64,000 nucleotides of DNA. Origin: Allobosea sp. BH3 (GTDB lineage: Bacteria > Pseudomonadota > Alphaproteobacteria > Rhizobiales > Beijerinckiaceae). Positions within the stretch are counted from its first letter, which is position 1. Every line of letters starts with the position of its first letter. The notes below the pieces were generated by a model. It made no database searches. It saw nothing but the letters and a program-made list of their open reading frames with translations, and was not told the origin of the DNA. The stretch is from positions 372,001 to 436,000 of the forward strand of contig NZ_JAIMCA010000006.1 of the NCBI RefSeq assembly GCF_025499465.1, given 5' to 3'. Below, in pieces: positions 1 to 64,000 of the stretch. The translations under genes were made by a program, and so were the position numbers.

Positions 1-944
1 GGTCCGCCGATCAGCGCTGTGACCAGCCCGAGCGGGATTTCCGCGGGCGGCAAGATGGCGCGCGCGATGCCGTCGCAGATGGCGACGAGCGCAGCGCCGA
101 TGAGCGCGCTCGCCGGCATCAGCGCGCGATGCCGCGGCCCGATCCACCAGCGCGCGATGTGAGGCGCGATCAGGCCGACGAAGGCGACGAGCCCGCCAAA
201 GGCCACCGCCGCCGCAACGATGGCCGCGCCGATCAGGACAGCGCGCCGCGCGAAACGGGCTGGATCGAGCCCGAAGGCGAAGGCCTGCTCGTCGCCGAGG
301 CCGAGCAGATCGAGCCCATGCGCGAGCCAGAGCGCCAGTGCCAGCCCGGCTGCCACGAGGGCCGTCAGCAGGAGCAGGCCGGTCAGATCGGGCGTCTGGA
401 TGCCGCCGAGCGTCCAGCTGAGCACGACCTGGAGATTCACCGTATCGTCGGACAGCGCCAGCATCAGGAAGGAGCGCAACGCACCGAGCATGGCCGCGAC
501 GGCGACACCTGCGAGCAAAAGCCCTGCCGTGTCCGGGCGGCCATGAAGCCCGGATACCGCCAGCACCAGCCAGGTAGCCCCCCATGCGCCGGCGAAGGAG
601 AGAGCCGCGAGCGACGGGCCGCCGGGAAGGCCGAGCGGCACGAGCAGCGCAATTGTCGCACCGATGGCGGCGCCGCCCGAGGCGCCGAGCAGGTAAGGCT
701 CCGCGAGAGGGTTGCGGAAGACACCCTGGAAGATCGCACCGCCGAGCCCAAGCAGCGCACCGACCAATGCCGCAGCCGCGACGCGCGGCAGGCGCCAAAG
801 CAGAAGCAGGCGACTTTCCATATCGGTTGCGCCCGACATGGCGCGCAGAAGCCGCTGTGGCGAAGCCCAGTCCTGGCCCGCCATCGCGGCGAAGACGACA
901 GCCGCGACGAGGATTGCTGCCATGGCGGCGAAGCGGGCCTTCAT
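1..944 (-). CDS. FecCD-family ABC permease, BtuC-like (partial, C-terminus off the window)
   Basis: Integral membrane permease of the iron-siderophore/cobalamin ABC family, expected to pass the ligand from the periplasmic binding protein into the cytoplasm. I translated the minus strand from the ATG at 944; the frame stays open to the window edge. It shows many hydrophobic helices, an early RLPRVAAAALVGALLGLGGA stretch and the family signature GLIAPHIARWW near the end, followed by PPAEIPLGLVTALIGGP, so only a few residues are missing. The ATG overlaps the stop of the binding-protein gene (ATGA), showing translational coupling. The cobalamin riboswitch upstream of the operon points to B12 or a related corrinoid as ligand. 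The ATPase is presumably beyond the left edge. Confidence 0.9.
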   Translation of the reverse strand, partial: MKARFAAMAAILVAAVVFAAMAGQDWASPQRLLRAMSGATDMESRLLLLWRLPRVAAAALVGALLGLGGAIFQGVFRNPLAEPYLLGASGGAAIGATIALLVPLGLPGGPSLAALSFAGAWGATWLVLAVSGLHGRPDTAGLLLAGVAVAAMLGALRSFLMLALSDDTVNLQVVLSWTLGGIQTPDLTGLLLLTALVAAGLALALWLAHGLDLLGLGDEQAFAFGLDPARFARRAVLIGAAIVAAAVAFGGLVAFVGLIAPHIARWWIGPRHRALMPASALIGAALVAICDGIARAILPPAEIPLGLVTALIGG

Positions 945-1816
945 GGCGAGCCCCTGCGCAGCCGGGCTGCGAGCTTCTCGATGCCGTCGACGGTCCTCGG
1001 CCCGGGGATGAGGAATTCGGCGCGGGCGACCGTGTAGGCGCGCCCTTCCCTCACCGCGCGCGACAGGCGCCAGCCGGGCTGCGCCGCGAGCGCGTCGAGA
1101 TCGGCCTGCGTGCCGGCGAAGAGCAGCACATCGGGATCGGCGGCCACAATCGCCTCCGGTGAGACGTGGGAGACGATGCTGCGTTCGAGAGCATGGCGGC
1201 CGCCGGCCCTGACGATCGCATCCCCTGTATAGGTGTCGGCGCGGGCGATCAGCACGAGGCCATTGCCGAGCCGACCCGTGATCATCACCACGCGAGGCGC
1301 CGCGGCCGCCAAGCCGCTCTCGACTGCGACCAGCCGCATTTCGAGCCCCCGCGCGACGGCTTCACCGCGTTCGGGCACGCCGGCCGCCCGGCCGACGAGG
1401 CGCAGATTGTCCATCACCTCCGCGACGCTGCGGGCCAGCAGGACAACGACCGGCACGCCGAGCCGCGTCATCGGATCGATCAGCTGGTGCATCGCCTGGC
1501 GTGCGGGGGTGACGATCAGCAGGTCCGGCCGCTGTGCGACGATGGCATCGACGGAGAAGCCGAGCCGGCCGCCGACCTGCGGCTTCTGCGTCATCTCCGG
1601 CGGAAAACGGGTATAGGCTTCCACACCCACGACACGGTCGGACAGGCCGAGTGCCGCCACCAGCTCGGCGTTCGAGGCGAAGATCGGCACGATCCGCAGC
1701 GGCGGTCGCGCGACCTCCACCTGCCGGCCAACCGCATCGGTCAACCGCACCGGCTCGGCGGCGGCCGGAGCCGCGACGCCGATGAGGCTCGCGAGGACGA
1801 GAGCGACGTGCAGCAT
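941..1816 (-). CDS. Periplasmic ABC substrate-binding protein, BtuF/FepB-like
   Basis: A 291-residue secreted binding protein of the helical-backbone (Fe3+/cobalamin) class. Residues 1-20 form a signal peptide ending PAAAEP. The mature part starts VRLTDAVGRQVEVARPPLRIV and contains NAELVAALGLSDRVVGVE and DAIVAQRPDLLIV, the usual N-lobe pattern of BtuF and FhuD proteins. It begins directly after the TonB receptor stop (start 1816, stop 1817-1819) and overlaps the permease start by four bases, so the genes are one operon. Ligand specificity is inferred from the riboswitch; a siderophore or another metal chelate is the alternative. Confidence 0.85.
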   Translation of the reverse strand: MLHVALVLASLIGVAAPAAAEPVRLTDAVGRQVEVARPPLRIVPIFASNAELVAALGLSDRVVGVEAYTRFPPEMTQKPQVGGRLGFSVDAIVAQRPDLLIVTPARQAMHQLIDPMTRLGVPVVVLLARSVAEVMDNLRLVGRAAGVPERGEAVARGLEMRLVAVESGLAAAAPRVVMITGRLGNGLVLIARADTYTGDAIVRAGGRHALERSIVSHVSPEAIVAADPDVLLFAGTQADLDALAAQPGWRLSRAVREGRAYTVARAEFLIPGPRTVDGIEKLAARLRRGSP

Positions 1817-3988
1817 TCAGAACCGCGCCTGCAAACCGGCCTGCAGCTCCAGCCCTGGCATGGAAGTGCCGTAGCCGCCGTTCGCGAAGCGGGAATCGAG
1901 CTTGTACGGCTTCTTGTCGATGCCGATGAAGATCGGGTGCTCGTTCTTGTCGAACAGGTTATTGACCAGCGCGAAGAGCTTGACGCCCTTGGCGACCTCG
2001 ACTTCGCCGCGCAGGTTCACCACCCAGAACGGGCTCTTGCGGTGGATCCAGTCGCGGTTGGGCTCGGCGAAGGTGATCAACAGGTTTTCTTCTGTATTGT
2101 ACCACATCGGCCCGTACAGCACGCCCGAGACCTGCACCGACCAGGGGAAGCGCACGCCGCTCTGCCCGAAACGCGTGCCGATCGCCGCCTGGTATTCATA
2201 CATGCGTTCGGGCTTGCGGCTGTTGGCCGTCGCCGCGACGCCCTTGTCCTCCATGTCGAAGTTCCAGGAGCCGTTGCCGAACACCGACCAGCGCCATGCG
2301 GCGTCGGCGTACCCGGCGAGCTTCAGGATGTCGGCGTCGAGCTGCAATTCGACACCGCGCACGACGACGTCGGCAGAATTGTTGGCGTAGTCGGAGGTGT
2401 TGGCCACGTCCGTGCGGGCGCGGGTGTTGATGCGATCGGAGATCACGTTCTGGAAGATCGCGAAATCCGCGCGCCAGCCCTCGCCGGCATAGGCGGCACC
2501 GGCCTCGACCTGCTCGCTGGTCTCCGGCTTCAGCGCGGGATTGCCGAAGATGCGGCCGCCGCCCAGCGTGTTGAAGTCGGCAGCGAGTTCGGTTGCCGTG
2601 GGCGCGCGGAAGCCGGTCGCATAGCCGACGCGGAAGGTCAGCTTGTCGGTGGCCTTGAAGGTCGCGCCGGTCGAGTACGTCGTCGCCTGGTAGTCGACCT
2701 CGCGCGGACGCTGGCCGGCCAGATTCGGCGTGTATTCGAAGCTCGTCGTGCCGAAGGTGCGGCGCACGCCGGCGCGCAGCGTGACGCGATCGTCGAGGAG
2801 CTTCTGCGAGTCCTCGATGTAGAGCGCGTTGACCGTCTCGGACTGGTTGTTGTCCTGCGGCGAGACCGGCGCGAGCGGATTGCCGGGAACTCCGATGCGG
2901 TCCCGGATCGAGCGCAGCGTGCTGCGCTCCCAATCCCAGCCGGCGAGGAGGTCGTTACCGGCCCAGAGCGTCATACTCGGCTGGAAGCGCGTGCCGATGA
3001 CGTCGAGTTCGCGGCGATTATAGTCGGCGGCAGTGCCGAGTGCCGGCAGTCCCGTGCCACCGCGAATGACCGGCGAGGCCCAGCGGAAATTGTCCACGTC
3101 CTGCACGGCATAGCCCTGCAGCATCCAGCGATACTGACCGCCGGGAAGCTGTCCCCGATAGGTCATGTCGAAGGAGCTGTTGTAGCGGTCCTCCTGGCTG
3201 ATCGTGTTGGCGCCGGAACCGCGGAAGCCGACATCGTAGATGCCGTCGGTGCGCAAAGTCGTCTCGATGCGATGGTCCGGGTTGATCTGGAGGCCGAGCG
3301 CGCCGGCGAGGCCCATCCGCTTCCAGCCGGTGTTCGCCATCGTCGTGCCACCGCGCCCCGAATGGTAGTCGTCGCGCTGCCCGCCCGTAATTCCGGCATA
3401 GTAGTCGATGCTGTCATAGAGGCCGCCGGTCTGGGCCTTGCCTTGCAGGAGCCCCCAGGAGCCGCCGGCCCCCTCGATCATCGTGCCCGGCGCCGTGCGG
3501 CCGGTCTTCAGGATGATGTTGATGACGCCGCCGATGTTCTGGCTGCCATAGACGACCGAGGACGGGCCACGAATGATTTCGATGCGCTCGACATCGGCCG
3601 TCGAGAGCTTGGAGAGGTTGGCCGTGCCGGCGCGCCGCCCGTTCATCAGCACCAGCACCTGGCTGCGGAAATCCTTGCCCTGCCCGTCGCTGGCGCCGCC
3701 GCGAATGTTCATCGAGGTCTGGCCGGGGGTCCATTGGCTGAAGAAGCCGACGGCGTTCTCGGCGAGCAGGTCGGTGACCGACTGCGCATGGGTCCGCTCG
3801 ATCTGCTCGGAATCGATTACCTGGACGGTGCCGGGGATGCTGCTGCGCGGCTCAGGCCGGCCCGTCGCCGTGACGACGAGCTCATCGAGGTTGATCTCGG
3901 TCTGGGCGGAGGCAGGCAGCGCCGAGGCGACAGCCGACAGGCACGTCGCGGCGAGCAGGGAGGCTTTGCGGGCGTTCAGGCGGATCAT
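1817..3988 (-). CDS. TonB-dependent outer-membrane receptor, BtuB-like
   Basis: A 723-residue outer-membrane gated channel that should bring a scarce chelate, probably cobalamin, into the periplasm using TonB energy. Signal peptide at residues 1-27 (ALPASAQ), then a TonB box-like DELVVTATGRPEP, a plug domain with QVIDSEQIERTHAQSVTDLL, VERIEIIRGPSSVVYGSQNIGGVINI, and a long beta-barrel ending in a terminal aromatic (LQAGLQARF), the usual barrel end signal. I chose the ATG at 3988 because it gives the signal peptide; the same frame stays open further upstream across the methyltransferase gene, but that part is not protein-like. It overlaps the methyltransferase stop (3985) by four bases. Confidence 0.92.
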   Translation of the reverse strand: MIRLNARKASLLAATCLSAVASALPASAQTEINLDELVVTATGRPEPRSSIPGTVQVIDSEQIERTHAQSVTDLLAENAVGFFSQWTPGQTSMNIRGGASDGQGKDFRSQVLVLMNGRRAGTANLSKLSTADVERIEIIRGPSSVVYGSQNIGGVINIILKTGRTAPGTMIEGAGGSWGLLQGKAQTGGLYDSIDYYAGITGGQRDDYHSGRGGTTMANTGWKRMGLAGALGLQINPDHRIETTLRTDGIYDVGFRGSGANTISQEDRYNSSFDMTYRGQLPGGQYRWMLQGYAVQDVDNFRWASPVIRGGTGLPALGTAADYNRRELDVIGTRFQPSMTLWAGNDLLAGWDWERSTLRSIRDRIGVPGNPLAPVSPQDNNQSETVNALYIEDSQKLLDDRVTLRAGVRRTFGTTSFEYTPNLAGQRPREVDYQATTYSTGATFKATDKLTFRVGYATGFRAPTATELAADFNTLGGGRIFGNPALKPETSEQVEAGAAYAGEGWRADFAIFQNVISDRINTRARTDVANTSDYANNSADVVVRGVELQLDADILKLAGYADAAWRWSVFGNGSWNFDMEDKGVAATANSRKPERMYEYQAAIGTRFGQSGVRFPWSVQVSGVLYGPMWYNTEENLLITFAEPNRDWIHRKSPFWVVNLRGEVEVAKGVKLFALVNNLFDKNEHPIFIGIDKKPYKLDSRFANGGYGTSMPGLELQAGLQARF

Positions 3989-4743
3989 GGCAGGTTCCAG
4001 ACGAGGATGGCCGAGCGGCGATGGCAGGACAGGCGCATTCCGGCCGAGGTCGGCTCGGCCTGTGCACGAAGATGGGAGAACAGCTGCGGGCGCCGCGGAT
4101 CGTCGGGCGGCCAGCCGAGCCGATCCGCCTGAAATGCGGCGAAGGCCGGCAGGTCCGGCAGCACGAGGGAAAAGGTCCAGTCGACGGCGTCCGAACGGTC
4201 GGGCTGATGGCTGCCGAGCTGAGGCAGGACGAGATCGATTCCGGGCGTCTCGTCTTCCCCATGCCATTCGCGTGGCAGGCAGGCGGAGAGGATCAAACCC
4301 TTGGGCGCGGCCTGAGCGGCCACGATCCAGATGATCCGGCGTCGGGCCCAGCGCCGGCAGCGCTCCAGGAAGCCGACGGCATCCGTGAAGTAGCCCGGCA
4401 TGGTCGCGGCGAGCACCGTATCGGCCGGGTCGCAATCGACATCCTCGTCGCTCCAGCCGCGCGGGATGATCACCGGCGGCGGCGAGAAGGCGGCGAGCCG
4501 CTGCTGCATCGTCGGGGACGGCTCGATCGCGGTCCACCGCGCTCCGGGCGCGCGCAGGGCCGCGCCGAGCTGCCCTCCCCCGGCGCCGACATCGATCAGA
4601 TCGCCGATCCCGCAAGCGAGCCGGCGGATCGGCGGTGCAACGCGCGCGACGTAGTCGGATGTGTCGATGGCGCTGGCGTACAGCGCGAGCGGGTCCAGCG
4701 GCGCCGATTGGGGCGCATGGCGGTAGGCAGAGGCGTGTCTCAT
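3985..4743 (-). CDS. SAM-dependent class I methyltransferase, first gene of the B12-type uptake operon
   Basis: A 252-residue soluble protein with the SAM-binding motif I LIDVGAGGGQLG (near residues 48-59), followed by an acidic WTAIEPSPTMQQRL motif and a later TVLAATMPGYF strand, typical of class I methyltransferases. No signal peptide, so it acts in the cytoplasm. The target is unknown. It is the first gene after the cobalamin riboswitch and is coupled by ATGA to the TonB receptor, so its substrate may be the imported corrinoid, a metallophore, or a protein of the uptake system. RBS-like GAGGCGAG precedes the ATG at 4743. Confidence 0.75.
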   Translation of the reverse strand: MRHASAYRHAPQSAPLDPLALYASAIDTSDYVARVAPPIRRLACGIGDLIDVGAGGGQLGAALRAPGARWTAIEPSPTMQQRLAAFSPPPVIIPRGWSDEDVDCDPADTVLAATMPGYFTDAVGFLERCRRWARRRIIWIVAAQAAPKGLILSACLPREWHGEDETPGIDLVLPQLGSHQPDRSDAVDWTFSLVLPDLPAFAAFQADRLGWPPDDPRRPQLFSHLRAQAEPTSAGMRLSCHRRSAILVWNLP

Positions 4744-4757
4744 GCTCGCCTCTTTAA

Positions 4758-4777
4758 TGCAATGTTATAACATTGCA
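4758..4777. promoter_or_regulatory. Perfect 20-bp palindrome resembling a Zur operator
   Basis: The sequence TGCAATGTTATAACATTGCA is its own reverse complement over all 20 bases. It sits 14 bp upstream of the methyltransferase ATG, in an AT-rich patch unlike the surrounding GC-rich DNA. The core ATGTTATAACAT resembles zinc-uptake-regulator boxes described in proteobacteria. A FUR-family protein other than Zur is possible. The palindrome is a direct observation; the regulator is inferred. Confidence 0.55.
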
Positions 4778-4814
4778 ACTTCCAATCCCAAGCCTTGAAG
4801 CTCCGGATGCAATT

Positions 4815-4850
4815 CGAGCGGCATCGCTCGCGCGGCCGTATCTCGGCCGC
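4815..4850 (-). other. Two adjacent perfect hairpins between the B12 aptamer and the first gene
   Basis: Read on the minus strand, a 7-bp stem GCGGCCG/CGGCCGC (4832-4850, loop of 5) is followed at once by a 6-bp stem CGAGCG/CGCTCG (4815-4830, loop of 4). Neither is followed by a U-run, so they are not classical terminators. They may belong to the expression platform of the riboswitch or to a Rho-dependent stop. No protein gene is convincing in this leader. Confidence 0.4.
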
Positions 4851-4989
4851 CTCGAAAATCTCAACATGGTCGTCCAGCCCCTCGCTGACGCGGCTCGGGG
4901 CAAAGGGAGGAAGCGCGGCAGATGGACGGCAGGCGCCCAGTGCACAGCGATTCCGCCGGACACCCCGCCCGCGCGACATCATCAACTGC

Positions 4990-5190
4990 GTCGGGGCAGG
5001 TCTCCTGGCTCGCGGGTCGCTGCTTTCGGGCCGTCTTCCCGGCGCAAGCGCCAGTGACTTCAAATGGCCGAAAGCTCTCCGCTCACAGTTGCGGGGGCAG
5101 CTCCGGATTTTGCGCTTCAGCGCGCATCACCGGATTCCCTCTTAGCTTCGGATCGCTCCGAAGACCTCGACACCTTCAATCTAGATGGCA
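4990..5190 (-). ncRNA. Cobalamin (B12) riboswitch
   Basis: On the minus strand the leader contains the B12 box GAGCCAGGAGACCTGCC at 5011-4995, preceded by the conserved core GGGAATCCGGTG and CCGGAGCTGCCCCCGCAACTG (read in two parts around 5135 to 5080) and GTGAGCGG. These match the cobalamin aptamer family. The 5' boundary is approximate; a small hairpin CTTCGGAGCGATCCGAAG lies near 5146-5163. It lies upstream of the four uptake genes transcribed leftward, so B12 should repress them. About 250 bp separate the aptamer from the first ATG. Confidence 0.93.
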
Positions 5191-5273
5191 GAAATGTGGC
5201 GTCAAGCGACCTTAGGGAAAGCGCGTCGAAGGTTGTGGATCGCGGCTGGCTTCTGCGAGGGATGGGAGCGAAA

Positions 5274-6332
5274 TCAGCGCGTCACGCGCGCCGCGCCATC
5301 CGCGAGAGGCTCGCCGCCCTTCATGATCGCGACCAGTTCCTCGCCGAAGCGGCCCGCCACAGGCAGGCGGAAATGCAGAGGGTCCCAGTAATTTGTGTCC
5401 TGAGCCGTGATCGGCGAGGCATGGGCGTAGTCCGCGACCGTCGCGCCATGGCGGCGGGCGAGCGCCCGAATCTCGGCCTTGCAGGCGGCGTAACGCTGCC
5501 AGGCGACCGAGCCTTGGCGCGGATAATTGGCCAGATGCGCGGGCGGCAGGACGAGCAGCACCTGCGTCTGCTTCGGGAAGGCCGAGACCTCTTCCTCCAG
5601 CCAGACCAGGGCCGGGAAGCGCCAGCCGGCGCGCTCCGCCTCCGGCACAATCTCCGGCGTCGTCAGAGGCGAGGTGTCGATCGGCCTGCCGCCGCTGCCG
5701 GCATAGATGTGCCAGCGCGCCCGGCCGAGGTCATAGCTCGCCTCGGGCGGGGTGAAGACCTCGTAGCCATCGCCGCGAATGCGCTCGCGCGACCAACCGA
5801 GGCGATAGGCCATGAGCCGCCCGGCGATCTCCAGATTGGTCAGGTTGAGCAGCCTCGGCCAGTCGAGGGGGCTCACCTCGCGCCAGAACCAGTCCGGCAC
5901 AGGCCGCGGCGTCAGGCGCTTGGCGGGATCCGTCGCGTCCGCCTCGCACCAGGTCGTATCGAGACCCCAGACCACCCGCTTTGGGGCGCTGACATGCTCG
6001 CGGAAGAGCCGCGCCATGCCGCTCTGCTCCCAGGGCGTGGCGGCGTTCATCGCAAGATTGGCGAAGCGGGCGTCGAGGCCGCTCGACAGCAGCTGCGGAT
6101 CGACGAGCCGCATGGTCGAGGTGCCGAGCACCGCCGCATCGAAACGGCCGGAGCGCACGAGCTGCGGATACATGAAGCGCTGGTTGATATCCATGATCGG
6201 CCGCGCCACCTGCCCGGCTCCGACGCGCAAGCCGAAGGGATCGAGCCCCGCCACGAAGGCGAAGAGCAGGCAGGCCGTGCCGACCGCCGCCAGCAGGAAC
6301 CATCGCGACCATGTCACCCAGGCCTTCGCCAT
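5274..6332 (-). CDS. Membrane-anchored SGNH-hydrolase-like protein of unknown function
   Basis: A 352-residue protein with one N-terminal membrane segment (about residues 8-27, WFLLAAVGTACLLFAFVAG) and a large extracytoplasmic part. It contains AVLGTSTMRLVDPQLL near the start, placed like SGNH block I but with Thr-Ser-Thr, and NYWDPLHFR near the end, which fits a DxxH block V. LLVLPPAHLANYP lies between them. This suggests an acetyl-ester hydrolase or transferase fold for an envelope polysaccharide, but I do not recognise a named family. The ATG at 6332 was chosen because an upstream extension to 6419 is Arg/Trp-rich and would precede the membrane anchor. Confidence 0.6.
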   Translation of the reverse strand: MAKAWVTWSRWFLLAAVGTACLLFAFVAGLDPFGLRVGAGQVARPIMDINQRFMYPQLVRSGRFDAAVLGTSTMRLVDPQLLSSGLDARFANLAMNAATPWEQSGMARLFREHVSAPKRVVWGLDTTWCEADATDPAKRLTPRPVPDWFWREVSPLDWPRLLNLTNLEIAGRLMAYRLGWSRERIRGDGYEVFTPPEASYDLGRARWHIYAGSGGRPIDTSPLTTPEIVPEAERAGWRFPALVWLEEEVSAFPKQTQVLLVLPPAHLANYPRQGSVAWQRYAACKAEIRALARRHGATVADYAHASPITAQDTNYWDPLHFRLPVAGRFGEELVAIMKGGEPLADGAARVTR

Positions 6333-6466
6333 TCCGGCCTTCCACCTCCAGAACCAAATGCGGCGCCCTCTTCGCACAGGCTGCGGCCACGCGACAACGC
6401 GAAAGCGCACTCTGATCATCGCGCGTCCTATCGGACACAGTCACGACGATCGACCGCTTTGTTATC

Positions 6467-6512
6467 GCATCGAATTGTTCCGAAAAGTGGATTCCACTTT
6501 TCGGTCCGATGC
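6467..6512. repeat. Dispersed palindromic repeat, family A copy 1
   Basis: Core CCGAAAAGTGGATTCCAC followed by TTTTCGGTCCGATGC forms a near-perfect hairpin. The same core recurs at 17730-17770 and, diverged, at 24122-24168. It lies between divergent genes, upstream of the lytic transglycosylase. Confidence 0.75.
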
Positions 6513-6553
6513 TGTGGCTGGCGACCTTTGCGCGCTCATGCCAGAAATGCCGG

Positions 6554-7483
6554 ATGATCCGGCGCCGCCCCAGCCGTCCCGCCCGCCTTGCGCAGCGGCT
6601 CGCCACGATGCTGATCGCCTGCGGGCTCATGTCCGGCCCGCTGCCGGCCGCCGAGGAGCCGCTGCCGCCCTCCTCCGGCATCCAGGATGCGCTCTGCCGG
6701 CTGATCGACGATGCGGCACGGGACCATTCCGTGCCGGCCGCCTTCCTGACCCGGCTGATCTTCCAGGAATCGAGCTTTCGCCCGCATGTCACCAGCCCGG
6801 CGGGCGCACAGGGCGTGGCGCAGTTCATGCCGGGCACAGCGCGCGAGCGCGGCCTCGCCGACCCGTTCGACCCGGAGCAGGCCGTGCCGAAGGCGGCGCA
6901 TTTCCTGGCTGAGCTGCGCGACCGTTTCGGCAATTGGGGGCTCGCCGCCGCGGCCTATAATGGCGGGCCGAACCGCCTCGCCGGCTGGCTCGCGGCGCGC
7001 GCGGCCGGGCAGCCTCGCTTCCTGCCGATGGAGACGGAGAATTACGTTCTGCTCATCACCGGCGTGCCGGTGGATGACTGGGCGCGGGAGGCCGCCGACC
7101 TCTCCAATGGCGACGCCCGCTCGCCGCCGCCACGCGCCGCGACCCGGGACCCGCAAGGCGGCTGCCAGCCTACCCTGGTCGCGATCCGGCAGTCGCGCCC
7201 TACCCTGCCCGACATCGCAGAGGCACCCTTCGCGCCCTGGGGCGTGCAGCTCGCCGGGAATTTCTCGAAAGCCCGGGCGCTCGCGGCCTTCCAGCGGGCC
7301 GGAGCCCGCCACCGCACCGTGATCGGCGAGCTGCAGCCGATGGTGATCGGCACAAGGCTGCGCAGCCGCGGTACGCGCCCGTTCTACCGGGTGCGCCTGC
7401 CGGCAGCGACCCGTGCCGAGGCAACCTTGCTCTGCCGGCGCATCCAGGTGGATCGCGGCGCTTGCGTGGTGCTCAGAAGCTAG
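6554..7483 (+). CDS. Lytic transglycosylase (SLT domain) with C-terminal SPOR-like region
   Basis: A 309-residue exported peptidoglycan lyase. Signal peptide at residues 1-33 (ends PLPAAEE). The SLT domain follows with the catalytic-Glu motif LIFQESSFRPH, the family pattern GAQGVAQFMPGTA, and AAAYNGGPNRL. The C-terminal part, from about residue 220 (FAPWGVQLAGNFSKARALAAF to RRIQVDRGACVVLRS), reads as a SPOR domain that binds denuded septal glycan. The ATG at 6554 is preferred: an upstream in-frame start at 6509 would lie inside a palindromic repeat. It cleaves the MurNAc-GlcNAc bond to give 1,6-anhydro ends, probably during division or wall remodelling. Confidence 0.88.
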   Translation: MIRRRPSRPARLAQRLATMLIACGLMSGPLPAAEEPLPPSSGIQDALCRLIDDAARDHSVPAAFLTRLIFQESSFRPHVTSPAGAQGVAQFMPGTARERGLADPFDPEQAVPKAAHFLAELRDRFGNWGLAAAAYNGGPNRLAGWLAARAAGQPRFLPMETENYVLLITGVPVDDWAREAADLSNGDARSPPPRAATRDPQGGCQPTLVAIRQSRPTLPDIAEAPFAPWGVQLAGNFSKARALAAFQRAGARHRTVIGELQPMVIGTRLRSRGTRPFYRVRLPAATRAEATLLCRRIQVDRGACVVLRS

Positions 7484-7662
7484 AAGGCTCCTGTCGAATG
7501 TTGCATGCAGGCAACGGGAAACGGCAAAGCTCAGGCGCTCTCATCGATGTGATGGAAGCGCGATTGCAGGGAACCATTGAAGCTGACAGGACATTGTGGA
7601 GACGTTGACTTTTTCGCGTCAACTTCGTGTTCCGTGCCGTCCCGACCGCCCGAGGTTCCTCT

Positions 7663-8241
7663 ATGATCCGCTCCGCTCGCCTGGCATTGCTCGCCGGCCT
7701 TGGTTTGCTCGCGCTCGGCTCCGCCGCCCGGGCCGAAATCGACCCCCTGACCCGCCAGCCGCTCGTCGTCTATGCCGATCCGGCCAAGGCGCAGGCCACC
7801 GCCATCCCGCGCGAGGTCGTCGACTATCCGACGAAGCATCGGCCGGGCACGATCGTGATCGACAGCGCTGAGCGCCGACTCTACTACGTGATGTCGGATG
7901 GCAAGGCGATGCGCTACGGCGTCGGCGTCGGTCGCCCGGGCTTCGACTGGGCCGGCAGCCAGACCATCACCCGCAAGGCCGAGTGGCCGACCTGGACCCC
8001 GCCCGCACAGATGCTGAAGCGCCGCCCCGACCTGCCGCGTTTCATGCCCGGCGGCCCCGAGAACCCGATGGGCGCGCGCGCCATGTATCTCGGCTCGACG
8101 CTCTACCGCATCCACGGCTCCAACGAGCCGGAGACGATCGGCCAGGCCGTCTCGTCGGGCTGCATCCGCATGCTCAACGAGGACGTGATCGACCTCTACG
8201 AGCGTGCCAAGGTCGGCACCCGCGTCGTCGTCGCCCGCTGA
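7663..8241 (+). CDS. L,D-transpeptidase (YkuD/ErfK family)
   Basis: A 192-residue exported enzyme that makes 3-3 peptidoglycan crosslinks or attaches proteins to the wall. Signal peptide at residues 1-24 (GSAARAE). The YkuD domain starts at GTIVIDSAERRLYYV and carries the catalytic pattern YRIHGSNEPETIG followed by SSGCIRMLNEDVIDLY, with the active-site Cys in SSGC. The ATG at 7663 gives a clean signal peptide; upstream ATG and GTG codons would not. It is a stand-alone gene followed by a strong terminator. Confidence 0.92.
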   Translation: MIRSARLALLAGLGLLALGSAARAEIDPLTRQPLVVYADPAKAQATAIPREVVDYPTKHRPGTIVIDSAERRLYYVMSDGKAMRYGVGVGRPGFDWAGSQTITRKAEWPTWTPPAQMLKRRPDLPRFMPGGPENPMGARAMYLGSTLYRIHGSNEPETIGQAVSSGCIRMLNEDVIDLYERAKVGTRVVVAR

Positions 8242-8267
8242 TCGCGGCCGATATTCCAGATCGGAAG

Positions 8268-8294
8268 AGGCCGGCGGCGACGCCGGCCTTTTTC
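8268..8294 (+). terminator. Rho-independent terminator after the L,D-transpeptidase gene
   Basis: AGGCCGGC and GCCGGCCT form an 8-bp stem around GGCGAC, followed by a T-run. Confidence 0.8.
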
Positions 8295-8334
8295 ATTTTC
8301 CGCGGCGGCCTTTCAGCAGGCCGAAGCCGCTCGA

Positions 8335-8500
8335 AAGTTGCGGAGGCTCTTCGTTGATGCGATAGAGGATTCGGGTGCTCCGTCCGAGGGATGGACGGGC
8401 AGGGTCATCGCTGGTCGGGCCGCCAGCGATGGAGGCTTGTACCTGTGTCTCTGCTCACCTTCGCACATCCTCTCGCTGTGCATTCCGCCCCGGACCAACC
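8335..8500 (+). promoter_or_regulatory. Structured leader upstream of nhaA, candidate cation riboswitch
   Basis: The 307 bp between the L,D-transpeptidase stop and nhaA hold no gene. They contain CGTCC(GAGGGAT)GGACG at 8381-8397 and a perfect 9-bp stem CATCGCTGG/CCAGCGATG at 8406-8431, with further GC pairing downstream. A conserved RNA class (nhaA-I, reported as Li+-responsive) is known upstream of nhaA genes. I cannot align this leader to its consensus here, so the assignment is inferred from position and structure. Confidence 0.45.
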
Positions 8501-8548
8501 GATTATCCAGAAGCAGATTGCCGTCGCTTTCGGCCGGGATATGCGCCG

Positions 8549-9733
8549 ATGAGCGGACCTTCCGAGTCGCGCCGGGCCTATCAGACGCTTCGCGCTTTCC
8601 TTCATAACGAGGCATCCGGCGGGCTCATCCTGATGGCGGTGGCGTTCCTCGCCATCGTGATCGCGAACTCGCCGCTGGCCCCGGCCTATTTCCAGGCCCT
8701 GCGCAGCTATGTCGGCCCGCTCAACCTGCTGCACTGGATCAACGACGCCCTGATGGCGGTGTTCTTCCTGCTCGTCGGGCTCGAGATCAAGCGCGAGATG
8801 CTGGACGGGCAGCTCTCCAGCTGGACGCGCCGCCTGCTGCCCGGCATCGCCGCGGCAGGCGGGATGGTGGTGCCCGCGCTCATCTACCTCGCCTTCAACG
8901 GCGGCGACCCGCAGACGGCGCGCGGCTGGGCGATCCCCACCGCCACGGATATCGCATTCGCGCTCGGCGTCCTCTCCCTACTCGGCCCACGGGTGCCGAG
9001 CTCGCTCAAGGTCTTCCTGGCGGCCCTCGCCATCATCGACGACCTCGGCGCCGTCATCATCATCGCGCTGTTCTATTCGTCGGGCGTCTCGATCGGCGAC
9101 CTAGCGGGAGCGGCATTCATCTTCGCCGCGCTGGCTCTGATGAATCGGGAGGGCGTCAAGCATCTCTCCGCCTATCTGCTGCTCGGCCTCATCCTCTGGG
9201 TCTTCGTCTATCGCTCCGGCGTGCACGCGACGGTTGCGGGCGTCCTTCTTGCCTTGACGATCCCACTGCAGCGGACGCCGGGGACACCCGAGGCCTCGCC
9301 CGAAGCTTCGCCGCTGCATCGGCTCGAGCGCGCCCTCCACGTCCCGGTCGCCTTCGTCATCGTGCCGATCTTCGGCTTCGCCAATGCCGGCGTGTCCTTC
9401 GCCGGGGTTTCGGCAGCAGTGCTGCTGGAACCGCTCTCGCTCGGGGTCGCGGGCGGCCTCGTCATCGGCAAGCTCGTCGGGGTGTTCGGAGCGGTCTTCC
9501 TGATGGTGCGCCTCGGCCTGGCGGACCTGCCGGCGGCGGCAAGCTGGATGCAGGTCTTCGGCGTCGCTCTGCTTTGCGGCATCGGATTCACGATGAGCCT
9601 TTTCATCGGCCTGCTCGCCTTCGACGACCCCGACCTGCAAAGCCGCATGAAGTTCGGGATCCTAGCCGGCTCCCTGATCGCGGGCATTGGCGGCTACACC
9701 GTCCTGCGCTTCGCCAAGCGGGAACAGCGCTGA
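8549..9733 (+). CDS. nhaA: Na+/H+ antiporter NhaA
   Basis: A 394-residue inner-membrane exchanger that expels Na+ or Li+ in return for protons. It shows about 11-12 hydrophobic segments and the NhaA hallmarks [38 protein letters not shown], and [16 protein letters not shown] with the paired aspartates that bind the cation. [15 protein letters not shown] near the end also matches the family. I chose the ATG at 8549 (MSGPSESRR) because the frame upstream to 8375 is leader RNA. Length fits the family. Confidence 0.95.
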
Positions 9734-9758
9734 ACCGAACGCTGGCGCGCGTGCCGCT

Positions 9759-10118
9759 CTAGCGGCGCTCGCGGGAGAGCCCCTTCTCCGCCAGCGCCGC
9801 CTCATAGGCCTGCATCTTGGCGTCCAGTTGCTCGCCGAGTTCGCGCAGGTAGTCCCAGGCGTAGAGGCCGGTGTCGTGCATGTCGTCGAAGCCGAGCCGC
9901 ACGGCATAATTGCCGACCGGCTCGACTCGCAGGATCTCCACGGCCGCCTTCCCGGCGACCAGCGTCTTCTGGCTCGGATGATGGCCCTGCACCTCGGCAG
10001 AGGGGCTTTCGACGCGCAGAAGTTCGGCCGGCAGGGCGAAGCTCGCCCCATCGTCGAAGGTGACGTGGAGGGTGCGGCGGTCCTTCGAGAGGCGGATCTC
10101 GGTAGGCCAGGATGACAT
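9759..10118 (-). CDS. DUF971 (GBBH-like N-terminal) domain protein
   Basis: A 119-residue soluble protein. It reads WPTEIRLSKDRRTLHVTFDDGASFALPAELLRV near the start and ILRVEPVGNYAVRLGFDDMHDTGLYAWDYLREL later, the typical DUF971 pattern: a small beta domain also found at the N-terminus of gamma-butyrobetaine hydroxylases. Stand-alone members have been linked to FeS or Moco-related functions, but none is proven. It is divergent from moaA (144 bp apart), which fits such a link. The ATG at 10118 has GAGAGGTGAG upstream; a GTG at 10130 is the alternative. Confidence 0.75.
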   Translation of the reverse strand: MSSWPTEIRLSKDRRTLHVTFDDGASFALPAELLRVESPSAEVQGHHPSQKTLVAGKAAVEILRVEPVGNYAVRLGFDDMHDTGLYAWDYLRELGEQLDAKMQAYEAALAEKGLSRERR

Positions 10119-10274
10119 GATCGTGCTCACCTCTCGGGACGGTGCGACCGCGCTACGCTTGACGCAGGCCGCATCGATGCCAATGTCTCGCTATAGCAAT
10201 GTAAGACGGTGTCCGCATCCGGGGTGGAAGCGGGCCCGAGGTTCGGAGTTGAGGCAGACGTGCTGCTCGACGAC

Positions 10275-11288
10275 ATGAAGCCGCTGACGCGGCCAGCGCT
10301 GGTCGATCCGTTCGGCCGCCAGATTTCCTATCTGCGCATCTCGGTGACGGATCGCTGCGATTTCCGCTGCGTCTACTGCATGGCCGAGAACATGGAGTTC
10401 CTGCCCAAGCGCGAGTTGCTGACGCTGGAGGAACTCGACCGCATCGCAACCGCTTTCGTCGCACGCGGCACGAAGAAGCTCCGGCTCACCGGCGGCGAGC
10501 CGCTGGTGCGCCGCGACATCATGAGCCTGTTCCGCTCACTCTCTCGCCACCTGACCTCTGGCGCGCTGGAGGAGCTGACGCTGACGACGAACGGCTCGCT
10601 GCTGCACCGCTATGCCGACGAGCTGGCGGGCTATGGCGTCCGCCGCATCAATGTCTCGATCGACACGCTCGATCCTGACAAGTTCCGCGAAATCACCCGC
10701 CGGGGCGACCTGAAGGTGGTGCTTGCCGGCATCGAGGCCGCGCGGAAGGCCGGCATGAGGGTCAAGATCAATGCCGTCGCGCTGAAGGGCGTCAACGACG
10801 ACGAGATCGAGCAGCTGATGCTGTGGTCGCACGGCCTCGGCATGGATCTGACCCTGATCGAGGTCATGCCGATGGGCGAGATCGAGGCGGGCCGGATCGA
10901 CCAGTACCTGCCGCTCTCGGTGGTGCGCGGGCGGCTGATGGACAAGTACACGCTCGTCGACGATCCCTACCGCACCGGCGGGCCGGCGCGTTATGTCCGC
11001 GTCAAGGAGACCGGCGGGCTCGTCGGCTTCATCACGCCGCTGACGCATAATTTCTGCGAGAGCTGCAACCGCGTTCGCCTCACCTGCACCGGCACGCTCT
11101 ATATGTGCCTGGGGCAGGAAGATGCTGCCGATCTGCGCGCCGCGGTGCGCTCCTCGCAGGACGACACGCTGCTCTTCAAGGCGATGGACGAGGCGATCGC
11201 CCGCAAGCCCAAGGGCCACGACTTCGTCATCGACCGCCGCCATTCCCGGCCTGCGGTAGGCCGCCACATGAGCGTCACGGGCGGCTGA
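10275..11288 (+). CDS. moaA: GTP 3',8-cyclase MoaA (molybdenum cofactor biosynthesis)
   Basis: A 337-residue radical-SAM enzyme that, with MoaC, turns GTP into cyclic pyranopterin monophosphate. The N-terminal cluster motif is CDFRCVYC and the C-terminal cluster motif is [13 protein letters not shown]...[13 protein letters not shown] and the C-terminal Gly-Gly (MSVTGG), needed for activity in the family, are present. I used the ATG at 10275 ([15 protein letters not shown]); an upstream start at 10209 adds a poorly conserved leader. Moco made here would serve enzymes such as the formate dehydrogenase later in the window. Confidence 0.96.
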
Positions 11289-11308
11289 GCAGGCCCCTCC
11301 GTCTCCAT

Positions 11309-11433
11309 GAGCCCTCATCCTGAGGAGCCATTCCGTTGGGAATGGCGTCTCGAAGGATGCTCCCGGCGTTTCCGGAGATATCTGGAACATCCTTCGAGAC
11401 GCAAGCTGCGCTTGCTCCTCGGGATGAGGGCTC
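11309..11433. repeat. Nested palindromic intergenic repeat, family B
   Basis: Outer arms GAGCCCTCATCCTGAGGAGC and GCTCCTCGGGATGAGGGCTC enclose inner arms GTCTCGAAGGATG (11347-11359) and CATCCTTCGAGAC (11388-11400). Similar CCTCATCCTGAGGAGC elements are common between genes in Rhizobiales genomes. With the short flanks it fills the gap between moaA and the next gene. Confidence 0.75.
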
Positions 11434-11506
11434 ACATTCCGCGGGCGGCACCGCCTCTATCCCGCCTTCCCTTGACCGGCCCGGCGAAAGCGGTAACCGT
11501 CATTTC

Positions 11507-12112
11507 ATGGCGGCTCGGTTGCGTTCGATGGTTCAGATTGTTGCGGGCCGCATGCGCGGGGCCGCGAGCGCAATCCGTGAAGCCGTGCTCCAGGCCCATG
11601 CAGCGCGGCTCGCCATCATGGCGGCCCGGCTGCGCAAGGGACTGCCGCTTCCCGCCATCCTTCTCGCCGGCATCCTGATCTTCTGCGGCTGGCTGGCCTT
11701 GTCCTCGGGGCGCAGCGTCTTCGCGGTGCTTTCGCCCGCCTGGCCCATCGCTGCTGGAATCGTCGCGACCATCGCGGGGCTTGCCGTGCTGGAGCTTTGC
11801 GCCGCCTTCGCGATCACGCTGCTGACGGCAGCGCTGCAACTCGCCTACGACACAGGCCGGCATCGCGTGCGGGCACTGCTCGTCATCGCAAGCGGCCTCG
11901 CGCTGGCGGGCCTCGGCTGGCGTCTGGCGGAACTCGAGCCCGCAGCTCTGCACGCTGCTCTCCTGCCTATCGTCGGCAGCTTTGGGCTTCTCGCGCTGAC
12001 GATCTGGTTCGAGCGCGCTTACTTACGCCCCGCTTATCCGGGTTTCCGCGATTTCTGGGTCGATGTCGTCGCGGCCCGGCACTTCCTGACGCGAGCCGCG
12101 CATGGTGAGTGA
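11507..12112 (+). CDS. Uncharacterised membrane protein, gene 1 of a three-gene module
   Basis: A 201-residue protein with a basic, helical N-terminus (AARLRSMVQIVAGRMRGAASAIREAVLQAHAARLAIMAARLRKG) followed by about four membrane segments between residues 52 and 175 (for example AILLAGILIFCGWLAL, AWPIAAGIVATIAGLAVLELCAAFAITLLTAAL, LLVIASGLALAGLGW, LLPIVGSFGLLALTIWF). I do not recognise a family. Five bases separate it from the next gene, so they are surely cotranscribed. The start is uncertain: ATG 11507 or ATG 11528; a longer frame from 11336 runs through the repeat and is rejected. Confidence 0.55.
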   Translation: MAARLRSMVQIVAGRMRGAASAIREAVLQAHAARLAIMAARLRKGLPLPAILLAGILIFCGWLALSSGRSVFAVLSPAWPIAAGIVATIAGLAVLELCAAFAITLLTAALQLAYDTGRHRVRALLVIASGLALAGLGWRLAELEPAALHAALLPIVGSFGLLALTIWFERAYLRPAYPGFRDFWVDVVAARHFLTRAAHGE

Positions 12113-12117
12113 GAATC

Positions 12118-13587
12118 ATGGCGAGTGAGAACGGCCATGCAGCCCCGGCCCGCGGCGGCCTTCCCCCGCTGACGGCGCATCATCTGGCGGAATCGGTCAA
12201 GGCCGGGCATTACGGCGCGAGCGACGCGGTCGAGAACCTGCCGCCTGCCGATTCCACCATGCTCTCCCAGACCGAGCAGACGCTGATCGCCCGCGCACGG
12301 GAGCATTTCACGGCGCTGCGGCAGGAGGCGGCCGCGAGCCTCAACGCCATCCAGGCGCAGGTGGCGAGCCGGCGCGACCTGTTCACGCAGCAGCGCTTCG
12401 AAGGCCGCGTTCGCGGCGTCGAGGCCACCATGCGCGCGATGCTCAACAAGCACGGCAGCGAGCTGGAGCAGCGCATCTACGACGCGCTCCGGGCCAAGCG
12501 CGAATACGCGTTCTTCAACTACGAGAACAAGCGCCGGGCCGATCCGAAGCTCGACAAGTGGCAGTTCATCCTGTTCTTCCTGGTCGTGCCGCTGGTCCTG
12601 GAAAGCCTGCTCAACGGCAATTTCTTCGCGGAGGCCAGCGATTTCGGCCTGATCGGCGGCGCGGCGACGGCCGTCATCATCTCGGCGCTCAACATCGCGC
12701 TCGGCTTCTTCATGGGGGTGGGGCCGGCGCGCTATTGCCAGCATGTGAAGAGCTCGCACCTGTTCTGGGCGCTGCCGGCCTATGCCGGGATGATCGCGCT
12801 GATCGTGCTGTTCAACCTCGCGGTCGGGCACTATCGCGAAATGCTGATCGCCAACCCGGATTCGCGCTCCTATCAAGTCATGCTGCGCGTGATGGAGAGC
12901 CCCTTCGCGATCTACGACATCAAATCGGTCGCGCTCGTCATCATCGGCTGCATCGTCGCCTTCGTCGCGGCTACCAAGGGCTATTCCGCCTTCGGCACCT
13001 ACCCGGGCCATGCCGCCGCCTATAAGCGCTGGCGCCAGCGCTGGACCGCGGTGGAAGAGGAGCGGCGCCGGCTCGATGTCGGGCTGCTGCCGGAGCTGGA
13101 GGCGATCCGCACCCAGATCGACGGCTTCCGCGAGGATTGCCGCGAGGAACTCGGCAAGCTGCAGGGCGTGAAGACCGCGACCGAGAAGGCGCGCGACCTC
13201 TATGTCTCCCGCCTCGGCCAGCTTCGCGCGGCCAAGGACGCCGCGATGATGCAGTATCGCGAAGCGAATCTCAGGGTGCGCACCGACCTGCCGCCGGCTT
13301 ATTTCGCGCAATCGCTCAACCTCGCGGAGATCGACCAGCCGGGGGAGCTGCCCGAGTATGTCGCCACGCGCCGGCAGATCGAGGATTTCGAGCAGCAGCT
13401 TGCCGGCATGCCGGCGCTGATCGAGACGAAGCTGCGCGACCGGCTGATGCTGCTGCGCGGCGTCGATCTCGCCAGCGAGATCGAGCAGGTGAAGCTGCGC
13501 GCCGCACAGGCTGGGCGCGAGGCCTTCGAGCAGGACGAGGCGGCCCAGAAGCAGGCGGCAGAGGAATTCGCCGCAATGCCGCGCTAG
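12118..13587 (+). CDS. Uncharacterised membrane protein with flanking coiled coils, gene 2 of the module
   Basis: A 489-residue protein not recognised as a named family. Residues about 50-140 are charged and helical (RAREHFTALRQEAAASLNAI). Four membrane segments follow near 149-165, 177-200, 215-235 and 270-286. Residues about 300-480 form a long charged helical region (VEEERRRLDVGLLPELEAI, QIEDFEQQLAGMPALIETKL), probably coiled coil. The topology suggests a scaffold that reaches into the cytoplasm on both sides of a membrane core. ATG 12118 is preferred over an overlapping GTG at 12109. The next gene starts nine bases after its stop. Confidence 0.7.
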   Translation: MASENGHAAPARGGLPPLTAHHLAESVKAGHYGASDAVENLPPADSTMLSQTEQTLIARAREHFTALRQEAAASLNAIQAQVASRRDLFTQQRFEGRVRGVEATMRAMLNKHGSELEQRIYDALRAKREYAFFNYENKRRADPKLDKWQFILFFLVVPLVLESLLNGNFFAEASDFGLIGGAATAVIISALNIALGFFMGVGPARYCQHVKSSHLFWALPAYAGMIALIVLFNLAVGHYREMLIANPDSRSYQVMLRVMESPFAIYDIKSVALVIIGCIVAFVAATKGYSAFGTYPGHAAAYKRWRQRWTAVEEERRRLDVGLLPELEAIRTQIDGFREDCREELGKLQGVKTATEKARDLYVSRLGQLRAAKDAAMMQYREANLRVRTDLPPAYFAQSLNLAEIDQPGELPEYVATRRQIEDFEQQLAGMPALIETKLRDRLMLLRGVDLASEIEQVKLRAAQAGREAFEQDEAAQKQAAEEFAAMPR

Positions 13588-13596
13588 GATCACCGG

Positions 13597-14361
13597 ATGA
13601 AGACCGAGAATCTGGCGATCGTCGCCTCCGTGCTTGCCGGCGTCGCCCTCATCGGCTTCTTCGCGGCCCCTTCCCTGTTGCGCGGCCCGCCGCGCGATCA
13701 GGAGACTCTCTGCCCGAAGACCGGCCCGGTCGGACACACCCTGATCCTCGTCGACAAGAGCGATCCGTGGAGCGAGGTGCAGGCGGGGCGCTTGAAGAAG
13801 CTGGTGAAGCAGGTCGGCGACGAGCTTCCCGCCGACCGCATGCTCTCGATCTATGTCTTCAACGACGTGTTCGAGCCGGGTTTCCCCTCGTTGGTCTCGC
13901 TCTGCAATCCGGGGAAGACGGCGAGCGAGCTGATCGGCAACCCGCGGCGTGAATACGTCAAATGGGTCGAGAAATTCGGCCGCCCGCTCGACGAGGCCAT
14001 GACCGTTCTGACCCAGCCGGCGAAGGGCAACCAGTCCCCGATCGTCGAGGCCATCGGAGACGTCGTCTCGCGCCGCGAGAACCGCGTGCCGAACGGGGAC
14101 CGCAAGATCCTGCTGGTCTCCGACATGCTGCAGAACTCCGGCCAGTTCACCGTTTTCGGCACTGCAGCCGGCGCGCGCGACCCCGAGCGGCTGCGCCGCC
14201 TGCTCGGCAAGGTCTGGCAGGATTCGGGCGCATCGAGCTGGGAGCTCAGCGTGCATCAGGTGCAGGGCGTCTACGACGCTGCCCGGCTGGAGCAGGCCGC
14301 GACGCTCTGGAAGCAGGCCTTCCAGAAGCTCAACGTCACGGTGAACTGGGACAGGCTCTGA
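13597..14361 (+). CDS. Membrane-anchored VWA-like protein, gene 3 of the module
   Basis: A 254-residue protein with an N-terminal membrane anchor or signal (residues 7-26). The rest looks like a von Willebrand factor A-type fold: GHTLILVDKSDPWSEVQAGRL around residues 47-66 has a DxSxx beginning like a MIDAS metal site, then SIYVFNDVFEPGF and RKILLVSDMLQNSGQF where the second and third metal loops would be. It is not a canonical DxSxS motif. A surface or periplasmic metal-dependent binding role is inferred. Tight spacing to gene 2 shows they act together. Confidence 0.65.
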   Translation: MKTENLAIVASVLAGVALIGFFAAPSLLRGPPRDQETLCPKTGPVGHTLILVDKSDPWSEVQAGRLKKLVKQVGDELPADRMLSIYVFNDVFEPGFPSLVSLCNPGKTASELIGNPRREYVKWVEKFGRPLDEAMTVLTQPAKGNQSPIVEAIGDVVSRRENRVPNGDRKILLVSDMLQNSGQFTVFGTAAGARDPERLRRLLGKVWQDSGASSWELSVHQVQGVYDAARLEQAATLWKQAFQKLNVTVNWDRL

Positions 14362-14476
14362 GAGGCCCGGCGTCACAACCCGCACGCCTCCCCTGCCCGA
14401 GACGCATTGGACCGCGTAGCTTCCCGGCTGTATGCCAGTCTCCTAGTCAGCGGACGCCAGCAGAGAAGCCGTGACC

Positions 14477-15616
14477 ATGAGCGAGCACAGCTATGATGTC
14501 ATCGTTGCCGGCGTCGGCGCCATGGGGTCGGCGGCTTGCTGGCATCTCGCCCAACGCGGCCTGAAGGTGCTGGGGCTCGAGCGTTTCGACCTCGGCCACG
14601 CCATGGGCTCCTCGCACGGGCTGACGCGGATCATCCGGCTCGCCTATTTCGAGGGCTCGCACTACGTCCCGATCGTCAAGCGCGCGCATGAACTCTGGCG
14701 TGAGACGGGCGAGCAGGCAGGCCTTAAGCTGCTGCACGTCACCGGCTCGCTCGACCTTGCGCCGAAGGGTGGCGGTCCGGTCGAATCCTCGCTGCAATCC
14801 TGCCTCGACCATGGGCTGACCCATGAGGTGCTGGAGGGCAACGAGGTGACGCGCCGCTTCCCGGCCTTCCAGCTTCCGGCCGGGCACCATGCGCTGTGGC
14901 AGCCGGATGGCGGCTTCGTCGCCTCCGAGAAGGCGATCTATGCCCATGTCGGGCTGGCGCAGTCGCGTGGCGCCGAGATCCGCACCAACGAGGCCCTGCT
15001 TGACTGGACGCCGACTGCGCAGGGCGGCGTCGTGGTGCGCACCGAGCGCGGCACCTATTCGGCCGGGCGCCTCGTCATCACCTCCGGCGGCTGGATCGCC
15101 GACGCCGTGCCGGCACTGGCGCAGCGGGTCCGGACGGTCAAGCAGGCCATCGGTTGGTTCACCACGCGCCGGCCCGAGCTGTTCCGCGAAGGCGCCTTCC
15201 CCGTCTTCATCCTCAGCGTCGACGAAGGCAATTTCTACGGCTTCCCGCTCTACGAGCACCCCGGCTTCAAGCTCGGCGGGCCGCATTTCGGACGCGAGCC
15301 GATGGACCCGCGCGATCAGGACCGGACGCCGAGCGCCCACCAGGTCTCGCTCATCCGCGAATGCCTGGCTCGCTACATCCCCGACGCCGCCGGTGACCCG
15401 CTGACGATCAAGGGCTGCATCTACACCGTTTCGCCCGACGAGGACTTCATCATCGACACGGTGCCGGGCGTGCCGCAGGCGGTCTTCGCCTCATGTTGCT
15501 CGGGGCACGGCTTCAAATTCGCCAGCGCCATCGGCGAGATTCTCGCTGATCTCTCCACCAAGGGCCAATCGGCCTTCGACCTCCAGCCATTCTCGCTTTC
15601 GCGCTTCGACGCCTGA
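14477..15616 (+). CDS. solA: SolA-type amine oxidase (N-methyl-L-tryptophan / sarcosine oxidase family)
   Basis: A 379-residue monomeric flavoprotein that oxidises N-methyl amino acids with release of formaldehyde and H2O2. The dinucleotide-binding motif VIVAGVGAMGSAACWHLAQRG is at the N-terminus, and GSSHGLTRIIRLAY follows. Near the C-terminus, KGCIYTVSPDEDFIID holds Cys314, at the place of covalent FAD attachment in this family, and SGHGFKFASAIGEILADL ends the FAD fold. ATG 14477 is preferred over a GTG six bases upstream. It heads a run with two exporters 21 bp downstream. True substrate is not known. Confidence 0.85.
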   Translation: MSEHSYDVIVAGVGAMGSAACWHLAQRGLKVLGLERFDLGHAMGSSHGLTRIIRLAYFEGSHYVPIVKRAHELWRETGEQAGLKLLHVTGSLDLAPKGGGPVESSLQSCLDHGLTHEVLEGNEVTRRFPAFQLPAGHHALWQPDGGFVASEKAIYAHVGLAQSRGAEIRTNEALLDWTPTAQGGVVVRTERGTYSAGRLVITSGGWIADAVPALAQRVRTVKQAIGWFTTRRPELFREGAFPVFILSVDEGNFYGFPLYEHPGFKLGGPHFGREPMDPRDQDRTPSAHQVSLIRECLARYIPDAAGDPLTIKGCIYTVSPDEDFIIDTVPGVPQAVFASCCSGHGFKFASAIGEILADLSTKGQSAFDLQPFSLSRFDA

Positions 15617-15637
15617 ATCAAGCAGGATCGAGCCGAG

Positions 15638-16540
15638 GTGGCCAGCGCAGCCGAAAACCGCCGCGGCATCGTCTTCATGCTTGCGGCGATGTCACTTTTC
15701 GTCGTCAACGACGCGCTGATGAAGCTCGCGCGCGAGACCTATCCCGCCGGGCAGGCTCTCACGCTGCGCGCGACCTTCGCGATCGTCGTCGGCTTCGCGC
15801 TCGTCTTCGCCGCACGTGAGGGCGATCGCCTCGCCATGGCATTCCGGCCCCGAGTCCTGCTGCGCGGCATGCTCGAATCCATCGGCGCGCTGACCTTCAG
15901 CTGGTCACTCGGGCTGATGCCGCTCGCCAACATCACGGCGATCAACATGGCCTCGCCTCTCCTCATCGTGGCAATCGCGGTCCTGCTCGGCATGGAACGG
16001 GTCGGCTGGCGGCGGGCGCTGGCGTTGACCGTCGGCTTCATCGGCGTGCTGCTCGTGGTGCGCCCCGGCGCGGACTCCTTCAATGCCGCTGCCCTCGTCG
16101 CCGTGGTCAGCGTCTTCCTGACCTCCGGACGCGATCTCACGACCCGCAGCATCGGCGACGACGTGCCTTCCACCGTCGTCTCGCTGACCACCACGGTCCT
16201 CGTCGGCGTCGTGGCCCTCGGCTACGGCCTGACCGAGGAGTGGCAGCCGATCTGGCGGCTCGAAAGCATCTATGTCGCTTTGGCGGCCGTGCTCGTCACG
16301 ATCGGCACCTTCTTCATCATCAGCGCCTTCCGCCGCACCGATGTCGGGGTGATCTCGCAATATCGCTACACCGTGATCATCTTCGCGACGCTGCTCGGCT
16401 ATTTCGTCTGGGGCGACGTGCCCGATCTCCTGGCCTTCGCCGGCATTGGTCTGATCATCGGCAGCGGTCTCTACACCATGCACAGGCAGCGCGTGCGTCC
16501 CGACTCGAACCTCAAGCTCTCCGGAAAGACGGGCGCGTGA
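15638..16540 (+). CDS. EamA-family (DMT superfamily) transporter
   Basis: A 300-residue inner-membrane protein with ten predicted helices in two EamA halves, beginning GIVFMLAAMSLFVVNDALMKLAR. LGLMPLANITAINMASPLLIVAIAVLLGMERVGWRR and RTDVGVISQYRYTVIIFATLLGYFVWGDVPD are the paired half-repeats. The start is GTG at 15638, preceded by GCCGAG, 21 bp after solA. Members export metabolites such as amino acids or related compounds; the substrate here is unknown. Its stop overlaps the next gene's GTG by four bases. Confidence 0.85.
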   Translation: MASAAENRRGIVFMLAAMSLFVVNDALMKLARETYPAGQALTLRATFAIVVGFALVFAAREGDRLAMAFRPRVLLRGMLESIGALTFSWSLGLMPLANITAINMASPLLIVAIAVLLGMERVGWRRALALTVGFIGVLLVVRPGADSFNAAALVAVVSVFLTSGRDLTTRSIGDDVPSTVVSLTTTVLVGVVALGYGLTEEWQPIWRLESIYVALAAVLVTIGTFFIISAFRRTDVGVISQYRYTVIIFATLLGYFVWGDVPDLLAFAGIGLIIGSGLYTMHRQRVRPDSNLKLSGKTGA

Positions 16541-17727
16541 CGACCGCAAAAATCAAACCGACGCTCGCGATCCTTGTCGCGATCTCCGCCCTTCAGCCGA
16601 TCGCGCTCAACCTGCTGGCTCCGGCGACGCCGGCCCTCACCCGTCATTTCGCGTCGAACTACGCCACCATCCAGCTCACGCTGACTCTGTTCCTCGTCTC
16701 CGTGGCCCTGACGCAGCTCGTCGTCGGGCCGCTGTCGGACCGGTTCGGCCGGCGCCCCTGCGTCAATGCAGGCATCGCGCTGTTCGTCCTCGGCTCGGTG
16801 CTCGGGGCGCTCGCGCCATCGACCAGCGTGCTTCTCCTGGCGCGCGTGCTCGAAGGAGCGGGCTCCGGCGCCGTCTTCGCCCTGTCGCGAGCCATCATCC
16901 GCGACAGCGCCGACCGGGACGAGGCAGCGAGCCAGATCGCCAGCGTCACCATGGTCATGGTCGTCGCACCGATGCTTTCCCCCTGGCTCGGCGGCCAGAT
17001 CGACACCGCGTTCGGATGGCGCGCGATCTTCCTCGTCATGGCCGTATTCGGCATCGCAGTCCTGATGCTGACCGTCACGCGGCTGCCCGAGACTGCGCCG
17101 CATGTCGGCATGCGCAGCTCGCTGCTCGGCGTCTTCCGCGCCTTTCCGACACTCGTGCGCAACCGCGAATTCGTCCTGAACGTCGCAGCGGGCTCCAGCG
17201 CGACCTCCGCCTTCTTCGTCTTCATCGCGGCGGCGCCTTACATCGTCGTCGAAACGATGGGGCGAGGTTCAGACACCTATGGCGCCTACTTCATGCTGAA
17301 CGCGCTCGGTTACATGATCGGCAACTTCACGATGTCGCGGCTGGCGGTGCGGCTCGGGACGCCGCGCATGGTGCGGCTGGGGCTCGTCATCTCCTTCGTC
17401 GGAACCGCAATCAGCCTCGCACTGTCCCTGTCGCCCTGGTGGACGCCGCTGACGCTCTTCCTGCCCCTTGCGGTGAACGCCATCGGCAACGGCCTGACGA
17501 TCCCCGGGGCGACCGCAGAGGCGCTTTCGGCACGCCCCGATCTGGCAGGCTCCGCCGCCGGGCTGCTGGGCGCGACCCAGCTCGGCATCAGCGCGGCGCT
17601 GACCGTCCTGATCAGTTGGCTCGTAACGATCTGGCCGCAGTCCATGACCGTGCTGATCTGGCTTCTGGTCGCAACCGGGCTGGTCGCCGCCAGCCTCCGG
17701 AAAGCAAAGCCCGGCCCGGCCGTGTGA
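16537..17727 (+). CDS. Bcr/CflA-type MFS drug exporter
   Basis: A 396-residue 12-helix major facilitator. The start is GTG 16537 overlapping the EamA stop (GTGA); the same frame upstream is an out-of-phase reading of that gene. Family marks include LATPALTRHF-like opening text, VGPLSDRFGRRPCVNAGIALFVLGSVLGALAPS in loop 2-3 and LARVLEGAGSGAVFALSRAIIRD, typical of Bcr/CflA. It is a proton-driven exporter. Coupling to EamA and closeness to solA suggest export of products or analogues linked with that oxidase, but this is inference. Confidence 0.85.
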   Translation: MTTAKIKPTLAILVAISALQPIALNLLAPATPALTRHFASNYATIQLTLTLFLVSVALTQLVVGPLSDRFGRRPCVNAGIALFVLGSVLGALAPSTSVLLLARVLEGAGSGAVFALSRAIIRDSADRDEAASQIASVTMVMVVAPMLSPWLGGQIDTAFGWRAIFLVMAVFGIAVLMLTVTRLPETAPHVGMRSSLLGVFRAFPTLVRNREFVLNVAAGSSATSAFFVFIAAAPYIVVETMGRGSDTYGAYFMLNALGYMIGNFTMSRLAVRLGTPRMVRLGLVISFVGTAISLALSLSPWWTPLTLFLPLAVNAIGNGLTIPGATAEALSARPDLAGSAAGLLGATQLGISAALTVLISWLVTIWPQSMTVLIWLLVATGLVAASLRKAKPGPAV

Positions 17728-17729
17728 TC

Positions 17730-17770
17730 GCATCGGACCGAAAAGTGCATTCCACTTTTCGGTCCGATGC
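17730..17770. repeat. Dispersed palindromic repeat, family A copy 2
   Basis: GCATCGGACCGAAAAGTG and CACTTTTCGGTCCGATGC flank a short CATTC centre, giving an 18-bp stem. It lies between convergent genes and could also act as a bidirectional terminator, though it lacks a strong T-run. Confidence 0.8.
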
Positions 17771-17795
17771 TATGCCGGGCCTTGACTGCTCCGCC

Positions 17796-18662
17796 TTACC
17801 CTTCGAGGCGCGCGATCAGGCTCGACGTGTCCCAGCGGCGGCCACCCATCTTCTGGACCTCCGCATAGAACTGGTCGACCAGCGCCGTGACGGGAAGCTG
17901 CGCGCCATTGCTGCGCGCCTCCTCCAGCACGATCCCGAGATCCTTGCGCATCCAGTCGACGGCGAAGCCGAAATCGAACTTGTTGGCGTTCATGGTCTTG
18001 CCGCGGTTCTCCATCTGCCAGGAGCCGGCGGCGCCCTTCGAGATCACCTCCAGCATGGCCTCGACATCGAGGCCCGCGCGCTTGGCGAAATGGACACCCT
18101 CGGACAGCGCCTGGACGAGGCCGGCGATGCAGATCTGGTTGACCATCTTGGTGAGCTGGCCGGAACCGGCCGGGCCCATCAGCTTGCACATGCGCGCGAA
18201 GCTCGCGATCACCGGCTCGGCGCGGGCATAATCCGCCGGATCGCCGCCGCACATCACGGTCAGCACGCCGTTCTCGGCGCCGGCCTGGCCGCCCGAGACA
18301 GGCGCATCGACGAAGCCGAAGCCGCCCTGCTTCGCGGCTTCGGCGAGCTCGCGCGCGACATTGGCGGAGGCGGTGGTGTTGTCGATGAAGACCGCGCCCT
18401 TCTCCATGCCCGCAAAGGCACCATTCTCAGCCGTCGTGACCGAGCGCAGATCGTCGTCGTTGCCGACACAACAGAAGACGAATTCCTGCCCCCTGGCCGC
18501 ATCGGCGGGAGTTGCGGCCGAGACGCCGGCATGCTGCGCCACCCAGGCCTGCGCCTTCGTCGGGTTGCGGTTGTAGACGGTGACCTCATGGCCCTTCGCC
18601 TTGAGGTGTCCCGCCATGGGATATCCCATCACGCCGAGACCGATGAATGCGACTTTGGCCAT
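17796..18662 (-). CDS. 3-hydroxyisobutyrate dehydrogenase-like oxidoreductase
   Basis: A 288-residue NAD(P)-dependent beta-hydroxyacid dehydrogenase. Rossmann motif VAFIGLGVMGYPMAGHLKAKGHEVTVYNRNP starts the protein; FVDAPVSGGQAGAENGVLTVMCGG is the substrate-binding signature, and GSGQLTKMVNQICIAG includes the catalytic Lys (K in TKMVN). QFDFG-like text KFDFGFAVDWMRKDLGIVLEEA follows. Tartronate semialdehyde reductase or a succinic semialdehyde reductase are alternatives within the same family. The ATG at 18662 fits the family start; an upstream ATG at 18695 adds eleven atypical residues. It is a single gene. Confidence 0.85.
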   Translation of the reverse strand: MAKVAFIGLGVMGYPMAGHLKAKGHEVTVYNRNPTKAQAWVAQHAGVSAATPADAARGQEFVFCCVGNDDDLRSVTTAENGAFAGMEKGAVFIDNTTASANVARELAEAAKQGGFGFVDAPVSGGQAGAENGVLTVMCGGDPADYARAEPVIASFARMCKLMGPAGSGQLTKMVNQICIAGLVQALSEGVHFAKRAGLDVEAMLEVISKGAAGSWQMENRGKTMNANKFDFGFAVDWMRKDLGIVLEEARSNGAQLPVTALVDQFYAEVQKMGGRRWDTSSLIARLEG

Positions 18663-18795
18663 GCCGAACTCCCGCTTTCTTTCGAAGATCGTCACGCTTT
18701 AGCGTGCGCCTGCCGGGCGGGAAAGGCGATTGCGCGCCATCCGCTCATGCGGCTTTTCCCTTGCGGTGCGAATGTCCGCGGCTTAGCTCCGCTCC

Positions 18796-19548
18796 ATGAC
18801 CATATCGAACGACGACGAATTGCTGGCGCTCAAGGAGATCGGCGGGATCGTGGCGCGCGCTCTCGCAGCCATGGGCAAGGCGCTCGAACCCGGCATGACG
18901 ACGGCGGAGCTCGATCAGATCGGGCGCGATTTCCTCGAGCGGCACGGCGCGCGCTCAGCCCCCGGGACGCTCTATGATTTCCCGGGCGCGACCTGCATCA
19001 GCGTCAACGAGGAGGTTGCCCACGGCATTCCCGGCGAGCGGCGCATCCTCGCGGGCGACCTCGTCAATATCGACGTCTCCGCCGAGAAGAACGGCTTCTT
19101 CGGCGATACCGGTGCGTCCTTCGCCGTGCCGCCAGTCAAGCCGAGGCTGGAGCGGCTCTGCCGCGACGGCAAGCGCGCGCTCTGGGCCGGCATCGGGCAG
19201 GTCGGCGCAGGCAAGCCGCTGGCCGGGATCGGCCAGGCGGTGGGGCGCTTCGCCGAGAAGAACGGCTATACGCTGGTGCGCAATCTCGCGAGCCACGGCG
19301 TCGGCCGCTCGCTCCATGAGGAGCCGACGGAGATCGCGACCTGGCCTGACCGAAGCGAGCGCCGGACCATGACGAACGGCCTCGTCTTCACCGTCGAGCC
19401 GTTCCTGTCGCTCGGCGCGGACTGGTCCGACCATGCGGAGGGTGACCGCTGGACGCTCTACAGCGAACCACGGGCGCCGACCGTCCAGTACGAGCACACA
19501 GTCGTCGCAACGCCGCGTGGCGCGGTGGTGCTGACCCTGGCGGCCTGA
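18796..19548 (+). CDS. map: Type I methionine aminopeptidase
   Basis: A 250-residue enzyme that removes the initiator Met from new proteins. Metal ligands of the pita-bread fold can be placed: Asp in LVNIDVSAEKNGFFGDTG (two Asp), His in NLASHGVGRSLHEEP, Glu in VFTVEPFLS and Glu in QYEHTVVATP. It lacks the N-terminal zinc-finger extension, as usual for bacterial type I forms. It could be a second, non-essential copy since it is not beside rpsB-type genes, but that cannot be judged here. Confidence 0.9.
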   Translation: MTISNDDELLALKEIGGIVARALAAMGKALEPGMTTAELDQIGRDFLERHGARSAPGTLYDFPGATCISVNEEVAHGIPGERRILAGDLVNIDVSAEKNGFFGDTGASFAVPPVKPRLERLCRDGKRALWAGIGQVGAGKPLAGIGQAVGRFAEKNGYTLVRNLASHGVGRSLHEEPTEIATWPDRSERRTMTNGLVFTVEPFLSLGADWSDHAEGDRWTLYSEPRAPTVQYEHTVVATPRGAVVLTLAA

Positions 19549-19555
19549 GCCCACC

Positions 19556-20272
19556 TCAGCGCAAGGCCAGATGCCGGCTCAGCCTGATTTCGAGCCTGTC
19601 CCAAACGCGCCGGATGATCTCGACCAGCACCAGATAGATCAGTGCGGCGTAGAGATAGATCGAGAGATCGAAGGAACGGGCGAAGGCGAGCCGCGTCGCG
19701 CCCATCAGGTCGAACAGCGTCACCAGCGAAACGATCGCGCTGGACTTGATCATGACGATCAGTTCGTTGCCGAGCGGGCGCAGCGCCAGGATCATCGCCT
19801 GCGGCAGCACGACGAGGCGCAAGGTCGCCCAGCGATGCAGGCCGAGCGAGAGCGCGCCCTCGAACTGCCCGCGCGGGATCGACTGGATGGCGCCGCGCAG
19901 GATCTCGGCCTGATAGGCGGCCGTGTTGATGGTGAAGGTAAAGACCGCGCAGTAGAACGGCTCGCGGAAGAACCACCAGAGGCCGACCTCCTGCCAGAAC
20001 TCGCGGAACTGGCCGAGCCCGTAATAGACGAGGAACAGTTGGCAGAGCAGCGGCGTGCCGCGCAGGAAGGTGGTGTAGCCGCTGACCGCCATCCGCGCCC
20101 AGCGCGGGCCGTAGAGCCGGGTGATGGCGAGTCCGAGCGCCAGCACGAAGCCGATGGCCACCGAGATCGCGACGAGCTCGAAGGTGACCCACAGGCCGCT
20201 CGCCATGCGACAGCCGTAGTTCTGCAGGACTTCGCTGCCGAGCCAGAAACCGGGATATTCGCACCAGTTCAT
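19556..20272 (-). CDS. Polar amino-acid ABC permease (HisM/ArtM type)
   Basis: A 238-residue inner-membrane permease. Five or so helices with the conserved coupling loop AAYQAEILRGAIQSIPRGQFEGALSLGL, matching the EAA motif of the HisMQ family, and YTTFLRGTPLLCQLFLVYYGLGQF. It takes up basic or other polar amino acids with the second permease and the binding protein upstream. The start at 20272 overlaps the stop of the HisQ-type gene (ATGA); the same frame stays open further upstream but only as an out-of-phase reading of that gene. Confidence 0.9.
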   Translation of the reverse strand: MNWCEYPGFWLGSEVLQNYGCRMASGLWVTFELVAISVAIGFVLALGLAITRLYGPRWARMAVSGYTTFLRGTPLLCQLFLVYYGLGQFREFWQEVGLWWFFREPFYCAVFTFTINTAAYQAEILRGAIQSIPRGQFEGALSLGLHRWATLRLVVLPQAMILALRPLGNELIVMIKSSAIVSLVTLFDLMGATRLAFARSFDLSIYLYAALIYLVLVEIIRRVWDRLEIRLSRHLALR

Positions 20273-20979
20273 CGCGTCGCTCCGCCGAAGGCGGCCTGGC
20301 CGCGATTGGTGCGTTGCTCCAGCTTCTCGATGCCCCAGGCAGAGACGAGCGAGAAGAAGAAGTAGAGCAGCATCGCCGCGCCGAAGAACAGGAACGGCTC
20401 CTTGGTCACGACATTGGCCCGCGTCGCGATGAACATGATGTCCTGCAGCGTGATCACGGAGATGAGCGAGGTTTCCTTCAGCAGCACCATCCAGTTGTTG
20501 CCGAGCCCAGGCAGCGCGACGCGGATCAGCTGCGGGAAGACGACGAGGCGGAAGGCCTGTCCCTTCGACAGGCCGAGCGCCGCAGCCGCCTCGCGCTGGC
20601 CCTTTTGGATCGAATTCAGCGCGCCGACCCAGACCTCGCTGGAGAAGGCCGCGAGGACGAGGCCGAGCGCCACCATTCCGGCGACGAAGGGCGGGATCGA
20701 AAAGCCGGTCCAGACCCGCTGCATCAGGACCTGAATGCCGAAATAGATGATGTAGAGGGTCAAAAGCTCCGGCACGCCGCGGAACACGGTGGTGTAGACC
20801 GTCGCCAGCGCCCGCAGGATCACATGGTCGGAGCGTTTGCACAGCGCGATGACGAGGCCGAGCGCGAGGCCGAACGGCAGGGTCGCGAGCGCAACCGAGA
20901 TGGTGTTGGCCGCGCCTTGCAGCAGGGCCCAGCCCCAGCCGCCGGCGCCGAAGCCAAGCAGAGCGAATTTGTCCAACAT
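20269..20979 (-). CDS. Polar amino-acid ABC permease (HisQ/ArtQ type)
   Basis: A 236-residue permease, partner of the HisM-type protein. Opening MLDKFALLGFGAGGWGWALLQGAANTISVALA, TVYTTVFRGVPELLTLYIIYFG, and EAA loop FSSEVWVGALNSIQKGQREAAAALGLSKGQAF are characteristic. It lies 65 bp after the binding-protein gene and overlaps the next permease by four bases. No ATP-binding subunit gene is next to it on either side, so the system must borrow or have a distant ATPase. Confidence 0.9.
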   Translation of the reverse strand: MLDKFALLGFGAGGWGWALLQGAANTISVALATLPFGLALGLVIALCKRSDHVILRALATVYTTVFRGVPELLTLYIIYFGIQVLMQRVWTGFSIPPFVAGMVALGLVLAAFSSEVWVGALNSIQKGQREAAAALGLSKGQAFRLVVFPQLIRVALPGLGNNWMVLLKETSLISVITLQDIMFIATRANVVTKEPFLFFGAAMLLYFFFSLVSAWGIEKLEQRTNRGQAAFGGATR

Positions 20980-21044
20980 GAAAGGGCCGGCGCGCGAGGA
21001 TGTTGAGCCCGCCGAGCCAGGACGGCCGGCGGGCGGACTTCAGA

Positions 21045-21818
21045 TCACTCGTACTTGAACCACTTGTCCTCGAGCTTCTTGTGCGAGCCGTCGGCCATGG
21101 TCTCGGCGATGGCCTTGCTGAACATGTCCTTCAGCGCGGTATCCGCCTTGCGGACCGCTCCGGCGACGCCGGCGCCGTGAATGGCGTCGTCGCGCTTCAC
21201 CTCGGCGATCTTCCTGCAGCAATCCTTGCCCTTCCCCTTGAGGAAATCGGCGAGGGCCAGCGCGTCGGCGACGATATAGTCGAGACGGCCGTTGAGCAGG
21301 TCGAGATTGGCCTCTTCCTGGGTCGGGTAGAGGCGCGCGGTCGAGTCTTTGTAGAACTTCTCGACATAGTTCGCATGGATCGTCGAGCCCTGCGCGCCGA
21401 TCGACTTGCCCTTGAGGGTGGCCGGGGAGATGTCGTCGGATTTCGTGGTCTTCGGGCCGATCATCCAGATCGGGGTCTTGCTGTAGACCGAGGTGAAATC
21501 GACCTGCTTCTTGCGCTCCTCGGTCGCGTTCATGCCGGCGAGGATGATGTCATATTTGTTGGCCTGAAGCGCGGGGATGATGCCGTCCCAGTCCTGCACC
21601 ACCCAGGTGCATTTCACCTTCATCTTCTCGCAGAGCAGGTTGCCGTAATCGATCTCGAAGCCCTCGAGCTCCTTCTTGGCGTTCAGGTTGTTGTAAGGCG
21701 GATAGGCGCCTTCCGTGCCGATCCGGATCTCCTTCCACTCCTTGGCCTGAGCAAGCGCGCCGGTCGCGCCGACAACCGTCAACGCCGCCGCTGCGACGAA
21801 ACGAACGAAACTCTTCAT
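21045..21818 (-). CDS. Periplasmic amino-acid-binding protein (HisJ/ArgT family)
   Basis: A 257-residue receptor for a polar, probably basic, amino acid or opine-like compound. Signal peptide residues 1-23 (GALAQA). The mature start KEIRIGTEGAYPPYNNLNAKKELEGFEIDYGNLLCEKMKVKCTWV has the SBP_bac_3 pattern and Cys pair typical of HisJ/LAO proteins, and DWDGIIPALQANKYDIILAGMNATEERKKQVDFT holds the ligand-contact segment. First gene of the three-gene run on the minus strand. Confidence 0.9.
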   Translation of the reverse strand: MKSFVRFVAAAALTVVGATGALAQAKEWKEIRIGTEGAYPPYNNLNAKKELEGFEIDYGNLLCEKMKVKCTWVVQDWDGIIPALQANKYDIILAGMNATEERKKQVDFTSVYSKTPIWMIGPKTTKSDDISPATLKGKSIGAQGSTIHANYVEKFYKDSTARLYPTQEEANLDLLNGRLDYIVADALALADFLKGKGKDCCRKIAEVKRDDAIHGAGVAGAVRKADTALKDMFSKAIAETMADGSHKKLEDKWFKYE

Positions 21819-22014
21819 GGGACCTCCGCAGATTCAGCCCGGCCGGTCTTGCTGTTCTCCCGGTCCGGTTCTGTGGCGACAGATTGGGCGCAGTTTCGTC
21901 CCACTCGCAAGAGGGACCGGTGCAGCTTTTCGCAGCTGCACGCCCAAACCGACTGCGACCGTCGGCAGGCAACCACGGAAGCGGAGGCAATCCCGAGGCG
22001 GAGAGGCCCTCTGC

Positions 22015-23217
22015 TCAGCGGCGGGCGTCGAGCACGGCCACGATCCAGATCGCGAGCCCGCCGAGCGCGAGCGCAGCGCCGACCCAGCCGGTGGAGGTCC
22101 AACCATAGCCGGCGGCGATCGCCATGCCGCCGAGCCAGGGGCCGAGCGCGTTGGCCGTGTTGAAGGCGCTGTGATTGAGAGCGGCGGCGAGCGTCTGCGC
22201 ATCCTCCGCGACGTCCATCAGCCGGGTCTGCAGCATGGCGCCGAGGCCGCCGCCGCTGCCGATCATGAACACGACCAGCGAAACCGCCCAGATATTGTCG
22301 GCAGCGAAGGGAAAGCAGGCGAGCCAGAACGCGCTCCAGAGCAGCATGCCGACAGTGGCGGGGACCAATGCCCTGTCGGCCGCCCAGCCGGCGAAGAGCG
22401 TGCCTGCCGTCAGCCCTGCACCGAAGACCGCGAGCACGACCGGGACCAAGGCCGGCGAGGAGCCGGTGACGGCCATCAGGGTCGAGGCAAGGTAAGTGTA
22501 GACCGCAAAAAGCCCGCCGAAGCCGATGGCGCCCGTGGCGAGCGTCAGCCAGACCTGCCGGCGCTTCAACGCGCCGAGCTCCCGCAGCGGGCTTGCGCCC
22601 GGCGCGACCGTGTCCCGCGGGGCGAAGAGCGCGAGCAGCAGCGCCGTCAGCAGGGCCAGCGCCGCGACGATGGCGAAGCCGGAGCGCCAACCGAGCACCT
22701 GCCCCATCCAGCTCGCGGCAGGGACACCGAAGATCGTCGCGACGGTCAGGCCCAGCATGACGCGCGCCACGGCCTGCGCCCGCCGGCCCGGGCCGGCGAG
22801 CGAGGCTGCGACCAGCGCCGCCACGCCGAAATAGGCGCCATGCGGCAACCCGCTCAGGAAGCGAAAAGCCAGCATCCACTCATAGGAAGGCGCCAGCGCG
22901 CTCAGCCCGTTGCCCAGCGCGAAGACCGCCATCAACCCGATCAGGAGCGTCCGGCGCGAAATCCGTGCGGCCAGCACGGCGATCAAGGGAGCGCCCACCA
23001 CGACGCCCAGCGCGTAGATACTGATGACATGGCCAGCCGTCGGCTCGTCGATGCCAAGTCCTGCCGAGAAATAGGGCAGCAGGCTCATCGCCGCGAATTC
23101 GGTGGTTCCGATCGCAAAGCCGCCCATCGCGAGCGCAAGCACGACAAGACCGACAGGAACAGGGGCTCTACCCGATGCCTCTGCCTGGAGGCTGCGGTCG
23201 TTGGCGGCGAGGGTCAT
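22015..23217 (-). CDS. MFS transporter of the DHA1 (AraJ-like) group
   Basis: A 400-residue, 12-helix inner-membrane exporter. Early text FAIGTTEFAAMSLLPYFSAGLGIDEPTAGHVISIYALGVVVGAPL is a recognisable feature of the AraJ/YdhP-like group, followed by RFLSGLPHGAYFGVAALVAASLA. It is a single gene between a binding-protein gene and a divergent methyltransferase-like gene. The substrate (sugar, amino acid or drug) is not readable from sequence. Confidence 0.85.
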   Translation of the reverse strand: MTLAANDRSLQAEASGRAPVPVGLVVLALAMGGFAIGTTEFAAMSLLPYFSAGLGIDEPTAGHVISIYALGVVVGAPLIAVLAARISRRTLLIGLMAVFALGNGLSALAPSYEWMLAFRFLSGLPHGAYFGVAALVAASLAGPGRRAQAVARVMLGLTVATIFGVPAASWMGQVLGWRSGFAIVAALALLTALLLALFAPRDTVAPGASPLRELGALKRRQVWLTLATGAIGFGGLFAVYTYLASTLMAVTGSSPALVPVVLAVFGAGLTAGTLFAGWAADRALVPATVGMLLWSAFWLACFPFAADNIWAVSLVVFMIGSGGGLGAMLQTRLMDVAEDAQTLAAALNHSAFNTANALGPWLGGMAIAAGYGWTSTGWVGAALALGGLAIWIVAVLDARR

Positions 23218-23402
23218 GACTGGCTTTCGTGGAAGGGGCGGACGCTATGCTGCACCGCAGCAAGAGATAGACATTCCACAGACGCGGATACACCCCCGAA
23301 GACAAGGGTCCGCATGCATCAACCGCATATCGCGCGCAGGTTGCAGGGGACAGCCGAAGTGATCTTTCCTAGAGAAGGCCCTCCAAACCTTGGCGAGGCG
23401 AC

Positions 23403-24071
23403 GTGATTCCCTGGACCCTCCTCGACACTGCCGAGCTGCCTGACGGCAGCGGCACCCTGCGCCTGAAGCAGCGCGGCGGCGAATTCTCGATCATGCTCGG
23501 CGCGAACGAGCTGATGAACAGCCGCCTCAGCGGGTCCGAGGAGGCGCTGGCGACACTCGTCTGCGAAAGGCTGGGCGGAGCGCCTCGGATGCTGATCGGC
23601 GGCCTCGGCATGGGTTTCACGCTGCGGGCGGCGCTGGCGAAGCTGCCTGCCGAGGCGTCAGTCACGGTCTCCGAGCTGATCCCCGCCGTCGTCGCCTGGG
23701 CGCGCGGGCCAATGGCCGAGATCTTCGCGAGCTCCCTCGACGATCCGCGCGTGACGCTCCAAGTCGCCGATGTCGCCGCCGTCATCGCACAGGGAAAGGG
23801 GCGCTACGACGCCATCCTGCTCGACGTCGACAACGGGCCGGAAGGACTGACCGTCGCGGGCAACGACCGGCTCTACGCCGCTGGTGGGCTGCAGGTTGCG
23901 AAGGCGGCATTGCGGCCGGGCGGTATCCTGGCGGTCTGGTCCTCAGGACCGGACCACGGGTTCACAAGGCGATTAAGGAGCGCAGGCTTCGCGACAGAAG
24001 AGGTGACGGCCCGCGCGCGCCGCACCGGAGGCGGCGCGCGGCATGTGATCTGGCTGGCGAAGCGCAGCTAG
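23403..24071 (+). CDS. Spermidine synthase-like methyltransferase-fold protein
   Basis: A 222-residue protein with a Rossmann fold of the spermidine-synthase type. RMLIGGLGMGFTLRAAL is the nucleotide-binding glycine loop, VTVSELIPAVVAWARG the acidic loop after strand 2, and RYDAILLDVDNGPEGL the strand-4 motif. It lacks the long N-terminal beta domain of true SpeE enzymes and has DVDNGP in the active-site loop, so it may transfer another group or be non-catalytic. Start is GTG 23403 with GAGG seven bases upstream. Its stop lies in the first arm of a palindrome. Confidence 0.75.
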   Translation: MIPWTLLDTAELPDGSGTLRLKQRGGEFSIMLGANELMNSRLSGSEEALATLVCERLGGAPRMLIGGLGMGFTLRAALAKLPAEASVTVSELIPAVVAWARGPMAEIFASSLDDPRVTLQVADVAAVIAQGKGRYDAILLDVDNGPEGLTVAGNDRLYAAGGLQVAKAALRPGGILAVWSSGPDHGFTRRLRSAGFATEEVTARARRTGGGARHVIWLAKRS

Positions 24072-24112
24072 ATCATCGGACCGAGTATCGTATTCGGTCC
24101 GATGATCTAGCT
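24066..24112. repeat. Intergenic palindrome overlapping the upstream stop codon
   Basis: AGCTAGATCATCGGACCGA and TCGGTCCGATGATCTAGCT are 19-bp perfect arms around GTATCGTAT. It shares the ATCGGACCGA outer arm with repeat family A. It may end transcription from the methyltransferase-like gene. Confidence 0.8.
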
Positions 24113-24121
24113 TCTTGTTTT

Positions 24122-24168
24122 GGCATCGGCTTTTCCGAAAGCCGCATTCCACTTTTCGGGCCGATGCC
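24122..24168. repeat. Dispersed palindromic repeat, family A copy 3 (diverged)
   Basis: GGCATCGGCTTTTCCGAAA and the right arm CCACTTTTCGGGCCGATGCC repeat the ends of copies 1 and 2 with changes in the left arm. It ends directly before the stop codon of the convergent gene at 24169. Confidence 0.7.
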
Positions 24169-24942
24169 CTAGTTCAGCCGGCAGAGCCCAATGCAGGGCG
24201 CGCTCGCCGCGGCCTTGACGAAATCGGAGACCGGCTTCTTGGCCTCGGTCTTCAAGACGGGCTCCGCCGCCTGCAGCCCGCGGGCAAGCATCTGCCGGTC
24301 CGCGGGCGCGAGGCCGGCGACAATGGCGGTGGCATTCTCTGCGAAGGCGCGCGCAAGCAGGAGCTGGTTCGGCTGCTTCAGTGACGGCTCGCGCAATGCC
24401 ACCACAGCCCCGCTGAGGATCTCCACGAGGCCGAGACGCATCTGCCGCAGACCCTGCAGACGGGCCTCCGTCTTGTCTTCGGCTGTCAGATTGGCGTCGA
24501 AATCGGCGATCGCCTCCAGTGCCGCGGCAGCAGCCTTCAACTTGAAGACGTGCGAGCGCGTCAGCTCGTCCTGAAACTCGACCATGTTGCGCGCCGTGTC
24601 GGGCGGCTTCCGGTCGGGGGAGAACTGCGTGTAGATCTGCAGAAGGCGCGCCTGCTTCTGGATGATGTCCAGCAGCGCCGGAATGTCGGCAGCCACATAC
24701 GGGCGCTTCCCGAGGATGGCCGGCTCGTTCCAGACGTCGTCCAGGACCTTGCCCTCGACCGGGTCGGCGATGCGCGGCAACCTCGGCTTGCCCCCCGAGC
24801 CCTGGCTCATGGTTTCGACCGCCGCAAGGGACGCGTCCATATAAGCGGTCCCGTTGGCCGGAACTCCGGCCCGTGCAGCGAAGCCGAGCAGGCAAAGCCC
24901 GCCCGCCGCAGCGAGCCACGCGATCGATCGCATTCTCATCAT
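24169..24942 (-). CDS. Secreted helical protein of unknown function
   Basis: A 257-residue protein with a signal peptide (residues 1-25, LGFAARAG). The remainder is helical and rich in Ala, Leu and charged residues, without recognisable catalytic motifs, and ends with two Cys (SAPCIGLCRLN), which may form a disulfide. Its start overlaps the stop of the agmatinase-family gene by four bases (ATGA), so the two are translated together. A periplasmic protein coupled to a cytoplasmic ureohydrolase is an odd pairing. I do not recognise the family. Confidence 0.6.
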   Translation of the reverse strand: MMRMRSIAWLAAAGGLCLLGFAARAGVPANGTAYMDASLAAVETMSQGSGGKPRLPRIADPVEGKVLDDVWNEPAILGKRPYVAADIPALLDIIQKQARLLQIYTQFSPDRKPPDTARNMVEFQDELTRSHVFKLKAAAAALEAIADFDANLTAEDKTEARLQGLRQMRLGLVEILSGAVVALREPSLKQPNQLLLARAFAENATAIVAGLAPADRQMLARGLQAAEPVLKTEAKKPVSDFVKAAASAPCIGLCRLN

Positions 24943-25991
24943 GGTCTTCCTTTTCCCGCGGCGCGCGCTTCCGCCAGCAGGCAGAGTTCGGTGAAGAGCA
25001 CCTGAGCCGCACAGTGCGCGGTGTTGCTCGTGGCATCGTATTGGGGCGCGACCTCGACGACGTCGGCGGCGACGATGTCGCGCCCCTTGAGCGCGCGCAG
25101 GATCGTCAACGCCTCGCGCGGCGTCAGGCCGCCGACCTCCGGCGTGCCGGTGCCGGGCGCAAAGCCGGGGTCGAGAGAATCGACATCGAAGGAGACATAG
25201 GTCGGGCCGTCGCCGATCACGGCCAGGGCCTTGGCGATCACGGCATCGAGGCCGAGATCGTCGACCTCATTGGCATGGATCACGGTCATGCCGCTCTCGT
25301 AGGAGAACTCCCAGAGATATTCGGCGCCGCCGCGGATGCCGATCTGGATGACACGCTCCGGATCGAGCACGCCATCGAGGACCGCCTGACGGAACGGCCC
25401 GCCATGGTGGAACTTCGAGCCCTCATAGGGGCCGGAGGTGTCGCAATGGGCGTCGATATGAACCATGCCGACCGGCCGCTTCGCGCCGACAGCCTTCAGG
25501 ATCGAATAGGTCATGGAATGGTCGCCGCCGACCGCAAGCGGCGACACCCCGGCCTCGACGATGGTGCGGAAGGCCGCCTCGATGTCCTCGTGGCAGCTCT
25601 CGAGCGAATAGCGCGAGCGGAACGGCACATCGCCGATATCGGCCGCCTTGACCATGCCGAAGGGCGCGGTGCCCAGCACATGGTCCATCGGGCCCATCCG
25701 CTCGATCGCGCGTACGGCACGCGGGCCGAGCCGGGCGCCGGCGCGGTTGGTGACGCCGAGGTCCATCGGCACGCCGATGATCGCGACATCGAGCCCGCCG
25801 AGATCGGGGCTCGTCAGGGCATCGGGCCGGTAGGGGGCATTGATGAAGGTTGCGACGTCGGCGAACGGCCATTTGCGCTTGTCGCCGCTGAACTGCCCGG
25901 CCGCCACCCTGGCGAAATTCGGATCATGGATGTCGCCGCCGCTCGCGCCGGCATAGCGCGCCCGCAGCTTGTCCAGCTTGCCCTGATCCAT
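24939..25991 (-). CDS. Agmatinase/guanidinobutyrase-family ureohydrolase
   Basis: A 350-residue dimanganese enzyme that hydrolyses a guanidino compound to an amine and urea. Metal ligands are readable: His in AVGGDHSMTY, HIDAHCDT, and both Asp in VSFDVDSLDPGFAPGTGTPEVGG. ARLGPRAVRAIER is the conserved N-terminal segment. The substrate may be agmatine, guanidinobutyrate, guanidinopropionate or another; the sequence alone does not say. It is the first gene of a two-gene unit. An ykkC-type guanidine riboswitch was looked for upstream and not seen. Confidence 0.88.
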   Translation of the reverse strand: MDQGKLDKLRARYAGASGGDIHDPNFARVAAGQFSGDKRKWPFADVATFINAPYRPDALTSPDLGGLDVAIIGVPMDLGVTNRAGARLGPRAVRAIERMGPMDHVLGTAPFGMVKAADIGDVPFRSRYSLESCHEDIEAAFRTIVEAGVSPLAVGGDHSMTYSILKAVGAKRPVGMVHIDAHCDTSGPYEGSKFHHGGPFRQAVLDGVLDPERVIQIGIRGGAEYLWEFSYESGMTVIHANEVDDLGLDAVIAKALAVIGDGPTYVSFDVDSLDPGFAPGTGTPEVGGLTPREALTILRALKGRDIVAADVVEVAPQYDATSNTAHCAAQVLFTELCLLAEARAAGKGRP

Positions 25992-26141
25992 CCGATCTCT
26001 CCTGCCCGTCTACAGCCTGAATCGCGGTGAGGCCGTCTGCGACCGCCGGGACAGGCGGACATGCGATGCGAATTCCGTATCCCGATCAAGACCGCTTTAA
26101 ACATCCGGACCGGAGCCCGCCAACCCACCTGAGAAAACTAG

Positions 26142-27362
<1,221 letters not shown>

Positions 27363-27393
27363 GTCGACTTCAGCCAAAGCACGCGACTGTCAC

Positions 27394-27420
27394 AAGGCCC
27401 GGCGCAAGCCGGGCCTTTTT
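27394..27420 (+). terminator. Rho-independent terminator after TakP copy 1
   Basis: AAGGCCCGGC and GCCGGGCCTT form a 10-bp stem with a GCAA loop, followed by T residues. Confidence 0.9.
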
Positions 27421-27572
27421 GTTGTTTCGACGTCGACCCAAGCTCAAACAGATGCATCTAATGCATTGGAGATCATGACAATTTGCATACCCATACCCAA
27501 ATCACATGATAGCCATGCAAATTCCTCTTGCGTCCGGCAACAAACCTGCTTTGCTGTCGAAGTCAGCGATGA

Positions 27573-28715
<1,143 letters not shown>

Positions 28716-28746
28716 ACCAACGGAGCCTGAGCGCGAGGGAATACTG

Positions 28747-28770
28747 ACCCCGGCGAAAGCCGGGGTTTTT
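28747..28770 (+). terminator. Rho-independent terminator after TakP copy 2
   Basis: ACCCCGGC(GAAA)GCCGGGGT forms an 8-bp stem with a stable GAAA loop, then T residues. Confidence 0.9.
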
Positions 28771-28874
28771 CATGCGCCGGGCGGCCATGATGAACCGGCG
28801 GCAGTTGCCATATCGCCGCCTTGCTGCATGACTATCCGGTATTGCTCAAGGCCAAGCCCACGAGGCAACGCAGC

Positions 28875-29258
28875 ATGCGCCACATCGCCCTCGCCTTCCT
28901 CCTGACCGGACTCGCCACCGCGGCCGACGCGCAGTCGATCGGCGAGGCCCTCCCCGGCCGCGCCGCGCCGCGCGAGGCCTACAGCAAGCCCAACCCCGCG
29001 ACGGTGAAGGGCACCCGCCCCTGCCCCGAATACGGCGCCGGTTTCGTCAAGATGGAAGGCTCGTCCTTCTGCGTGCGCATGGGTGGGGCGGTCCGGGCCG
29101 AGTTCGGAAAGAGCTCCCGCAACGGCTATGGCAGCCGCGCCGACGGAATGGTCTACATGGAAAGCCGGGGGCAGACGGCGCTCGGCCCCGTCCGCTCGGT
29201 GCTGAGCGTGCAAGGTACAATGGATCGCGGGCTGGATTCGCGTCCGTTCCGCTACTGA
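28875..29258 (+). CDS. Small secreted protein resembling the N-terminus of a Porin_2 barrel
   Basis: A 127-residue protein with a signal peptide (residues 1-20, ATAADAQS). The mature part has CPEYGAGFVKMEGSSFCVRMGGAVRAEFG, which follows the N-terminal Cys-x-x-YGAGF...C...GG.VR pattern of alphaproteobacterial porins, then GMVYMESRGQTALGPVRSVLSV, like the second hairpin. A true porin has some 350 residues, so this is either a truncated porin that became a small outer-membrane or periplasmic protein, or a homologous domain in its own right. ATG 28875 was chosen for the signal peptide. Confidence 0.6.
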   Translation: MRHIALAFLLTGLATAADAQSIGEALPGRAAPREAYSKPNPATVKGTRPCPEYGAGFVKMEGSSFCVRMGGAVRAEFGKSSRNGYGSRADGMVYMESRGQTALGPVRSVLSVQGTMDRGLDSRPFRY

Positions 29259-29260
29259 GC

Positions 29261-29887
29261 TCAAGCCAGCAGCCGGGCGACCTCGGCCCGCAGCACCGGC
29301 ACCAGCTCCGCCTCGAACCACGGATTGCGCCTGAGCCAGGCATTGTTGCGCCAGGAGGGGTGCGGCATCGGCAGGACGCGCGGGCGCACCGGCCGGGCCA
29401 GGATTTCGCGCCAGTTCGCCATCGTACCGGAGAGGCTCGCCGCATTCTCGGCGCCAAGATGCCAGCTCTGGGCGTAGCGCCCAATCGCAAGCACAAGCTC
29501 GATCCGCGGCAGCGCTTCAAAGACGCGCGCGCGCCAGGTCGGCGCGCATTCCCGGCGCGGCGGCTTGTCGCCGCCTTTGGCGTCGAGCCCCGGAAAGCAA
29601 TGGCCCATCGGCACGATGGCGACCTTGCTCTCGTCATAGAAGATGGTCTCGTCGATGCCGAGCCAGCCGCGCAGGCGCACGCCGGAGGGATCGGTGAAAG
29701 GCCGTCCGCTGGCATGGACGCGCGTGCCCGGCGCCTGACCTGCGATGCACAGCCGCGCCGTCGCCGCCGCCTGGATCACGGGGCGCGGCTGATGCGGCAG
29801 CGGCGGCAAATAGAGCGGCGCATCGCGGCAAATCCGGCAGGCGCGAAGCTCCGCCAGCACCGTTTCGAGCGGCTCTCCGCCTGTCAT
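29261..29887 (-). CDS. Uracil-DNA glycosylase-family protein
   Basis: A 208-residue protein of the UDG superfamily. LCIAGQAPGTRVHASGRPFTDPSGVRLRGWLG fits the motif A region (GQAPG) that activates water and binds the base, and VLPMPHPSWRNNAW is the motif B loop with His-Pro-Ser. N-terminal CRICRD and later Cys could bind an FeS cluster as in family 4 and 5 enzymes, but four clear ligands are not evident. It should remove uracil or a related base from DNA. Convergent with the small porin-like gene. Confidence 0.8.
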   Translation of the reverse strand: MTGGEPLETVLAELRACRICRDAPLYLPPLPHQPRPVIQAAATARLCIAGQAPGTRVHASGRPFTDPSGVRLRGWLGIDETIFYDESKVAIVPMGHCFPGLDAKGGDKPPRRECAPTWRARVFEALPRIELVLAIGRYAQSWHLGAENAASLSGTMANWREILARPVRPRVLPMPHPSWRNNAWLRRNPWFEAELVPVLRAEVARLLA

Positions 29888-29906
29888 GAGGGCTGCGCCG
29901 GCCGCA

Positions 29907-30368
29907 TCAGCGCTGTGCGAACCGGCGGCTCATCGGCGGCGTGGGCGCGCGCGAGATCAGCCCGTCGCAATACCAGGGCGTGCCGTTATCGGTATGGTTG
30001 CGCCCGTTGCCGGGCTCGACCTTGGCCAGCGCGTTGACGAGCCCGCTGCCGAGATTGCGCAGCACATAGAGCTCGCCGCTCGTCTCGACGCTGAAGCAGT
30101 GCACCGTGCGGTCGGTCTGAGGGCCATAGTAGTAGCAGATGCTGTCCGGCTTGGTGATCCAGCACGCGTCGGTGTTGGGCTGCCAGCCATTATGGCCGAG
30201 CGCCCGCCCGTCGGGATCGTGATACTCGGTGAAGAAGCCGCCATTGGTGTAGCGGCCCGAGACGGTATTGCCCCTGAAGGCGCGCTCGATCGCCTCGCCG
30301 CTCAAGCGCTCGACGGCGAGCACGGGCTGGCTCAGCAGGACCAGCAGACAAAGAAAGGCGGCGCGCAT
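29907..30368 (-). CDS. Secreted protein of unknown function
   Basis: A 153-residue protein with a signal peptide (residues 1-18, SQPVLAVE). It contains three Cys spaced across DACWITKPDSICYYYG and VHCFSVET, plus WYCDGLIS near the end, so disulfides are likely, and aromatic- and Gly-rich text (GNTVSGRYTNGGFFTEYHDPDGRALG). This pattern of a short secreted domain is frequent in Rhizobiales, but I do not recognise a name. It overlaps the GST stop by one base (TGATG), suggesting coupling. Confidence 0.6.
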   Translation of the reverse strand: MRAAFLCLLVLLSQPVLAVERLSGEAIERAFRGNTVSGRYTNGGFFTEYHDPDGRALGHNGWQPNTDACWITKPDSICYYYGPQTDRTVHCFSVETSGELYVLRNLGSGLVNALAKVEPGNGRNHTDNGTPWYCDGLISRAPTPPMSRRFAQR

Positions 30369-30979
30369 CAGGCCTTCCAGCTCGGCCGGGCCGAAAGCGC
30401 GGCGTGCCAGCGGCGAATCTGTACGAAATCCTCAGGCAGCGGCAGCTTGGCCGGCTTCATGAAATCGATGGCGATGCCGGCGGTGATATCGGCCACCGTC
30501 AGCGCCGGGCCGCAGACAAACTCGTTGCCGGCGAGTTGCAGCTCCAGCAGCCAGAGATGGTCGTCGAGCTGCTCGCGATTGGCCTCCGCCCATTCGGGAA
30601 CCTGGTCCTCCAACTCCGCCATCGCGGGGTGGCTGTGGCGGAACACGGCCGAGACGCTCGAAAAGAGGCCAAGCTCGATGCGGCGGTTCCACATCTCGAT
30701 CATGGCGCCCTGCTTCGCATCGCTGCCGAACAGCGAAGGTTGCGGATGCAGCGCCTCCACGTAACGGCAGATCGCGATGGTCTCGGCCAGCGCCGTGCCG
30801 TCGTCGAGTTCGAGCACGGGCAGGCGCTGCGCAGGGTTGAGCTTCGTGAAGTCTGCCGTCTTGTGCTCCTTGCTGGCCATGTCGACCGGCACGAGCTCCG
30901 GCAGCGGCACCCCCTTCTCGGCGAAGAAGATGCGGACCCGCCGCGGATTGGGCGCGCGGCCGCCATCGTAGAGCTTCAT
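30368..30979 (-). CDS. Glutathione S-transferase family protein
   Basis: A 203-residue protein with a thioredoxin-like N-domain (MKLYDGGRAPNPRRVRIFFAEKGVPL), QRLPVLELDDGTALAETIAICRYVEAL giving the cis-Pro and GSH-binding Glu-Thr region, and an all-helical C-domain (VCGPALTVADITAGIAIDFM). The pattern near the N-terminus has Ser/Asn rather than Cys at the active-site loop (GRAPNPRRV), typical of bacterial theta/beta-like forms. It conjugates glutathione or acts as a peroxidase; substrate unknown. ATG 30979 has GGGGG upstream and fits the family start. Confidence 0.88.
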   Translation of the reverse strand: MKLYDGGRAPNPRRVRIFFAEKGVPLPELVPVDMASKEHKTADFTKLNPAQRLPVLELDDGTALAETIAICRYVEALHPQPSLFGSDAKQGAMIEMWNRRIELGLFSSVSAVFRHSHPAMAELEDQVPEWAEANREQLDDHLWLLELQLAGNEFVCGPALTVADITAGIAIDFMKPAKLPLPEDFVQIRRWHAALSARPSWKA

Positions 30980-31092
30980 CGGACCCCCTTGCTTATCCGG
31001 CCGCACCGGATCACGGCCCGAGCCGGCAGGTCAACCGCATCGCGACCGGATGCAGGCGTTTCTTGACGCGAAGATGGCAACAAGGCGCAACC

Positions 31093-31644
31093 TCAGCGCT
31101 GATGGGCGCGCCGCCACGCCTCCGGCCGCTGGAACTCCAGCGCCCAGAGGCCGCGCCCCGCCGCGCGCGCCGCGTCCTCCTGCGCCCGATAGGCGCCGTA
31201 GGAAACCGCATGCCCCTCGCTGACCAGCGTGGCGTTGATATCGGTTTCGCCCTGCCGGCAGCGTGCCAGACCCCGGCCATAACGGTCCGCCTTGCCGATT
31301 TCGCAAGTGGTCATGCCACGCGCCAGCATGGCCTGCAGCGCGCGGCGGGCGGACTGCCCGCAGGCGACGGGGCGTCCGCCGGCGGCCGTGCAGCTCTGGC
31401 GGTATTCCGGCGCGTCGATGCCTTCGAGCCGCAACTCCTCGCCGAGGAGCCGTAGCGAATCGCCGTCGATCGCCTGGGCCGCGCCGGTGAGTTCCCGGGC
31501 CGGGCCGAGGCGGTGCTGCAAGATGGCCCCAGCCAGCGCGAGAAAGCCGAGAATCCCGAGGGCCACGACGAAGTCGACCGAGCGCCCGACGCGGCGCCAG
31601 CCGAAAGGTCCCGAACCGGACGAGCCGAATCCAAAGCGTGCCAT
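31093..31644 (-). CDS. Membrane-anchored staphylococcal-nuclease-like (SNase/TNase) protein
   Basis: A 183-residue protein with an N-terminal anchor (residues 24-43, VDFVVALGILGFLALAGAIL). The SNase OB-fold follows with AIDGDSLRLLGEELRLEGIDAPEYRQSC, whose Asp residues and Glu bind Ca2+, and KADRYGRGLARCRQGETDINATLVSEGHAV, including the catalytic Arg region. The four Cys may form disulfides in the periplasm. It is expected to cut nucleic acid outside the cytoplasm. Single gene. Confidence 0.85.
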   Translation of the reverse strand: MARFGFGSSGSGPFGWRRVGRSVDFVVALGILGFLALAGAILQHRLGPARELTGAAQAIDGDSLRLLGEELRLEGIDAPEYRQSCTAAGGRPVACGQSARRALQAMLARGMTTCEIGKADRYGRGLARCRQGETDINATLVSEGHAVSYGAYRAQEDAARAAGRGLWALEFQRPEAWRRAHQR

Positions 31645-31736
31645 CAGGAAGAGCTTAACGATTTGGTGTCCATGATGGCAGGCCGACCGCGCATGCGTGC
31701 GGCCGACCGAGACCTCTAGGATACACGCTCCCGACC

Positions 31737-33254
31737 ATGCCGGATGTAACGGCCGAACAGGTGCAGCGCGGGCGCGGACCCGACCCGTCCTCGCTGGCGC
31801 GCCGCAAGCACGTCTCGCGGGAGGTGAAGTCCGTGCGCGAGCGGCTGACCTCCTCGACGGGGCTCGAACGGGCCTTCGACAACGAGCTGCTGCGCGTCTT
31901 CGCGCAATATCGCCTGTCGGGTGCGGTCGGCACGCTGGTGCTCGTCATCGGCATTGCCTCCGCCGCCTGCCTCTGGCTGCCGAGCGGGCGCGTCGCACTG
32001 TGGAGCGGCGCGGTGCTCGCCAGCACGCTGCTGATCGTCGCTCTGTCGCGCCGTTATCTTTCCAAAGCTCCGAACGAGGTCCGGCTGAAGCGCTGGCGCC
32101 GGCTCTTCGCCATCGGCGAGGGCCTTCACGGCCTGTCCTGGGCGCTGTTGCTGCTGCTCTTCGCCCCTGTCGACGCGCCGGGCGCCAAGGTCTTCGCGAC
32201 CACGGCGCTCCTGATCGTCAGCGCGCTCACCGTCATGCTCTCGGCCACGATCCCGATCGCGGTCTACGCGGGGCTGACGCCGATCATCCTCGGCATCATG
32301 GCCTTCTTCTGGGACCGCCGCGACATGGACAGCGTCACCATGGCGCTGATGGCGGCTTCGGCCCAGCTCTTCTTCATCTTCCTGGCGAACCGGCTCTATG
32401 CCAGCTCCGTCGCCTCGATCGGCTTCCGGGCCGAGAAGGACGCGCTGATCGCCGAGCTGGAGACCGCCAACGCCAATTCGGACGAGGCACGGCGCAAGGC
32501 GGAGGAAGCCAACCTCGCCAAATCCCGCTTCCTCGCCACGATGAGCCATGAGCTGCGGACGCCGCTCAACGCCATCCTTGGCTTCTCCGAGGTGATGAAG
32601 AACGAGATCTTCGGCGCCCATGCCAATGCGGCGTACAAGGAATATTCGGGCGACATCCATGGCTCGGGCCAGCACCTGCTGAACCTCATCAACGAGATCC
32701 TCGACCTGTCGCGCATCGAGGCCGGCAAATACGAGCTGAACGAGGAGGCGCTGTCGCTCGCCGGCATCGTCGACGACTGCCAGCACATGCTGGCTCTTCG
32801 CGCCAAGGCCAAGGGGCAGAGCGTCAAGGCACTGGCCGAGCTCGACCTGCCGCGCGTCTGGGCCGATGAGCGTGCCATCCGGCAGGTGGTGCTCAACGTG
32901 CTCTCGAACGCGATCAAATTCACCCCGCAAGGCGGCGAGATCACCATCAAGGTGGGCTGGACGAAGGCCGGCGGCCAGTATGTCTCGATCACCGATACCG
33001 GCCCCGGCATCCCGGAAAACGAGATTCCGATCGTGATGCAGAGCTTCGGGCGCGGCTCGCTCGCCATCAAGACCGCCGAGCAGGGCTCGGGGCTGGGCCT
33101 GCCGATCGTCAAGGGCCTGATCGACCTGCATGGCGGCGGCTTCCAGCTGAAGTCCAGGCCGCGCGCGGGGACGGAGGTGACGATCACCCTGCCGGCCGAA
33201 CGGGTCATGGATGCGCTGGCCGCCCTGCCCGAGCCGAAGACCCGCGCGGCATGA
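31737..33254 (+). CDS. Sensor histidine kinase, PleC/PdhS-like
   Basis: A 505-residue inner-membrane kinase. Residues about 60-220 contain six membrane segments in three hairpins with no large periplasmic loop, suggesting sensing within the membrane. A short coiled coil (SDEARRKAEEANLAKSRF) leads to the HisKA box LATMSHELRTPLNAILGFSEVMKNEIFG with phosphorylated His271. The ATPase has N-box NVLSNAIKFTP, G1 DTGPGIP and G2 GSGLGLPIVKGLIDLHGG. The HisKA sequence is close to PleC, DivJ and PdhS cell-cycle kinases. No response regulator gene is adjacent, so its partner is elsewhere. Confidence 0.88.
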   Translation: MPDVTAEQVQRGRGPDPSSLARRKHVSREVKSVRERLTSSTGLERAFDNELLRVFAQYRLSGAVGTLVLVIGIASAACLWLPSGRVALWSGAVLASTLLIVALSRRYLSKAPNEVRLKRWRRLFAIGEGLHGLSWALLLLLFAPVDAPGAKVFATTALLIVSALTVMLSATIPIAVYAGLTPIILGIMAFFWDRRDMDSVTMALMAASAQLFFIFLANRLYASSVASIGFRAEKDALIAELETANANSDEARRKAEEANLAKSRFLATMSHELRTPLNAILGFSEVMKNEIFGAHANAAYKEYSGDIHGSGQHLLNLINEILDLSRIEAGKYELNEEALSLAGIVDDCQHMLALRAKAKGQSVKALAELDLPRVWADERAIRQVVLNVLSNAIKFTPQGGEITIKVGWTKAGGQYVSITDTGPGIPENEIPIVMQSFGRGSLAIKTAEQGSGLGLPIVKGLIDLHGGGFQLKSRPRAGTEVTITLPAERVMDALAALPEPKTRAA

Positions 33255-33354
33255 TCGCGCGCCGCCGCCCGAATCCTGCCTCAACCATCCCTGACACCGG
33301 AGAGCGCCTTTTCTCGAAGGCGAGTCTGCCGCCCACCCATCGGACCATCGGATC

Positions 33355-34476
33355 ATGAACCGGAAAACGCGCGTCGCCGTGCTCTATGGTGGAAAATCGG
33401 GCGAGCACGAGGTTTCGCTGAAATCGGCTGCCTCCGTGCTGCGCTATCTCGACCGCGAGCGCTTCGAGCCCGTGCCGGTCAGCATCGACAAGCAGGGCCG
33501 GTGGCAGTGCCATGACCTGCGGCGCATCGAGGGGGCGAACACCGAGAGCCTGCCGATCCCAGCCGACTCGCCGGCGATCCGGCTCGAGGCGCAGGGCGAT
33601 GGCCTCACCGCGATCCTGCCTGCCGACAGCACCGGGCCGGCGATTGCGCCTGTGGACGTGGTCTTTCCGGTGATCCACGGCCCGCTCTGCGAAGACGGCG
33701 CGATGCAGGGGCTGCTGGAGCTCGCCGGAGCCGCCTATGTCGGTTCGGGCGTGCTGGCCTCGGCCGTCGGCATGCACAAGGACATCGCCAAGAAGCTCGC
33801 CGCTCTCGCCGGCCTGCCGGTCGCGCCCTATCTCGCGCTGTCGCGGCGCGACTGGCGCCGCGATCCGGAGGGCTGGGCGAAGACCACGCGTGAAAAACTC
33901 ACGCTTCCGGTCTTCGTGAAGCCCTGCAACATGGGCTCCAGCGTCGGTGTCCATAAGGTCAAGAGCTGGGAGGCGCTGAATGAGGCGCTGACCGACGCCT
34001 TCCTCTACGACACCAAGGTGCTGATCGAGCAGGGCATCGACGCCCGCGAGATCGAGATTGCGGTGCTCGACGGCGATCCGCCGACGGCCAGCGTGGCGAG
34101 CGAACTCAATGCCGGCCCGCAGCATGAATTCTACTCCTACGAGGCGAAGTACATCGACCAGGACGGCGCGACGGTCGACCTGCCGGCGAAGCTCGACGCC
34201 GCGCAGATGGAGCGCGTGCGGCAGCTCGCCATCGACGCCTTCGTCGCGCTCGAATGCAGCGGGCTGGCGCGGGTCGACTTCTTCCTGGACCGCAAGAGCG
34301 GCGCGTTCTTCTTCAACGAGATCAACACGCTGCCGGGCTTCACCGCGATCAGCATGTATCCGAAGATGATGGAGGCCTCCGGCCTGCCCTATCCGGAGCT
34401 GCTGACCCGCCTGATCGGGCTGGCACAGGAGCGCCACGCCGAGCGGGCGGGGCTGAAGACGGATTACGCGGGATAG
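33355..34476 (+). CDS. ddl: D-alanine--D-alanine ligase
   Basis: A 373-residue ATP-grasp enzyme that makes the D-Ala-D-Ala dipeptide for peptidoglycan. VAVLYGGKSGEHEVSLKSAASVLRYL is the N-terminal substrate loop, PVFVKPCNMGSSVGVHKV the ATP-binding strand with the omega-loop, and ARVDFFLDRKSGAFFFNEINTLPGFTAISMYPKM the Mg2+ and D-Ala site. It is not within a division and cell-wall cluster, so it may be a second ddl. Length and motifs are of the DdlA type. Confidence 0.93.
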   Translation: MNRKTRVAVLYGGKSGEHEVSLKSAASVLRYLDRERFEPVPVSIDKQGRWQCHDLRRIEGANTESLPIPADSPAIRLEAQGDGLTAILPADSTGPAIAPVDVVFPVIHGPLCEDGAMQGLLELAGAAYVGSGVLASAVGMHKDIAKKLAALAGLPVAPYLALSRRDWRRDPEGWAKTTREKLTLPVFVKPCNMGSSVGVHKVKSWEALNEALTDAFLYDTKVLIEQGIDAREIEIAVLDGDPPTASVASELNAGPQHEFYSYEAKYIDQDGATVDLPAKLDAAQMERVRQLAIDAFVALECSGLARVDFFLDRKSGAFFFNEINTLPGFTAISMYPKMMEASGLPYPELLTRLIGLAQERHAERAGLKTDYAG

Positions 34477-34496
34477 GTGCGCTCACCCACCTTCGA

Positions 34497-34622
34497 CATT
34501 CCGGGGCGCGCCGCAGGCGCGAACCCGGAACCCACGACTGGGTTAGAGCTTGCGATCATGCGTCTTGAAGATCTCACCCGGTCGTGGGTTCCGGGTTCTT
34601 CGCTACGCGAAGCCCCGGAATG
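34497..34622. repeat. Palindromic intergenic repeat, family C
   Basis: Left arm CATTCCGGGGC...GAACCCGGAACCCACGAC and right arm GTCGTGGGTTCCGGGTTC...GCCCCGGAATG are reverse complements apart from GC-rich interior differences. The 155-bp gap between ddl and cobT is almost entirely this element. Confidence 0.8.
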
Positions 34623-34632
34623 ACAGAGGGCG

Positions 34633-35652
34633 TCAGCCCTTCCGCGCCACCTGCGCCTGCTCGAAGGTCGCCATGCCGGAGTGGACAGCGGCGGCAGCCT
34701 TGACGAGGCCGGCCGCGAGCGCAGCCCCCGTGCCTTCGCCCAACCTCATGTCGAGCGCCAGCAGCGGGATCTTGCCGAGCCGCGCCAGCACATCGGCATG
34801 GGCGCCCTCGACCGAGAGATGGCCGGCGAGGCAGTGGTCGATGGCCGAAGGCTCGATGGCGTGCAGGATCGCGGCGGCGGCGGTGACGACATAGCCGTCG
34901 AGGATCACCGGGATGCGCTGCGAGCGCGCGGCGATGATCGCGCCGCAGATCGCCGCGACCTCGCGACCGCCGAGGCGGCGCAGGACCTCCAGCGGGTCCT
35001 TGAGATGGGCGCGGTGCAGCGCGATGCCGGCTTCGACAGCCGCAACCTTGCGCTTCAGGCCCTCGTCGTCGACGCCGGTGCCGCGCCCGCACCAATGAGC
35101 CGCGTCCCCGCCATAGAGCGCGGCATAGATCGCCGCCGCCGAGGTGGTGTTGCCGATGCCCATCTCGCCAAGGCAGAGCAGGTCCGCGCCGCCGACCAGG
35201 GCCTCCATGCCGAAGGCCATGGTGGCGACGCAGGCGCGCTCGTCGAGCGCATCCTGTTGCGTGAAATCGCCAGTCGGAAGGTCGAGCGCGAGGTCGAAGA
35301 CCTTGAAGCCGAGATCATAGGCCGCGCAGATCTGGTTGATCGCGGCGCCGCCGGCGGCGAAATTCTCCAGCATCTGGCGCGTCACCGCCTGCGGATAGGC
35401 CGAGACGCCCTGCGCCACGACCCCATGGTTGCCAGCGAAGACGCAGACGAGCGGCCGGTTCACCGCGGGCGGCGCCTTGCCCTGCCAGGCGGCGAGCCAT
35501 TCGGCGATCTCCTCCATGCGACCGAGGCTGCCGGCAGGCTTGGTGAGGTTGGCTTCACGGGCGCGGACGGCGTTCGCCGCCGCCATGTCGGGGCCTGGCA
35601 TCGCGGCGATGAGTTCGCGAATGTCGTCGAAGGGCAATCCGGAGGCGGCCAT
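34633..35652 (-). CDS. cobT: Nicotinate-nucleotide:dimethylbenzimidazole phosphoribosyltransferase CobT
   Basis: A 339-residue enzyme that turns 5,6-dimethylbenzimidazole and NaMN into alpha-ribazole 5'-phosphate for the lower ligand of cobalamin. Family marks include LTKPAGSLGRMEEIAEWLAAWQ, VFAGNHGVVAQGVSAYPQAVTRQMLENF, GEMGIGNTTSAAAI and the C-terminal LLALDMRLGEGTGAALA with the catalytic Glu. Divergent from cobS across 91 bp, so both may share regulation; no riboswitch is visible there. With cobS it completes late cobalamin assembly or salvage. Confidence 0.96.
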   Translation of the reverse strand: MAASGLPFDDIRELIAAMPGPDMAAANAVRAREANLTKPAGSLGRMEEIAEWLAAWQGKAPPAVNRPLVCVFAGNHGVVAQGVSAYPQAVTRQMLENFAAGGAAINQICAAYDLGFKVFDLALDLPTGDFTQQDALDERACVATMAFGMEALVGGADLLCLGEMGIGNTTSAAAIYAALYGGDAAHWCGRGTGVDDEGLKRKVAAVEAGIALHRAHLKDPLEVLRRLGGREVAAICGAIIAARSQRIPVILDGYVVTAAAAILHAIEPSAIDHCLAGHLSVEGAHADVLARLGKIPLLALDMRLGEGTGAALAAGLVKAAAAVHSGMATFEQAQVARKG

Positions 35653-35743
35653 GGCTAATCCGTAAAGATGCGTGCCGGCGTGGCGGCGAGGTCTGCGGTG
35701 CTGCTATAGGCTTGGGCGCGCGAAGACAATCGAGCCGGGACGC

Positions 35744-36598
35744 ATGGCCGACACCGAAACCAGCACGGAGACCCTGCCACCCGCCCAGCCGGACTGGCCG
35801 GGCTGGGCGATCGCAACCGCGATCTGCCTGCGCTTCTGGTCCCGCCTGCCGGTCCCAGCCCTGCCGGGCGAGACCGTGAGCCATGCCGCCCCCGATTTCA
35901 GGACCGTGCCGCGCGCCCTGCCCTTCTCGGCGCTGATCATCGCCCTGCCGGCCGCGTTGGTGACGCTGGGGGCGGGGCTCGCCGGCTTGAGCGGGCTCGT
36001 CGTCGCCGCGCTGGCGCTGACCGCGTTGGCCATGACCACCGGTGCATTCCACGAGGACGGGCTCGCCGACACGGCGGACGGGCTGTTCGGTGGGCATACG
36101 GTCGAGCGGCGGCTGGAGATCATGAAGGACAGTCGGATCGGCTCGTACGGCGCGCTGGCGCTCGGCCTGTCGCTGCTGTTGCGGGCGAGCCTGCTCGCCA
36201 TGATCCTCGACCGTTCGGGCGCCTGGGCTGCTGCGGCTGCTGTGCTGGCGGTTGCGCCCTGGTCGCGCGCCGAGGCGCTCCACCTTCTCGCCACGCAGGC
36301 GCCGGCCCGCAGCAGCGGGGCTGCGGCCTCCGTCGGGCGGCCTACGGTGACGACGGCGCGGATCGCGTTGGGGCTGAGCCTCGTCCTGGCGCTGGCCTCG
36401 GCGCTGGCGGCGCAGCTGCCCGTCGTGGGGTTGCTGATCGGCCTCGCACTGGCTCATGGCGCGGCGCTCGGGCTCGCAAGGCTGGCGCGCCGGCTGATCG
36501 GCGGGCAGACCGGGGACATGTTGGGCGCGGCGCAGCAGCTCGCCGAGATCGCGATCTATCTCGGTATTGCACTGGCTCTGGGATGGGCAGGGCGATGA
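35744..36598 (+). CDS. cobS: Adenosylcobinamide-GDP ribazoletransferase CobS
   Basis: A 284-residue inner-membrane enzyme that joins adenosylcobinamide-GDP and alpha-ribazole to give cobalamin. Family signature [19 protein letters not shown] is followed by [21 protein letters not shown], and there are six or more hydrophobic segments. ATG 35744 was chosen; an upstream in-frame ATG at 35672 adds arginine-rich leader. The stop overlaps the next start by ATGA. The B12 uptake genes at 1-4743 make salvage of corrinoids plausible. Confidence 0.95.
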
Positions 36599-36822
36599 CC
36601 GCTATCTCGACGCCCTGCATCAAGGTTTGCGTCATCGACCCAGCGAGCAAGCTCTGCGAGGGCTGCGGGCGGACGCTTGCTGAGATCGCGCAGTGGGGTC
36701 GGTTCACGGAGGTGGAACGGCTGGCGATCATCGCCGCGCTGCCGGATCGGCTACCGAAGCCGTCGAACGGCTACTCCCCCGGTCCTGCCAAGTCGAGCAA
36801 GGCTTGGCCAGTCAGCCGGTAG
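36595..36822 (+). CDS. DUF1289 small Cys-rich protein
   Basis: A 75-residue protein with [31 protein letters not shown], the four-Cys DUF1289 motif that probably binds a metal or FeS cluster. Function unknown. It overlaps the cobS stop by four bases and its 3' end overlaps the convergent GNAT gene by 52 bases, so mutual antisense effects are possible. Confidence 0.85.
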
Positions 36823-37250
36823 AACAGCTTCTTGGTTTGCGAAACCGCGCCGAGGCTCTCGTAGAACCGCAGTAGCGGGCCGTCATCGACATCGGCCGTC
36901 CAGTCGATGCGCCTGTGGCCGCGTTCGATCGCGAGCTCCGCCAGCGCCTGCATCAGCGCGCGGCCGAGGCCCGCACCGCGCGCCGTGTCGGCGACATAGA
37001 GCTCCTTGAGGAAGAAGCCCGACCGCAACCCCGGCCCGGGATAGAGATTGCAGGCCGAGGCGAAGCCGAGGATCGCGTCGCCCTTCGCTGCCACGAGAAT
37101 GTCGATGCCGGCCGGCAGGGCCGCAAGCCCCGCCAGGATCTCGGCGGGCGGCGGGCACGGAACCTCGTAATGGCCCTGCATCTCGACCATCAGCGCCGCA
37201 AGCGCCGGATGGTCGGCGGGCTGAAGCAGACGGATCGCGGTTTCGTTCAC
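36771..37250 (-). CDS. GNAT-family N-acetyltransferase
   Basis: A 159-residue acyl-CoA-dependent acetyltransferase. IRLLQPADHPALAALMVEM begins the fold; FFLKELYVADTARGAGLGRALMQALAELAIERG is the acetyl-CoA binding loop (R/Q-x-x-G-x-G/A). [19 protein letters not shown] ends the fold. The acceptor (amine, amino acid or peptide) is unknown. Second gene after the TSUP gene with a 19-bp gap. Its C-terminus overlaps the DUF1289 gene on the other strand. Confidence 0.88.
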   Translation of the reverse strand: MNETAIRLLQPADHPALAALMVEMQGHYEVPCPPPAEILAGLAALPAGIDILVAAKGDAILGFASACNLYPGPGLRSGFFLKELYVADTARGAGLGRALMQALAELAIERGHRRIDWTADVDDGPLLRFYESLGAVSQTKKLFYRLTGQALLDLAGPGE

Positions 37251-37269
37251 GATTCCGGCCCCGCGATCT

Positions 37270-38103
37270 TCAGGAAATCAGCGACCAGATGAAGCGGCCG
37301 GCGACGAAGAGCAGGAAGATGCCGAAGGCGACCTCGAGGCGGCGCTTCGAGAGCTTGTGCGCGAGGCTCGCGCCGATCGGCGCCGTCCAGATCGAGGTCG
37401 GGATGAACAGGATCATGCCGATCAGCGAGACATAGCCGAGCGAGAGCGGCGGCAGGATGTCCATCTTCGGCCAGCCGGCATAGATGAAGCCGAGCGCGCC
37501 GGGGATCGAGATGATGACGCCGAGGCCCGAGGACGTCGCAACCGCCTGGTGGATCGGACGGCCGTAGAAGGTCATGAACAGGCTGGAGAGCTGGCCGCCG
37601 CCGATGCCCATCAGCGCCGAGAGCACGCCGATGACGCCGCCATAGGTGATCATCAGCGGCTTGCCCGGCATTTCCTCGCCGAACTTCCAGCGGTCGGCGG
37701 CGAAGAGCAGGCGGATCGCCGAAATCAGGGCGACGATGACGAAGATGATCTTGAACAGGTCGGCCGGGGCGTAGCGGGCGATATAGCTGCCGACGATGAC
37801 GCCGAGCACGACCGGCACGGCCCATACCTTCAGGATCGAAAGATCGACGAGGCCCTTGGCGCGGTGCGCGTTGAAGGAGCGGATCGAGGTCGGGATAATG
37901 ACCGCCAGCGAAGTGCCGACTGCGAGCGGCATCCTGACCTCATCCGGCACGCCGATGACCCGGAAGACCTCGTAGAGCACCGGCACCACCACCGCGCCGC
38001 CGCCGACGCCGAAGACGCCGGCGAGCAGGCCCGTGATCGCCCCCGCCAGCACGAGGGAAACCGCCAGGAAGGCGAGATCGCCGAGAGGAATGCCTGCAAT
38101 CAT
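37270..38103 (-). CDS. TSUP (TauE/SafE) anion permease
   Basis: A 277-residue inner-membrane protein with about eight helices. GAITGLLAGVFGVGGGAVVVPVLYEVFRVIGVPDEVRMPLAVGTSLAVII is the first repeat and GGVIGVLSALMGIGGGQLSSLFMTFYGRPIHQAVATSSGLGVIISIPGALG the second, as in TauE/SafE exporters of sulfite or sulfonate-related anions. ATG 38103 chosen because upstream sequence (to 38334) lacks family similarity. Substrate is not determined. It is the first gene of a unit with the GNAT gene. Confidence 0.9.
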   Translation of the reverse strand: MIAGIPLGDLAFLAVSLVLAGAITGLLAGVFGVGGGAVVVPVLYEVFRVIGVPDEVRMPLAVGTSLAVIIPTSIRSFNAHRAKGLVDLSILKVWAVPVVLGVIVGSYIARYAPADLFKIIFVIVALISAIRLLFAADRWKFGEEMPGKPLMITYGGVIGVLSALMGIGGGQLSSLFMTFYGRPIHQAVATSSGLGVIISIPGALGFIYAGWPKMDILPPLSLGYVSLIGMILFIPTSIWTAPIGASLAHKLSKRRLEVAFGIFLLFVAGRFIWSLIS

Positions 38104-38377
38104 GGGAAAAACAATCCTGGTAAGGTCAGCGCGTTCTGTCGGCCATTTGGGGGGCGCGGGCAAGATGCCCCGCCCGCATGACGGACTTGCGAGAAATCCC
38201 CGCATGCCCTCCGCCACCGCCACCTTTGCGCCTTGCGCATTGCGCAGGATCGCCACGGCTGCGGCCCCCTCGCCGCGCCGATGTCCCATCGCCTGAAAGG
38301 AGGATCGAGCCCAGGAACGCCCAGCTTTGTGCAAGTCCGTATCGTTTCAACCAGCAAAAAACGCCAAGGAGGACACG

Positions 38378-39622
38378 ATGTCAGAGGGCAACCGTTCGAC
38401 GCATGATGAAACCGTTCCACCCCCGCCGCTTCTCTCGCGCCGCCGTCTGATCCAGGCGGCAGGCGTCGGCGCCTTCGCTGCCGCTGCGGCCCCCGCTCTG
38501 GCGCAGACCCAGGCCAGCCGGGCGATGGCACCGCCCAGCACCATCACCACGCCTCCGCGCGATTTCAGCCGCGGCAGCGCGCCCACCACCTATTTCTGGG
38601 ACCCGGACGTCATTGCCGTCGATCCCTCCTTCAACAATCTCGCTCAGCCCAATGCCGCGATCCAGCGGCTCTGGACCGGCGGGCTCTGGCTCGAAGGACC
38701 GGCCTGGAATGCGCAGGGGCGCTATCTCGTCTGGAGCGACATCCCGCGCAACCGGCAGATGCGCTGGATCGAGGATGACGGCCATGTCAGCGTGTTCCGC
38801 GCTCCGTCCGGCTACAGCAACGGCAACAGCTTCGACTTCCAGGGCCGGCAGCTCTCCTGCGAGCATCTCAACCGGCGCGTCGTGCGCTATGAGCTCGACG
38901 GCTCGGCGACGGTGCTGGCCGACAGCTTCGAGGGCAAGAAGCTCAACTCGCCGAACGACATCGTCGCGCACCAGGACGGCAGCTACTGGTTCACCGATCC
39001 GCCCTATGGCGGGCAGCTCTACGAGGGCGCGCCCGATGCGCCCGGCGGGCCGAGCAACGCCAATGGCAAGATCAATCCGCGCCTCGGCCAGCCGCCCGGC
39101 ATCGGCCTCGCCAAGCGCGAGCTGCCGACCAATGTCTACCGGCTCGACCCGAGCGGGCGGCTTGACCTCGTGATCCGCGAGGAGCAGGTGCCCGATCCGA
39201 ACGGGCTGTGTTTCTCGCCGGATTTCAAGAAGCTCTACGTCGCCTCGACCGGCAAGGGGCCGGGCGACACAGGCCCCGGCGGCAAGGGCGACATCCATGT
39301 CTTCGACGTCGGCGCCGACAACAAGCTCTCCAACGGCAAGGTGTTCTCGGACTGCATGATCGACGGCATCAATTGCGGACCGGACGGGCTTCGCTGCGAT
39401 GTCGAGGGCAACCTCTGGGCGTCGAGCAATGCCGGCCGGAACGTCGGCTATAGCGGGGTCAACGTATTCAACCCCGCCGGCAAGGTGATCGGCCGGATCA
39501 GGCTTCCCGAGGTCTGCGGCAATATCTGCTTCGGCGGACCGAAGCGGAACCGGCTGTTCATGGCCGCGAGCCAGTCGATCTACGCGCTCTACCTTGCCAC
39601 ACAGGGCGCCGGGCCGGGCTGA
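38378..39622 (+). CDS. SMP-30/gluconolactonase-family lactonase, Tat-exported
   Basis: A 414-residue periplasmic protein. Twin-arginine signal SRRRLIQAAGVGAFAAAAAPALAQ lies about residues 20-43. The six-bladed propeller follows, with WLEGPAWNAQGRYLVWSDIPRNRQMRW, KLNSPNDIVAHQDGSYWFTDPPYG and DPNGLCFSPDFKKLYV, which carry the Glu, Asn and Asp that bind the divalent metal. It opens sugar lactones such as gluconolactone. RBS AAGGAGG is close upstream of the ATG. Single gene followed by a repeat. Confidence 0.9.
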   Translation: MSEGNRSTHDETVPPPPLLSRRRLIQAAGVGAFAAAAAPALAQTQASRAMAPPSTITTPPRDFSRGSAPTTYFWDPDVIAVDPSFNNLAQPNAAIQRLWTGGLWLEGPAWNAQGRYLVWSDIPRNRQMRWIEDDGHVSVFRAPSGYSNGNSFDFQGRQLSCEHLNRRVVRYELDGSATVLADSFEGKKLNSPNDIVAHQDGSYWFTDPPYGGQLYEGAPDAPGGPSNANGKINPRLGQPPGIGLAKRELPTNVYRLDPSGRLDLVIREEQVPDPNGLCFSPDFKKLYVASTGKGPGDTGPGGKGDIHVFDVGADNKLSNGKVFSDCMIDGINCGPDGLRCDVEGNLWASSNAGRNVGYSGVNVFNPAGKVIGRIRLPEVCGNICFGGPKRNRLFMAASQSIYALYLATQGAGPG

Positions 39623-39636
39623 GAAGCAACCGCACC

Positions 39637-39724
39637 GTCATTGCGAGGAGCGAAGCGACTAAGCAATCCAGGGGCGGCAGAACTCTAAGTCTCCCTGGAT
39701 TGCTAGGCTTATGCTCGCAATGAC
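39637..39724. repeat. Palindromic intergenic repeat, family D
   Basis: GTCATTGCGAGGAGCGAAGC then AAGCAATCCAGG at the left, and CCTGGATTGCT then GCTCGCAATGAC at the right, form a long imperfect hairpin. Elements beginning GTCATTGCGAGG are widespread between genes in alphaproteobacteria. It lies between convergent genes. Confidence 0.8.
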
Positions 39725-39734
39725 GCCCGATGCC

Positions 39735-40445
39735 TCAGGCGTCGACGATCGGCGCGAAGCCGCCATAGATCATGCGCTTGCCGTCGAAAGGCATCGGCTT
39801 TCCGCTCATGCGCGGGTCCTGCATCAGCTTGCCCCAGCCCTCGTCGCGCGCGGTCTTCGAGGGCCATTCGACCCAGGAGAAGGCGACGGTCTCGCCGGCC
39901 TGCGCCTTCACCGCCCCCTTGAAGTCGGTCACCTTGCCGTCCGGCACATCGTCGCCCCAGGCATCGACGACACGCGTGGCGCCATGTTCCTTGAACAGCG
40001 CGGCGTGCTCGGCGGAAAAGGCCTGATACTCGGCCTTGCGGTCGTCGGGGACGGCCGCCAGCATGCCGTCGACATAACCCATGTCCCCGCCCCGGCCTTC
40101 GTCGACGATATTCGCGAAGCCGCCATAGATCATGCGCTTACCGTCGAAGGGCATCTCGCCCATCTCCTTCATGCGCGGATCGGACATCATCTTCTGGCCG
40201 ACGCTGTCTCGGGTGGCTCGATCCGGATATTCGATCCAGGAGAAGACGACGACCTCGTGGGGCTGCGCCTTCACCGCTCCCTTGAAGTCGGTGACCTTTC
40301 CGTCCGGCACGTCGTCGCCCCAAGCCTCGACCATGCGGGTGGCGCCAAACTCCTTGAAGAGATCCCAGGCCTTCTCCGCCTGCTGGCGATAGGCATCCTT
40401 GTTCGCGGCCGGGACGGCCACGACGAAACCATCGACGTAGGACAT
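39735..40445 (-). CDS. Tandem-duplicated DUF1428 (YbaA-like) protein
   Basis: A 236-residue protein built from two DUF1428 copies. Copy 1 begins MSYVDGFVVAVPAANKDAY and copy 2 GYVDGMLAAVPDDRKAEY near residue 122. Both have GATR(M/V)V(E/D)AWGDDVPDGKVTDF and end with MPFDGKRMIYGGF. A typical family member has one copy of about 118 residues. The fold is a dimeric ferredoxin-like barrel of unknown function; fusion may fix the dimer. ATG 40445 is the family start. It sits in a run of stress-type genes transcribed leftward. Confidence 0.85.
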   Translation of the reverse strand: MSYVDGFVVAVPAANKDAYRQQAEKAWDLFKEFGATRMVEAWGDDVPDGKVTDFKGAVKAQPHEVVVFSWIEYPDRATRDSVGQKMMSDPRMKEMGEMPFDGKRMIYGGFANIVDEGRGGDMGYVDGMLAAVPDDRKAEYQAFSAEHAALFKEHGATRVVDAWGDDVPDGKVTDFKGAVKAQAGETVAFSWVEWPSKTARDEGWGKLMQDPRMSGKPMPFDGKRMIYGGFAPIVDA

Positions 40446-40546
40446 TGCATCAATCTCCCTTGCTGGCGGAAGGCTCACGCCCGCCGCCGTTTTCGGTGGG
40501 TTAAAGGCATCTCGTCCGGACAACGCTCTGGGCCCGGACGGGTTCG

Positions 40547-41293
40547 TCAGCCGCAGCAGGAGGCGACCGCCGCCACCGGCATGGCGCCGGCCTGTGGCTT
40601 GTCCTCGTAACGGTCGTGATGGCGCATCCAGTCCATGATGCCGTCTTCGTTGCGGCCCTTCGGCATCATGTCGAGGAAGTTGTAGGCACCGATCAGCAGG
40701 TCGCCGCCGCGGCCATAGGTCGAGTAGGTGTGGAAGATTTCGCCCGCATCGTTGCGATAGAAGACGCTGAAGCCCGGCATCTCGCCGCCTTCCCCGTCAT
40801 GCATCTCGTAATTGTACTCGTAGCGGCCGGCCTCCTTCTCGGCCGGGCTCGGCGAGACATGAAAATCGTGGTTGAAGTCGCTGCCAGCCGAAGAGACCCA
40901 CGGAAAATCCCAACCCATGCGCCGCCGGAAGGCCTGGAACTCCGCATAGGGAGCCCGTGAGACCGCGACGAGGCTGACGTCATGGTGCTTCAGGTGCAGG
41001 TTCGCGCCATCGAAATGGTCGGCCAGGAACGAGCAGCCGGGGCAGCCTTCCTTCCAGTCCGGCCCGAACATGAAATGATAGACGACGAGCTGGCTGTTGC
41101 CGCCGAAGAGATCGGCGAGCGAGAGCCGCCCATCCGGCCCTTCGAAGGCATAGTCCTTCCCGACCCTGACCCAGGGCAGAGCGCGCCGCTCGGCCGAGAG
41201 CGCGTCGCGCCGGCGGGTGAACTCCTTCTCGTTGGCAAGATGGGCCTTTCGGGCCGCAAGCCATTCTTCACGGGATACGATCCTGTGTTCCAT
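40547..41293 (-). CDS. DUF899 thioredoxin-like protein
   Basis: A 248-residue cytoplasmic protein of the DUF899 family. VSREEWLAARKAHLANEKEFTRRRDALSAERRALPWVRV is the N-terminal helical block and LVVYHFMFGPDWKEGCPGCSFLADHFDGANLHLKHHDVSLVAVSRAPYAE the thioredoxin-like core, with a C-x-x-C (CPGC) like a redox site. It ends in two Cys (ASCCG). The reaction is unknown, but redox or ligand handling is suggested. It follows the ArsR-AHSA1 pair in the same direction. Confidence 0.85.
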   Translation of the reverse strand: MEHRIVSREEWLAARKAHLANEKEFTRRRDALSAERRALPWVRVGKDYAFEGPDGRLSLADLFGGNSQLVVYHFMFGPDWKEGCPGCSFLADHFDGANLHLKHHDVSLVAVSRAPYAEFQAFRRRMGWDFPWVSSAGSDFNHDFHVSPSPAEKEAGRYEYNYEMHDGEGGEMPGFSVFYRNDAGEIFHTYSTYGRGGDLLIGAYNFLDMMPKGRNEDGIMDWMRHHDRYEDKPQAGAMPVAAVASCCG

Positions 41294-41362
41294 AGGCTCC
41301 TCTCCTGTGCTGCCGCCGGCGCCGTGCCGGCGGTCCTGCGATCGCGCGGGCTTTGCCGCGCT

Positions 41363-41806
41363 CTATCCGGCCCGGGCGAAATAGGCCTCGAGCTTGGCCA
41401 TGGTGCCGGTCCAGCCATGCGTGTGGCCGCGCACCGCCTGATCATCGAACAGCTTCTCGTGCAGAAGCGTCAGGATTGTGCCGCCGCCATCCGGCTTGAA
41501 GGTGACCGTGACGCGCGAGACGCGCTCCGGCGTCGTGATCCATGACCAGCTGAAGACCAGCTTCTCGTTCTCGACCACCTCCAGATAGCGCCCCGAAACC
41601 TCGTGGCGCTCGCCATTGTCCTCCAGCATGACCACGCGATAGGCGCCGTCGACGCGCGGATCGACCTGCGCTTCCTGCGCCACGACATTCTCCGGGCCGA
41701 ACCAGCGCAGCAGCAGCTCCGGGTCGGTCCAGGCTTCGTAGACCTCGGCGGGCGAGGCGTTCAGCCGGCGCTTGATGGTCAAGCTCGGCGTCACCGGCTG
41801 GTCCAT
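41363..41806 (-). CDS. SRPBCC (AHSA1-like) domain protein
   Basis: A 147-residue START-like fold protein. LTIKRRLNASPAEVYEAWTDPELLLRWFGP is the AHSA1 opening, followed by VDGAYRVVMLEDNGERHEVSGRYLEVVENEKLVFSWSW and LTLLHEKLFDDQAVRGHTHGWTGTMAKLEAYF. Such proteins bind small hydrophobic ligands. It overlaps the ArsR stop by one base, so they are coupled; regulators of this type often travel with AHSA1 proteins. Start at 41806. Confidence 0.9.
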   Translation of the reverse strand: MDQPVTPSLTIKRRLNASPAEVYEAWTDPELLLRWFGPENVVAQEAQVDPRVDGAYRVVMLEDNGERHEVSGRYLEVVENEKLVFSWSWITTPERVSRVTVTFKPDGGGTILTLLHEKLFDDQAVRGHTHGWTGTMAKLEAYFARAG

Positions 41807-42150
41807 CAGTCCTTCTCCCTGCGCCGCGCCTCCAGCAGCGCCTCCAGAGCGTCGAGCCGCGCCGTCCAGAACCGCTGATAGTGCTGCAGCCAACCCATCG
41901 CTGCCTCCATCGGCTCGGCGTTCAGCCGGCAGGACACGGTCCGCCCCTGTTTCGTCCGCGTCACCAGCCCGGCATCGGACAGCACGTCCAGATGCTTCAT
42001 GATCGCCGGCAGCGAGACCGGGAACGGCTTCGCCAGCTCGCTGACGGAAAGCCCATCCTCCTGCTCCAGCCGCGCCAGCAACGCCCGGCGCGTAGGGTCG
42101 GCCAAGGCGGAGAAGGTGCGGTCGAGCTGAGCGTCTTGAAACTTAACCAT
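41806..42150 (-). CDS. ArsR-family HTH regulator
   Basis: A 114-residue winged-helix repressor. DRTFSALADPTRRALLARLEQEDGLSVSELAKPFPVSLPAIMKHLDVLSDAGLVTRTKQGRTVSCRLN matches the ArsR fold with a recognition helix around SLPAIMKHLDVL. It lacks a metal-binding Cys motif (CxC), so it probably senses something other than a metal. First gene of the leftward operon, divergent from a VOC gene. An inverted repeat over its start codon is a likely own operator. Confidence 0.9.
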   Translation of the reverse strand: MVKFQDAQLDRTFSALADPTRRALLARLEQEDGLSVSELAKPFPVSLPAIMKHLDVLSDAGLVTRTKQGRTVSCRLNAEPMEAAMGWLQHYQRFWTARLDALEALLEARRREKD

Positions 42151-42160
42151 TGAGTTAAGT
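42141..42160. promoter_or_regulatory. Inverted repeat, candidate operator for the ArsR-type regulator
   Basis: ACTTAAC(CATTGA)GTTAAGT has perfect 7-bp arms around six bases. It covers the regulator's ATG (42148-42150) and lies in the 155-bp gap to the divergent VOC gene, so one protein could control both directions. Confidence 0.6.
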
Positions 42161-42305
42161 GTAGGGGCAGGCTATGCAAGCCGTCAAGTCCTGTCGCGTG
42201 GAGGGACGCGACGCCCTGAAAGGCCGAGGCGGAACGCCGGGGCTGCCGGTGCATTTCGTGCCCGAGGGGCCGACAGATGACGTTTCAGAAAGGGAAGGAA
42301 ACGCG

Positions 42306-42785
42306 ATGGCTACGCCGAAGAACACGATCTGCCTCTGGTACGACACGGACGCAGAGGCTGCGGCGCGCTTCTACGCCGAGACTTTTCCGGACAGCACATT
42401 CGGCGAGGTCTTTCGCGCGCCGACCGACTTCCCCTCCGGCAAGGCCGGCAACGTGCTGACGGTCACCTTCACCGTCCTCGGCATCCCCTGCCTCGGGCTC
42501 AATGGCGGGCCGATGTTCAAGCACAGCGAGGCCTTCTCCTTCCAGATCGCCACAGACGACCAGGAGGAGACGGACCGCTACTGGAACGCCATCGTCGGTA
42601 ATGGCGGGCAGGCGAGCGAGTGCGGCTGGTGCAAGGACAAGTGGGGCATCTCCTGGCAGATCACGCCGCGCGTGCTGACCGAGGCGCTTGCCGTCGGCGG
42701 CGAGGAAGCCAAGCGCGCCTTTGCCGCCATGATGACGATGTCGAAAATCGACGTCGCAGCCATCGAGGCGGCAAGGCGGGGCTGA
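42306..42785 (+). CDS. VOC (PhnB-like glyoxalase-fold) protein
   Basis: A 159-residue protein of the vicinal-oxygen-chelate family. NTICLWYDTDAEAAARFYAETFPDSTFGEVFRAP opens the first beta-alpha unit, and LNGGPMFKHSEAFSFQIATDDQEETDRYWNAIVGNGGQASECGWCKDKWGISWQITPRVL is the PhnB/3-dmu-9_3-mt pattern. Metal ligand positions are not certain. It is divergent from the ArsR operon. ATG 42306 has GGAAGGAA upstream; upstream frame back to 42174 is not family-like. Confidence 0.88.
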   Translation: MATPKNTICLWYDTDAEAAARFYAETFPDSTFGEVFRAPTDFPSGKAGNVLTVTFTVLGIPCLGLNGGPMFKHSEAFSFQIATDDQEETDRYWNAIVGNGGQASECGWCKDKWGISWQITPRVLTEALAVGGEEAKRAFAAMMTMSKIDVAAIEAARRG

Positions 42786-42839
42786 CGTCACAAAGGCGCC
42801 AGCGGCCCTGAGACCGCGGGATCAGCCCCGTAGAACGCT

Positions 42840-43721
42840 TCAGTGCGCCTCATCGGGCGACAGCATGACCTCTCCGCCCAGCAGGCAGCCGACGGGCCGC
42901 CCGTCGGCGAAGCCGACCCTGACCCGGATCTCGGACAGGGCGTTCATCGCCCTGCCCTGCAGCACGGTTATCCGGCCACTGTCGCGTGCGACGAGATCGT
43001 TCTCGAGCAACCCGAACGCGAGCGCCGCCGCGGCGATCCCCGTCGCAGCATCTTCCGGATAGCCGGAAGATTTCGGGAATTGCCGCGCTTCGAAGCGGCG
43101 CTCGGCCTGGCTCGCCACGGCATAGGGGTAAAGCCCCGTCGATGCGATGCGCTCGCAGCACTGCTCCGTGCGAACCATATCGGTCACGAGCGCCTGAAGG
43201 TTCTCCACGCTCTTCATCGGAATAAGCGTCTTGACGCGGGAGGTGACGGCATTCTGGATCGGCAGGTCGAGCAGGTCCTTGCGCGAGATCCGGAGCGTGT
43301 CGAGCACGTCTTCCTCCTGCGACCGGGTGAGGCTGACGACCTTTCCGACGGGTTGGCTGATCTCGACCGCCGGATTCGGCGAAGAGCGCCGATCGACATA
43401 GCCCGTCACCGGGCCGCTGCGTGTCTCGATGCGCATCTGCTCCGCATTGAGCCGACCGGCCGTCGCCAGGCACCACAGGGCGCCGATGGTGGCGTGGCCG
43501 CACATCTCCATCTCATGGCGCGGAACCCAGAAGCGGAAGGTGAAATCGGCATCGGGGCCGGAGGGCAGCCGCACGAAACCGGATTCATGCCCGTAGCGCG
43601 CGGCAATCTCCTGCATCTGGGAATCCTGCAGCCCCGCCGCATCGATGACGATCGGACAGGGATTGCCGCCTTGCCCCTGATGCGTGAACACATTCACCAG
43701 CTTGATCTCAGTCTTCGTCAC
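42840..43721 (-). CDS. PhzF-family epimerase/isomerase-like protein
   Basis: A 293-residue protein with the diaminopimelate epimerase-like double fold of PhzF proteins. KLVNVFTHQGQGGNPCPIVIDAAGL begins the first domain, ARYGHESGFV holds the active-site Glu region, MEMCGHATIGALWCLATAGRL and SGYPEDAATGIAAAALAFGLL are the conserved Gly motifs. The GTG at 43721 is proposed because ATG codons upstream (43826, 43802) lead through non-family residues, but its RBS is weak, so the start is uncertain. Substrate unknown. Confidence 0.82.
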   Translation of the reverse strand: MTKTEIKLVNVFTHQGQGGNPCPIVIDAAGLQDSQMQEIAARYGHESGFVRLPSGPDADFTFRFWVPRHEMEMCGHATIGALWCLATAGRLNAEQMRIETRSGPVTGYVDRRSSPNPAVEISQPVGKVVSLTRSQEEDVLDTLRISRKDLLDLPIQNAVTSRVKTLIPMKSVENLQALVTDMVRTEQCCERIASTGLYPYAVASQAERRFEARQFPKSSGYPEDAATGIAAAALAFGLLENDLVARDSGRITVLQGRAMNALSEIRVRVGFADGRPVGCLLGGEVMLSPDEAH

Positions 43722-43907
43722 GGCTCGGCTCGCTGCAGGGAAGGCGCTCGATTCTCGCCCTCGAAAAGAAGGACGATCACGAGTAGGCGACAGACGGAGC
43801 ATGCCGCAAGCTGACATCCGCGCCATCAGGCCACCGCAGCGGCCCTATGGCGCGAGACGTGCTTGATCGTTGCGCACAGATTGTTGCGCGGATCGTAAGC
43901 CGAGACG

Positions 43908-44201
43908 TCAGCTCACAGAGCGGATCACCTCGCGGTACGCCGCCTCGGGGAAGGCCTTCAGGGTTTGCGTCCGGATATTGCCCTGCATGGCGAGCTGCAG
44001 GTTGAAGCGGGCGGCCACTGCATCATCTGGCGCCTCGCAGACGATGACCATGTCGTACTTGCCCATGGTCATGAAGAAGAGTTTGAAGTCGCCGCCCATG
44101 CTCTTGAGCAGGTCCCGAGCGGCATCGAGCCGTGTCGGCGACGCCGTGATGTTGCGGGCGCCCTGATCGGTCCAGTTGGCGAGAATGACGTAGGTCGACA
44201 T
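43908..44201 (-). CDS. GYD-domain protein
   Basis: A 97-residue protein: TYVILANWTDQGARNITASPTRLDAARDLLKSMGGDFKLFFMTMGKYDMVIVCEAPDD fits the GYD family, named for a Gly-Tyr-Asp motif, here GKYD. Fold is a small ferredoxin-like barrel; function unknown. ATG 44201 with GGGAGG upstream is the family start. It is a single gene between PhzF and dusA, on the same strand. Confidence 0.88.
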   Translation of the reverse strand: MSTYVILANWTDQGARNITASPTRLDAARDLLKSMGGDFKLFFMTMGKYDMVIVCEAPDDAVAARFNLQLAMQGNIRTQTLKAFPEAAYREVIRSVS

Positions 44202-44369
44202 CGCGTCCTCCCAAGGCCGCCCTGTTCTGATGGGAACGCTTTGGCAAAGGCTGGCCGGCCTGGACATGCGCTCCGGGCGGCTGGGAGGCCGTCCATTGGC
44301 CGGCTCCTTAATCTAGCACGCTCGGGGCCGCGGCTGTGGTTGAATCGCAAAGGCGCGGGCGCGCCGGCG

Positions 44370-45398
44370 TCAGGCCGCCGCGGCCGCAGCTTCGTGGCGC
44401 GAGAGATGCCCCGCCGCCGCGCGCAGATCGTCGAGCGTCGCCTCGGCGCCGACGCAACGCTCAGCGAGATGGCGGCGGAAGGGCCGCGCGCCCGGACGGC
44501 CGGGGAACAGCCCGACGAGATGGCGGGTGAAGGCATGCAGCCGCCCGCCCCGCTCCAGATGGGCGGCAATATGGGGCTCCAACGCCTCCAGCATGGCGAA
44601 AGCGTCCGGCACCGGCGCCTCGGATCCGAAGAGCAGCTGGTCGACCTGCAGCAGAATCTCCGGGTTCTGATAGGCCTCGCGGCCAAGCATGACGCCGTCG
44701 AGATTCTCCAGATGCGCCAGCCACTCGGCGGGAGCCTTGATGCCGCCGTTGATCGCCACCGGCAGGTCGGGGTTGACCGCCTTCAGGCGATAGGCGCGAT
44801 CATAGTCGAGCGGCGGGATCTCGCGGTTTTCCTTCGGCGAAAGTCCCTGCAGCCAGGCCTTGCGGGCGTGGACGATCAGCGCATCAACGCCGGCAGCACG
44901 CACGGAAGCGGTCAACGCATCGAGCGCGGCTTCCGGGTCCTGATCGTCGACGCCGATGCGGCATTTCACCGTGACGGGAATGGAGACGGCCGCCTTCATC
45001 GCCGCGACGCAATCGCCAACGAGCGCCGGCTCGCGCATCAGGCAGGCGCCGAAGGCCCCGCCCTGCACGCGGTCCGAAGGGCAGCCGCAGTTCAGGTTGA
45101 TCTCGTCATAGCCGAAATCGGCGCCGATCTTCGCGGCTTCCGTCAGCAGCTTCGGATCATTGCCGCCCAGCTGGAGCGCGACCGGATGCTCGATATCATC
45201 GAAGCCGATCAGCCGCTGCCGGTCGCCGCGGATCACGGCCTGCGCGGTCACCATCTCGGTGTAGAGCAGCGCATGGCGCGACATCAGGCGATGGATGACC
45301 CGGCAATGCCTGTCCGTCCAGTCCATCATCGGCGCCACGGAGAAGCGCCAGGGGCTCATACCCTTCTGAATGGCGGTGTTTTCGAGTTCCTCGGTCAT
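44370..45398 (-). CDS. dusA: tRNA-dihydrouridine(20/20a) synthase DusA
   Basis: A 342-residue flavoenzyme that reduces uridine 20/20a in the tRNA D-loop. SVAPMMDWTDRHCRVIHRLMSRHALLYTEMVTAQAV is the N-terminal FMN motif, INLNCGCPSDRVQGGAFGACLMREP contains the catalytic Cys (GACLM), and LIVHARKAWLQGLSPKENREIPPLDY is the DusA-specific stretch, then NGGIKAPAEW. ATG 45398 is the family start; the frame is open further upstream without similarity. Confidence 0.95.
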   Translation of the reverse strand: MTEELENTAIQKGMSPWRFSVAPMMDWTDRHCRVIHRLMSRHALLYTEMVTAQAVIRGDRQRLIGFDDIEHPVALQLGGNDPKLLTEAAKIGADFGYDEINLNCGCPSDRVQGGAFGACLMREPALVGDCVAAMKAAVSIPVTVKCRIGVDDQDPEAALDALTASVRAAGVDALIVHARKAWLQGLSPKENREIPPLDYDRAYRLKAVNPDLPVAINGGIKAPAEWLAHLENLDGVMLGREAYQNPEILLQVDQLLFGSEAPVPDAFAMLEALEPHIAAHLERGGRLHAFTRHLVGLFPGRPGARPFRRHLAERCVGAEATLDDLRAAAGHLSRHEAAAAAA

Positions 45399-45797
45399 CC
45401 AAGCTAGCTGTTCATGTCCGGTTGGCCGCCGCTCGGAGGCCATGCAAAGCATCGTCGAGAGGACGGGATAGCCGCCTATATGGCGCAAATCGCCCTCCTG
45501 CGCGAGGGCATCGCTTCCACAAGCTCGGCAGTGGCCGGTTTTCGCCGCTCCCGGGTTCAATCGCGACGGGGCCGCGAGGATCAAGGCCGGCCGCCAGCAC
45601 TGGCAGCACCCTCGCACGATGACGCTACGTGATCCTCCTCATAGTTCGACGGCCTCGCCTCCGACCAGATGGCCGGCATGAGACCGCCTGCTCCTCATCA
45701 AGGCTCCCTCCGCAGCACCGGCAGCCGCGGCCGCGATCTGCACCGCGCAAGCGGCCCGGTGATCGGCAGCCATCGCTCGTCCAACAAGGTGTCAGCC
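45399..45797. other. Intergenic stretch (399 bp) with no supported gene
   Basis: It lies between divergent dusA and the MddA-like gene. Short frames exist in several phases but have no family-like sequence or good RBS. It presumably holds both promoters. I looked for a tRNA because of a GGGTTCAATC stretch near 45552 and found none that folds. Confidence 0.5.
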
Positions 45798-46583
45798 ATG
45801 CGCAAGACCATGATCCTCCTCTATGGCCTGCTGAGCTACGCGTTCTTCCTCGTCACATTCCTTTACGCCATCGGCTTCGTCGGCGGTCATCTCGTGCCCA
45901 AGGGCATCGATGACGGGCCGAGCACTCCGCTCGCGCACGCGATTCCGATCAATCTCGCGCTGCTGACGCTCTTTGCCGTCCAGCACAGCGTCATGGCCCG
46001 GCCGGGTTTCAAGCGCTGGTGGCTCCGCTTCATCTCGCCGGCGCTCGAGCGGCCGACCTATGTGCTGCTTGCGACGAGCGCGCTGGCGCTGCTGCTCTGG
46101 CAGTGGCGGCCCTTGCCGGAGACCGTCTGGAGCGTCACGAACCCGGCTGTGGCCGCCGCGCTGACCGTGCTGTCGCTCCTCGGCTGGCTCATCGTCCTGG
46201 CGTCCACTTTCCTGATCAGCCATTTCGAGCTGTTCGGGCTGAAGCAGGTCTTCTTCCGGTTCACCGGGAAGAGCCTGCCGGAGACGGGCTTCAAGACGCC
46301 GGGCCTGTACAAGCTCGTCCGGCATCCGCTCTATCTCGGCTTCATCATCGCCTTCTGGGCGACGCCCCAGATGAGCCAGGGCCATCTGCTGTTCGCAGTC
46401 GTGACGACGGCTTACATCATGGTCGGGATCGCTCTGGAGGAGCGGGACCTGATTGCGATGTTCGGCGACGACTACAGGCGCTATCGCGAACGCGTCGCGA
46501 TGCTCCTGCCGCTCGGGCGCATGAACACGGCGCCGCGCCACGACCTCGCATCGAACCGCGTCGGCGACGCGAGGCAAGAATGA
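45798..46583 (+). CDS. mddA: Membrane methyltransferase, MddA-like (methanethiol S-methyltransferase)
   Basis: A 261-residue inner-membrane protein with five or six helices, of the NnrU/isoprenylcysteine-methyltransferase superfamily. ILLYGLLSYAFFLVTFLYAIGFVGG, NLALLTLFAVQHSVMARPGFKRWW, KLVRHPLYLGFIIAFWATPQMSQGHLLFA and the C-terminal EERDLIAMFGDDYRRYRERVAMLLPLG resemble MddA, which uses SAM to turn methanethiol into dimethylsulfide. NnrU-like proteins of other function are the alternative. Start ATG 45798. It overlaps the MFS gene start by ATGA, so they share a transcript. Confidence 0.6.
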   Translation: MRKTMILLYGLLSYAFFLVTFLYAIGFVGGHLVPKGIDDGPSTPLAHAIPINLALLTLFAVQHSVMARPGFKRWWLRFISPALERPTYVLLATSALALLLWQWRPLPETVWSVTNPAVAAALTVLSLLGWLIVLASTFLISHFELFGLKQVFFRFTGKSLPETGFKTPGLYKLVRHPLYLGFIIAFWATPQMSQGHLLFAVVTTAYIMVGIALEERDLIAMFGDDYRRYRERVAMLLPLGRMNTAPRHDLASNRVGDARQE

Positions 46584-47812
46584 CCACGGTGGCGGCAGAG
46601 AGCCCGAGCCGCTGGCTCGTAGTCGGCTCCGCCGCCCTCATGCTGGCGCTGGTAATGGGCACCCTCGTCAACGGCCTCACGGCATTCTTCATCCCGATGC
46701 AGACGGCGGAGGGGTGGGCCCGCTCGGACGTCGCGGCCATCAACAGCCTCGGGCTGCTCGGCCTCGCCGTCGGCAGCGTGGTGATGGGCTTTGCGTCGGA
46801 TCGCATCGGCATCCGCGCCATTTGCCTGATCGCCGTCACGGCGGTCGGCACCTGCCTGCTTCTGACGGCGCAGGCGCAGACGCTCTGGCAAGTGTACCTC
46901 ATCTTTTTCCTGGCCGGCGCCCTGGGCGGCGGCACGCTCTTCGCCCCTCTCTTTGCGACGGTCGGCAACTGGTTTCCCGGCATGGCAGGGCTGGCCATCG
47001 GCATTGCCGCGGCCGGCCAGGCCGTCGGGCAAGGCGGCGTGCCATTCCTCTCCGCGGTCCTGATCGAGCGCCTGGGCTGGCGTGGCGCGATGACGACGCT
47101 GGGCATCATCATCCTGGCGGTGCTGATCCCGCTGGCGGCATTCATGCGCGACGCGCCAGCGGCGGGCGTCGCGGGCAACGCGGCGCAGCCCCCGCCCATC
47201 ACAGCGTCCGTCGCGGTGCCTCTGCTCAGCGCGGCGGTGTTCTTCTGCTGTGCGTGCATGGCCCTGCCGCTGATGCATCTGATGCCGCTGATACAGGGCT
47301 TCTGCATCGCGGCGACGGAGGCCGGCGGGGTGATGCTCGCCATGCTGCTCTCCGCCATTCTCGGCCGCATCGCTTACGGCAAGCTCTGCGACATGATCGG
47401 CCCGATCCGGTCCTGGGCCGTCGCCTCGTTCCTGCAGACGGCCGGCGTGGTGGCTTTCACACAGTTCACGTCACTGCGGGGGTTCCTGATCTTCGCCGTC
47501 CTATACGGCTTCGCCTATGCAGGCGTCATGACGAGCCTGCTCGTCTCTGCCCGGGCCCTGACGCCAGCCCAAAGCAGGGGCGGGTTCATGGGCATTATCC
47601 TGGCCTTCGCATGGCTGGGGCACGCTTTCGGCGGGTATCAGGGCGCCGCCGTCTTCGACCTCACGGGCAGCTACGCGAACGGCTTCCTGATCGGCGCCGC
47701 CGCCGGCGCGCTCAACCTCGCCCTTGTGGGACTGCTTCTGCTGCTCGCCCAAGGGCCCGACGGCACCTCCCCGCGCCTGGCAAAAGCCCGGCAGGGCCAG
47801 CCCGCCGAATGA
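46580..47812 (+). CDS. MFS transporter (OFA/monocarboxylate-like)
   Basis: A 410-residue 12-helix transporter. MGTLVNGLTAFFIPMQTAEGWARSDVAAINSLGLLGLAVGSVVMGFASDRIGIRAICL is the loop 2-3 region, and VGNWFPGMAGLAIGIAAAGQAVGQGGVPFLSAVLIERLGWRGAM is typical of the oxalate/formate and monocarboxylate group. The long loop QPPPITASV separates the halves. Translation is coupled to the MddA-like gene. Substrate unknown; organic acid or a sulfur compound are possible. Confidence 0.82.
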   Translation: MTTVAAESPSRWLVVGSAALMLALVMGTLVNGLTAFFIPMQTAEGWARSDVAAINSLGLLGLAVGSVVMGFASDRIGIRAICLIAVTAVGTCLLLTAQAQTLWQVYLIFFLAGALGGGTLFAPLFATVGNWFPGMAGLAIGIAAAGQAVGQGGVPFLSAVLIERLGWRGAMTTLGIIILAVLIPLAAFMRDAPAAGVAGNAAQPPPITASVAVPLLSAAVFFCCACMALPLMHLMPLIQGFCIAATEAGGVMLAMLLSAILGRIAYGKLCDMIGPIRSWAVASFLQTAGVVAFTQFTSLRGFLIFAVLYGFAYAGVMTSLLVSARALTPAQSRGGFMGIILAFAWLGHAFGGYQGAAVFDLTGSYANGFLIGAAAGALNLALVGLLLLLAQGPDGTSPRLAKARQGQPAE

Positions 47813-48156
47813 CCATCGACGCGCCCCTTTCGACGCCCTTGCCGAACGGCCTCTCCCGGGTCAGCAACCCGTCGCCTCGCCCGGCAGGAGGCGCAAGGCC
47901 CGTTCGCCGCGAGACCCATGGCGAGGCTGCGGATCCGCCCGGCAAGAGGCAGCCCCGCCCCCGTGAACCCGAATTCCCGCAGACGGTCTGCCTGCCGCTT
48001 CTAACCCGTCGAGGCGAGGCCGCGGACATGATCCATGGCCGGTTGGCGCAGCCTGCGCTGACCCTACGGCATAAGCCGGATCAACTGTGTCATTCTATTG
48101 ATCCGGCAGTGATCTTGGGTCAATTTGCTGTCGTAGCTTCAGTGCGGACGAGACGT
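47813..48156. other. Intergenic stretch upstream of the cyclase gene
   Basis: About 344 bp without a convincing gene if the cyclase starts at 48157. An in-frame ATG at 48028 could extend it by 43 residues, leaving 215 bp. The part before 48100 is GC-rich, then ATCAACTGTGTCATTCTATTG is AT-richer and may hold the promoter. No clear palindrome. Confidence 0.5.
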
Positions 48157-49929
48157 ATGCTCGAGCAGCGACAGCCCCGCCAGATCGCTACCGTCGTCTC
48201 CGTGGATGCAGTGGGCTACTCCAAGCTCATGCACGCCGACGACGAACTTGCGCTCCGCCTGTTCGACGAGCGTCGTGACTTGATCAGAAGCGCGATCGAG
48301 AGCGCGGGCGGAAGTATATTCAGCGCCGTCGGCGACAGCCTCATGGCACTGTTCAGCAACCCCATCGTCGCCTTGAACGCGACGATGCAATTCCAGGAAG
48401 AAATCCGCAAAAGGAACGCAGCGGCACCGGCCGATCAGATCATGTCGTTTCGCGCCGGGATCAATGCAGGGCCTGTGGTCATCCGCCCGGACGGAATCTT
48501 CGGGGACGCCGTGAACATCGCCGCCCGCGTGCAGGAATTCTCGTCGCATGGCGGCGTCGCGCTGGCCGAAGCGGCCTTTCTACAAATCGATGAGCGGTTC
48601 GATCTTCCGTTTACCGATCTCGGCGCCTTTCACCTGAAGAATATTCCGATGCCGGTGCGCGTCTTCCTGATCGACAGATCTTACCGGGACAATTCTTTGT
48701 CTCCGCTATTGCGCAGCTGCGCGCCCCCGAAAATGACGGCCGGCGACTTCGAACAGCTTCCCGCCCTGGCGGTGCTGCCATTCCAGAACCGGACCGGCGA
48801 TCCTGCTCTCTCGTTCCTTTGCGACGGCATTGCCGGCGACATCCTGCTCGGTCTCGCCAACACGCGCTCCATCCCCGTGATCGCACGGGATTCGAGCTTC
48901 CAGTTTCGAGAGCCCTCCTCCCTGCCGACCGCGGCCATCGGCAGCCTGCTGGGAGCACGCTATGTCGTTTCCGGCGCCGTTTCGGGCGATATCGAGCGCA
49001 TCAAGGTGGAAGCGTCGCTCGCCGACAGCTCGAACTCGCGCGTGATCTGGGCCGGGCGGCTGGAGCGCCGTCTCGATGAGGTGCAGCGCCTGCAACGTGA
49101 GCTTGGGGGCGAAATCGTCTCGCGGCTGGAGAGCGAGGTGGACCGCGTCGAGCAGGTCAGGACCTTCCAGGTGCAACCGGAAGCGCTCTCGACCTGGCAA
49201 TTGCTGAGGCGCGGCCGCTGGCACATGCAAAGACGCACCTCCGGCGACACCGCCCAGGCGCTCGCCTATTTCGCGCGGGCCCATGACGAGGATCCGAACT
49301 CCTGCGCAGTGCTCGCCGAGCTCGCCTGGTGGCACCTCTGGAAAGCCTGGCTCAATTTCGCGGATCGCGAAGAGCTGAAGATCGTCTTCGACTACGCCCG
49401 GCGCGCCTCGCGCCTGGACGGGCTCGACGCGCGGCCTCACTGCTATCTCGGCTTCGTCGACATCCTCGAAGGCCGGCCGGAGCAGGCTCTGGACCACTTC
49501 CATCGGGCCATCGACATCAATCCGAGCTTCTCATTGGCGAGGACAGGGCTGGGCAGCGCGAAGGGATTGCTGCTGGACACCGAGGAAGGCATTTTCCAGC
49601 TCCGGGAAGCCATCAGGCTGAGCCCCTTCGAGACCTATCTCTTCCATAACCTCGGAGAGCTGGCTGCCGCCCACACGATCGACGGCGACTGGGAGGCGGT
49701 CATCAAGGCGGCGAACCGCTCCCTGTCACTGGCGCCGAACTATTTCTATTCCAGCTACCTCAAGACAGGTGCGCTCGCGCGTAGCGATCGGTTCGACGAG
49801 GCGCGGCAGGAGGCGAGGCTGTTTCACACCCGCCATCCCGGCTTCGAGCCCAAATGGATCGAGTGGATTCCGTTTCGCGACCGCTCCGTAAACCAGCGCA
49901 TGATCGCGAATTTTCAGCTCGCTGGATAA
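48157..49929 (+). CDS. Class III adenylate/guanylate cyclase with TolB-like and TPR regions
   Basis: A 590-residue protein. The cyclase domain (about 10-180) has VVSVDAVGYSKLMHADDE with two metal-binding Asp positions (D in VSVDA, D later in SAVGDSLMALFS), then FRAGINAGPVVIRPDGIFGDAVNIAARVQEF. Next, LAVLPFQNRTGDPALSFLCDGIAGDILLGLANTRSIPVIARDSSF is a TolB N-terminal-like domain (about 205-330), and residues 350-590 are TPR-like repeats (ALAYFARAHDEDPNSCAVLAELAWW, ALDHFHRAIDINPSFSLARTGLG). The set is typical of Rhizobiales cyclases. It probably makes cAMP in the cytoplasm. ATG 48157 was taken; a 73-bp gap leads to the P450-peroxidase gene on the same strand. Confidence 0.9.
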   Translation: MLEQRQPRQIATVVSVDAVGYSKLMHADDELALRLFDERRDLIRSAIESAGGSIFSAVGDSLMALFSNPIVALNATMQFQEEIRKRNAAAPADQIMSFRAGINAGPVVIRPDGIFGDAVNIAARVQEFSSHGGVALAEAAFLQIDERFDLPFTDLGAFHLKNIPMPVRVFLIDRSYRDNSLSPLLRSCAPPKMTAGDFEQLPALAVLPFQNRTGDPALSFLCDGIAGDILLGLANTRSIPVIARDSSFQFREPSSLPTAAIGSLLGARYVVSGAVSGDIERIKVEASLADSSNSRVIWAGRLERRLDEVQRLQRELGGEIVSRLESEVDRVEQVRTFQVQPEALSTWQLLRRGRWHMQRRTSGDTAQALAYFARAHDEDPNSCAVLAELAWWHLWKAWLNFADREELKIVFDYARRASRLDGLDARPHCYLGFVDILEGRPEQALDHFHRAIDINPSFSLARTGLGSAKGLLLDTEEGIFQLREAIRLSPFETYLFHNLGELAAAHTIDGDWEAVIKAANRSLSLAPNYFYSSYLKTGALARSDRFDEARQEARLFHTRHPGFEPKWIEWIPFRDRSVNQRMIANFQLAG

Positions 49930-50002
49930 CAAGCCCGGCGATCCGGGCGCATCACGCAGTTCGACGAGGAGTTCCGCGTTACGGCAATCCAGGGGGGCTT
50001 CC

Positions 50003-53000
50003 ATGTTCAAATTCGACCCGAAGTACTTCGCAGGCGTGAAGAAGGCTCAAGCCGAGCTCCCACTGGATGGCCCTGTGCCTCCCTTCGATATCGAGAGGAT
50101 GCGTTCGCGCGGCTTCCTCGCGCGTGCCTTCGGTTACCTCGTCGAGCACCCGGATTGGTGGCTGGGGTTCCTCCGACAGGTCTTTCCGCGCCTGCGGGCC
50201 GGACGATTCCTGCTGCTGACGCGCAACAGCGATGTCAGCGAGGTTCTGCGGCGCCAGGCCGATTTCGAGACCCCCTACGGCCCCGAGATGACCGAGTTTT
50301 CGCGGGGTACAAACTTCATCCTCGGGATGACCGACGGGGAGGACTACCAGCGCCTCAAATCGGTCATCCTGGCCGCATTCCCGCCCGGCGAAGTCGAGGA
50401 TCGGGTTCGGCCCATCGCGGCTGCCGCGGCGAAGGAAATCGTCGATCAGGCGCCGCAGCGCATCAATACCAGAGATCTCTTCTGCGACGTCTCCTCCATC
50501 ATCTGCAGGGACTATTTCGGCCTGACGTTCAACAGCGACCGCGAGTTTGCAGAATGGGGCATGGCGCTCAGCACGCTGTTCTTCGGTGACCCGACGGCAA
50601 GCCCGACCGTCAGGGAACTGGCGATCGCCGCTTCCCGCGAGATGCACGCGATCATCGATCTTTCGATCGATCGCGCCCTCGGAGGCGGCGGAGCGGACAC
50701 GCCTGTCGGCCGCCTCGCCGACGCCATGAATCGTGGCCGCATCAGCCGGGCGGAGGTCCAGGCCTCGTTGCTCGGAATGATCACCGGCTTCGGCCCGACG
50801 ACGCTTCTGGCGGGCTGCAACTGCCTCGACGTGGTGCTGTCCCGCGGGGAGATGCAGGCAGAGGTGAAGGCTGCGATCGACGACCGCGACGACCAGCGGC
50901 TCGACAAGGCCATTGTCGAAGCCATGCGTTTCAAGCCGATCTGGATCAGCCCCTGGCGCTATGCGCGGACCGATCAGACGATCGGCACAGCAAGCGGGCG
51001 GCCCTATACGATCAAGGGCGACACGGTCATATGGCCAGCGACGCGATCAGCCATGTTCGACGGCCGCGCCGTCTCCGACCCGTGGCAGTTCAAGCCAGGC
51101 CGGCCAAAACAAGATTCGATGATCTTCGGTCATGGGATCCACGAGTGCATCGGCGCCGTGCTGGCGCGTGTGCAGACCGCGGAGTGTTTCCGGGCCTTGT
51201 TTTCCCGCGCAGGTGCGCGTCGCGCCAAAGGTCGCACGGGCAGGCTCAAGCGGCTCGGGGCCTATCCTGGAGCGCTCTTCGTCGAGTTCGAGAATGTCGG
51301 CCTGCAGTCGATGGTGACGGTCATCGTTCCCGTCCGGGCAGGGGCCAAGAAGGAGCGCATCGAGGCGCAAATCGCGCAGTTTTCCGGCCCGATGAAACAG
51401 CAGATCCGGGCGCTGGGCACGATTCACTTTGCTTCGATGTCCGTCATCGAGGCGGCCCCGATGTCTGCGGACGTGCCGAACCTGCATCTGCTGCTGGAGC
51501 TCAGCGGCGATGGAAGCAATCAGGCTGTTCTCAGCGGCATCGCAAAAGCCCTTGGCGGCCCCTTGAGGCAAATCCTGGCGGATTCTGCGGTGGAGGTGAT
51601 CGGTCCCGACCTATCGGCAGTCCTGACGAAATTCTCTCGCGATGTCTCGCCGGAACTCGGGAGCCGCAGCGGCCTCGTCTTCAACGGCACGCCCGGTCAC
51701 AGCGTGAAGCGCATCCGGCGTGAGAGCGTGCTGGCGAAGAAGGCCCTTGCTATCGTCGAAAGACAATCCGGGCGCCCTGGCATGGACGCGGCAAGCATTC
51801 TCCAGGCCGTTCGAGACGAGCTGAGGCGCACGAAGAGGTTTTCCTGGGCATTCATTCCGGTCCCGAACGGGCTGGACGATGCCCCGAAAGGGAGCTGGAG
51901 CGCGCTCCTCCGCACGCTGGCCGCGAAGTCGTTCTCCCTGACCGGCGCGGGCGCCATCCTCGCCCTCTCGGTACTGATCTACTGGCTATGGTTCGGCTTC
52001 ACGGCGCCCAGCCTGCTCCATCTCGCCGGGCGGGGCTTGATGGCGCTGATCCTGTCGATCCTCGGCATTGCCGTTCTGATCGCAGCCGCCGTCGGCGGCG
52101 TGATCTGGCGGCTGCGGAAGCTGGAGGACAGATCGGCGATGTCGGAAAGCGCCATTTCGCTGGGCGCTCTCGAAGAACTGCAACGGCGTGAGGACAAGGA
52201 TCGGCAGAACCATATGACGGCCGTCTCCTCGATCAAGGCCGGCCCTCTGCGAGAGCTGCTTCTTCGCTTTGTCTTCTACGTCATATCGATCACAGCGACG
52301 CATATCTTCCGGCCGGGGTTTCTTTCCAGCATCGGCACGATCCATTTCGCGCGCTGGGTTCGTGTCCCGGGCACAAACAAGCTTGTCTTCCTGAGCAACT
52401 ATGGAGGCAGCTGGGAGAGCTACCTCGAGGATTTCATCACCAAGGCCACGGCGGGCCTCACCGGAATCTGGAGCAATACGGAGGGGTTTCCGCCCACGCG
52501 CTTCCTGTTCCTGGACGGCGCACGCGACGGCGATCGCTTCAAGCGCTGGGCGAGAACGCAGCAGATCCCGACCCGCTTCTGGTACAGCGCATATCCCCGG
52601 CTTTCGACGACTCTCATCCGGAAGAACGCGCTGATCCGGCAGGGCATCTGTTCGGCGAGCCTGGCCGAAGCGCGCGACTGGATCAGCTTGTTCTCATCGA
52701 CCGAACGAAAGCCGTTCACGAAACTGAACGCGGTCCAGCGCCTGCTGCTCCCCGCTCCTGCTCCCGAAGAAACACTCGAGCATGGCGAGATCCAGTCGAT
52801 CGCATTCGGCCCGATGGGGCGCCTCTCCCGGAGCAGGATGCTCACTTTCAGCATCCCGGACGGCCTCAACCGGGCGAGCCGCGCGCTCTGGCTGAAGTAT
52901 CTCTCCGAAAGCGTGTCATTCGGCGAAATGGGAGCGAGCGAGAGCGCCATGATCGCGATGTTCGGGCCCGGCGCGCTCGCCCGGCTCGGGCTCGATTTCG

Positions 53001-54229
53001 GACTCGCCAGCTTCCCACCCGCCTATCAGCAGGGCATGGGCCACTGGCATCGCAGCCGCATCCTCGACGATACGGGCGAGAGCTGCCCCAAGAAATGGAT
53101 CTGGGGCTCAGAGAAAGATCCGGTCGACGTCGTCATCAATTGCTACGCGCGCAACAAGACCATCCTCAAGAAAATGATCGCGAAGTTGGTGGCCGATTCC
53201 AAGGCTGCGGGCATCGAACTCGTCCATGAAATCGAGCTTCATGTCGACCGTCCGCAACCCAGATCCGGCAAGGGCCAGAGGCCCCCCGGCAAGGAGCCGT
53301 TCGGCTTCGTCGACGGCGTTTCCCAGCCCGTCATCCGCGGGAGCGGGCGAGCGGGTGGGCGCCAGGTGCCCTCGATGCATGTGGTGAATGCCGGCGAGTT
53401 CCTGTTCGGCTATCGAGACGAGCATGGCTTCTATCCCCCCTCGCCCACGGTCCCCGGCGACTCCGATCCTCGGGGCATATTGAGAAAGATCAGCCCCGAC
53501 GGCAGCATCACGAGCGGCCCGGCCGCGGTGCGCGATTTTGGGCGGAACGGCAGCTTCGTCGTCGTTCGCCAGATCCGGCAGCACGTCGACATCTTCGACG
53601 ATTATTGCCGGAAGGCCGCAGGCCAGGTCTCGGCGCTGACGCAAAAGCCTGTGCCCGACGAATGGGTCGCCGCCCGCATCGTCGGCCGCTGGAAGGATGG
53701 ATCGTCGCTGGTCAGAAGCCCCGGCAAGCCCACCGGAGACGCTCCCGACAACCATTTCACCTTTGGAAGCGAAGACCCGCAGGGCCTCCGATGCCCGCTC
53801 GGAGCCCATGTCCGGCGCTCCAATCCGCGCGATTCGCTGGACACCGATCTCGACACTCAAATCCGCATCACCAAGCGCCACCGCATTCTCCGCGTCGGCC
53901 GGAATTATATCGCAGCGGACGAGAAAGGAGCGACGGAGCGAGGCCTGCTGTTCATGTGCCTGAATGCCAGCATCGAGAGGCAGTACGAGTTCATCCAGCA
54001 AACCTGGATGGCCGCCGGCAATTTTCATGGATTGCGGGAGGAAAAGGACCCGCTGATCGGTAATCACGGGAACGGTTCTCCCGGCGGTCGCTTCGCGATT
54101 CCGACATGGGAGGGGGCGCTGGCCCTGACGGGGATGCCTTCCTTCGTCACGACCCGAGGCGGCGGCTACTACTTCCTGCCGAGCAAATCGGCACTGCGAT
54201 ACATGCAGTCCAGGCTCGGCGAAGTTTAG
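50003..54229 (+). CDS. Cytochrome P450 - transmembrane - DyP-type peroxidase fusion protein
   Basis: A 1,408-residue two-haem protein in one uninterrupted frame. P450 domain about 30-430: K-helix ExxR at E306-R309 and haem loop FGHGIHECIG with Cys382. Its I-helix reads GFGPTT (262-267), lacking the usual acid before Thr. A linker domain (435-600) contains GTIHFASMSVIE. Two membrane segments lie about 647-668 and 678-701. A second GTIHFARWV unit (778-) leads to a DyP-type peroxidase with GFVDGVSQP (catalytic Asp1104), CPLGAHVRRSNPRD (axial His1269) and HRILRVGR (distal Arg about 1297). A normal P450 has some 400 residues and a DyP 300-500. An even number of helices puts both haem domains on the same side. 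The reaction is unknown; P450 peroxygenation paired with peroxide chemistry is an inference. Confidence 0.92.
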   Translation: MFKFDPKYFAGVKKAQAELPLDGPVPPFDIERMRSRGFLARAFGYLVEHPDWWLGFLRQVFPRLRAGRFLLLTRNSDVSEVLRRQADFETPYGPEMTEFSRGTNFILGMTDGEDYQRLKSVILAAFPPGEVEDRVRPIAAAAAKEIVDQAPQRINTRDLFCDVSSIICRDYFGLTFNSDREFAEWGMALSTLFFGDPTASPTVRELAIAASREMHAIIDLSIDRALGGGGADTPVGRLADAMNRGRISRAEVQASLLGMITGFGPTTLLAGCNCLDVVLSRGEMQAEVKAAIDDRDDQRLDKAIVEAMRFKPIWISPWRYARTDQTIGTASGRPYTIKGDTVIWPATRSAMFDGRAVSDPWQFKPGRPKQDSMIFGHGIHECIGAVLARVQTAECFRALFSRAGARRAKGRTGRLKRLGAYPGALFVEFENVGLQSMVTVIVPVRAGAKKERIEAQIAQFSGPMKQQIRALGTIHFASMSVIEAAPMSADVPNLHLLLELSGDGSNQAVLSGIAKALGGPLRQILADSAVEVIGPDLSAVLTKFSRDVSPELGSRSGLVFNGTPGHSVKRIRRESVLAKKALAIVERQSGRPGMDAASILQAVRDELRRTKRFSWAFIPVPNGLDDAPKGSWSALLRTLAAKSFSLTGAGAILALSVLIYWLWFGFTAPSLLHLAGRGLMALILSILGIAVLIAAAVGGVIWRLRKLEDRSAMSESAISLGALEELQRREDKDRQNHMTAVSSIKAGPLRELLLRFVFYVISITATHIFRPGFLSSIGTIHFARWVRVPGTNKLVFLSNYGGSWESYLEDFITKATAGLTGIWSNTEGFPPTRFLFLDGARDGDRFKRWARTQQIPTRFWYSAYPRLSTTLIRKNALIRQGICSASLAEARDWISLFSSTERKPFTKLNAVQRLLLPAPAPEETLEHGEIQSIAFGPMGRLSRSRMLTFSIPDGLNRASRALWLKYLSESVSFGEMGASESAMIAMFGPGALARLGLDFGLASFPPAYQQGMGHWHRSRILDDTGESCPKKWIWGSEKDPVDVVINCYARNKTILKKMIAKLVADSKAAGIELVHEIELHVDRPQPRSGKGQRPPGKEPFGFVDGVSQPVIRGSGRAGGRQVPSMHVVNAGEFLFGYRDEHGFYPPSPTVPGDSDPRGILRKISPDGSITSGPAAVRDFGRNGSFVVVRQIRQHVDIFDDYCRKAAGQVSALTQKPVPDEWVAARIVGRWKDGSSLVRSPGKPTGDAPDNHFTFGSEDPQGLRCPLGAHVRRSNPRDSLDTDLDTQIRITKRHRILRVGRNYIAADEKGATERGLLFMCLNASIERQYEFIQQTWMAAGNFHGLREEKDPLIGNHGNGSPGGRFAIPTWEGALALTGMPSFVTTRGGGYYFLPSKSALRYMQSRLGEV

Positions 54230-55248
54230 GCCGCCAGCCTCGCGGTCGGCATCTCCAGCAGAAAGCACAGGCCGGAGGACTCCCAGCTCGATGTCAGGGT
54301 GGCGCCAAGCTGGGCTCGGGCGGCCCGCTCGACCAGTACGCTGCCGAAGCCTTGCCGGGTCGGGGCCGATGCGACCGGAGGCCCGCCGCGTTCCGCCCAT
54401 CGGAGGCTCGTCTGTTCCGGGGAGGAAACGACCTCGATGCGCACGCTCCCTTCCGACACCGAGAGGGCGCCGTATTTGACGGCGTTGGTCGCCAGTTCAT
54501 GGACGACGAGCGCGATTGCCGTCGAAGCGGAGCGGCCGACGGCGGCATCGTCCCCTTCCACGACGATGCGCTCCGCCCGGTCTCCGACATAGGGCGAAAC
54601 GAGCCGCGTCAGCAGACCCCGGAGGGTGTCGCTTCCGTCGGAGCCGACCTTGTCGAGCACCAGGCTGTGCGCCCGATGCAAGGCGCCAAGCCGCCCGACG
54701 ACCTCGTCCGCGAAACGCGCCGCCCCCGGCTCCGACCGCGCCGACATCGTCACGAGGCTGCTGACGACCGTGAAGATGTTTGCGATCCGGTGCTGCAGTT
54801 CGCGGGCGATAAGTTCCCGCTGCTCGTCCGCCGATCGCCTGGCGGTGATGTCGATATGTGCTCCGACGAGCCTGAGCGCATTGCCCTCGCCGTCCCGCTC
54901 GATCTCGGCCTTGGCCAGGATCCAGCGCACGTCTCCGTCAGAGGGGCGTATGATGCGGTATTCCACCTCATAGTCCCGCTCCCGGCCGGAAACCGTGTTC
55001 TCAAAATGGCCGACGACCCGCTCCCGATCCAGCGGGTGGATGCGCGCGACCCAGTCCTCATGGCTTTCGGTGGCCGATTCCGGTGGCAGCCCATGCACGG
55101 CGAGATATTCAGGAGAGCGCCGGTTGCGGAATTCTCCGCCGCGAAGGTCGACCTCCAGCCCACCGATCTGGCCGATCCGCTGCACACGCGCCAGCTCCGC
55201 CTCGCGGGCGCGCAGCTGCCTTAAAGCCTCATCGAGCGGCACACACAC
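54226..55248 (-). CDS. PAS domain HWE/HisKA_2-type histidine kinase
   Basis: A 340-residue soluble sensor kinase. Residues about 25-140 form a PAS domain (GGLEVDLRGGEFRNRRSPEYLAVHGL, WVARIHPLDRERVVGHFENTVSG, EYRIIRPSDGDVRWILAKAEIERDGEGNALRLVGAHIDIT). The dimerisation box is RELIARELQHRIANIFTVVSSLVTM (HisKA_2/HWE with ELQHR). The ATPase has ALVVHELATNAVKYGALS and GFGSVLVERAARAQLGA. It converges with the fusion gene and overlaps its stop by four bases. Start is GTG 55248 or GTG 55242; both are close. Response regulator not adjacent. Confidence 0.88.
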   Translation of the reverse strand: MCVPLDEALRQLRAREAELARVQRIGQIGGLEVDLRGGEFRNRRSPEYLAVHGLPPESATESHEDWVARIHPLDRERVVGHFENTVSGRERDYEVEYRIIRPSDGDVRWILAKAEIERDGEGNALRLVGAHIDITARRSADEQRELIARELQHRIANIFTVVSSLVTMSARSEPGAARFADEVVGRLGALHRAHSLVLDKVGSDGSDTLRGLLTRLVSPYVGDRAERIVVEGDDAAVGRSASTAIALVVHELATNAVKYGALSVSEGSVRIEVVSSPEQTSLRWAERGGPPVASAPTRQGFGSVLVERAARAQLGATLTSSWESSGLCFLLEMPTARLAA

Positions 55249-55596
55249 CTCATATCAGGGCCGGAACAAGCATTCCATGCAGACCATGCTTCGCGTTGTT
55301 AGGCAATTCGCAATCGCAACCAGGCCGTGGAGCGCTCCAGATATTCTCGATCGACAACCACTCCTGCCAGCCTCCACACCAGAACCGCATCCATCAGAGC
55401 GGAGCCGGAATCGAATTCCGGCCTGCGGCCGAAGCCGCTACACAAGGCATGGTGCGACATTACTGCGGTCGCGGCGCCGTGATCGGCGGCATGCGCGAAA
55501 CCACATGACGGGCTCCAAACGCGCCTTGACGCCTCTCCTGCAGAGTTTCACTATTCCAAGTTGAATGACGACGTGTCGTTCGCCTCGGAGGTTGAG
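55249..55596. other. Intergenic stretch between kinase and formate dehydrogenase genes
   Basis: 348 bp, divergent promoters expected. Near 55526 a sigma70-like promoter is visible (separate entry). No gene is supported. AT content is higher than average around 55250-55340. Confidence 0.6.
55526..55554 (+). promoter_or_regulatory. Candidate sigma70-type promoter for the formate dehydrogenase operon
   Basis: TTGACG (55526-55531), 17-bp spacer, then CACTAT (55549-55554). The -35 box is near consensus and the -10 box is weak. It lies about 40 bp before the chosen ATG at 55597. Confidence 0.4.
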
Positions 55597-58500
55597 ATGC
55601 TACATGAGCTCTCGCGCCGCCAGTTCATGAAAGCCGCAGGAGCGGGGCTGGGCGGATCTGCCGTCGCCGCGCTCGGGTTTGGCGGTGCCGAAGAGGCACT
55701 CGCGCAGGCCGTGCGGCCCTTCAAGCTGGCTCGCACCACGGAAACGCGCAACACCTGTCCTTACTGCTCCGTCGCCTGCGGCGTGATCATGTATGGCCTG
55801 GGCGACAAGTCCAAGAACGCCCACCCGGCGATCATCCATATCGAGGGCGACCCGGACCACCCGACCAATCGCGGAACGCTGTGCCCGAAGGGCGCCGCCC
55901 TGCTCGACTTCGTCCACTCCGAGACGCGGACCAAGGTCCCGCAGTATCGTGGACCCGGCGAGAAGGCGTTTCGCCAGATCAGCTGGAACGACGCGCTCGA
56001 CCGCATCGCGCGGCTGATGAAGGACGATCGCGACAAGAACTTCATCGCCAGGAACCAGGACGGCGTGACGGTCAACCGCTGGTTGACCACGGGCTTCCTG
56101 GCCGCTTCGGCCACCACCAACGAGACGGCCTTCCTGACCTACAAGGTCGTGCGAAGCACCGGGATATTGGCGTTCGACAACCAGGCGCGCGTTTGACACG
56201 GACCGACGGTGGCCAGTCTGGCCCCAACATTCGGTCGCGGTGCGATGACCAACTCCTGGACGGACATCAAGAACACCGACCTCGTCATCATCATGGGCGG
56301 CAACGCCGCCGAAGCGCACCCTTGTGGCTTCAAATGGGTCACTGAGGCGAAAGCCCAGCGTGGCGCCAAGCTGATCGTCGTCGATCCGCGCTTCACGCGC
56401 TCGGCCTCGGTCGCGGATTTCTACGCGCCGATCCGACAGGGCACCGACATCGCCTTCCTGCTCGGGGCGATGAAGTACTGCATCGACAACGACAAAATCC
56501 AGCACGACTATGTGCGTGCGTTCACCAACGCGCCCTACATCGTGAAGGAGGGCTTCGGCTACCAGGACGGCCTGTTCACCGGCTATGACGAGGCCAAGCG
56601 CGACTACGACCGCTCGAGCTGGGAATACGAACTCGGTCCGGACGGCTATGTCCAGGTCGACGAGACGCTGCAACATCCGCGCAGCGTCTACCAGCTCCTG
56701 AAGAAGCACATCGCGGCCTATACGCCTGAGATGGTGGAGCGCATCTGCGGCACGCCGAAGGACAAGTTCCTGGCGATCTGCAAGATGATCTCGGAGTGCT
56801 CCGCGCGCGACAAGACGATGACGTCGATGTACGCGCTCGGCTGGACGCAGCACTCCAAGGGCTCGCAGAACATCCGCTCGATGGCGATGCTGCAATTGCT
56901 GCTCGGCAATATCGGCGTGCGCGGCGGCGGCATGAACGCGCTGCGCGGGCACTCCAACATCCAGGGCCTGACCGACATCGGCCTGATGTCGAACCTGATC
57001 CCGGGCTACCTCACGCTGGGGACCGACAGGGAGGTCGATTTCCAGACCTACATGTCGACGCGCGGCTTCAAGCCGCTGCGTCCGAACCAGACGAGCTACT
57101 GGCAGAACTACAAGAAGTTCATGGTGAGCTTCCTGAAGTCGATGTGGGGGAAGGCCGCAACACCCGAGAACGACTTCGCCTATCAGTGGCTGCCCAAGCT
57201 CGATGTGCCCGGCTACGACATGCTCCGGTACTTCGACATGATGCATCAGGGCAAGGTCAACGGCTATTTCTGCCAGGGCTTCAACCCGCTGCTGTCCCTG
57301 TCCAATCGCGGCAAGGTCTCGGCATCGCTGTCGAAGCTGAAATTCCTGGTAGTGATGGACCCGCTGCAGACGGAGACGGCGCGATTCTGGAAGGACGAGG
57401 GCGTCCATAACGACGTGAAGCCCGAGGCGATCCAGACCGAGGTCTTCGAGCTGCCGACCACCTGCTTCGCCGAAGACGAGGGCTCGCTGGTCAATTCCGG
57501 CCGCTGGCTGCAATGGCACTGGCCGGGCCAGGAACCTCCGGGCGAGGCGAAGGCCGATACCTGGATCATGGCGCAGATCTTCCAGCGTATGCGCGCGCTC
57601 TACGAGAAGGAGGGAGGGGCCTTCCCGGACCCGATCCTCAATCTCCACTGGCCCTATCGCCTGCCGGACGATCCGCAGCCGGACGAAATGGCCAAGGAGA
57701 TGAACGGCTATGTCGTCTCGACAGTGACCGACCCCGTCGACCCGACAAAGATCGTGCTGGAGAAGGGCAAGCAGATCGACACCTTCGGGCAGTTGCGCGA
57801 CGACGGCTCGACGGCCTGCGGCTGCTGGATCTACTCCGGCTCCTGGACCGAGCGGGGCAACATGATGGCCCGTCGCGACACCAGCGACCCGGCCAATACC
57901 GGTGCCTACGCGAACTGGGCCTTCTCCTGGCCCGCGAACCGGCGCATCCTCTACAACCGCGCCTCGGCCGATATCGACGGCAAGCCCTGGGATCCCAAGC
58001 GCAAGCTGATCGAGTGGAACGGCACGGCCTGGACCGGCTACGACGTGCCGGACATCGCGCCGACCGCCAAGCCGCAGGATGTCGGCCCGTTCATCATGAA
58101 CCCCGAGGGAACGGCGCGGCTGTTCTCGCGCGCCATGATGAAGGACGGCCCCTTCCCGGCCCATTACGAGCCGTTCGAGAGCCCGGTCGCCAATGTCCTG
58201 GCGCCCAAGATCCGCGGCAACCCCGCCGCGCGCATCTTCAAGGACGACCTCGCCGCGCTCGGGACTTCGGACAAGTTCCCCTATGCGGCGACCTCCTACC
58301 GCCTGACCGAGCATTTCCACTACTGGACCAAGCATGTCTGGGTGAATGCGGTGCTCCAACCTGAGTTCTTCGTCGAGATCAGCGAGCAGCTGGCCGCGGA
58401 GAAGAACATCCAGAAGGGCGGCTGGGTGAAGGTCTCCTCCGCCCGCGGCGCGGTGTATGCCAAGGCCGTGGTGACCAAGCGCATCAAGCCGATGATCTGC

Positions 58501-58680
58501 GACGGCAAGACCGTCCATGTCGTCGGCATCCCGCTCCACTGGGGCTTCACCGGTGCGGCCAGGAAGGGCTTCGGCCCCAACAGCCTCACCCCGTTCGTCG
58601 GCGACGCCAACATCGAGACGCCCGAGTTCAAGGCGTTCCTGGTGAATGTCGAGCCGTCCAACGGGCCGGCCACGAGCTAG
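55597..58680 (+). CDS. fdnG: Formate dehydrogenase-N alpha subunit, selenoprotein (in-frame UGA = Sec200)
   Basis: A 1,027-residue molybdo- or tungsto-selenoenzyme that oxidises formate in the periplasm. Tat signal [15 protein letters not shown] at the N-terminus. FeS cluster ligands are C54, C57, C61 and C96 (CPYCSVACG...LCPKG). The frame passes a TGA at 56194-56196, giving [11 protein letters not shown][18 protein letters not shown], the same context as the selenocysteine of E. coli FdnG, and continues through [25 protein letters not shown] and [13 protein letters not shown] 55597 has GGAGGTTGAG upstream. A standard gene finder would split it at 56196. It is followed by the beta subunit after 10 bp. 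Confidence 0.95.
56194..56236 (+). promoter_or_regulatory. Bacterial SECIS element for selenocysteine insertion at UGA 56194
   Basis: Outer stem GACCGA (56201-56206)/TCGGTC (56231-56236). The upper minihelix GG(T)GGCC/GGCCCC has a bulged T at 56210 and loop AGTCT (56215-56219). The minihelix starts 11 nt after the TGA. A bulged U, GU-containing loop and this spacing are the known requirements for SelB binding in E. coli fdhF/fdnG. Confidence 0.9.
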
Positions 58681-58690
58681 GGGGGATCCG

Positions 58691-59608
58691 ATGGGATTGC
58701 AGAGCCAGGACTTCGCCCGCATCTCGGCGACCAACTTCAGGCCGCCGGATGTCCGGCACGACTTCGAGGTGGCGAAGCTCATCGACGTCTCGAAATGCAT
58801 CGGCTGCAAGGCCTGCCAGGCGGCCTGCCTCGAGTGGAACAATCTGCGCGAGGAGATCGGCATCAACCGGGGCGTCTACGACAACCCGCATGACCTGACG
58901 CCGAACACATGGACCCTGATGCGGTTCACCGAGTGGGAGAACCAGGAGAGCGGCAACCTCGAATGGCTGATCCGCAAGGACGGCTGCATGCATTGCGCCG
59001 ATCCGGGCTGCCTCAAGGCCTGCCCCTCGCCCGGCGCGATCGTGCAGTACAACAACGGCATCGTCGACTTCGTCTCGGAGCACTGCATTGGCTGCGGCTA
59101 TTGCGTGAAGGGCTGCCCCTTCAACATCCCGCGCATCAGCCAGGCCGACCACAAGGCCTATAAATGCACGCTCTGCTCGGACCGGGTTTCCGTCGGCCAG
59201 GCCCCCGCCTGCGCCAAGGCCTGCCCGACCGGAGCGATCGTGTTCGGCACCAAACAGGCGATGCTGGACCATGCGCAGGGCCGTATCACCGACCTGAAGT
59301 CCCGCGGCTTCAAGAATGCCGGCATCTACGATCCGCCCGGCGTCGGCGGCACGCATGTGATGTATGTGCTGCACCATGCCGACCGGCCGCAGCTCTATGC
59401 CAACCTGCCGGAGAACCCGCGCATCAGCCAGGTGGTGGAACTCTGGAAGGGCCTCACCAAATATGCCGGAATGGCGGCCGTGGGCTTCGCTGCCGCCTTC
59501 GCCTTCGTCCATGCGACAATCGCGCGGCGCAACGACGTCAGCCGGGCAGAGGATCGCGAAGCCGAGCATCTGATCGACGAGGAGGCCGAGCGTGGTCGTC
59601 AGGCGTGA
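58691..59608 (+). CDS. fdnH: Formate dehydrogenase-N beta subunit (four [4Fe-4S] electron transfer)
   Basis: A 305-residue FeS protein that carries electrons from the alpha subunit to cytochrome b. Four ferredoxin-type Cys groups are readable: [37 protein letters not shown] and CTLCSDRV...[10 protein letters not shown]-terminal membrane helix [20 protein letters not shown] anchors it facing the periplasm. ATG 58691 chosen (GGGGGATCCG upstream). It overlaps the gamma subunit start by 17 bp. Confidence 0.95.
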
Positions 59609-60290
59609 GGAGGAGCGTACCACCGTCGACCGCTACAGCGGCCGCGTGCGCGTCAATCACTGGGTCACGGCGATCTCGCTGATCCTGCTCGCGATCAGCG
59701 GCGCCGCCCTGTTCCATCCCTCGTTGTTCTTCCTGTCGTCGCTGTTCGGCAGCGGCTCGAACACGCGGATGCTGCATCCCTGGATCGGCGTCGTGCTGCT
59801 CGCGAGCTTCGCGATCCTGTTCATCCAGATGGTGCGCCACAATTTCTGGACGAAGGCCGACACGCATTGGATGCGCCATATCGGCGATGTGATGTCGGGG
59901 CATGAGGAAAACCTCCCCGAGGTCGGCAAGTACAATGGCGGGCAGAAGATCATCTTCTGGCTGATGACGCTGCTGATCCTCGTCCTGTTCGCGACGGGCA
60001 TCGTCATTTGGTACGAATATTTCGGTACGACCTTCACCATCGAGCAGCAGCGCTTCGGCCATATCCTGCATGCGCTGGCGGCGATCGCGATGCTGCTCGT
60101 CGTCATCGTCCATATCTATGCCGCGTTCTATGTGCGCGGCACGCTCAACGCGATGACAGAGGGCAAGGTGACCGGTGGCTGGGCCTTCCGCCATCATCGG
60201 CTCTGGCTGCGCCGGGAAGCCCGCAAGGGCGTGATCGACGAGCGGCAGGTGCCGCCACGTCGGCTCGGCCCCAACGCGCCGGCAGAATAG
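59592..60290 (+). CDS. fdnI: Formate dehydrogenase-N gamma subunit (cytochrome b556)
   Basis: A 232-residue di-haem cytochrome b with four membrane helices that passes electrons to quinone. Histidines suitable as haem ligands occur in [34 protein letters not shown] and [10 protein letters not shown]. Start is GTG 59592, inside the end of the beta gene (17-bp overlap), so translation is coupled. ALRR-like C-terminal positive residues fit a cytoplasmic end. Confidence 0.93.
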
Positions 60291-60358
60291 CTAGCAGACC
60301 GCGGAGCGGCTGAACCCGCTTCGCCTTCCCGTGACCCGTGCGGTTCGAGACGACGCTA

Positions 60359-61279
60359 ATGAGTGACGATCCGGGTTTTGAGGCCCTCGAAGGTGTCGGC
60401 ATCGCCGAGCGGGACAAGCCGCCTTTCGTCCGCCTGCCCGATCCGCAATCGCTCTTCGGCCTGCGCGCTATGCGCTTCGCCGCACTCGCGCCCGGCCACC
60501 AGCTCGAGCCCTACCTGCAGTTCCTTGGCGCCCTCTCGCAGGCGCAGGACAAGCTCGCCAAAGCGCTCGCCGAACCGGCCCTGCCCGCCCTCGCCGAGCA
60601 GCGCCGCCGGGCGGCCCATGCGATGCCGCCCGTCCCTCGAGAGGAGCTTGCGGAGGACGCGGCCACTGATGCAGCCTTGACGCAGCTCATCGCCCTGCTG
60701 GCGCCGGTCACGATGCCGGAGGCCGCGCGCGTGGCGCTCGCCCGCGTCGCGGCGGCAAACGGGGAAGACCGGCAGGCGATGTTCGCCGCCGTGCTCGGCG
60801 ACGCGATGCCGGCCGAGTCCGTGGCCGAGCACATCTTCGCCGCCGCGGCACTGCAGGTCGTGGCGGCGCTGCGCACGGCGAGGCTCGACCCGCTGCTGCC
60901 GCAGCCCGTGGCCGACGGCGTCTGTCCCTGCTGCGGCGGCGCACCGGTGACGAGCGCGGTCGTCGGCACGGGCAATATCGACGGCGTGCGCTATGTCCAG
61001 TGTTCGCTCTGCGCGGCGCAATGGAACCATGTCCGCGTAAAATGCGTCTCCTGCGGCTCGACCAAGGGCATCGCCTATCAGGAGATCGAAGGCGTTGCCG
61101 ACACGATCAAGGCCGAGACCTGCGACGAATGCCGGACCTATGTGAAGATCCTGAACCAGCGGAAGGACATGGAGCTGGAGCCGGTGGCCGACGACGTGGC
61201 GAGCCTCGGCCTCGACATCCTGGTTTCGGAGGCGGGTTGGCGGCGGGCCGGGGTGAACCCGTTCCTGCTCGGCTACTGA
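60359..61279 (+). CDS. fdhE: Formate dehydrogenase accessory protein FdhE
   Basis: A 306-residue cytoplasmic protein needed for maturation of periplasmic formate dehydrogenase. Four CxxC metal motifs are seen: CPCCGG, CSLCAAQW, CVSCGS and CDECRTY, as in the rubredoxin-like C-terminal half of FdhE. N-terminal part (FVRLPDPQSLFGLRAMRFAALA) is helical. ATG 60359 is preferred over GTG 60338. It is about 70 bp after the gamma subunit and 37 bp before selA. Confidence 0.92.
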   Translation: MSDDPGFEALEGVGIAERDKPPFVRLPDPQSLFGLRAMRFAALAPGHQLEPYLQFLGALSQAQDKLAKALAEPALPALAEQRRRAAHAMPPVPREELAEDAATDAALTQLIALLAPVTMPEAARVALARVAAANGEDRQAMFAAVLGDAMPAESVAEHIFAAAALQVVAALRTARLDPLLPQPVADGVCPCCGGAPVTSAVVGTGNIDGVRYVQCSLCAAQWNHVRVKCVSCGSTKGIAYQEIEGVADTIKAETCDECRTYVKILNQRKDMELEPVADDVASLGLDILVSEAGWRRAGVNPFLLGY

Positions 61280-61316
61280 CCGTCCGCAAGATCAAGCGTC
61301 TCCCGGAGGGAGCCTG

Positions 61317-62723
61317 ATGAACAAGCCCGAACGCTTCCGCCCACCATCGGTTGATACCGTGCTCCGCAGCACCGATGGCACGCTCGCCATCACACGCCAC
61401 GGCCGGGCGGCGGCGACCGAGGCCATACGGCAGGTGTTGGGCAGGCTGCGCGAGTCAGGCAGCCCTCCCGCCGCATCCGCGGAACACATCGCACGCATGG
61501 CGCTCGACCGGCTCGAAGCGCTAGAGCGCCCCTCGCAGCGCCCCGTCATCAACCTCACCGGCACGGTGCTGCATACCAATCTCGGCCGCGCCCTGCTGGC
61601 CGAGGAGGCGATCCAGGCGGTGGTCACCGCCATGCGCGCGCCGACCAATCTCGAATACGAGATCGAGGCGGGAAAACGCGGCGAGCGCGACGCGCATGTG
61701 CGCGAGCTGATCCGCGAGCTGACCGGGGCCGAGGATGCCGTTCTGGTCAACAACAACGCCTCGGCCGTGCTGCTCGTGCTGAACACCTTCGCCAAGGACC
61801 GCGAGGCCATCGTCTCGCGCGGCGAGTTGATCGAGATCGGCGGCGCCTTCCGCATGCCGGACATCATGACCCGCGCCGGCGCCATCCTGCGCGAGGTCGG
61901 CACCACCAACCGCACCCATCTCAAGGACTATGCCGAGGCCATCGGCCCGCAGACCGGGCTGCTGATGAAGGTGCACACCTCGAACTATGTCGTGCAGGGC
62001 TTCACCACCGAGGTCGAGCCCAGCGAGCTCTCAGTGCTGGCCCGCAAGCATGAGCTGCCCTTCGTCGACGATCTCGGCTCCGGCACGCTGATCGATCTCG
62101 CCCGCTGGGGGCTGCGGCACGAGAAGACCGTGCAGGACGCGTTGGAAGGTGGCGCCGACCTCGTCACCTTCTCCGGCGACAAGCTGCTCGGCGGCCCGCA
62201 GGCCGGCATCGTCGCAGGCCGCAAGGACCTCGTCGCCAAGCTCGCCAAGAATCCGCTGAAGCGGGCGCTCCGGCTGGACAAGCTGCGGCTCGCAGCGCTC
62301 GAAGCCACCTTGAGGCTCTACCGCAATCCAGACCGGCTGGCGGAGCGCCTGCCGACGCTGCGGCTGTTCACCCGCAAGCCGGCCGAGCTCAGCGCGCTGG
62401 CCGAGCGCCTGCTGCCGGCCGTCGCCGAGGCGCTCGGTTCCGGCTGGGTGGTGGAGATCGCGGAATGCTCCAGCCAGATCGGCTCGGGCGCGCTGCCGCT
62501 GGAAACGCTCCCGAGCGCAGCGCTCGCGCTGAAGCCGGCGGGGAAGGCATCCGGCGCGGCGGTCGAAAGCCTCGCGGCAGCCTTCCGCGCCCTGCCCCTG
62601 CCGGTGATCGGGCGGATCGCGCAGGGCGCGCTGGTCTTCGACCTGCGTTGCCTGGAGGACGAGGCGGCCTTCGCCGCGCAGCTCCCCCTGCTGAAGCCGG
62701 AGGCGGGCGATGGGCTGGCTTGA
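61317..62723 (+). CDS. selA: L-seryl-tRNA(Sec) selenium transferase SelA
   Basis: A 468-residue PLP enzyme that turns seryl-tRNA(Sec) into selenocysteyl-tRNA(Sec) using selenophosphate. RPVINLTGTVLHTNLGRALLAEEA is the N-terminal signature, AVLVNNNASAVLLVLNTFAKDREAIVSRGELIEIGGAFRMPDIM follows, and DLVTFSGDKLLGGPQAGIVAG holds the PLP Lys289. It overlaps the Sel1-repeat gene by 14 bp. Directly downstream of fdhE, so formate dehydrogenase and selenium genes form one transcription run. Confidence 0.97.
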   Translation: MNKPERFRPPSVDTVLRSTDGTLAITRHGRAAATEAIRQVLGRLRESGSPPAASAEHIARMALDRLEALERPSQRPVINLTGTVLHTNLGRALLAEEAIQAVVTAMRAPTNLEYEIEAGKRGERDAHVRELIRELTGAEDAVLVNNNASAVLLVLNTFAKDREAIVSRGELIEIGGAFRMPDIMTRAGAILREVGTTNRTHLKDYAEAIGPQTGLLMKVHTSNYVVQGFTTEVEPSELSVLARKHELPFVDDLGSGTLIDLARWGLRHEKTVQDALEGGADLVTFSGDKLLGGPQAGIVAGRKDLVAKLAKNPLKRALRLDKLRLAALEATLRLYRNPDRLAERLPTLRLFTRKPAELSALAERLLPAVAEALGSGWVVEIAECSSQIGSGALPLETLPSAALALKPAGKASGAAVESLAAAFRALPLPVIGRIAQGALVFDLRCLEDEAAFAAQLPLLKPEAGDGLA

Positions 62724-63444
62724 CCGGCTGCGCGGCAAGGACAAGTCCATCGATGCGGCGATGGCCGAGGCCGCTGCGGCCGTCGAGCGCGGCGATCATC
62801 AGGCGGCGCTGGCGATCTGGGGGCCTCTGGCTCACGCAGGCGTTCCGCGTGCGCAGAACAATATCGGCGCCTGCTTCGCCGAAGGGCTCGGCGTCGAACG
62901 CGATGCCGCGCTGGCTCTGCGCTGGCTGACGCTCTCGGCCGAAGCGGGCGACCCTGTCGGGCAACGAAACCTGGCGGCGCTGCATTTCAAGGGCGAAGGC
63001 GTCGAACAGAGCGATGCCGAGGCGATGCGGCTCTATCGCCTCGCCGCCGAACAGGGCGACGCGCCGGCGCAGGACATGCTCTCCTGGATGCTGCTCGAAA
63101 CGGGGCAGGACGCGGACCGACCGGAGGCCTTTCGCTGGGCGGGCGCGGCGGCGGAGGCCGGCATCGCGGCGAGCATGACCCGGCTCGGCATGATCCATCA
63201 CGATGCGCTCGGCGTGGAGCGCGATCCGGCGCTGGCGGCGCAGTGGTGGCAGCGAGGCGCGGCGGCCGGCGATGCCGACGCCAAGGCAATGCTGGGCGCC
63301 GCGGTGTTGCTGGGACAGGGCATCGAGAAGGATGCAGGCCGGGCGCTCGTCCTCCTGACCGAAGCCGAGCGCGAGGGCAGCCTCCTTGCTGCACCCTTCC
63401 TCAAGGCCGCCAGCGCCGCAGCCTCGGAAGGGGTCGCGCCATGA
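62710..63444 (+). CDS. Sel1-repeat (SLR) protein between selA and selB
   Basis: A 244-residue soluble protein made of about six Sel1-like repeats, e.g. [74 protein letters not shown]. These 36-residue helical hairpins bind other proteins. No signal peptide. Overlaps selA by 14 bp and selB by four (ATGA), so it is co-translated with the selenocysteine machinery. Role unknown; an adapter for SelA, SelB or FDH assembly is inferred. Confidence 0.85.
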
Positions 63445-64000
63445 TCATAGGCACGGCCGGCCATATCGACCACGGCAAGACCTCGCTGGTGCGGCGGCTG
63501 ACAGGCGTGGAGACCGACCGTCTCAAGGAGGAGAAGGAGCGCGGCATCACCATCGCGCTCGGCTTCGCTTATTGGCCGCAAGCCGACGGGCGGATCATCG
63601 GCTTCATCGACGTGCCGGGCCATGAAAAGCTCGTCCATACGATGCTGGCCGGCGCCTCCGGCATCGACCTCCTGCTGCTCGTCATCGCGGCCGATGACGG
63701 GGTGATGCCGCAGACGCGAGAGCATGTCGACATCGCCCGTCTGCTCGGCATTGGGCAGGCGGTGGTGGCCCTGACGAAGGCCGACCTCGTCGACGAAGCC
63801 CGCTTGGCCGAGGCCCACGGCGAGATCGAAGCGCTGCTGGCCGGGACGCCTTTTGCGGATGCGCCGATCCTGCCGGTTTCGACAGTGACCGGCGCCGGCA
63901 TCGAGGCACTCGCCACGCTGCTGCGCGAGCGAACCGAGGCAGCCTCGGCGCGGCGGGACGATGGCGGTTTCCGCCTCGCCGTCGACCGCTGCTTCACGCT
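63441..64000 (+). CDS. selB: Selenocysteine-specific elongation factor SelB (partial, C-terminus off the window)
   Basis: The first 186 residues of a translation GTPase that delivers selenocysteyl-tRNA(Sec) to UGA codons next to SECIS hairpins. GTP motifs: G1 [14 protein letters not shown]2-like [15 protein letters not shown]3 [40 protein letters not shown]4 ALTKADLVD. The KERGITI and HIDHGKT text match SelB rather than EF-Tu. The winged-helix domains that bind SECIS lie beyond the edge. Confidence 0.95.

Follow-up and report, generated by a model that had tools for sequence, protein, structure and literature searches.

P450 BM3 and CYP116B are self-sufficient fusions of a P450 and a reductase. 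P450 fusions are wanted as self-sufficient biocatalysts, and a natural P450–peroxidase fusion that may need peroxide alone would be a useful design. To our knowledge, the CYP152 enzymes stand alone, and the physiological role of the bacterial DyPs is, as far as we know, largely open. In the CYP152 peroxygenases, which are driven by H2O2, an Arg-Pro replaces the acid–alcohol pair, according to two articles (PMC5818669, PMC5377825). The fungal Ppo enzymes, or linoleate diol synthases, carry a peroxidase-type haem domain and a reductase-independent P450 on one polypeptide, as described in PMC13049297 and PMC4420034.

The locus studied here encodes a P450 and a DyP-type peroxidase in a single chain. 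The features that seem to be new are the P450–DyP fusion family itself, the x-Pro motif in the I helix of the P450, the association of the family with cyclase and CRP-type genes, and the exchange of the P450 for a catalase-like partner in related MID–DyP pairs.

The fusion protein and its domains

The gene (Table 1) lies in the window, the whole 64,000-nucleotide stretch of Allobosea sp. BH3 DNA that was analysed. It has no internal stop, and the frame, counted independently of the start codon, is open over 1,441 codons. The P450 forms the N-terminus and the DyP peroxidase the C-terminus of the protein; between them lie two related alpha/beta domains, FD on the P450 side and MID on the DyP side, separated by two predicted membrane helices. 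An assembly or frame artefact is ruled out, since the same ORF occurs in independent genomes, including complete replicons. Residue counts refer to 88 fusion rows, 83 of which are distinct (5 duplicate records).

Table 1. Features of the fusion gene and of the upstream gene, in window coordinates
Feature	Position	Strand	Evidence or remark
Class III nucleotide cyclase with TPR repeats, upstream	48157..49929	+	Pfam Guanylate_cyc (PF00211), TPR
P450–DyP fusion gene, 1,408 codons	50003..54229	+	ATG 50003, stop 54227-54229; single-ORF relatives in GTDB genomes
P450 domain, residues ~1-430	50003..51292	+	Pfam p450; AlphaFold2; Foldseek best 3zkp EryK
I-helix motif G262-F263-G264-P265-T266	50786..50800	+	acid–alcohol pair replaced by x-Pro
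ExxR (E306, R309)	50918..50929	+	88/88 rows
Cys382, expected haem thiolate ligand, within FGHGIHECIG	51146..51148	+	88/88 rows
First alpha/beta domain (FD), residues 438-625	51314..51877	+	second-half model; related to MID
Predicted membrane helix 1, residues ~645-663	51935..51991	+	family-mean hydropathy 1.89; model helix 642-664
Predicted membrane helix 2, residues ~678-697	52034..52093	+	family-mean hydropathy up to 2.56; model helix 671-710
MID domain, residues 738-918, with GTIHFARW...SNYGGSWESYLEDFI	52214..52756	+	separate protein beside DyP in distant relatives
DyP-type peroxidase domain, residues ~926-1402	52778..54208	+	Pfam, NCBIfam, profile, Foldseek
Asp1104 in DyP GxxDG motif	53312..53314	+	88/88 rows
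His1269, expected proximal haem ligand in DyP domain	53807..53809	+	87/87 rows with a letter
Arg1297, expected distal Arg in DyP domain	53891..53893	+	87/87 rows with a letter

The N-terminal half matches Pfam p450 with an E-value of 1.1e-8 (34.7 bits for a cut-off of 22.8). Against the PDB sequences, phmmer finds EryK (2jjn, E 3e-17), and a family profile of 30 sequences reaches 6.7e-33. The AlphaFold2 model of residues 1-440 (pLDDT 90) has EryK as its best Foldseek match (3zkp, E 2.6e-14). The FxxGxxxCxG cysteine signature, the ExxR motif and the predicted fold are those of the cytochrome P450 superfamily.

The I helix departs from the usual pattern. G262, F263, P265 and T266 are kept in 87/87 fusion rows with letters there, while position 264 is V, G, A, T or I, so that the canonical D/E-T pair of the monooxygenases is absent (the register was taken from five HMMER alignments to P450s of the PDB). 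The fusion P450 thus lacks the acid–alcohol pair used for O2 activation. Among the aligned PDB P450s, EryK has Ile and 5vws has Leu at the acid position, and both retain the Thr; the loss of the acid alone is therefore little proof.

The C-terminal half barely exceeds the Pfam cut-off of 20 for Dyp_perox_C (PF20628; 20.5 bits, E 4.5e-4), and its match to the Dyp-type peroxidase family TIGR01413 of NCBIfam has an E-value of 2.2e-25 but a score of 89.6 bits, below the curated cut-off of 100.5. Against the PDB, phmmer finds the DyP chain 8re3 (E 4.1e-37), and the profile of 30 sequences gives 8.1e-67. The AlphaFold2 model of the second half is of moderate quality (mean pLDDT 78, pTM 0.55) and matches DyPs in Foldseek with an E-value of 4.7e-26, the nearest solved structure being the Deinococcus radiodurans DyP (8re3/8re2). 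The GxxDG aspartate, the proximal histidine, the distal arginine and the predicted fold are those of a DyP peroxidase. No other Pfam domain was found in the protein at E-values up to 1.

FD and MID are related to each other (hhalign 93.6%, pairwise E 2e-7). The PDB relatives of MID are not meaningful (best E 0.036), and unfused MID proteins have no Pfam match above the cut-off and no NCBIfam match. A simple hydropathy scan of each row gives 1 to 5 segments, with two segments in 55/88 rows. A third candidate helix, at 748-768, was rejected: its family-mean hydropathy is just ~0.5-1.0, and the segment is therefore taken as interfacial. We infer from hydropathy and charge alone that both haem domains would lie in one compartment, on the same side of the membrane.

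The original prediction was of an uninterrupted 1,408-codon frame with a P450 haem signature and ExxR on one side, DyP signatures on the other and two membrane helices between. The frame was borne out, the signature residues were all found at the predicted positions and are conserved, and the helices, still predicted, are backed by the family-mean hydropathy and by helices of the model. Both domains pass their Pfam cut-offs, and the Foldseek matches of the two modelled halves are P450s and DyPs, respectively. Both predicted haem sites are intact and invariant across the family.

Relatives and gene neighbourhood

A search of GTDB genomes with the window protein as the query gave 423 relatives. 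The best 80 of these were retained: in 78 the fusion is a single ORF (including L093 and L094, which are cut by contig ends), and two consist of side-by-side genes. The loci were found via the window protein itself, and the linkage counts are therefore biased to its relatives. Complete replicons occur among the kept loci and among the plasmid hits, of which nine have a coverage of at least 80% (one of them, H10, is annotated as three proteins). The product names in the plasmid records are "cytochrome P450", "Dyp-type peroxidase domain-containing protein" and "hypothetical protein", so that the two-enzyme design is easily missed.

The fusion occurs in many Mesorhizobium genomes and in other alphaproteobacteria, but it is not universal: three genomes from a genus shared with four fusion carriers are devoid of it, and the full-length fusion was found in none of the 19 other genomes searched (3 of the same genus, 16 of the same family). 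In trees built from a chosen subset (50 DyP rows, 37 P450 rows), L144, whose P450 match has an E-value of just 1e-5, was scored as P450-less in the DyP tree. The P450 and DyP distances are correlated over 27 loci (Mantel r 0.71, 0/999 permutations). The linkage of the two enzymes, fused or encoded by side-by-side genes, is conserved over a wide range. No published description of a P450–DyP fusion was found in searches of the open-licence literature. The fusion seems to be a conserved and apparently undescribed bacterial family, in agreement with the earlier view of a genuine fusion with no established bacterial family.

A cyclase-TPR relative is encoded at most 450 nt upstream in 74/78 fusion loci. 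The window's copy is 69% identical to the fusion's neighbour in Pararhizobium; its start codon is uncertain (46714 in the mechanical ORF and 48142 in the scanned version, with the Pfam scan run from 48139). With numbering from 48142, D22, D65, N125 and R129 are each present in 73/74 rows, the partial neighbour of L086 being left out of the count. These residues, which we take to be the two metal aspartates and the Asn/Arg pair, are those of a class III nucleotide cyclase. The TPR genes upstream of the fusion in Novosphingobium and Sulfitobacter do not match a cyclase. A CRP-type gene lies downstream in 73/78 loci; it is absent in the window and in 4/78 loci, and the genome of the window has no close copy of it elsewhere, just regulators of 24-31% identity. 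The fusion gene is thus accompanied by a putative cyclase-TPR gene, and usually by a predicted CRP-type gene too. Genes for a ferredoxin or a P450 reductase were found neither among the window neighbours scanned with Pfam nor in the annotation up to 8 kb away in L003-L005, and none recurs as a neighbour of the fusions. The GC content of the fusion region is 0.636, compared to 0.66 on either side, and its GC3 resembles that of two of the four neighbours compared; the composition thus gives no decisive indication of transfer.

The x-Pro I helix is also present in 16/20 DyP-linked P450s that are not fused or are fused in reverse order. Two of the others (L019, L112) have the canonical Asp-Thr pair, and two (L159, L166) have other patterns; the list leaves out L176, whose P450 is truncated. 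Loci fetched afterwards have x-Pro in 5/5 DyP-linked P450s (two of which are near-identical) and Glu-Thr in 2/2 P450s without a DyP nearby. The P450 of L173 has Ile-Pro-Thr and no DyP in its stretch, where the contig ends 1.3 kb downstream. L108 and L160 were not counted, since their P450 match lies next to the MID–DyP ORF in a different frame. L166 encodes a reverse-order DyP–P450 in a single ORF, and L192 a DyP–catalase-like single ORF; both follow the same fusion principle.

Related MID–DyP pairs often have a catalase-like partner in place of the P450. This partner has no Pfam or NCBIfam match, and the label comes from NCBI product names. MID–DyP gene sets with catalase annotation are found on plasmids of Agrobacterium, Sphingobium, Methylorubrum, Acinetobacter and Rhodococcus. 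Fatty-acid genes adjoin 3/5 of these plasmid modules, and two of the three (L008, L132) are nearly one cassette. The Methylorubrum module also contains a Glu-Thr P450 with ferredoxin and reductase genes. The fatty-acid context is that of the catalase-like branch; the fusion loci have no conserved fatty-acid neighbour. There are P450-less DyP relatives, and both partners are missing from many of the distant DyPs, so the need of the DyP for a second haem protein is not constant.

The original prediction did not include the relationship of FD and MID, the association with cyclase and CRP genes, or the existence of split and reverse-order forms.

Peroxide chemistry and rival readings

The P450 half is devoid of the usual oxygen-activating residues, and peroxide is therefore the likely oxidant at both haems. 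We favour a di-haem enzyme anchored in the membrane, from a conserved and apparently undescribed family, in which both haems would use peroxide and act on a membrane-near, perhaps lipid, substrate; we give this reading a probability of about 0.5. The two-helix hairpin and the flanking alpha/beta domains would hold the P450 and DyP domains together on the cytoplasmic side of the membrane. The P450 would need no reductase and would follow a peroxide route, either peroxygenation or the rearrangement of a hydroperoxide; the DyP would use or form that same peroxide, the two haems acting sequentially on a hydrophobic substrate. The module may be controlled by, or feed, cAMP signalling, and the window's copy may have been gained by horizontal transfer along with its cyclase gene. 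As for the "peroxide-linked" oxidation of the original prediction, it is supported by inference from the missing acid–alcohol pair and from the lack of a ferredoxin or P450-reductase gene seen nearby; the two-step oxidation that it proposed for a single membrane-near substrate is hypothetical.

An ordinary NAD(P)H-dependent monooxygenase, whose DyP merely clears the peroxide that leaks from the cycle, would explain why the P450 fold is nearest to ordinary bacterial monooxygenases, a group in which the acid residue is likewise missing from some members; P450s are also known to leak peroxide. However, the loss of the acid–alcohol pair is invariant and correlates with DyP linkage, and the scanned neighbourhoods have no gene for a redox partner (a reductase encoded elsewhere may act), whereas the Glu-Thr P450 of Methylorubrum comes with both ferredoxin and reductase genes. 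We therefore consider this reading unlikely. We see still less room for a mainly sensory role, in which the haem-bound P450/DyP would detect peroxide or lipid peroxide and trigger a cAMP response through the cyclase-TPR and CRP proteins. It draws on the frequency of these two genes (74/78 and 73/78) and on the intact cyclase residues; yet full sets of catalytic residues are conserved at both haems, the upstream gene has no cyclase match in two genera, and the CRP-type gene is missing from the window and from four of the 78 loci.

A special case of the favoured di-haem enzyme is a convergent counterpart of the fungal Ppo/linoleate diol synthases: one haem domain would form or handle a lipid hydroperoxide, which the P450 would isomerise to a diol, an epoxy alcohol or an allene-oxide-type product without a reductase. 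The shared pairing of a self-sufficient P450 with a peroxidase-type haem domain (PMC13049297 and PMC4420034) speaks for it, as do the predicted membrane anchor and the fatty-acid genes that adjoin part of the catalase-like branch. The alternative partner is catalase-like, and enzymes related to catalase are known to rearrange hydroperoxides. On the other hand, we know of no DyP that is a fatty-acid dioxygenase, the two domains come in the opposite order, the peroxidase families are unrelated, and the fusions have no conserved fatty-acid neighbour. This special case is thus a tentative one.

The swap with a catalase-like protein would fit a shared peroxide chemistry. A wider proposal, which is likewise speculative, is that of a modular di-haem lipid-peroxide family: a constant MID–DyP core would be joined, in the same chain or operon, by a second haem protein with one of two unrelated folds, either catalase-like or that of a P450 no longer able to activate O2, and would oxidise lipids at the membrane in a cAMP-controlled manner, convergently with the fungal Ppo oxylipin synthases. 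The alternation of the two partners makes the idea of a shared lipid-peroxide chemistry directly testable.

Comparison with known systems

The fungal Ppo/DOX-CYP enzymes and the fusion have in common a peroxidase-type haem domain and a P450 in one chain. The fungal DOX domain is N-terminal and belongs to the peroxidase-cyclooxygenase superfamily, whereas the bacterial partner is a C-terminal DyP; indeed, Pfam detects no N-terminal dioxygenase of the peroxidase-cyclooxygenase type in the fusion. The extra alpha/beta domains and the predicted two-helix anchor are specific to the bacterial protein in this comparison.

The fusion P450 resembles CYP152 enzymes (P450 BS-beta, SP-alpha, OleT) in the loss of the pair and in the proline at the alcohol position. 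However, the carboxylate-binding arginine at the acid position of the published CYP152 pattern is replaced by V, G, A, T or I, and the window protein has no CYP152 match in NCBIfam. The fusion P450 is therefore not a plain CYP152-type fatty-acid enzyme. Like P450 BM3 and CYP116B, the fusion carries another redox enzyme on the same chain as the P450, but the partner is a peroxidase and no flavin or iron–sulphur domain was detected; Pfam finds no flavin or ferredoxin reductase domain in the chain.

The DyP half shares its fold, GxxDG aspartate, proximal histidine and distal arginine with the Deinococcus radiodurans DyP (8re2/8re3) and Anabaena AnaPX (5c2i), which we take to be DyP peroxidases of the class V kind. 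Unlike them, it is part of a 1,408-residue chain with a predicted membrane anchor, and is preceded by MID. The gene sets that combine a catalase family protein, MID and DyP share with the fusion the MID–DyP pair and a second haem-type partner, but this partner is catalase-like instead of a P450, and Methylorubrum has its Glu-Thr P450 in addition.

Domain architecture of the fusion protein

The fusion gene of Allobosea sp. BH3 is one frame without an internal stop, and its product of 1,408 residues carries a P450 in its first third and a DyP domain at its end (Pfam, NCBIfam), as the original prediction had claimed. The DyP scores are marginal against the curated cut-offs (PF20628, 20.5 against 20; TIGR01413, 89.6 against 100.5); a profile built from 30 relatives retrieves solved DyPs with an E-value of 8.1e-67. 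The two halves were modelled separately: the P450 half (pLDDT 90) has EryK as its best structural match, and the second half (mean pLDDT 78, pTM 0.55) matches the DyP of Deinococcus radiodurans (Foldseek E 4.7e-26). The gene is single-copy, and a search of its own genome gave one further weak P450 match.

The second alpha/beta domain (MID), which immediately precedes the DyP, is related to the first (hhalign 93.6%, pairwise E 2e-7). The two membrane helices anticipated between the P450 and the DyP are indeed predicted. As a hairpin followed by basic residues, they would leave both haem domains cytoplasmic, and so perhaps in one compartment.

Features of the fusion gene, its surroundings and loci with related modules
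Feature	Position	Strand	Remark
Fusion gene	window 50003-54229	+	P450 first, DyP last
Alpha/beta domain 1	residues 438-625		directly after the P450
Predicted membrane helices	residues about 645-663 and 678-697		between the two alpha/beta domains
MID (alpha/beta domain 2)	residues 738-918
DyP domain	residues 926-1402
HWE-type histidine kinase gene	window 54226-55248	-	overlaps the fusion-gene end by 4 nt
Formate dehydrogenase-like frame	window 55561-58680	+	split by an in-frame TGA
Reverse-order ORF, DyP then P450	L166:710-3733	-	1,007 aa; G581, another alphaproteobacterium
DyP plus catalase-like domain, single ORF	L192:6688-9390		900 aa; G1082, another proteobacterium
Gene row on a Methylorubrum populi plasmid	L133:746-6719		ferredoxin, reductase, Glu-Thr P450, catalase-like, MID, DyP

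Extent of the family, neighbouring genes and partners

The P450-DyP fusion is a real family. A scan of GTDB genomes confirmed 423 relatives, and 78 of the best 80 are single-ORF fusions (including L093 and L094, which are cut by contig ends); the P450 and DyP genes are adjacent but unfused in the other two, from Bradyrhizobium elkanii (L106) and Microvirga (L107). Among 397 sampled genomes of the same order, seven (the present one included) have the single-ORF fusion and two more (G307, G015) a split pair at nearly full coverage; another single-ORF fusion, of 1,527 aa, occurs in G1080 (L190). This is the order to which Mesorhizobium belongs: loci from it encode proteins that, past residue 40, are identical to those of named Mesorhizobium and Hyphomicrobiaceae records. 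In PLSDB, at least 80% of the query is covered at a single place in nine records, from Pararhizobium (62% identity), Novosphingobium aromaticivorans pNL2 (33%) and Sulfitobacter (seven records, about 30-32%, one of them annotated as three proteins). The catalytic residues named at the outset are invariant: Cys382, E306 and R309 (ExxR) and D1104 are kept in all 88 family rows (83 distinct), and H1269 and R1297, like G262, F263, P265 and T266, in the 87 rows with letters there. In agreement with the view that no such bacterial family was established, no description was found in the open-licence literature searched, which does not prove absence from print.

A cyclase-TPR relative ends at most 450 nt upstream in 74 of the 78 fusion loci (it is absent from L077 and L079, and two contigs are cut), and its residues D22, D65, N125 and R129 are retained in 73 of 74 rows. 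A convergent CRP/FNR-type gene lies downstream in 73 of the 78; four (L071, L075, L088, L101) lack it and one contig ends. Apart from their own shadow ORFs, these are the only recurrent neighbours in 27 diverse loci, and control of the module by cAMP may be envisaged. In Novosphingobium and Sulfitobacter, TPR genes without a cyclase match fill the upstream place.

In the window the cyclase gene is present upstream, and the histidine kinase gene sits downstream, where most relatives carry the CRP-type gene; CRP relatives elsewhere in this genome are only distant. Further downstream, the TGA-split frame presumably resembles the selenocysteine-containing formate dehydrogenases (FdnG). Among 19 further genomes, 3 from the same genus and 16 from the family, none has a full-length fusion, though G272 has P450 and DyP genes of a different subfamily side by side (L024). 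The cyclase and the fusion are 69% and 62% identical to those of Pararhizobium; taken together, this suggests that the pair was gained by transfer. In the DyP tree the window's protein is sister to that of Pararhizobium (99/96).

The distance matrices of P450 and DyP are correlated over 27 loci (r 0.71, 0/999 permutations). DyP-linked P450s group together with a support of 88/93, too low for the branch to count as firm, and the unlinked P450 of L173 falls inside the group. The partner also varies, as in the reverse-order and catalase-like fusions of the table. Fourteen of 16 later-fetched loci have a DyP: five with a P450, six with a gene annotated as catalase-like, three with neither and none with both; in the earlier set both partners occur together only in L133. 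Many distant DyPs of that set have neither, and P450-less Rhizobium forms (L007, L138, L139) lie near the fusions in the DyP tree, so the partner can be lost. These three plasmid loci adjoin CHAT-domain, nuclease, phospholipase D-like or restriction genes, a neighbourhood suggestive of conflict or defence.

The P450 I helix and a possible mechanism

In five HMMER alignments of the family with solved P450s, residue 264 takes the acid position and Pro265 the alcohol position of the I-helix pair; EryK and 5vws lack the acid (Ile, Leu) and retain the Thr. The alcohol position is Pro in 16 of 20 P450s adjacent to or reverse-fused with a DyP; two (L019, L112) keep Asp-Thr and two (L159, L166) differ. 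Five close relatives without a DyP on their stretch have Glu-Thr in four cases and Ile-Pro-Thr in one (L173, near a contig end), and five more distant controls have Glu/Asp-Thr (four) or Val-Thr (one). In loci fetched only after this pattern had been seen, Pro occurs in all five DyP-linked P450s (among them the near-identical L186 and L187) and Glu-Thr in both P450s without a DyP nearby, one of which (L199) comes from a genome that encodes a DyP relative on a different contig.

The best-supported reading is that of a membrane-anchored di-haem enzyme with peroxide chemistry at both haems, which would probably act in sequence on a hydrophobic substrate. The main argument that the P450 would run on peroxide, and not on O2 with a reductase, is its I helix. 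More weakly, the membrane anchoring and the fatty-acid genes beside three of five catalase-annotated sister modules on plasmids (two of the three nearly identical) point to a lipid. The P450 portion of fungal DOX-CYP fusions is self-sufficient (PMC13049297), and in CYP152 peroxygenases the same acid-alcohol pair is replaced by Arg-Pro (PMC5818669, PMC5377825), of which the fusion P450 shares the Pro.
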